Of a stretch of 26,457 nucleotides of DNA, positions 1 through 26,457 are shown piece by piece (the first letter of the stretch is position 1; every line of letters starts with the position of its first letter). Under the pieces are notes generated by a model that saw nothing but the letters and a program-made list of their open reading frames with translations, did not search any database and had not been told where the DNA came from. The stretch covers positions 1-26,457 of IMG/VR virus record IMGVR_UViG_3300027741_003569; one strand, 5' to 3'. This DNA is from a virus. Both the position numbers and the translations under genes were made by a program.

Positions 1-26
1 AAGTATTGGCCAGGCAGCAGATAACA

Positions 27-350
27 ATGATCACAGTTACTGACCGTGCCCAAACACGTATCATAGACATTTTGATAGATGAAAACAATCCTGGAGTGAT
101 GTTGAGAACATTTGTTCAGGGTGGTGGATGCAGTGGGTTCAGTTACGGATTCACGTTGGATTCAATTCAAAATGAAGATGATTGGACAATTAATTTGGAA
201 TCATTCAAACTTTTGGTGGACCCTATGAGCATGCAGTATCTTGATGGAGCCACGATTGATTACAAAGAAACCATCATGAACAATGAATTTGTGATTATCA
301 ATCCCAATGCGGTCAGTCAATGTGGTTGCGGTAGTTCATTTAGTGTTTGA
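27..350 (+). CDS. iscA: IscA/HesB-type iron-sulfur cluster carrier protein
   Basis: A-type carrier that binds an Fe-S cluster or iron and passes it to apo-proteins in the cytoplasm. From the ATG at 27 the protein has 107 residues with Cys35 in GGGCSGF and Cys99/Cys101 in QCGCG near the C-terminus. These are the three family ligands, at the same positions and total length as I recall for bacterial IscA. An in-frame TTG at 6 would add seven residues with no family support, so I prefer 27; only weak SD-like purines precede it. The gene sits just upstream of the sigma70 promoter of the DNA ligase, and its last codons overlap the -35 box. IscA/HesB-like genes are known as auxiliary genes in marine phages. 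A role in host Fe-S supply or in maturing a phage enzyme is inference. Confidence 0.88.
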   Translation: MITVTDRAQTRIIDILIDENNPGVMLRTFVQGGGCSGFSYGFTLDSIQNEDDWTINLESFKLLVDPMSMQYLDGATIDYKETIMNNEFVIINPNAVSQCGCGSSFSV

Positions 351-375
351 CAATTGTTGAAAATTCCTGTATAAT
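347..375 (+). promoter_or_regulatory. Perfect consensus sigma70 promoter (early)
   Basis: TTGACA at 347-352 and TATAAT at 370-375 are separated by exactly 17 bp, so both hexamers and the spacer match the bacterial housekeeping consensus. Transcription would start near 382, leaving a short leader before the ligase start at 408. The -35 box overlaps the stop codon of the upstream IscA gene. This fits a strong early or middle phage promoter read by unmodified host RNA polymerase. Confidence 0.88.
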
Positions 376-407
376 TGTATCATGTACAAAAACTTATGGA
401 AAAACCC

Positions 408-1724
408 ATGAATCATTGCGATAGTATTATTCGAATTCTTCGTGATCATAACAGCCGGTTGGATAAGGAAGCTATTATCCAGGCCGAACTTGAGGCAGAT
501 AATGCAGAACTATTTGAAGGTCTAAGAATGGCATTTGATCCCATGATAACATTTGGGGTTAAAAAAGTTCCCATACATGGTGGAGGTGAGGGACAGGGGT
601 TGCCGTGGGAGGCTTTCAAAGAGTTGGCTCAAACTTTGGCACTACGCAGGCTCACCGGTCATGCAGCCCGTGATGCAATTGAATTGGCATTGGGTGCAAG
701 TACAAAATCACAATGGAACGATTGGTACAGACTGATTCTAATCAAGGATCTAAAAGCAGGTATTGGCGAGACCACAGTGAACAAAGTGGTAGCAAAATTC
801 AATAAACTTGAATATGCAATTCCATTGTTTGAGTGCATGCTGGCTCACGATGGAGCCAAGAATGAAAATCATGTGCAGGGTCGTAAACTGTTGGAACCCA
901 AGTTGGATGGTGTTCGAGTGATCACAGTGATCAATGTGGACAATCGAACTGCTATCATGTACAGTCGAAACGGCAAATTGTTGGAGAATTTCAGTCACAT
1001 CACTACAGCCATTGAACAACACATTGATCTATTTGAACGTAGTATGGTGTTGGATGGTGAAATGGTTAGTAGCAGTTTTCAAGCACTCATGAAACAGGTG
1101 CATCGAAAAAGCGGTGTACAGTCCACAGACGCAAGACTCGTGCTGTTTGACCTTTTGCCATTGCGTGAGTTTCAAAACGGTATCAGCACCATGGGCCAGC
1201 GTAGACGTAGCAATTTATTAAAGTCCATGAAAGCCATTTTTGATCAAATTGGCAGCATTGACATAATCCCACAAAAGGAAGTGGATTTATCCAGTTATGT
1301 GGGCGAGTTGGAGTTCAAACAGTACAACAAGGATGCTATTGAATCAGGCTATGAAGGCATCATGATCAAGGACATAGATGCCGAGTACGAATGTAAACGT
1401 AGTAGAAGTTGGCTGAAAATGAAGCCCTATATTGAAGTCAGTTTGGAGGTTAGGGATGTTGAAGAAGGCACTGGTAGAAATATGGGAAGGTTGGGGGCAT
1501 TGGTTTGCTCCGGACAAGACGACGGCAAAGATATTGTGGTCAATTGTGGTAGTGGCTTTAGTGACACTGATCGAATTGAGTATTGGGATAGCCGTGATAG
1601 CCTTCCTGGTCAAATTGTGGAAGTGAGAGCTGATGCTATCACACAGAATCAAGATGGCACCTATAGTTTGCGATTTCCCAGATTTTTGAGATTTAGAGGT
1701 TTTGTTGCTGGTGAAAAATTATGA
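408..1724 (+). CDS. ATP-dependent DNA ligase, T4 gp30 type
   Basis: Seals nicks in duplex DNA using ATP, through a lysine-AMP intermediate, during phage replication and repair. From the ATG at 408 it has 438 residues, somewhat shorter than T4 gp30. Nucleotidyltransferase motifs are visible in order: motif I EPKLDGVR with Lys165, SRNGK at 186-190, LDGE at 215-218, EGIMIK at 316-321 and WLKMKP at 335-340. An OB-fold-like C-terminal part follows. The N-terminal IKDLKAG...TVNKV segment resembles the gp30 family. In-frame TTG 375 lies inside the -10 box and ATG 396 lacks a good SD; TGGA lies about 7 nt before 408. The perfect sigma70 promoter is just upstream. The stop overlaps the next start (ATGA), implying translational coupling with the glycosyltransferase. 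Confidence 0.93.
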   Translation: MNHCDSIIRILRDHNSRLDKEAIIQAELEADNAELFEGLRMAFDPMITFGVKKVPIHGGGEGQGLPWEAFKELAQTLALRRLTGHAARDAIELALGASTKSQWNDWYRLILIKDLKAGIGETTVNKVVAKFNKLEYAIPLFECMLAHDGAKNENHVQGRKLLEPKLDGVRVITVINVDNRTAIMYSRNGKLLENFSHITTAIEQHIDLFERSMVLDGEMVSSSFQALMKQVHRKSGVQSTDARLVLFDLLPLREFQNGISTMGQRRRSNLLKSMKAIFDQIGSIDIIPQKEVDLSSYVGELEFKQYNKDAIESGYEGIMIKDIDAEYECKRSRSWLKMKPYIEVSLEVRDVEEGTGRNMGRLGALVCSGQDDGKDIVVNCGSGFSDTDRIEYWDSRDSLPGQIVEVRADAITQNQDGTYSLRFPRFLRFRGFVAGEKL

Positions 1725-2512
1725 TCATGATGGATATTGTGTTGCAGGGGCAGTTTTCTCCCACTACAGATCTTGTCATTGACAGCTATCTTGATCTGCC
1801 ATTTGTCAACAACATAATAGTTTCCTGTTGGAAAACAGACCAACTGTCAACATTGGTCTACACCAATCCCAGAGTACTGGTGGTGCTAAATGATCCTCCT
1901 TTTCAACGTGGTACAGACAACAGGAATCTTCAGATTGTCACATCCTTGAATGGTTTGAGAAAGGTCAGTACCACGGTGTCGGCCAAGATGAGAAACGATC
2001 AAATTTACACTCGAGACAGCATGATCAAAATGTATGAGTTTTTTCTTGATCGCCAACAGCCCAATCAACTGTTTGTAGCTGGCATGTATCCCAATCTTTT
2101 GTTTTCTCCCAGAGATCATGTGTTTTGGGGAGAAACTGCCAGTATCATCAAGTTGTTTGATATTCCATTAGAATATAATGGTGTTGGCGATAGGGTAAAA
2201 ATTGACAAATGGAGTTTGGCCAAATATTATTCTTATTTTATAAGAACGGAAACTTACATTTGTGCCAACTACTGCTCGGAATTTGACGAAAGAATAAAAC
2301 TGATGCTGATTCAGCCAGAAAAATATCTCTACGATCATGCGGTCAATTGGCAAGAGTCCTATGACATCAGCAAAGTGATCATGCCAAAACTTTTCAAAAG
2401 TTTTCCAAGAACAGGCATAGATCTAGCATGGCCCAAAAATGGTTGGCCAAACTACCCCTATCAAGATCAAAGTCAATACTATCAAGAATCATGGCACGAA
2501 GATGGATATTAA
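1721..2512 (+). CDS. WavE-like glycosyltransferase (LPS-synthesis family)
   Basis: A 263-residue cytoplasmic protein without evident signal or membrane segments. It opens with DIVLQGQFSPTT and then NNIIVSCWKTD. A middle block with NRNLQIVTSLNGL is followed by KMRNDQIYTRD. This order (I-V-x-Q-G, IIVSxW, NxNxQI-T-x-GL, KxRxD) matches my memory of the WavE lipopolysaccharide-synthesis family, putative glycosyltransferases of about this size. The start ATG overlaps the ligase stop (ATGA); further ATGs at 1727 and 1730 are possible. Co-expression with an early ligase suggests action during infection, perhaps altering host surface glycans or decorating a phage product, but substrate and role are inference. 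The family call rests on motif recall, not a search. Confidence 0.62.
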   Translation: MIMMDIVLQGQFSPTTDLVIDSYLDLPFVNNIIVSCWKTDQLSTLVYTNPRVLVVLNDPPFQRGTDNRNLQIVTSLNGLRKVSTTVSAKMRNDQIYTRDSMIKMYEFFLDRQQPNQLFVAGMYPNLLFSPRDHVFWGETASIIKLFDIPLEYNGVGDRVKIDKWSLAKYYSYFIRTETYICANYCSEFDERIKLMLIQPEKYLYDHAVNWQESYDISKVIMPKLFKSFPRTGIDLAWPKNGWPNYPYQDQSQYYQESWHEDGY

Positions 2513-2546
2513 AATATTAAACAGGTTCTGTGGGAAATAATTAACA

Positions 2547-2768
2547 GTGGCAAAAGACGATATTATTGAATTAAAAGGCACAGTTGAAGAAGTGTTGCCG
2601 TCCAGTATGTTTAGATTGAGATTGGACACCAACGATCTTTTGATTTTGGCCTACATCAGTGGCAAAATGCGCAAAAACAAAATACAGATCCTATTGGGTG
2701 ATAGGGTGGATGTGGAAATGTCCCCCTATGATCTATCACGTGGTCGCATTACCTACAGACACAAATAA
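2547..2768 (+). CDS. infA: Translation initiation factor IF-1 homologue
   Basis: IF-1 is an OB-fold protein that binds the A site of the 30S subunit and helps IF-2 and IF-3 select initiator tRNA. The 73-residue product starts [19 protein letters not shown] and continues with the signature ISGKMRKN, then GDRV, and ends with [13 protein letters not shown]. This is near-canonical bacterial IF-1 over its whole length (usual length about 72), with no truncation. The start is GTG; GGGAA lies about 10 nt upstream. It follows the WavE-like gene by 34 nt on the same strand, so it is probably in the ligase transcription unit, and it is convergent with the HNH gene 21 bp downstream. A complete IF-1 on a phage genome is unusual; its use to bias host ribosomes is inference. 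Confidence 0.93.
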
Positions 2769-2789
2769 TCAAGTAATTGGCGGCCGTAG

Positions 2790-3302
2790 CTAGACCAAAT
2801 AGTTATTCCATACGGGATATGCCAAATCCCAGCCTAATTTTTTTCTCTTGTCTACCAGTTGAAAATAACTGGGTTTATAGGGTTTGCATTTGGGAACAAT
2901 TTTGCCGTTGTTGCCCTTGGCCGAGTTGCAGAAACTACAGGCACAAACACAGTTTTCAAATGAAGTGTTGCCGCCCAAACTCACGGGTAGCACATGATCC
3001 AATGTGGCAATTTTTCTATTCACAGCTTCAAAACAGTATTGACAAACATAATTGTCTCTTAAAAATACATTTTGTTTGCTGAATCTCACTGTGTGTTTTT
3101 TCTTTTGAAATTCTTTCAGGATCATCACGGCTGGAACTGGGGTGCTCCATTTTTCGCTGTGAACTATCCAATGTTCATGCCATTCCAAAACAGTAGCCTT
3201 GTCAGAAACCAAGTATCTTATTGATTCTTCCCATGCGATTATGCTCAAGGGGATAACACTAACTGGATTACCATCTGCGTTGAGTATCAGTGTTGATGAC
3301 AT
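2790..3302 (-). CDS. HNH endonuclease
   Basis: A 170-residue protein read from the ATG at 3302. An upstream extension to 3368 is in frame, but residues match the family only from MSSTLILN onward. The HNH/zinc region is complete: CQYC at 87-90, DH at 102-103 in LDHVLPVSLGG, Asn117, then CSFCNSAKG at 122-130, followed by a Pro-rich segment. These are the metal-binding and zinc-ribbon residues of HNH nucleases common in cyanobacteria and T4-like cyanophages. It is the only clear minus-strand gene here and lies between the early genes and the fibre array. A GATAAATA box 26 nt upstream on its own strand suggests independent late expression. It could be a free-standing homing-type nuclease or a DNA-processing enzyme; the sequence does not decide this. 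Confidence 0.88.
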   Translation of the reverse strand: MSSTLILNADGNPVSVIPLSIIAWEESIRYLVSDKATVLEWHEHWIVHSEKWSTPVPAVMILKEFQKKKHTVRFSKQNVFLRDNYVCQYCFEAVNRKIATLDHVLPVSLGGNTSFENCVCACSFCNSAKGNNGKIVPKCKPYKPSYFQLVDKRKKLGWDLAYPVWNNYLV

Positions 3303-3327
3303 TTGTCTACTTTTATAAAATACTGCA

Positions 3328-3336
3328 TTATTTATC
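3328..3336 (-). promoter_or_regulatory. Putative T4-like late promoter of HNH gene
   Basis: On the minus strand the bases read GATAAATAA, matching seven of eight positions of the T4 late box TATAAATA. The box ends 26 nt before the HNH start codon, similar to the distances seen for plus-strand late boxes in this window (19-27 nt). Confidence 0.5.
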
Positions 3337-3384
3337 AATGCACTAAGGCACCATTTACTATAACACAACTTTGTTCAAATAGCA

Positions 3385-3394
3385 ACTAAATACT
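3385..3394 (+). promoter_or_regulatory. T4-like late promoter box
   Basis: ACTAAATACT matches the T4 late consensus TATAAATA plus the frequent downstream CT. It lies 27 nt before the first fibre gene, which also has an AAGGA ribosome binding site at 3409-3413. It lies in the intergenic stretch between the divergent HNH and fibre genes. Confidence 0.68.
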
Positions 3395-3419
3395 GGATGA
3401 ACCCAGCCAAGGACAAACA

Positions 3420-5687
3420 ATGACTCTATATTATGTAAATACCGGAAGTGGGCCCAATACTCACGATGGCGATTCCCTGCGCACTGCTTTTAACAAAATA
3501 AATGCCAATTTCAATCAAATAAACAGTGGTTCTTTGGGATCAGTATTGATTCAAAGCCCTTCAGTGCCTCAAGGCTACGGCAACAACACCTTTTGGTATG
3601 ATACTGAATCTGGCAGAACCTACATTTACTACGACGGCAACTGGGTTGATGCCAACCCCAGCAGCAATCAAAACAACAGCGTGTCAGTGAGTCTCTATGA
3701 CCCAGATCTGTTTAGCAAATATAACACTGTGACCAACGTCACCAACATCAATTTTGACAGTTTGGCAGATTTCAGTGTGACAAATCAGGGCAACGGCAGT
3801 GTGTTGGTGGGCATGAACTCCACTTTCAAATTCATAAACATAGCAGGGCAGCAGGGGTTGACTGCTCAAGGCGTGGATACTTTGAATTTGATAGCAGGCA
3901 CAGGCACTCAAATTGTACTCAGTAATCAAGGTATCAAAAATCAACAAACCATCACATTTGTCAACACAGGTTCAGGCAACGGCAATGCATCCTTTCCCAA
4001 CACCACCACTTCAGGTTATCTTTACAATGATGGGCTCAACAACATCAGTTGGGACACAGTAGTACTCAACACCTTGACCAATGGCTCAGCCAGTTTCACA
4101 CTCAATTCCAACGGCAGTGTGACTTTTGGTGGTGGCACTCAAAGTGTGCCCTATACAGCACCGCAGTTTGATAGTGCCAACATAAGTCATGCCATTTTAT
4201 TGAGAAGCACCGTCAACAGCATACAGTACAACAGTGCGTTTTATTTCAACCCCAGCACCAAAGAATTGGGAAAAATTTCCTCAGTGATTTTCAGCGACAA
4301 CACCCAGCAGACCACCGCTTGGCAAGGCAGCACTTCGTCTCTATTTGCATCCAGTGGAGCATATAAGTCATCTGTGATATTGAACACTGCCACACTGAAA
4401 ATTTCCACAGGCACCATAACTTTCCCTGATCTCACAACTCAAAGAACTGCGTACACGGGCACAGTGGCCTATAGCAACATCACCAATGTGCCTGTGGTCA
4501 CAACTTCATCTTTGAACAATAATGGATTCAGCGCAGCCCTGTCAACATCTGGTGCTTTGTCAGTGCCAAATCTTGTGAATTTCCTCAATGACAGCACTGC
4601 CGGATTTGCCATTTACAGTACAGCTACTGGCGGTGTGCTACAATCATTGTCCACATTGACCAATGTGAGCATAGTGACCACCTCATCCATCAACAGTTAT
4701 CAATGGTCTTTCAACAATGACGGCACTATTACATTTCCTGATGCCACAGTGCAACGCAGTGCAGGAAGAAACGTGTATGACAGCATTTTTTCAGGAACCA
4801 AATTCCTATCCATTGTGAGCAGTGGTACCGTGATTTACCCTGACGGCACAGGTCAAACCACTGCGTTCAAAGGCACTGCCACCAGCCTACAAAACAACGG
4901 CTATCTACTGAGACCTGTGGCCAAACCTTTGGATGTGGTTTACGGATCACCCAGTGACATGGTGGGTGATATTGCTTTTGATGACAACTATCTTTATTAC
5001 TGTTTATCTCCTTATGCAAACAAGGTGTACTCTGTAGGCACAGTGAATTCTGCAACCAATGTCAACTACATTTACATTTCGCAAAGCAGTACCAAATTTG
5101 TCAAACCTAGCTTGGGATGGACTTTTCAACAGGTCAACAGTTCAACAATTTATACAGCGGGTGCTGTGAGTTCAGGAGCGGTAGGACCCACACCCATATG
5201 GATATTGACATCCGCCACTGCTGTTTTGACCTACACTACAGGCACTGTGTTCACAGTGACCAATACCACTGTGAAACAGAGTAATTGGATCAAAACTGCT
5301 GTTACCAATGCTACCTCAGTCACAAGATTAAGCAAGTTTGTGGCACAGGGAGAATCACTCAGCAATGATGTGATTAGAGTGCAGTGGCAGTCTTCAATTC
5401 AGTTCAATTTAAATTCAAACCAATTCAGTTTTTCTTCAGCAGCAGGAACTATTAGTGACATAGTGTACAGTGTAAATGCTGCATACCACACAGGAGTGGC
5501 ATCTGATGCAGCATCACTGCAAAATGTTGGAGCCACTTTGATCTCTGTGGGCCCTAGCAGTTTTGATCCAGGTGATACCATCACCATGATAATCAGTTCA
5601 GTTGGTGCCAACTTTTCCTATAGAGTCACGGCCATGACAGGTGTGAATTTCACAAACAATTTCGTCAGCATTGAGCAGTTGTTATAA
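3420..5687 (+). CDS. Tail fibre / virion structural protein with FPDxTxQxTA repeats
   Basis: A 755-residue protein, first of the fibre array. The N-terminus holds DGDSLRTAFNKINANF at about 17-32 and then a WYDTESGRTYIYYDGNW segment. Both are common N-terminal modules of virion proteins in T4-like environmental phages. Four copies of a short motif of type ITFPDxTxQRTA occur near residues 289 (SDNTQQTTAW), 333, 437 and 471 (YPDGTGQTTAF). The rest is Ser/Thr/Asn-rich beta-type sequence with no membrane segment. A late box and a clear AAGGA site precede the ATG. It most likely forms part of a fibre or baseplate appendage; exact position in the virion cannot be seen, and there is no recognisable catalytic domain. 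Confidence 0.78.
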   Translation: MTLYYVNTGSGPNTHDGDSLRTAFNKINANFNQINSGSLGSVLIQSPSVPQGYGNNTFWYDTESGRTYIYYDGNWVDANPSSNQNNSVSVSLYDPDLFSKYNTVTNVTNINFDSLADFSVTNQGNGSVLVGMNSTFKFINIAGQQGLTAQGVDTLNLIAGTGTQIVLSNQGIKNQQTITFVNTGSGNGNASFPNTTTSGYLYNDGLNNISWDTVVLNTLTNGSASFTLNSNGSVTFGGGTQSVPYTAPQFDSANISHAILLRSTVNSIQYNSAFYFNPSTKELGKISSVIFSDNTQQTTAWQGSTSSLFASSGAYKSSVILNTATLKISTGTITFPDLTTQRTAYTGTVAYSNITNVPVVTTSSLNNNGFSAALSTSGALSVPNLVNFLNDSTAGFAIYSTATGGVLQSLSTLTNVSIVTTSSINSYQWSFNNDGTITFPDATVQRSAGRNVYDSIFSGTKFLSIVSSGTVIYPDGTGQTTAFKGTATSLQNNGYLLRPVAKPLDVVYGSPSDMVGDIAFDDNYLYYCLSPYANKVYSVGTVNSATNVNYIYISQSSTKFVKPSLGWTFQQVNSSTIYTAGAVSSGAVGPTPIWILTSATAVLTYTTGTVFTVTNTTVKQSNWIKTAVTNATSVTRLSKFVAQGESLSNDVIRVQWQSSIQFNLNSNQFSFSSAAGTISDIVYSVNAAYHTGVASDAASLQNVGATLISVGPSSFDPGDTITMIISSVGANFSYRVTAMTGVNFTNNFVSIEQLL

Positions 5688-5689
5688 CA

Positions 5690-5699
5690 AATAAATATT
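5690..5699 (+). promoter_or_regulatory. T4-like late promoter box
   Basis: AATAAATATT lies 19 nt before the ATG at 5717 and just after the upstream stop. An AGGA ribosome binding site at 5706-5709 sits between box and start. Confidence 0.62.
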
Positions 5700-5716
5700 A
5701 ACACTAGGATAACAAT

Positions 5717-8700
5717 ATGTCAGCACTTAATTTTCCAGCAAATCCTGTTAAAGGCACACTCTATACTGGTAACAATGGTTTAACTTATATATTTGATGGA
5801 ATAAAATGGGTGGGTTCATCGGTGATTGCTGTGGCCACTGAAACCAATGCCTTGATCAACAACGGCAATGTGGTACAGGTCACTCAAGACGGTGGTCTTC
5901 AACTGCCGCGTTACGCTTTCCCAGCTCAGCCAGGCTATCTGGGACAAGTTTTGCAATGGACCTACATCAGTGGCACTAACACATTGATTTGGGCTGATGT
6001 TAGAAGTCAAAATGCTGCAAGACAGGGATCAACAGGCAGTTTCCTAATCAGCAGCACTGGCAGTTGGGTGGCCAGTATAAACACCGACAGCAGTTTCACC
6101 ATTCCAGGTGCATTGAGAATGGGCGACAACACAGTGCAGTACAGCGCCTATCCTGGACCTCCTAGAACACTGACCAACACACTCAGTATTTTGACAGCTA
6201 CACAATCTACCAGCACCCTGTCGGGTACTTTGGTTGTGCAAGGTGGCATTGGCATTGGAGGCAACGGTTGGTTTGGAGGCAGTTTGAATGCTGACCGTTT
6301 GAACATCAAACCCGTTGCTTCGGGCACATTCGCCGTGGTGACATTGGCAGGTGGTGGTGATCAAATTCAAATACAGACCGGTTACAATACTGGAAAAAAT
6401 GTTATCACCAGTTTCAACAGCACAGCCAGTGCATATGCCTCCTTGGTCATAGCAGCTTCCACACTGACTTTTGTGACTCAAAACAGTTTGAGCAATGTGA
6501 TTCTTGGTGCTGCAGGTGTGAACATCACAGCAGGCACCACTGCCAGTTCTGCCTATACTGGTGCTCTCACAGTGGCGGGCGGAGTGGGCATAGGCGGCAG
6601 CATGTATGCAGTCAACACCAGCTATGTGGCTGGAGCTCAATTGGTGACCACTGCCACCATAAGACTGTTTGCTGCCACCAGCATAAGAGCTGGCACAGAC
6701 ACAGCCGTCACTACCAGCACAGGAAGTTTGACAATATGGAACACTAGTACCTTGCAGTCTGTGACAGGGCGGGGTGCCAGCACCAATGCTGTGATATCAA
6801 TTACCAACACCACATCCAGTACTGGCACCAGTTCAGGAGCATTGACCATAGCTGGCGGATTGGGCATTGGTAGCAACTTGTATGTGGCCGATTATGCGTA
6901 TGTGGCCAATGCATTGGTTGTGACCACCAGCACACTGGCAGGATATTTTGGTGTGGGCACTGACACTGCCATAAGCACAGCATCAGGAATTGTAACAATT
7001 TGGAACACCAGCACACTACAGACTGTGACTGGTCGAGGAGCCACAACCAATAATGCCATTGCCGTTACCAATGCCACTGTCAGCACTGGTACCAACACAG
7101 GAGCACTCACAGTGACTGGTGGAGTGGGTATTGGCGGGTCTTTGGCCATTGGCAGCAGTTTGACGGTGTCCACTGCTGCGTATGTTGCTGGTGCCCAAGT
7201 ATTGACCACAGCCACTGTATATTCCAAAATTGTGGCAGGCACCGACCTATCAATAAACACTGCCACAGGCAATGTTGTGATAGCCACAACCAGCACTCTG
7301 CAGTCAGTGACAACAAGAGGAGCCACAACCAATAATGCCATTGCCGTTACCAATGCCACTGTCAGCACTGGTACCAACACAGGAGCACTCACAGTGACTG
7401 GTGGAGTGGGTATTGGTGGCAATGTGTATGTTGGCGGGACGATTACTGCTACAAACTTTTATATCAATGGAAGTCCGGTGGTCACTGCTGCCTCAGCAGG
7501 CGGAGTTGTCACACTAAATGCTGTATCAGGCACTGTCACAATTGTGCAAGGTACAGACACTGTGATCAGCACCACTGGCAGTTCAATCACCGTGTCCAAC
7601 AACAGCAATTTGCAGTCTGTGACCAATAGGGGGTCTTTGACCTCCAATCAAGTTCGCATAAGCAACCCCGTATCCAGCACTAGTACTATTACAGGTGCAT
7701 TGACAGTTGCGGGCGGTGTAGGTGTTGGTGGCGACTTAAATGTTGGTGGCGTAATTACTGCAACCAATGTGTATGTTAATGGATATGCAGTTAGTACCAG
7801 TACTGGCGGAGTTACTGCTAGTGGTACTGGTACCACTACTACATTTGTGATATCAAACGTCACAGCAAGTGCTGGAACAAATTCAGGTGCATTGCAAGTA
7901 TCGGGTGGCACAGGCATTGGTGGTAATTTATATGTTGGTAATACACTAACCGTATTAAGCACATTGTCTAGTACTAGTTCAGTATCACAAAACGCATTAT
8001 ATGTAGCTGGCGGGTTGGGTGTTGGATCATCATTATATGTCACAGGCCCAGCAGTATTCAACAACAATGTTACATTCTCTGGTACTACAACTTATGTATT
8101 AAGTACTAACACAGTGTATACTGATAATATTATTGAATTGCACTATGCCAATACATGGGCAGTAAATGATAGCAAAGATATTGGTCTGCGTTTCCATTAT
8201 TATGATACTGCCGATCGTAATGCATTCTTTGGCCGCGACAATGCCACTGGATATTTAGAATGGTTAGTAAATTCTAGTCCAGATAACACTAATAATGTAA
8301 CTGGTACCAACGGAACATTTAGATTAGGCAGTATTATTTTAACTGATACTACTGCATCAAATACCACAGCAACTGGTGCATTAACTGTTGTGGGAGGTGT
8401 GGGCGTTGGCGGCAGCTTATATGTTGGTGGTGTAATTACCGCAACCAATGTCTATGTTAATGGATATGCAGTCAGTACTAGTACATTTAACACAGGAACA
8501 TTAGTAGCACAGGCAGTAAGTGCCACATCATTAGTTTCTGGAACCTGGACATTTACAGTTAGTTCAACTGGATCTGTTACTTTGAATGGAACCCCATTTG
8601 TCAGTGGCAACACAGCAGCCAGCGGCACTGGAACTACCACAACGTTTGTGATATCAAATGCCACAGTAAGTACTGGAACAAACTCGGGTGCATTACAAGT

Positions 8701-9304
8701 AGTGGGCGGTGTGGGCATTGGTGGTAATTTAACAGTTGGCGGAACAGTTACTGGTGGTGGTGTAAGAACTACTACAACCAGCACAGCACCCGCAAATCCC
8801 ACAGTAGGTGATATTTGGTACTATACCGCCAGTGATGTAATATATCGTTATACCAATGACGGATCTACTACAACTAATTTTTGGTTAGACATTACTGGAC
8901 CTACATACTCGTTAACAACCAACACCAGTTTGGTGATAGGTGTTGCACAACAAGGAAATACTCAAACTGTTGCCACCAGCGTGGGCTATTTGGGATTACC
9001 GCAAAATTCTCAAACAGGCACATACACATTGTCTTATCTAGACCAAGGCGGGCATGTTTATCTCACAGGATCCACAGCCACTATATTGATTCCTGCCAAC
9101 ACAGTGACCAGTTTTGCCATTGGCACTACTATAGCCTTTATTGCCAGTGCCAACACAACAGGCACAATTAGAATTCAAACTGATAATTTGTATTTAGGAG
9201 GCAGTGGCACCACAGGCACTAGAACTTTGTCGCAATACGGCATGGCCACAGTGATCAAAGTTACCACAAACACATGGTTCATTAACGGAACAGGACTGAC
9301 TTAA
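5717..9304 (+). CDS. Long modular tail fibre protein
   Basis: A 1195-residue protein. The N-terminal module (FPANPVKGTLYTGNNGLTY...W) is the kind found at the start of many fibre proteins. The body has ten variants of GALTVxGGVGIGGxLxVGG, often followed by ITATNxYVNG. Four contain upstream units TDTAxSTxxGxxTIWNTSTLQSVTxRG with a period of about 94 residues. Around residues 790-880 sits a globular insert with DNIIELHYANTW and KDIGLRFHYY. The C-terminus (about 1090-1195: GHVYLTGSTATILIP... WFINGTGL) resembles fibre-tip domains. The repeats probably make an elongated trimeric beta shaft, as known for such fibres. Codon use changes around nucleotide 7740 from TTG/CTG-rich to TTA-rich leucines, suggesting mosaic origin. 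Late box and AGGA site precede it; the next gene starts one base after the stop. Confidence 0.85.
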   Translation: MSALNFPANPVKGTLYTGNNGLTYIFDGIKWVGSSVIAVATETNALINNGNVVQVTQDGGLQLPRYAFPAQPGYLGQVLQWTYISGTNTLIWADVRSQNAARQGSTGSFLISSTGSWVASINTDSSFTIPGALRMGDNTVQYSAYPGPPRTLTNTLSILTATQSTSTLSGTLVVQGGIGIGGNGWFGGSLNADRLNIKPVASGTFAVVTLAGGGDQIQIQTGYNTGKNVITSFNSTASAYASLVIAASTLTFVTQNSLSNVILGAAGVNITAGTTASSAYTGALTVAGGVGIGGSMYAVNTSYVAGAQLVTTATIRLFAATSIRAGTDTAVTTSTGSLTIWNTSTLQSVTGRGASTNAVISITNTTSSTGTSSGALTIAGGLGIGSNLYVADYAYVANALVVTTSTLAGYFGVGTDTAISTASGIVTIWNTSTLQTVTGRGATTNNAIAVTNATVSTGTNTGALTVTGGVGIGGSLAIGSSLTVSTAAYVAGAQVLTTATVYSKIVAGTDLSINTATGNVVIATTSTLQSVTTRGATTNNAIAVTNATVSTGTNTGALTVTGGVGIGGNVYVGGTITATNFYINGSPVVTAASAGGVVTLNAVSGTVTIVQGTDTVISTTGSSITVSNNSNLQSVTNRGSLTSNQVRISNPVSSTSTITGALTVAGGVGVGGDLNVGGVITATNVYVNGYAVSTSTGGVTASGTGTTTTFVISNVTASAGTNSGALQVSGGTGIGGNLYVGNTLTVLSTLSSTSSVSQNALYVAGGLGVGSSLYVTGPAVFNNNVTFSGTTTYVLSTNTVYTDNIIELHYANTWAVNDSKDIGLRFHYYDTADRNAFFGRDNATGYLEWLVNSSPDNTNNVTGTNGTFRLGSIILTDTTASNTTATGALTVVGGVGVGGSLYVGGVITATNVYVNGYAVSTSTFNTGTLVAQAVSATSLVSGTWTFTVSSTGSVTLNGTPFVSGNTAASGTGTTTTFVISNATVSTGTNSGALQVVGGVGIGGNLTVGGTVTGGGVRTTTTSTAPANPTVGDIWYYTASDVIYRYTNDGSTTTNFWLDITGPTYSLTTNTSLVIGVAQQGNTQTVATSVGYLGLPQNSQTGTYTLSYLDQGGHVYLTGSTATILIPANTVTSFAIGTTIAFIASANTTGTIRIQTDNLYLGGSGTTGTRTLSQYGMATVIKVTTNTWFINGTGLT
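7035..7134 (+). repeat. 100-bp exact direct repeat, copy 1
   Basis: Identical base for base to 7317-7416, with an offset of 282 bp (94 codons), inside the long fibre gene. It encodes the end of an LQSVTxRG unit plus the next GALTVTGGVGIG motif, so it marks a recent in-frame module duplication or homogenisation. Confidence 0.93.
7317..7416 (+). repeat. 100-bp exact direct repeat, copy 2
   Basis: Second copy of the block at 7035-7134. Sequence diverges immediately after it (TTGGTGG versus TTGGCGG), so the identical tract is sharply bounded. Confidence 0.93.
7770..7858 (+). repeat. 89-bp block shared with a second fibre gene
   Basis: Identical to 10978-11066 in the fibre gene that starts at 10044. 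It encodes YVNGYAVSTSTGG and the Thr-rich TFVIS linker. Identity between two separate genes indicates recent exchange or duplication. Confidence 0.92.
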
Positions 9305-9305
9305 T

Positions 9306-10010
9306 ATGACTGGCATCATGATGCACTACATGAGCCATAAATTATCTTCTGGCCCAGCTGCCATTTATGATTTGGATGCAGCCAACTATTCGGCTGTGCC
9401 TACTAACGGATCTACCGTGCTTGGTACTGGGAACCATACCGTTACAGCAAGTTATACCAATAGTAGAATCAGTTGGAGCAGTGATAATGGTGGAGTATTC
9501 AGGAGCGCCTACATTGGTGATGCCATGGGCGACTATATTGCTGGCGGACCAAACTACAGTGCCGGCAATCAAAGTTTTACAATATTCATAGCATATAAGT
9601 TGGCTACATCAAGCTCGGGACGTTTGCTCAACACCAATAACGAAACTAACGGTGATTTTGTCATGGGCTCATACAATGGCCGACCAAAAGTTTATTTTAC
9701 TACCGCTCAAAATATCAACTTGAGTGGTGCTACCGCAGACACAGTTTGGCATTTGGACTGGGCAACATTTAACAGGACCACAGGTGTAGCCAACTTATAT
9801 TCAGCTACTAATACACAGCCCACGACCTATGCGTATACAGCAACCAATACTTCTATAAAAGGGCCCAACCAACTGAGATTGTTCAACAGAGCAAGCGGTA
9901 CAGAAGCCGCTCCAGCAGATATTGGCGTGATAAAGGTCTGGAACGTAGAATTGACTTTGGCACAAATCCAAGCAGAACATGCCAAATACAAAACAAGATT
10001 TGGATATTAA
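9306..10010 (+). CDS. LamG/concanavalin A-like lectin protein, probable adhesin
   Basis: A 234-residue protein whose pattern fits a LamG-type jelly-roll fold: an AIYDLDAANY opening, FTIFIAYKL and WHLDWATFNR strands, and a closing IGVIKVWNVELTLAQIQAEH helix-like segment with KTRFGY at the end. Such domains bind carbohydrate in phage tail appendages. The ATG at 9306 comes one base after the upstream stop, with CAGGAC about 10 nt before it; ATGs at 9318, 9321 and 9330 are alternatives, and residues before about 17 look non-conserved. It is probably co-translated with the long fibre upstream and may act as its separate tip or chaperone-like adhesin, as in some T-even phages. That role is inferred from position. 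Confidence 0.68.
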   Translation: MTGIMMHYMSHKLSSGPAAIYDLDAANYSAVPTNGSTVLGTGNHTVTASYTNSRISWSSDNGGVFRSAYIGDAMGDYIAGGPNYSAGNQSFTIFIAYKLATSSSGRLLNTNNETNGDFVMGSYNGRPKVYFTTAQNINLSGATADTVWHLDWATFNRTTGVANLYSATNTQPTTYAYTATNTSIKGPNQLRLFNRASGTEAAPADIGVIKVWNVELTLAQIQAEHAKYKTRFGY

Positions 10011-10014
10011 TGCC

Positions 10015-10024
10015 TATAAATACT
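10015..10024 (+). promoter_or_regulatory. Perfect T4-like late promoter
   Basis: TATAAATACT: all eight positions of the T4 late consensus plus the following CT. It lies 21 nt before the ATG at 10044, immediately after the lectin-gene stop. This is the best late box in the window. Confidence 0.82.
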
Positions 10025-10043
10025 AGATAAAGAGAAAAAACAC

Positions 10044-11522
10044 ATGTCCTTTCCCCTTTCGCCCACTAATAATCAGCAAGCTACCGTCAACGGTATTACT
10101 TATTCTTACAGTACTGCCGCAGGTGCTTGGACTAGAGTATCCTCAACCGCCATATTGGTTAATACTGGTTCATCATTAGTTTCTGGAACTTGGACTTTTG
10201 CACTTAGTTCCACTGGTTCAGTTACTTTAAACGGATCGCCATTTGTTAGTGGAAGTGGAACATCAGCCAGCGGCACAGGAACCACCACAACATTTGTGAT
10301 ATCAAATGTCACCGCAAGCACTGGAACAAATTCAGGCGCATTGCAAGTAGCAGGTGGTGTGGGCATTGGTGGTAATTTAACAGTTGGCGGAACAGTTACT
10401 GGTGGCGGAGTGAGAACCACTACCACTAGCACAGTTCCTTCGAATGCCGCGGTGGGAGATCTATGGTACAACACTTCCAATGATGTGATTTATAGATACA
10501 CCTACGACGGTACTAATTATTATTGGATTGATACAAATGGTCCTAACAATGGATTTTTTGGATTGATTGCTGGTACAGATATTGCAGTTGATTTAGTGAC
10601 TATTTCAAACATCAGTACATTACAGTCAGTGACTAGTAGGGGTGGTTCAACATCTGCTGCCATTTCAATTACCAATACTTCATCAAGCACCAGTACCACA
10701 ACGGGTGCCTTGGTGATCACAGGCGGAGTGGGCATAGGCAGCAACTTGTATGTGAGCGGTGCAATTACTGCAACCAATATGTATGTGAGCGGTGCAATTA
10801 CTGCAACCAATATGTATGTGAGCGGTGCAATTACTGCAACCAATATGTATGTGAGCGGTGCAATTACTGCAACCAATATGTATGTGAGCGGTGCAATTAC
10901 TGCAACCAATATGTATGTGAGCGGTGCAATTACTGCAACCAATATGTATGTGAGCGGTGCAATTACTGCAACCAATATGTATGTTAATGGATATGCAGTT
11001 AGTACCAGTACTGGCGGAGTTACTGCTAGTGGTACTGGTACCACTACTACATTTGTGATATCAAACAGTACTCAAAGCACTGGTACCAACACAGGCGCTC
11101 TCACAGTGAGTGGTGGCGTTGGTGTTGCAGGCAATTTGGTAGTGGGCGGCATCACCATATTGCAGCAGGCCCAAGAAGTCATGGTGCCTGTCAACAGTCC
11201 TGGAGTCAATCCTACATTGAATTTCAATCAAGGCGCAGTATTTTATGTGACCAACATGACCAGCAATTTCACAGCCACCTATATCAATGTGCCTACCAGT
11301 GCAAACTATGTGTATGCCACCACATTGATATTGGCACAAACCGCGACCAATGCCTACACAGTGGCCAATGTCAGAGTGAATGGCACTGCTCAAACCATAC
11401 GATGGTTGGGTGGCAGCACTGCCACAGTCACTGCCAATAGAACAGATGTGATCAGCGTGACCCTCGTGGCCACTGGTACCAATGCATATACAGTTTTGGC
11501 CAGTGGTGGTGAATACTATTAA
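10044..11522 (+). CDS. Tail fibre protein with 11-residue tandem repeats
   Basis: A 492-residue protein. Its N-terminus (FPLSPTNNQQATVNGITYSYS...W) is paralogous to that of the gene at 13221. The body has three GALxVxGGVGIG motifs and one LQSVTSRG unit. Residues about 236-312 are seven perfect copies of the 11-mer YVSGAITATNM. The C-terminal domain (about 390-492: GAVFYVTNMTSNFTATYINVP ... WLGGS ... VLASGGEYY) resembles fibre tips in environmental T4-like phages. Two segments are identical or nearly so to the gene at 5717. A perfect late promoter precedes it, but the ribosome binding site is weak (AAAGAGA at 10029-10033). It probably forms a second fibre of the same class with a different tip; receptor unknown. 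Confidence 0.82.
   Translation: MSFPLSPTNNQQATVNGITYSYSTAAGAWTRVSSTAILVNTGSSLVSGTWTFALSSTGSVTLNGSPFVSGSGTSASGTGTTTTFVISNVTASTGTNSGALQVAGGVGIGGNLTVGGTVTGGGVRTTTTSTVPSNAAVGDLWYNTSNDVIYRYTYDGTNYYWIDTNGPNNGFFGLIAGTDIAVDLVTISNISTLQSVTSRGGSTSAAISITNTSSSTSTTTGALVITGGVGIGSNLYVSGAITATNMYVSGAITATNMYVSGAITATNMYVSGAITATNMYVSGAITATNMYVSGAITATNMYVSGAITATNMYVNGYAVSTSTGGVTASGTGTTTTFVISNSTQSTGTNTGALTVSGGVGVAGNLVVGGITILQQAQEVMVPVNSPGVNPTLNFNQGAVFYVTNMTSNFTATYINVPTSANYVYATTLILAQTATNAYTVANVRVNGTAQTIRWLGGSTATVTANRTDVISVTLVATGTNAYTVLASGGEYY
10356..10405 (+). repeat. 50-bp block identical to 8708-8757
   Basis: Encodes GVGIGGNLTVGGTVTGG and matches the long fibre gene exactly over 50 bp, inside a longer similar stretch. 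The offset to the partner (1648 bp) differs from that of the 89-bp block, so the two exchanges are not one simple duplication. Confidence 0.85.
10749..10979 (+). repeat. Seven perfect 33-bp tandem repeats in a fibre gene
   Basis: The 33-bp unit begins TATGTGAGCGG and ends CCAATATG. It occurs seven times head to tail (231 bp) with no base difference, encoding YVSGAITATNM x7. The unit is 11 codons, so gain or loss keeps the frame. The related single-copy module ITATNxYVNG occurs elsewhere in the fibre genes, which suggests that this array arose from one such module by slippage or unequal recombination. Confidence 0.96.
10978..11066 (+). repeat. 89-bp block shared with the long fibre gene, copy 2
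   Basis: Identical to 7770-7858. It begins at the end of the last 33-bp repeat, so the tandem array lies directly beside a recombined segment. Confidence 0.92.
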
Positions 11523-11533
11523 GATACTACATA

Positions 11534-13156
11534 ATGCCTAGATATAATAGTTTTACATCGCAACTTCTGGGAGGCAAGATATCATTGAGTATTGGTGACC
11601 AGGCAGTTCCCACAGGAGTCCAATTACTAATAGTGGCTGCTGGCGGCGCTGGTGGCGGTAATGGCACTTGCAGCCGTTTCGGTGGTGGCGGCGGAGCTGG
11701 TGGATTATTGTATTATGCCAATGCAGCATGCGGTGGAAAAACTCCCAATGGTACTGCAATAGCAATTTCTACAACGACGATTTATTCAATTTCAGTAGGT
11801 ACAAGCAGTGGTGCAAGCAGTGCAGCATTTGGATTTACTGCGTACGGTGGCGGGTATGGAGCAACTGCTGGGTATGACTCCGATCCCAGCGGCGGCGGCT
11901 CTGGCGGCGGCGGCGTGCTTCAATCTGTAGGCCTTTGTTATGGGAACAATGGCGGTAATGGTACCGCAGGTCAAGGCAACGCAGGTGGATCTTCACCTGG
12001 ATTTGGGTCCAGCGGCAGCGGCGCAGGCGGCGGTGGCGCCAGCACAGTTGGGGGTTCTGTTGGCACTAACGGTGGTGTTGGCGGTAATGGCGGTGCTGGA
12101 TATACCATGTCAATTACAGGGTCAGCTGTGGGCTATGCAGGCGGCGGCGGTGGCGGCGTTCAAGTCAACGGGCCTTCTCCCGGCACGGCTACACATGGTG
12201 GCGGCCAAGGCGGGTCATATCCTAGTGTTTGTGTATATAGTGGCACATCTAATACTGGAGGCGGTGGCGGTGGTGGCGGAGTAGGCCAGTCTGGCGCTTC
12301 TGGAGGTTCGGGAGTTGTAGTATTAGTCTATCCATCATGCATTCCTAATATTACTTATATGAGTGGATCAACATTGGTGGCCAACGGTACTACAGCACCC
12401 AGCATACCCACACCCTGCACAGTAAATAAGGCGGGTTACAAAATATATAAATTTACAGCAGGATCTGGTTCAATAGGTATTGGTTACACTGTAATAGCCT
12501 CGCCCTCATTGATCTCAGGTGCCACTAATAGTGGCGCAAATATCACAAGTTTGGCATACCTAGCAACGATCCCTGCCAATACCCTATTGTTGGCTCACTT
12601 TGGTATTGAAATGAACAGCACTACACAAGGTAACATCACTTCAGTTACTGGCGGCGGGCTTACATGGACCAAATTGACCAGTGTTAATTTTGGATCTTCT
12701 TCTCCAGGTCAAGCCGCTCATCTTTGGTATGCCATCACCACCAATGCTCAATCAGCTTTTACTGTGTCTTGGACTAATAGTACATCATACGATGACATGG
12801 TTGTAGCACTCAGCGCTTGGAGTGGAGTAAAAACTGCTAGCCCATTTGTGGGCAGTGCAGTAACCTCCTTTAGTGTTAGCAGTGTTACACCAAGTTTGAC
12901 ACTCAATAGTTCATCCCAAGCAGGTACTACTCATGTTGTATGGGCTGCTAGTGCTGAAAGTGCCGGCACATCGCCCAATTTATCTTTTAGCGGTTCTGGA
13001 GCAACACAGGTGGCTTATCCAGGCACTAGTGCCAAAGTAAAGTATGAATACGGTTATCTAGGATATAAACAGCAGACCCTTGCAGGTAGTTACTCTTATA
13101 CTGCTGCGGCCAGCGTGCCGCATACGGCAATTGGGGTAATATTAAATCCTGCTTAA
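11534..13156 (+). CDS. Glycine-rich tail adhesin
   Basis: A 540-residue protein. After a short N-terminus and a VQLLIVAAGG strand, residues about 32-270 are glycine-rich with many GGGG runs and scattered Cys and aromatic residues. This matches the glycine-rich domain of phage adhesins and fibre tips, where polyglycine helices pack and exposed loops bind the receptor. The C-terminal half (about 318-540) is a non-glycine beta-rich domain with TSVTGGGLTWTKL and AWSGV segments. It begins 11 nt after the upstream stop without a strong ribosome binding site, so it probably shares the late transcript of the repeat fibre. Architecture suggests the receptor-binding partner of that fibre. Leucine and glycine codons look AT-richer than those of the genes from 13221 on. 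Confidence 0.72.
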   Translation: MPRYNSFTSQLLGGKISLSIGDQAVPTGVQLLIVAAGGAGGGNGTCSRFGGGGGAGGLLYYANAACGGKTPNGTAIAISTTTIYSISVGTSSGASSAAFGFTAYGGGYGATAGYDSDPSGGGSGGGGVLQSVGLCYGNNGGNGTAGQGNAGGSSPGFGSSGSGAGGGGASTVGGSVGTNGGVGGNGGAGYTMSITGSAVGYAGGGGGGVQVNGPSPGTATHGGGQGGSYPSVCVYSGTSNTGGGGGGGGVGQSGASGGSGVVVLVYPSCIPNITYMSGSTLVANGTTAPSIPTPCTVNKAGYKIYKFTAGSGSIGIGYTVIASPSLISGATNSGANITSLAYLATIPANTLLLAHFGIEMNSTTQGNITSVTGGGLTWTKLTSVNFGSSSPGQAAHLWYAITTNAQSAFTVSWTNSTSYDDMVVALSAWSGVKTASPFVGSAVTSFSVSSVTPSLTLNSSSQAGTTHVVWAASAESAGTSPNLSFSGSGATQVAYPGTSAKVKYEYGYLGYKQQTLAGSYSYTAAASVPHTAIGVILNPA

Positions 13157-13187
13157 AATTTAACTTTAGAAATTAAAACTATACCTA

Positions 13188-13197
13188 CATAAATACT
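13188..13197 (+). promoter_or_regulatory. T4-like late promoter box
   Basis: CATAAATACT in the 64-bp gap after the glycine-rich gene; the ATAAATA core at 13189-13195 ends 25 nt before the ATG at 13221. The remainder of the gap is AT-rich with no other signal seen. Confidence 0.68.
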
Positions 13198-13220
13198 GAA
13201 TAACAATGAGCAAATAATCT

Positions 13221-13772
13221 ATGTCATTCCCCGCATCACCCATAGACGGCCAACAGTCCATTATCAATGGCATCAAGTACAGTTACAGCACTGGCACTAC
13301 GGCTTGGACCAGACTCAGCACTGCCACAGTGAGTGTGAGCGGTACAGCTGATGTTTTTGCCATCACCAACACTGCCACAGCAACATCCCCCGTCACGGGC
13401 GCATTGAGAGTGGCTGGCGGAGCGGGCATAGTGGGCAATCTCAATGTGGGTGGCATAATCAGTGCCACCAATGTGTTGATAAATGGAACACCCTTGTTGC
13501 CCACTGTGATACAAAACTTCACATCAGGCGCCAATTCCTCCACTTTTGTGGTGTCAGGCGGTTATGTTCAAGGATATGTTCAAGTGTTTGTGAATGGACT
13601 GTTGCTGCCACCTTCAGACTACACAGCCAGCAACGGCACTTCAATCACCTTGAACGAAGCTAGAAATTTGAACGATGCAGTCACAGTGATCAGCACACCC
13701 TACGGCATCTTGTCCACTCCAACGCCCAGCAATGCATTTGCCATTGCAATGGGTGTGGCCCTGGGCATTTGA
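13221..13772 (+). CDS. Short fibre-like virion protein
   Basis: A 183-residue protein with the same N-terminal module as the gene at 10044 (FPASPIDGQQSIINGIKYSYS...W) and a single GALRVAGGAGIVGNLNVGG motif followed by ISATNVLINGTP. The C-terminal domain carries GYVQVFVNGLLLPPSDYTASNG, a segment often seen at the end of short phage fibre or appendage proteins. It looks like a minimal version of the long fibres: attachment module, one shaft repeat and a different tip. No clear Shine-Dalgarno is present before the ATG, but a late box is. The partner is unknown. Confidence 0.75.
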   Translation: MSFPASPIDGQQSIINGIKYSYSTGTTAWTRLSTATVSVSGTADVFAITNTATATSPVTGALRVAGGAGIVGNLNVGGIISATNVLINGTPLLPTVIQNFTSGANSSTFVVSGGYVQGYVQVFVNGLLLPPSDYTASNGTSITLNEARNLNDAVTVISTPYGILSTPTPSNAFAIAMGVALGI

Positions 13773-13774
13773 AA

Positions 13775-13784
13775 ACTAAATAAC
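13775..13784 (+). promoter_or_regulatory. Probable T4-like late promoter box
   Basis: ACTAAATAAC just after the stop at 13772, ending about 22 nt before the ATG at 13805. An AAAGGA site near 13787-13792 follows. Confidence 0.52.
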
Positions 13785-13804
13785 ACAAAGGATTATTCCA
13801 CAGC

Positions 13805-16800
13805 ATGGCCAAACAACTACAAAGAACCTATGTTTTTACTCCAGGTGGTGCTGGTTCTGGAACCATACAGATTCCTGGCAAGTTTGATCTCAGTCAACTG
13901 TTGATCATTACCAATGTGACAAAAAATCAAATGGTCTACAATTTTGCAGATCTCACTTATGTGGGCACCACTGTTGCATTCAGTAGAGCCAATACCACAC
14001 AATTTCCACAGGCTTTGGGCATGAGTGATGGAGTCACCACCATCACTTTGGGTGTGTCCACGCAGGGCATGAGCAGTGGGGACATACTGCAGATTTTCAC
14101 AGAGAGAACCGACCAAGCCATACTCACTAGAGCCATGGGTGCTGGCACAGATGCATGGGAAAGAGCCAGAACCTCCAACCCCAAGAGCATGATTGATGCG
14201 GACTTTGAATATGGTCTTCAACCCACCAAATGGCAGCAGATCAGTGCAGTTCGAGGCTATGCAGGCATATTCGAAGTACCAGGTAGCGATCTATCAGTGA
14301 CCACCATAACCACTGATGCCAATTATTTGAGGCCCAATGATCTCACAGCAGAAAGTCTTATCACTGTTAATACACAAATTCCTCACAATCTCACAACAGG
14401 TACTGCAATCACAGTAAGTACTCTAGAAAGCACAGTGCCCAGCTATGCTTTGGCACAGGGAACTTTTATTATCAACGCTGTGCCCACTAGCACGTCGCTG
14501 AACTACTATGCCAAAGGCAAGGTGGGCACTGTACAGGACTCCGTGATCAATTCCACCTACACCGTGGTGCGTCAAGGTGGATTTTACACAGGTGCTTCTA
14601 GAACAGATGTGACTTTTAGTGTACTGAGTGGCGGTACTGTAGGATCCACAGCCACCATAGCTGCCAGTTTTGCCACAGATCACGGATTTACACCAGGACA
14701 AGGTATCATGGTGGTAGTCACCAGTGACAACGGCACAAACAATCACAGTTATGCACAAGGTCCATTTTACGTCACCACAATCTCCAGTCCCACAACATTC
14801 AACTTTCTAGCTAGAAGTGCAGTGGGAGCTATCACTGCTGGTGGATCCATAACAGGTTTTGTATATGCTCGCAGTGACAGCTTTTATGTACATCGAGCCT
14901 ATGATGGAGGAGTGCAGTTGGGCACAGGTGGACCCAGTTACGGTGCCAGTGCTGTGAGACAGAGCAAAAAATACATAAGATATCAAAGTGGCAAAAGCAT
15001 CAACTACAACACAGGGCTGTTGTTGGCTCCCAACTATCAGCTGAGATTTGTCACAGCCACCAACACCACCGTGGGCAGCAGCATCATCGGCATCACGGAC
15101 TTGGAAGATCATCAGTTTCAACCCGGTGCCGTGATCAAATTGGAAAATGTAGTTTCCAGTGGTTACAACGGTGTTTACACAGTGGCCTCCATCATTGACA
15201 GCAGAACCTTTGTGGTCACTGCCACTCAGACTCTCAGCACCACCACTGCCATAATGGGAACACCCTGCTTTGTGAGTTTGATCAACTGGTACGGTAGCAT
15301 AGTGAGAGCAGGCACATTTGACGATCAAAATGGCATGTTTTGGCAGTATGATGGTCAAACTGTGGCTTTGGGTTTGAGAGTCAGTACAACTGATTTGGGA
15401 GGTTTGGCCAATATAAGTCCTGATAGTACTTACACCACAGCCACTAATGCTCGTTGGCTCACACAGTTGATTGCGGGGGATCGAGTAGTTTTACGTGGCA
15501 TGACACATCATGTTTCTAGGGTGGTCAGTGACAACAGCATGTACATCAATGGTGATTGGCGACCAGCCACCGCATCTACTGGTATTAGAATAATGAAAAC
15601 TTTGGAAAAAATCATTCCCCAAAGTCAGTGGAACATGGATCGCTGTGATGGGTCAGGATCTGTGTACAACCCCAGCGGATACAATCTTTTGGTCAACAAA
15701 ATGCAGATGGCTGGCATACAGTGGACTTGGTATGGTGCAGGTTTCATTGATTTCATGCTGAGAGGCCCTGACGGCAATTACATCACAGTGCATAGACTGA
15801 GAAACAACAACGTCAACAACGAGGCCTACATGCGTACTGGCAACATGCCTGTGAGGTATGAAGTGGTCAATGAGGGTGCAAGAACAGGCTTGGCCAGAGA
15901 CATGGGATCTTTGGACACTGTGATGACTGTGACTGATGTGACATTTTTCCCATCATCAGGCATGGTGTATGTGGACAATGAGTTGATCAGTTACACGGGA
16001 ATTACCACCAGTACCAATACTTTGAACAATTTGGTTCGTGCCACTTCTATCAATCAGTTTGTGGGCAATTCTAATAGAACGTTTCAAGCTGGTGGCGCTG
16101 TGTCGCACTATGCCAATGCCGGCACAGGAGTGCTGTTGTTTGGACAAACAGCGGCTCCCAATATCAGTCATTGGGGCAGTGCATTTTTGCAGGACGGCGG
16201 ATTTGACGAAGACCGGGGGTACTTGTTCAATTATGGTGTGACCAACGTGCAGATCAGTGTGAAAAAAACCACGCTGTTTGCCATTAGACTGGCTCCCAGT
16301 GTGAGCAATAGCATACCTGGTGATTTGGGTGCAAGAGATCTCATAAATAGAGCTCAGTTTCTTTTACAAGCTTTGGAAATTTCAGCAGGTGGATCCACCA
16401 ACGTCAACGCAGCCATTGTGATAGAGGGTGTGCTTAATCCCATAAATCATCCCACAAGTTCCAATATAACTTGGTACTCTCTTAACGGCAGTGTGGCCAG
16501 CTCGCCAGTGGCCAACGGCCAACCCAGTTTCAGTCAAGTGTCTGCTGGAGCTTCAATGACCTTTGTGAATTCAAGTCAGTCAGTGACAGGTGCTAACATT
16601 ACTTGTAGCAGCGCCGCAGCAGGTGCCACCACCCTGCAAATAACAACAGCAGGTGCTGCTGCCCAACTACAAGTGGGGGATGTTATTATACCACAGGCAT
16701 CACAAGCCACATCAATTGCAGGTGGCACATTTATACAAGCCATTAGTGGGAATTTTATAACCTTGAACAATCCGTTACTGGGCACATTGACTATTTTCAC

Positions 16801-17035
16801 CGTCAGTAGGAGTACATTTGCACTGCCGGGTGAAACCATATTTTCCTTCATTGGCAGTCAAGCAAATAGAGACGTGCTGGATCTCAGCTCTTTGAAGGAA
16901 CTGACCAACACCCCAATGGGAGGTAGAAGCTGCTATCCCAATGGACCAGATGCATTGTTTATCAATGCCTACCTCACGCAAGGCACACCAATCTATACCA
17001 ATGTGCTGTTGAGATGGGCTGAGGCACAGGCTTGA
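13805..17035 (+). CDS. Large virion structural protein (T4-like environmental phage family)
   Basis: A 1076-residue protein. Near residues 122-143 it has SNPKSMIDADFEYGLQPTKW. Around 632-690 come QMAGIQWTWYGAGFIDFM and NNNVNNEAYMRTGNMPVRYE, and the end is LRWAEAQA after a PNGPDALFINAYL segment. I associate these landmarks with a large structural protein conserved in cyanophage and pelagiphage T4-like genomes. Three internal segments (about 195-235, 297-340, 438-475) follow one pattern: H-x-F/L-xPG, then Y-x-G-x-F/Y-V and a strand ending in TTFxxxA, suggesting repeated small beta domains. AAAGGA precedes the ATG. A baseplate or baseplate-proximal fibre role is plausible but not demonstrated. 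Not a recognisable enzyme. Confidence 0.76.
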   Translation: MAKQLQRTYVFTPGGAGSGTIQIPGKFDLSQLLIITNVTKNQMVYNFADLTYVGTTVAFSRANTTQFPQALGMSDGVTTITLGVSTQGMSSGDILQIFTERTDQAILTRAMGAGTDAWERARTSNPKSMIDADFEYGLQPTKWQQISAVRGYAGIFEVPGSDLSVTTITTDANYLRPNDLTAESLITVNTQIPHNLTTGTAITVSTLESTVPSYALAQGTFIINAVPTSTSLNYYAKGKVGTVQDSVINSTYTVVRQGGFYTGASRTDVTFSVLSGGTVGSTATIAASFATDHGFTPGQGIMVVVTSDNGTNNHSYAQGPFYVTTISSPTTFNFLARSAVGAITAGGSITGFVYARSDSFYVHRAYDGGVQLGTGGPSYGASAVRQSKKYIRYQSGKSINYNTGLLLAPNYQLRFVTATNTTVGSSIIGITDLEDHQFQPGAVIKLENVVSSGYNGVYTVASIIDSRTFVVTATQTLSTTTAIMGTPCFVSLINWYGSIVRAGTFDDQNGMFWQYDGQTVALGLRVSTTDLGGLANISPDSTYTTATNARWLTQLIAGDRVVLRGMTHHVSRVVSDNSMYINGDWRPATASTGIRIMKTLEKIIPQSQWNMDRCDGSGSVYNPSGYNLLVNKMQMAGIQWTWYGAGFIDFMLRGPDGNYITVHRLRNNNVNNEAYMRTGNMPVRYEVVNEGARTGLARDMGSLDTVMTVTDVTFFPSSGMVYVDNELISYTGITTSTNTLNNLVRATSINQFVGNSNRTFQAGGAVSHYANAGTGVLLFGQTAAPNISHWGSAFLQDGGFDEDRGYLFNYGVTNVQISVKKTTLFAIRLAPSVSNSIPGDLGARDLINRAQFLLQALEISAGGSTNVNAAIVIEGVLNPINHPTSSNITWYSLNGSVASSPVANGQPSFSQVSAGASMTFVNSSQSVTGANITCSSAAAGATTLQITTAGAAAQLQVGDVIIPQASQATSIAGGTFIQAISGNFITLNNPLLGTLTIFTVSRSTFALPGETIFSFIGSQANRDVLDLSSLKELTNTPMGGRSCYPNGPDALFINAYLTQGTPIYTNVLLRWAEAQA

Positions 17036-17054
17036 CACAGACAAGGAGAACATC

Positions 17055-17633
17055 ATGAGTGTGGCCAGCAAGTTATCCACTTTAGAAAATGCCTTAGGAC
17101 AGGTGTCCATAATCAACTCCACACCCAGTGTTGGCACCACATCTGGTGCTCTCACAGTCACAGGGGGTGTGGGCATACAGGGCAGTGTCAATGTGGGTGC
17201 CAATCTCACAGCAGTTGGCAACATGACAGTGAATGGGGCCATCACGGCCACTAATTTTTTCCTAGGATCATTTGCATTGGTCACGGCCACCAACGTCAAT
17301 GTGCAATTCAATGCTGCCAGTCTAGGCACTATCAATACCTTGAACTTTACCACAGGAACCACAGCCACTTTATCAGGCAGTGTGCTCAATGTGAGCACTG
17401 TTGATTTGAACTTTGGCACCAACTTGCAAAATGCTGTGAGCGGCCAAACTGTGGTGTACAGCACCAGCACCAGTAATTGGAACAAACGCAGCAGAATTAC
17501 CAAATCCGCATCTGCTCCAAGCAGCCCCTTGGAAGGAGATCTTTGGCTTGACACCAACTTGGGCGGCTGGTACATGTGGCTCACTGAGGGAGGTGGCGTG
17601 GTGGGCAACGCATGGGTTGAAATCACACGCTGA
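17055..17633 (+). CDS. Small fibre-like virion protein
   Basis: A 192-residue protein with an excellent ribosome binding site (AAGGAG at 17043-17048) and an ATG 19 nt after the upstream stop. It has one GALTVTGGVGIQGSVNVGANL shaft motif with NGAITATNFFLG. The C-terminal segment is SAPSSPLEGDLWLDTNLGGWYMW...WVEITR, a common small C-terminal module (EGDLWxDT...W) in phage appendage proteins. It is probably co-transcribed with the large structural protein. The N-terminal SKLSTLENALGQ is short and possibly helical. Confidence 0.73.
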   Translation: MSVASKLSTLENALGQVSIINSTPSVGTTSGALTVTGGVGIQGSVNVGANLTAVGNMTVNGAITATNFFLGSFALVTATNVNVQFNAASLGTINTLNFTTGTTATLSGSVLNVSTVDLNFGTNLQNAVSGQTVVYSTSTSNWNKRSRITKSASAPSSPLEGDLWLDTNLGGWYMWLTEGGGVVGNAWVEITR

Positions 17634-17642
17634 TGCATCAAC

Positions 17643-19961
17643 ATGGCATATGACATTTCTTCCACTGCCACAGGGGTCACAAGATATTTAGGCACAGCAA
17701 CCCAAGCTAGACTGCGTCAATACAACGCCAGCCTAAATCGTTGGGAAAGAGTCATACCCAGCACTGCCACAGGGGTATATGCTTCAATACAACTGAGCTA
17801 TGATAAAAATGCTGGTACCAACCCAACAGCATTGAACGTATATAGAAGCAATCAACCCATTTTTGCCACTGTGACTTGGAACAGGCCAGTCACTGGGTTC
17901 AGCACTGCCAGCATGGCATTTATTGGTCCAGGCACTTGGACAGTGAGCAACAACACTGTGACTCAAGTGACCTCCAGCAAGTACACTTTTGGTTTCAATT
18001 TCACAGGTGAAATAGGACAGTTTGTGATTTCCTCCAGCACAGTCACTGCCACAGATGTGTCACCAGCAGCCAATGCTAATATTTACAGTCCAGGTTTTCC
18101 TGGAATCAATACCGACAGAGGCTATGCAGTATTGGATTTTCACACTTACACCAACGCTCATTGGATAGTGTCAGACCCTTACTTTCCAGGGGTGAATAGG
18201 TATGTGGTAAATGCCGGTTATGGCCAGACCATGGAACTTAGAATTACATTCATGAACTTCTTATATAATGTCCCTATCAGTGGCACTGGCGCTTTTAACT
18301 ACCTGTCTATTATCAGCGCTGGTTTGGGTGGCGAGTCTGATACTTTGAATTATAATATTTGGGGTATTGCTGCCAGCCCTAATAACTCTGGAACGCCAAC
18401 CGTCAGTACCAATCCAAGATATTCATTTTACACTATGAACAACTATTATTTGACTACCAATAACATTTATAGAACATATGTGGCAAGGAACCGCTACCAG
18501 GACGGTGGCTATGTGAATGAAGAGGGTCCGCCTTTTTGGGTGTCAAACATTCAGTATGGACTTGGCACTCCCACAATCCTCCTTATCACTTCCAGCGGCC
18601 AAGTCACGCAAATTGCTGTTATTTTTAGCAACTATCCCTTGGCGCTGTTGCAGTCTCTGCCCTCTACCACTACCAATGTGACCCTTTCGGGTGGTGGTAC
18701 CTTGAGCAATATTGCGGTGGACACCAGTGAACCCTACGGTCATCAATTGATCATGGACTACACATCAGCCAACACCACTACTGATTATACAGAAACTGTG
18801 ACTTTTGCACCAATGTTTGCTGTGTTTCAGGGCAATGGTGCCAATGTGACACGTAGTTACTATGCTTCTTCTTATCCCTTCACCACTTCCACTCACAGTT
18901 CAGCCAGCCAAAGTTTTTCTGTGATAAAATCACCTTTGGTGTTTCAATATTTCTCGCCAGCAGCCAGCACAGTGGTCAGCAGCGGCACTTTTGTGTTTGG
19001 TGCCAATAGAACTATTACCAGCAACGGAGGACGGTATAGACTTTGGAACAATCAAGTGGGTGGTGTCTTGATGGTAAGTGGAGAGGTGCCCTCTCCCGTT
19101 GGATCCAATGTGACCTTGACATTTAACACTATATCAATGTCCAGTACATATACCATTGAGATTGATGCAGGTGCATTCAAAGACAGTTTTGGTTTTGTGA
19201 CTCCAGCTGTGGTCTACAATTTTTTCTCTACAAGCACAGAGCCCCGTGGGGACACAGTGATAACTTCTTCACAAAATTTCACAGTGCCTGCATTTGTCTC
19301 CAAAATCAGTGTGGTAGCAGTGTCTCGGGGCGGAGCTGCTTATTACAGCCCCTATGGCGCCTCTGGTGGTACCTTGGCATGGAAAAACAACATATCTGTC
19401 AGCCCAGGTCAAGTTCTTCAGGCAGCAGTTGGCTGCAACACTAGCTATCTGCGCAGAAATGACAATGGCGGCAGCTATATCATACGAGCCTGTACAGGTT
19501 CAGCGCCCGTGGATCTTGCTGTGTGCGGTGGCAATGGTGCTTTTGGCGGAGCACGAGGCGGAGCGGGCGGAAACATGACCTACTCGGGTGCAGGCGGTGG
19601 TGGTGGTGCCGGTGGATACAACGGCGTAGGCGGCGCTGGAGGCACCAACGGTGCAAGCAGTTCACCAGGCACAGGCGGAGGCGGTGGTGGTGGGGGAAGT
19701 TATTTTGGATGTTCCGGCTACACCGGCGGCGCAGGCGGCGGTGTGGGCCTTTACGGCATAGGCGGCAACGGTGCTGGGGTGGCAACTGCAACAGCGACCT
19801 GCGGGTCTACAGGACTGCCAGGATCTGGGGGAGCTGGATCCACCTACGGCGGCGGCAGTGGAGGAAACACCTGTTCCAATGCCGGCGGCGGCGCCATTAG
19901 GATTATTTGGGGCTCAGGCAGAGCCTTCCCAAATCAATGCGTTTCCACTCAAACTCAATAG
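17643..19961 (+). CDS. Adhesin with Ig-like and glycine-rich C-terminal domain
   Basis: A 772-residue protein. The N-terminus (YNASLNRWERVIPST) leads into a beta domain ending GEIGQFVIS...NIYSPGF. A central part of unclear fold is followed by one bacterial Ig-like (SbsA/Big_5 type) domain at about 430-531. A segment QNFTVPAFVSKISVVAVSRGG comes before WKNN, then a glycine-rich domain at about 563-760 with Cys and Tyr loops, ending AIRIIWGSGRAFP. This order is shared with the next gene, so the two are paralogues. It starts 9 nt after the upstream stop, probably in the same late transcript. The glycine-rich end is the likely receptor-binding part, as in glycine-rich phage adhesins; target unknown. 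Confidence 0.74.
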   Translation: MAYDISSTATGVTRYLGTATQARLRQYNASLNRWERVIPSTATGVYASIQLSYDKNAGTNPTALNVYRSNQPIFATVTWNRPVTGFSTASMAFIGPGTWTVSNNTVTQVTSSKYTFGFNFTGEIGQFVISSSTVTATDVSPAANANIYSPGFPGINTDRGYAVLDFHTYTNAHWIVSDPYFPGVNRYVVNAGYGQTMELRITFMNFLYNVPISGTGAFNYLSIISAGLGGESDTLNYNIWGIAASPNNSGTPTVSTNPRYSFYTMNNYYLTTNNIYRTYVARNRYQDGGYVNEEGPPFWVSNIQYGLGTPTILLITSSGQVTQIAVIFSNYPLALLQSLPSTTTNVTLSGGGTLSNIAVDTSEPYGHQLIMDYTSANTTTDYTETVTFAPMFAVFQGNGANVTRSYYASSYPFTTSTHSSASQSFSVIKSPLVFQYFSPAASTVVSSGTFVFGANRTITSNGGRYRLWNNQVGGVLMVSGEVPSPVGSNVTLTFNTISMSSTYTIEIDAGAFKDSFGFVTPAVVYNFFSTSTEPRGDTVITSSQNFTVPAFVSKISVVAVSRGGAAYYSPYGASGGTLAWKNNISVSPGQVLQAAVGCNTSYLRRNDNGGSYIIRACTGSAPVDLAVCGGNGAFGGARGGAGGNMTYSGAGGGGGAGGYNGVGGAGGTNGASSSPGTGGGGGGGGSYFGCSGYTGGAGGGVGLYGIGGNGAGVATATATCGSTGLPGSGGAGSTYGGGSGGNTCSNAGGGAIRIIWGSGRAFPNQCVSTQTQ

Positions 19962-19973
19962 GCGGAACACAGC

Positions 19974-22715
19974 ATGACTTTGATACTATCCACACAGACC
20001 AATGGCACTGTGACCACACTAAACAATACGAATTTTGTATACAACGCTTCGGCCACACGTTGGGATAAATTGGTGTCAACCAGTTCCACAGTGCTTTCAG
20101 CTGTCATCACCTGCAGCTACAACGATTATCCCAACAGCTACAAACTGCCCAACTGGATCCAGGCCACCATAACTTGGAGTCATCCTGTCACATACACTAC
20201 CACTACAGGTGTCATAGTGTTCAATTATGGTACAAGTGTTGTCACCAATACTTTGTCATTAACAGTACAGCCCAATGCCAACACTTGGCAGTTTTATTTT
20301 AAATTTGAAGGTGTCCTTGGGCAGTTCAACATACCTGTTGGAGCCATCAAATCCAATGACGCGAAGGCCAGCATCAAAAACACCATTTATTCTCCTATTA
20401 TCAATGGCACTAGACAGCCCTATGCGGAAGTAGTGCCTTACACAGGCGGTACAACTTACAACTTCTATGTATATTACGTGATTGACACGTATTTTAATGG
20501 AGTTCCAAGGTATTTTTTCTTCAATACACCATACAGCAGCAGCAGGTACTTAAATTGGTGCACCACTTTCAAAAGTTTTGCCTCTACAGTGCCAACAGGC
20601 TCTAACACCGGCAACTATGACGGATCTGCTGACGTAACTCAGATTGTTTTGGTACCGGTAGGTGGTGCGGCATACGGTGTGAACACCACTGAATATTCCA
20701 ACTATCAACGAAGCGTTGCCGCCGTCAATAGCAGTAACCCTCGGTTCAATTATTTTATTCATGCAGACACCGGTGTCAACAGGATCTCCTACAGTGTGGT
20801 CGCCGCCGGCGCCTATCGAGATGACGTCTACGGCTACAATATTGCTGGATCCAAAACATGGGTGGGTGCTTTCCCCAGCGCCAACAAGGCCAACATAGTT
20901 GCCAGCAGTCCTATTGCCCTCTCTCAACAAAATGTCAGCTCAATTACTGTGAGATTTGATCACTTTTGTGCTCTTTTTAGCAGCATCCCATCCACCTCCA
21001 CCATCAGTGTGAGCTACGGCAAAGTTTACAACATTAGAGTGGACACTTCATACGAATCAGGCAATCAGTTGATCATGGACTATGTGACAGCCAACGTGAC
21101 CTATAGTTATACAGAATTCCTAGTGTTCCCCACTGATTGGGCGTACTTTCGTATTGGTGATAGCAGTGTATCTGGTTATGCTTATGAAATTCTTAGTGGT
21201 TCAATCTTAGGGTTTACCTCATCCCACGGAACGAACAGCTACAGCATGCCTGGGTTCTTTGTGGACAAAGCAACACCCGTGATCACCACCACACCAGCTA
21301 ATGGCAGCACGGGCTTTGGCGCAGGCAGCATAACCATATCCATCAACAAGTCAGTGAGCAGTCAAGCAGGCAAAACCTACAGCATCACCACCAGCGGTGG
21401 TGTGTTTGTGACCAGCACTCTCCTGCCCACTATATCCAACACTACCACCAGCAGCATAACCTTGGTGGGGTTGACCACTGCCACTACCTACACCTTGAGC
21501 ATTCAAGATCGTGCCTATTCAGACAACTACAGCAATGCATCTACAGCCACCACAGTGACATTTGTGACATCAAGCACAGGTCCTGTTATATCCACAATTC
21601 CAGTTAATGGTGCCACAGGAGTGGGGGATGGAACAATTCAGTTGTTGTTTGAGAGACCCGTAAATTCAGTCATTGGCAAATTTTATCAAATCACCACCAG
21701 CGGTGGTGTGTTTGTGACCAGCACACAGGTGCCCACAGTGACAGCCGGCACCGTGAGTTCCATCATATTGCCTAGTACTGCGACAACCAACACTGCCTAC
21801 ACACTGTCAATTGATCAAGGTGCCTATTTGGATGGTGCAGGATTTGCCACTGCGGCCAAATCAATTACATTTGTTACCACATCATCATCACCTGCGGGTC
21901 AAGCCATACTATTGACCAGTCAAAATTGGACTGTGCCCTTGTTTGTGTCATCAATCAGTGTGTTGGCGGTTTCAAAGGGTGCTGACGGCCTCGCTGCACC
22001 AAATTACTATACCTCCGGTGCTGGCGGTTATGGTGGTACTCTTGCGTGGAAAAACAACATACCTGTGAATGCAAATGATGTATTGGTGGCAACAATGGGA
22101 ACCACTACAAGATTGGGCACTGTGACCACCGCGGGCTATTACATCAATGTTGTCACAGGCGGTGCAACTCCAAACAATGTATGCGGATATGGTATTGGCG
22201 GAGCTGGCGGCTCATATGGATATTACAACACCCCCAACTACTACCCAGGCTCGGCTGGCGGTGGCGGAGCTGGCGGATACGGCGGCGCAGGCGGCAACGG
22301 CGGAGTTGGCGGCACTACGCTTGGTGCCGGCAATCGTGGCAATGCAGGAAGCAGTGGCGGCGGTGCTGGCGGAAACGGTGGTTTGACAAACTACGGTTGG
22401 GGTGGCGGCGGAGGCGGCGTGGGCATATATGGACAGGGTTCCAACGGAGCTCAAACCACTACTGGCGGCGTCGACGGTTCGGGCAGCAACTCGGGCGGAG
22501 GTGGTGGTTCATCTGGGGCCAATGGTGGCGGTGGTGGTGCTTACGGCAACGGCGGCGGTGGTTATGGCGGCGGTGGCGGCGGCGGCAATTACTTCTGTTG
22601 CGATGGCAGCTGGACCGTTGGCCCTCCTGGCAGTGGTGGACCTGCTGTGATCCGTATTGTTTACGGTGCTAACAGAAGCTTCCCCAGCACCAACGTGAGT
22701 TCAGCCACCGCCTGA
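19974..22715 (+). CDS. Paralogous adhesin with two Ig-like domains and glycine-rich C-terminus
   Basis: A 913-residue protein with the same plan as its upstream neighbour: YNASATRWDKLVSTS at the N-terminus, GVLGQFNIP...NTIYSPII, a central variable part, and an NQLIMDY segment. Unlike the neighbour it has two Ig-like domains (about 433-532 and 536-636), which share a 35-bp exact DNA repeat. Then come QNWTVPLFVSSISVLAVSKGA, WKNN and a long glycine-rich domain (about 676-889) ending VIRIVYGANRSFP. The start is 12 nt after the upstream stop with only a weak AGGCGGA site. It is the last gene of this late unit; a new late box follows. Tandem duplication followed by divergence of the middle and tip is the simplest explanation. 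Confidence 0.75.
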   Translation: MTLILSTQTNGTVTTLNNTNFVYNASATRWDKLVSTSSTVLSAVITCSYNDYPNSYKLPNWIQATITWSHPVTYTTTTGVIVFNYGTSVVTNTLSLTVQPNANTWQFYFKFEGVLGQFNIPVGAIKSNDAKASIKNTIYSPIINGTRQPYAEVVPYTGGTTYNFYVYYVIDTYFNGVPRYFFFNTPYSSSRYLNWCTTFKSFASTVPTGSNTGNYDGSADVTQIVLVPVGGAAYGVNTTEYSNYQRSVAAVNSSNPRFNYFIHADTGVNRISYSVVAAGAYRDDVYGYNIAGSKTWVGAFPSANKANIVASSPIALSQQNVSSITVRFDHFCALFSSIPSTSTISVSYGKVYNIRVDTSYESGNQLIMDYVTANVTYSYTEFLVFPTDWAYFRIGDSSVSGYAYEILSGSILGFTSSHGTNSYSMPGFFVDKATPVITTTPANGSTGFGAGSITISINKSVSSQAGKTYSITTSGGVFVTSTLLPTISNTTTSSITLVGLTTATTYTLSIQDRAYSDNYSNASTATTVTFVTSSTGPVISTIPVNGATGVGDGTIQLLFERPVNSVIGKFYQITTSGGVFVTSTQVPTVTAGTVSSIILPSTATTNTAYTLSIDQGAYLDGAGFATAAKSITFVTTSSSPAGQAILLTSQNWTVPLFVSSISVLAVSKGADGLAAPNYYTSGAGGYGGTLAWKNNIPVNANDVLVATMGTTTRLGTVTTAGYYINVVTGGATPNNVCGYGIGGAGGSYGYYNTPNYYPGSAGGGGAGGYGGAGGNGGVGGTTLGAGNRGNAGSSGGGAGGNGGLTNYGWGGGGGGVGIYGQGSNGAQTTTGGVDGSGSNSGGGGGSSGANGGGGGAYGNGGGGYGGGGGGGNYFCCDGSWTVGPPGSGGPAVIRIVYGANRSFPSTNVSSATA
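21384..21418 (+). repeat. 35-bp exact repeat between Ig-like domains, copy 1
   Basis: Identical to 21690-21724, offset 306 bp (102 codons). Encodes ITTSGGVFVTST in the first Ig-like domain; the rest of the two domains has diverged, so this tract is either conserved or homogenised. Confidence 0.87.
21690..21724 (+). repeat. 35-bp exact repeat between Ig-like domains, copy 2
   Basis: Second copy of 21384-21418, in the second Ig-like domain of the same gene. Confidence 0.87.
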
Positions 22716-22748
22716 GCCAGTGTTATGTGCATTTTGGCAAACAGCCTG

Positions 22749-22757
22749 CATAAATAC
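22749..22757 (+). promoter_or_regulatory. T4-like late promoter box
   Basis: CATAAATAC in the 62-bp gap after the second adhesin, 21 nt before the ATG at 22778. AAAGGA at 22764-22769 is a good ribosome binding site. Upstream in the gap a short GGC/GCC stem (22736-22746) is present, but there is no T-run, so no terminator is called. Confidence 0.62.
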
Positions 22758-22777
22758 ACAATCAAAGGACCACTGCA

Positions 22778-23083
22778 ATGAGTCAATATTATACAATAAC
22801 CACAATTACCACTGGCACCAACACTGGCACCAACAAGTATCAAACTGTGGCGCTAACTGCCAATACTGTTTCAACCAGTACAGCCGTTACTGCTAGACGA
22901 ATTTTGATCACCAACGGGTTAAACCCAACATTTATAGCTTTTGGCGCAACACCTACTGTGAGTACAACCACTGGGTTTCAATTGCCAGGAAATAGCGAGA
23001 TGATTTTTAATTTTAGATCAGGCGACAAGGTGGCAGCTGTGTCAGCCAGCAACAACACAATCAGTATACTTGATTTGGATTAA
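22778..23083 (+). CDS. Small virion-type protein of unknown function
   Basis: A 101-residue Thr-rich protein without signal or membrane segments. The second half (ARRILITNGLNPTFIAFG, then TGFQLPGNSEMIFNFRSGDKVAAV) resembles a small all-beta protein often found near structural genes of environmental phages, where a bound or decorating role is assumed. Late box and AAAGGA are well placed. No enzyme motif is seen, and I cannot name a function. Confidence 0.65.
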   Translation: MSQYYTITTITTGTNTGTNKYQTVALTANTVSTSTAVTARRILITNGLNPTFIAFGATPTVSTTTGFQLPGNSEMIFNFRSGDKVAAVSASNNTISILDLD

Positions 23084-23111
23084 CAAGGAAAAATAACTTA
23101 AAGGTATCAAA

Positions 23112-23930
23112 ATGAAGAAGATTTTATTTACACTGCTGTTAGCAGTCGCAGGTTTGGCCAACGCATGGGATCAACGTGCTCCATTACCAGTTCAAAACTG
23201 TGCGGTTCATAGTCCTTATGGATTTGCCCAAACACAACGTACAACACAGCCAATCTGCAGAGAAGCATTTTTGGTAGCTTACGATGCACCAGTTAAAATT
23301 CCCGTATACGTGGCCTATACACTGCTGCCACAAAATGCATTAGGCTGTTTTCCACGTACCAATGCGTTTGTGGCAGATCAATCATTAAACGGCACGGGCG
23401 CTAGGCCAGATGACTATGCTGGCACAGGCTATGACAAGGGTCATGCAGCACCTGATGGCGACTTGTCATGGAGTCAACAGGTAGAGTATGAAAGCTTTTT
23501 AATGACCAATATGTATCCACAACACGGATCATTGAACAGAGGAATCTGGAAACTGTTAGAAACTTCAGTGCGTGGTTGGGCAGTTCAGAGAAATCAACCA
23601 TTTACAATTTATGTAGGCGCACTATATGGCGCAGGCAACCCCACTATAGGTAACGGTGTCATTGTTCCTCACGGATATTACAAGATTGTGATCAACAACG
23701 CCACACATGAAATTGCAGGCTGGGGATTTCCGCATACGAAACCCTATGTTAATTTAGGTAACGATTTAACCAAATTCCGTGTACCTGTAGCAGACATTAT
23801 GAAACAAGCTGGAGTACAATACAAATTCCCTAATAATGCCAAAGAGTTACAACCTGGACAGGAATGGGCTGTGAATTTTGGAGATTTGACCAAAGCCAAG
23901 AGAAACAAGTGTGGCTCCAGTGCAGATTAA
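23112..23930 (+). CDS. Exported DNA/RNA non-specific endonuclease (NUC1 type)
   Basis: A 272-residue beta-beta-alpha-metal nuclease that hydrolyses DNA and RNA. The core is complete: YDKGHAAPDGDL with catalytic His111 (DKGH in place of the commoner DRGH), Asn133 in MTNMYPQ, and LNRGIWKLLE with Asn142 and Glu150, which includes the metal-binding position. Residues 1-18 (MKKILFTLLLAVAGLANA) form a classic Sec signal peptide with an AxA site before Trp19. Four cysteines (about 30, 49, 79, 268) could pair in the periplasm. AAAGG precedes the ATG. No late box is obvious, so it may be read through from the upstream gene. Degradation of periplasmic or extracellular nucleic acid is inferred; it could instead aid nutrient recovery or act against competing phage DNA at entry. 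Confidence 0.85.
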   Translation: MKKILFTLLLAVAGLANAWDQRAPLPVQNCAVHSPYGFAQTQRTTQPICREAFLVAYDAPVKIPVYVAYTLLPQNALGCFPRTNAFVADQSLNGTGARPDDYAGTGYDKGHAAPDGDLSWSQQVEYESFLMTNMYPQHGSLNRGIWKLLETSVRGWAVQRNQPFTIYVGALYGAGNPTIGNGVIVPHGYYKIVINNATHEIAGWGFPHTKPYVNLGNDLTKFRVPVADIMKQAGVQYKFPNNAKELQPGQEWAVNFGDLTKAKRNKCGSSAD

Positions 23931-23937
23931 TTGAATT

Positions 23938-23947
23938 GATAAATACT
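23938..23947 (+). promoter_or_regulatory. T4-like late promoter box very close to start codon
   Basis: GATAAATACT; the box ends at 23944-23947 and the ATG is at 23951. By T4 geometry transcription would begin at about 23950-23952, giving a leaderless or nearly leaderless message. Confidence 0.6.
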
Positions 23948-23950
23948 GCT

Positions 23951-24817
23951 ATGAAAATACAATCTTATCAACTGTTTGCACAGTTATGTGAAAATATGCT
24001 CAATGAAGCCAGCACTGGGCTAGATCTAGTCCGCGGACAAACAGGCGGTGAAGCAGTTATTAAAAAACTGCACCAAGCTGGCGGATTGTCTCATGATCAA
24101 GAATATCATCCCGTAGACAAAATAACTTGGAGTCAGATCAAAGACAACAGATCTTGGGTGATCATACAAGGCGCCAAAGGTGTGGGAGCAATCAAAACCA
24201 GTGGCGGCAATTACTATGCTGAAGCCAGCGATGGTGGTGAAGTGCAATCTCAAAATAGTAGTCGCAGTGATGCTGTCACTACTTTTTTAAAATCTGTAAT
24301 AGGCAGTTTTAAAAAATATTATGTGGGCCGCGAAAGTGGCGCTGTTGCCAATCTAAAAAAAAAACGCAGTCAAAACAAAGAAGTTCCCAGTAACAAAGTG
24401 GATCAAACCAGTTTGGTGAAAAAATTTCGTCCATTATGGATACGTGGTATTGAGGCAGCCATTGCTGACGTCAAAGGCATGGTCAGTATCATGATCAAGA
24501 ATGACGCTTTTTCCAAAGCAGAATCAAAAATAGCATTACTGAAAAAATTAGAAGGTACTTTGGAAAATATTGCTTCGGGTGATGATTCTCCCAATTTAAT
24601 TCAACAGAGTATTCAAGCAGCCATAGTAATGTCGGCTGGTCATTATTATCCAGAACTGACTGGTGATATATCAAGGGGCAGTAGATACAGTGGTGTCAGT
24701 TATTCTCCTGAGAATCAGGAAGGTGTAAGCAAATTGCTAAATGATATTGCTCAGGGAGATACTGCTAAACTGGGCACTATTTTGGCATTCTTTAAAAGGA
24801 GTTTGATTGCATCATGA
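23951..24817 (+). CDS. Conserved-looking phage protein of unknown function
   Basis: A 288-residue soluble protein, Lys- and Ser-rich, with no signal or membrane segment. The frame extends upstream to 23864 inside the nuclease gene, but that part is an overlap shadow; the ATG at 23951 directly follows a late box. No Shine-Dalgarno is visible at this start. The first half holds WVIIQGAKGVGAIKTSGG and a basic stretch near LKKKRSQNK. The second half looks helical (IKNDAFSKAESKIALLKK) and ends LAFFKRSLIAS. The stop overlaps the next ATG (ATGA), so the two products are probably made in matched amounts and may interact. I do not recognise the family. Confidence 0.75.
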   Translation: MKIQSYQLFAQLCENMLNEASTGLDLVRGQTGGEAVIKKLHQAGGLSHDQEYHPVDKITWSQIKDNRSWVIIQGAKGVGAIKTSGGNYYAEASDGGEVQSQNSSRSDAVTTFLKSVIGSFKKYYVGRESGAVANLKKKRSQNKEVPSNKVDQTSLVKKFRPLWIRGIEAAIADVKGMVSIMIKNDAFSKAESKIALLKKLEGTLENIASGDDSPNLIQQSIQAAIVMSAGHYYPELTGDISRGSRYSGVSYSPENQEGVSKLLNDIAQGDTAKLGTILAFFKRSLIAS

Positions 24818-25770
24818 AAGTTTTGGAATTAATAAAAGAAGCTAACGTAGCAGCCAAGATCACTGATGCCAAAACAATCAAAATGATTGGCATTGCCATG
24901 AGACATGATGCCACACTGCCAAGAGCAATGATAGCACAATTGGGTCCACGACCCTCAGATCAAGATCTATTAAAAGCATGGAGCGAAATTCTTGACAAAG
25001 CATTAAGAAACACCATGTATGGTGACCTCAGTCAAGATGGAAAATTTGATGATTGGTTGACTAGATTATACACCAATGGTGTTGTTGACTACGAAGAAAT
25101 TGATGGCGAAGGTGGTGATGCATTGGGTGCTTGGAAGGCATTGAGCACTCGTGGTAAACTAAAAGAACCGCATCAGGATTTTAATAAATTCAAAAGTCTT
25201 CGACAAATTCAAGTGATCATGCAGGATAGAGATTATAGAAACGAACTGCAAAGAATCAAAAATCAAGCCGAAGTTGACAAACACAAGCGTGATAAAAAAG
25301 AAGTCACAATACTGGATGACGAACGTTTCCTAGCAGTTGTGCCAATGAATTATGGCAGTTGCTATACATTCAACAACGCACATGGATTCCAAGCCAGTTT
25401 CTGTACAGGATCCAGCAGTGGTATGAATTGGTTCAAAAGATACGCAGATGATGGTCCCATTGTCAGCATATATGACAAACAAAATGTAGACGATGTCAAT
25501 GGCAAATGGCAGATGCATGCCCCCACAAACCAGTTGAACAACGGCGATCAAAGTGTGAGAAGTGATCGTAAATTTGCAGAATTGTTTCCTGGACTGATGA
25601 CCAAGATTATTGCAGGACTAAGAGCCCATGCTGAAGAAATCAAACAAAACAGTACAGATATTGTCTCCGGCGGGTATGACATTGACAAAGCTATTGCAGA
25701 CATCGAAAGTCGTTTCCCGTTGTCAGTGGCCAGCAAAGAAACTGATGAGCCACAACAACAGGAAATTTAA
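24814..25770 (+). CDS. Phage protein of unknown function, coupled to upstream gene
   Basis: A 318-residue soluble protein starting MKVLELIKEAN, an N-terminus of a kind frequent in T4-like environmental phages. A charged helical middle (about 130-165) precedes a distinct block at about 170-245 with GSCYTFNNAHGFQASFCTGSS, WFKRY, GPIVSIYDK and GKWQMHAPTNQ. That block loosely recalls a recurring phage domain in which a W/S-C-T/A motif is followed by Y-x-G-P-x-x-x-I-D and K-W/Y-Q-x-H, but I cannot attach a function. Two Cys (in SCYTF and SFCTG) are candidates for conserved residues. The start overlaps the upstream stop (ATGA), implying coupling. A structured noncoding segment follows the stop. Confidence 0.75.
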   Translation: MKVLELIKEANVAAKITDAKTIKMIGIAMRHDATLPRAMIAQLGPRPSDQDLLKAWSEILDKALRNTMYGDLSQDGKFDDWLTRLYTNGVVDYEEIDGEGGDALGAWKALSTRGKLKEPHQDFNKFKSLRQIQVIMQDRDYRNELQRIKNQAEVDKHKRDKKEVTILDDERFLAVVPMNYGSCYTFNNAHGFQASFCTGSSSGMNWFKRYADDGPIVSIYDKQNVDDVNGKWQMHAPTNQLNNGDQSVRSDRKFAELFPGLMTKIIAGLRAHAEEIKQNSTDIVSGGYDIDKAIADIESRFPLSVASKETDEPQQQEI

Positions 25771-25783
25771 AGAACCCACCTTA

Positions 25784-25866
25784 GGGCCGGGAGTCGTCAA
25801 CGGTAACAGGCGTCCGGATGAATAAGACTGTGTCCCGTTAGTACACGCCGGAGAAAGTAACCGGCA
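25784..25866 (+). ncRNA. Possible structured RNA element (unidentified)
   Basis: GC-rich noncoding segment between two AT-richer genes. Pairing seen by eye: GCCGG 25786-25790 with CCGGC 25861-25865; GGCGT 25809-25813 with ACGCC 25845-25849; and AACGG 25799-25803 with CCGTT 25835-25839, which crosses the second helix as an H-type pseudoknot. An alternative hairpin GCCGG 25847-25851 / CCGGC 25861-25865 competes with the first two helices. No T-run follows, so a simple terminator is unlikely. It ends 15 nt before the HAD gene. I could not match it to a riboswitch, ribozyme or tRNA consensus that I remember. A cis-regulatory or small RNA role is inference. Confidence 0.4.
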
Positions 25867-25868
25867 TT

Positions 25869-25878
25869 AATAAATAAT
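25869..25878 (+). promoter_or_regulatory. T4-like late promoter box adjacent to start codon
   Basis: AATAAATAAT directly follows the structured segment, and the eight-base core ends only 4 nt before the ATG at 25881. If used, the transcript would start at or next to the start codon. It may instead be a chance AT-rich match. Confidence 0.42.
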
Positions 25879-25880
25879 TC

Positions 25881-26457
25881 ATGCGATCTAAAGAATTCAC
25901 CAAATCCCTAAAAAGCCTAGTTATTTTTGACATAGATGACACGCTGCTGCATACTACGGCTAAAATACGGGTGATTAAGAATGGTCGAACCGTTCGTGAA
26001 TTAACCAATCAGCAATTTAATAATTATGAACTACAGCCAGGTGAAGAGTTTGATTTTGGCGAATTCCGTAGTGCTGAAAAATTCAATAGGGAAAGTGAAC
26101 CCATTGAACCCATGATACGCAAACTCAAAACTATATTAAACCACAGCGCCAATGCTGACGTTATCATGCTCACAGCTCGTGCAGATTTTGATAATAAAGA
26201 TCTTTTTTTAAAAACTTTCAGTGATTTGGGCATTGACATGAGTCAAGTTCATGTGCATCGTGCAGGCAATTTACCTGGTGATGCAATTCCTGCTGAAAAG
26301 AAAGCAGTATATGTACGCAAGTATGCTGACACTGGCAAATACGATCATATTAGATTGTATGACGACAGCACCAGCAATTTATCAGTGTTTAAAGAATTGA
26401 AAACAGAATATCCCAACATTGATTTTCGTGCCTATTATGTGGGCTCGGCGGGCAACA
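25881..26457 (+). CDS. HAD-superfamily phosphatase, 3' end beyond window
   Basis: An open frame from ATG 25881 to the window edge (192 codons, no stop). HAD motif I is FDIDDTLLHT at 16-25 with nucleophile Asp17 and Asp19. Motif II is in VIMLTAR (the Thr), a Lys follows in AEKKAVY, and RLYDDS supplies the acidic motif IV pair. The insert between motifs I and II is small, suggesting a compact phosphatase or a polynucleotide-kinase-type 3'-phosphatase-like domain. T4-like phages carry HAD domains in end-repair enzymes, but no kinase P-loop is visible here, so substrate is open. No Shine-Dalgarno precedes the start; the structured segment and late box do. Confidence 0.8.
   Translation, partial: MRSKEFTKSLKSLVIFDIDDTLLHTTAKIRVIKNGRTVRELTNQQFNNYELQPGEEFDFGEFRSAEKFNRESEPIEPMIRKLKTILNHSANADVIMLTARADFDNKDLFLKTFSDLGIDMSQVHVHRAGNLPGDAIPAEKKAVYVRKYADTGKYDHIRLYDDSTSNLSVFKELKTEYPNIDFRAYYVGSAGN

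Follow-up and report, generated by a model that had tools for sequence, protein, structure and literature searches.

A perfect 33-bp tandem array in a putative phage tail-fibre gene, probably a recent expansion of one stalk unit

The fibre-like gene and its surroundings

The window analysed here is a whole uncultivated IMG/VR virus record of 26,457 bases. At 10044..11522 (+) it contains a fibre-like virion gene of 492 aa, defined by its ORF and by module and tip homology, which is made up of an N-terminal module, a repetitive stalk and a C-terminal tip. The N-terminal module (MSFPLSPTNNQQATVNGITYSY...W; 10044..10163, +), detected with phmmer and by a search of the virus's own genome, is common to the gene at 13221 and other virion genes, and is also found in relatives. 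The stalk modules are of the type TGALxVxGGVGIxGNLYVGGxITATNxYVNG and recur in a 1195-aa gene at 5717-9304, the upstream fibre gene.

The C-terminal tip (11154..11519, +; about 118 aa) is a conserved domain identified by profile search and structure prediction. Its profile recovered about 40 distinct ORFs in related contigs, where it lies 0–5 residues from the C-terminus. These ORFs span 146–1174 residues (some are cut by contig ends), indicating a constant tip on stalks of variable length. With AlphaFold2 the pLDDT of the tip is mostly 84–92, and a Foldseek search against BFVD matched its fold to predicted phage tail fibres, among them the tail fibre of Synechococcus phage S-H38 (E 1.7e-9, target TM 0.58). 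Two members of the tip alignment match phrog_9017 (tail fiber) weakly, with an E of 0.0049, and the window's own tip gave no match to this family. PDB searches by sequence and by fold returned no significant match, and there was no match for gene 10044-11522 in Pfam, in the DNA search of phage GenBank records or in the genome contigs searched; the protein search of phage GenBank records returned matches to the tip alone, all weak.

The initial annotation had called this a tail-fibre gene. The conserved C-terminal domain, placed on a repetitive stalk and related to annotated tail fibres, supports a fibre identity, short of proof, and on sequence and model evidence the assignment as a putative tail fibre is well supported. 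A head fibre is the possible alternative, as PHROGs files neighbouring families under head and packaging.

A large structural gene at 13805-17035 was assigned to phrog_5838, and the annotated relatives of its product come mostly from Synechococcus and Prochlorococcus phages, which we take to be T4-like. As for a T4-like late gene, a T4-type late-promoter-like element TATAAATA (10015..10022, +; 8/8 match) precedes the start codon of gene 10044-11522 by 29 nt. Versions matching at 7/8 positions are found upstream of 5717, 13221, 22778 and 25881, while 3% of random sites score 7/8 or better. These elements stand 27–33 nt before the start codons of 5717, 10044, 13221 and 22778.

Several other genes of the window were recognised. 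The virion-type proteins at 11534-13156, 17643-19961 and 19974-22715 have long glycine-rich segments, the first with a weak Gly_rich_2 match and the other two belonging to phrog_4474. A small protein at 2547-2768 (+) matches Pfam PF01176 (E 5e-22), the family of translation initiation factor IF-1/eIF-1A, an unusual cargo for a phage. A match to the WavE lipopolysaccharide synthesis family (1721-2512, +; PF07507, E 4e-10) adjoins an ATP-dependent DNA ligase, and an A-type iron-sulphur cluster assembly protein (PF01521) is encoded at 3-350 (+). The DNA/RNA non-specific endonuclease at 23112-23930 (+; PF01223, E 6e-39) has a signal-peptide-like N-terminus, so it may be exported.

An exact array and its single-copy counterparts

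Within the stalk, Tandem Repeats Finder and an exact-run scan detected a tandem array at 10747..10984 (+), with a period of 33, 7.2 copies, 100% matches and no indels. Copies of the exact unit TATGTGAGCGGTGCAATTACTGCAACCAATATG begin at 10749, 10782, 10815, 10848, 10881, 10914 and 10947, which bears out the seven perfect 33-bp repeats initially annotated at 10749-10979 (+); the periodic identity overshoots this interval by 2 bp on the left and 5 bp on the right, giving a partial unit of 7 bp in total. In the reading frame of ORF 10044-11522 the seven units translate to seven identical copies of YVSGAITATNM. The unit length is divisible by three, the array lies inside the fibre ORF, and the number of differences among the seven units is zero, synonymous sites included.

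Such a pattern is not expected by chance, because exact self-matches at a fixed lag reach 205 bp in the real gene (at lag 33) and no more than 14 bp in 60 codon-shuffled versions of it. A DNA hairpin favouring slippage found no support in the array (z-scores −0.85 to +0.57). Antisense open frames of at least 150 codons are common in the related loci (387 in 104 of 132), and the antisense ORF across the array (10520-11044) was accordingly dismissed as a shadow frame. In the two structure models, regular beta-strands are predicted every 11 residues through the array; the models disagree on strand lengths, and confidence is modest (pLDDT about 66–76).

Elsewhere the same unit stands alone. Paralogues in the window are located at 7427, 7739, 8420 and 13443, each as a single copy, and those at 7739..7771 (+; in the 1195-aa gene) and 8420..8452 (+) both differ from the array unit at 7 of 33 positions. 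The nearest homologue of the gene, in related locus L001 (identity 59% in the best segment, 66% over aligned columns), also has one unit. Among 144 matching stalk modules from the window and 84 related loci, none (0 of 144) is followed by two or more units, a count that does not include the array's own module, which reads TGALVITGGVGIGSNL and was missed by the search expression. In the IMG/VR contigs searched, a set that may lack records very close to the window, neither the exact unit nor two tandem YVxGxITATN-type units had a match. A search for a close strain of this phage found none, the best neighbour-gene identity being 61%.

As the paralogues in the window and L001 carry one unit, the array appears to be private and recent. 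The very recent expansion proposed from the sequence at the outset thus agrees with both the absence of any difference, even at synonymous sites, and the single copy in paralogues and nearest homologue. Diverged relatives with an equal copy number and synonymous differences between units, which would speak for an old array, were looked for and not found; in the comparison with related phages, the homologous modules found carry one unit and the array seven.

Origin of the array and competing readings

The array lies at a recombination junction. The segment 10961..11066 (+), beginning inside the last unit, is a near-copy of 7753-7858 in the upstream fibre gene (105 of 106 bases), and the 87 bp right of the array match that gene exactly. 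On the left of the array, identity to the module in the 7753-7858 region is 53 of 90. Since identity reaches 105/106 on the right compared with 53/90 on the left, the array is placed at a junction between fibre modules. In addition, the single-copy module holds a near-repeat of its own: hexapeptides of the N-x-Y-V-x-G type flank the unit on both sides, 33 bp apart. The two flanks of the array are identical at 12 of 18 bases and those of the unit at 8420 at 11 of 18, and no lag among 18–149 gives a better self-match than 33 at 7427, 7739 and 8420.

Taken together, we consider, with a probability of about 0.78, that one beta-structured stalk step of 11 residues in a tail-fibre-like protein has recently undergone tandem expansion, specifically in this lineage. 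Recombination between fibre modules would first have produced a hybrid unit, and slippage during replication, or unequal recombination, would then have raised its number from one to about seven in this T4-like phage. This order is suggested because the hybrid sequence is identical in each of the seven units. The 33-bp-spaced near-repeat of the single-copy module may have served as a built-in register for slipping, and with each added copy the stalk would grow longer, the C-terminal tip staying untouched. The longer stalk may be under selection, through its reach, its flexibility or a change in adsorption, or it may simply be tolerated. If so, a fibre-gene expansion has been caught before its copies diverged, and its origin is unusually readable: the likely seed can still be seen in a module that has an 11-residue register built in, and the array lies at a junction between recombining fibre paralogues.

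Length change of this kind was also found in related loci. In about 1.4 Mb of these loci, the period is divisible by three in 389 of the 392 tandem arrays whose period is at least 9, as expected if the reading frame filters such changes. Two relatives, L021 and L022, share 99.64% identity across 20 kb; the sole indel of at least 9 bp between them is one in-frame 36-bp unit (2 versus 3 exact copies), situated in a long virion ORF within a collagen-like array (L021 2468-2589; L022 4112-4269). At about 86 and 122 bp, the exact runs there fit within single reads, and this one-unit difference indicates that copy number varies in the fibre family. Thus the initial suggestion that copy number can change fibre length in frame without breaking the tip gains from the conserved C-terminal tip carried on stalks of very different length, and from the one-unit difference between 99.6%-identical relatives, but the latter lies in a different array. 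A 34-bp difference between L082 and L084 was set aside, being located at a gene end outside arrays.

The same observations can be read in a stronger way, with the array as a selected length switch that varies in the population, in which copy number often changes, with differences among variants in adsorption or host range, as in a contingency locus. Besides the one-unit difference of L021/L022 and the conserved tip on variable stalks, there is precedent in the in-frame tail-fibre duplications of T4, OP1 and EfV12-phi1 (PMC6365445, PMC2248197), but the perfect identity of the units fits one neutral expansion too, and we regard such a switch as unlikely. A related and still more tentative idea is that the array serves a lytic phage as a length-tuning locus with a short unit, and that the 33-bp stalk register would let copy number slip often; the population would then hold many fibre lengths, reaching different hosts or surface layers.

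The recent expansion could also be overstated by the assembly, if the assembler over-walked a 33-bp loop or collapsed a longer array and the true number of units differs. The record is an uncultivated IMG/VR contig, and the 238-bp array exceeds a typical short read, so the number seven may be the assembler's estimate. Moreover, exact runs of this length are absent from the related loci: with units of at least 24 bp, the next longest exact run there has 3.4 copies, which makes the array of 7.2 copies an outlier. However, relatives do have real short exact arrays, and short-read assemblers collapse repeats more commonly than they expand them. Some true tandem repetition must exist in any case, because a loop requires at least two real perfect units, and an artefact is judged quite improbable. 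Least probable is an old functional array with a copy number fixed by structure and units kept identical through continual gene conversion: conversion likewise yields perfect homogeneity and paralogous fibre segments here do exchange DNA (105/106 bp), but every homologous or paralogous module found carries a single unit, leaving no sign of an old array.

Comparison with known fibre duplications

The array is a clear further example of a change already known in phages T4 (gp37), OP1 and EfV12-phi1, rather than a new system. In the T4 gp37 adhesin, in-frame duplication of a small domain is reported to expand the host range (Tetart et al. 1996, cited in PMC6365445 and PMC2248197). The two cases share the T4-like type of phage and the in-frame copying of a short piece of a fibre; however, T4 duplicates the adhesin domain itself, whereas the seven units of the window are in the stalk, before a separate tip. 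By analogy, it is plausible that a longer stalk would alter host range.

Domain duplications in the tail fibres of Xanthomonas phages OP1, Xp10 and Xop411 were reported, with a changed host range in OP1 (PMC2248197). These phages also have tandem tail-fibre segments whose copy pattern differs among relatives, and, like the array of the window, they show short direct repeats at the borders of the segments. Their duplicated domains are larger, belong to the N-terminal part, reach up to three copies and come with host-range data. In Enterococcus phage EfV12-phi1, 1.8-kb in-frame tail-fibre duplications arose in all four coevolution replicates, and copy number was variable in the population (PMC6365445). 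Both cases place in-frame tandem copies upstream of a predicted binding domain or tip, but the EfV12-phi1 unit is 1.8 kb and came from laboratory coevolution, while that of the window is 33 bp on a natural contig.

Collagen-like (G-x-y) repeats of phage fibres, such as those of L021 and L022, are likewise in-frame stalk repeats of variable number, and differ in sequence type from the unit of the window, which is the beta-type YVSGAITATNM. L001, with its single copy of this unit, has an exact in-frame array of its own (2862-3083; 81 bp × 2.7) elsewhere in the homologous ORF.
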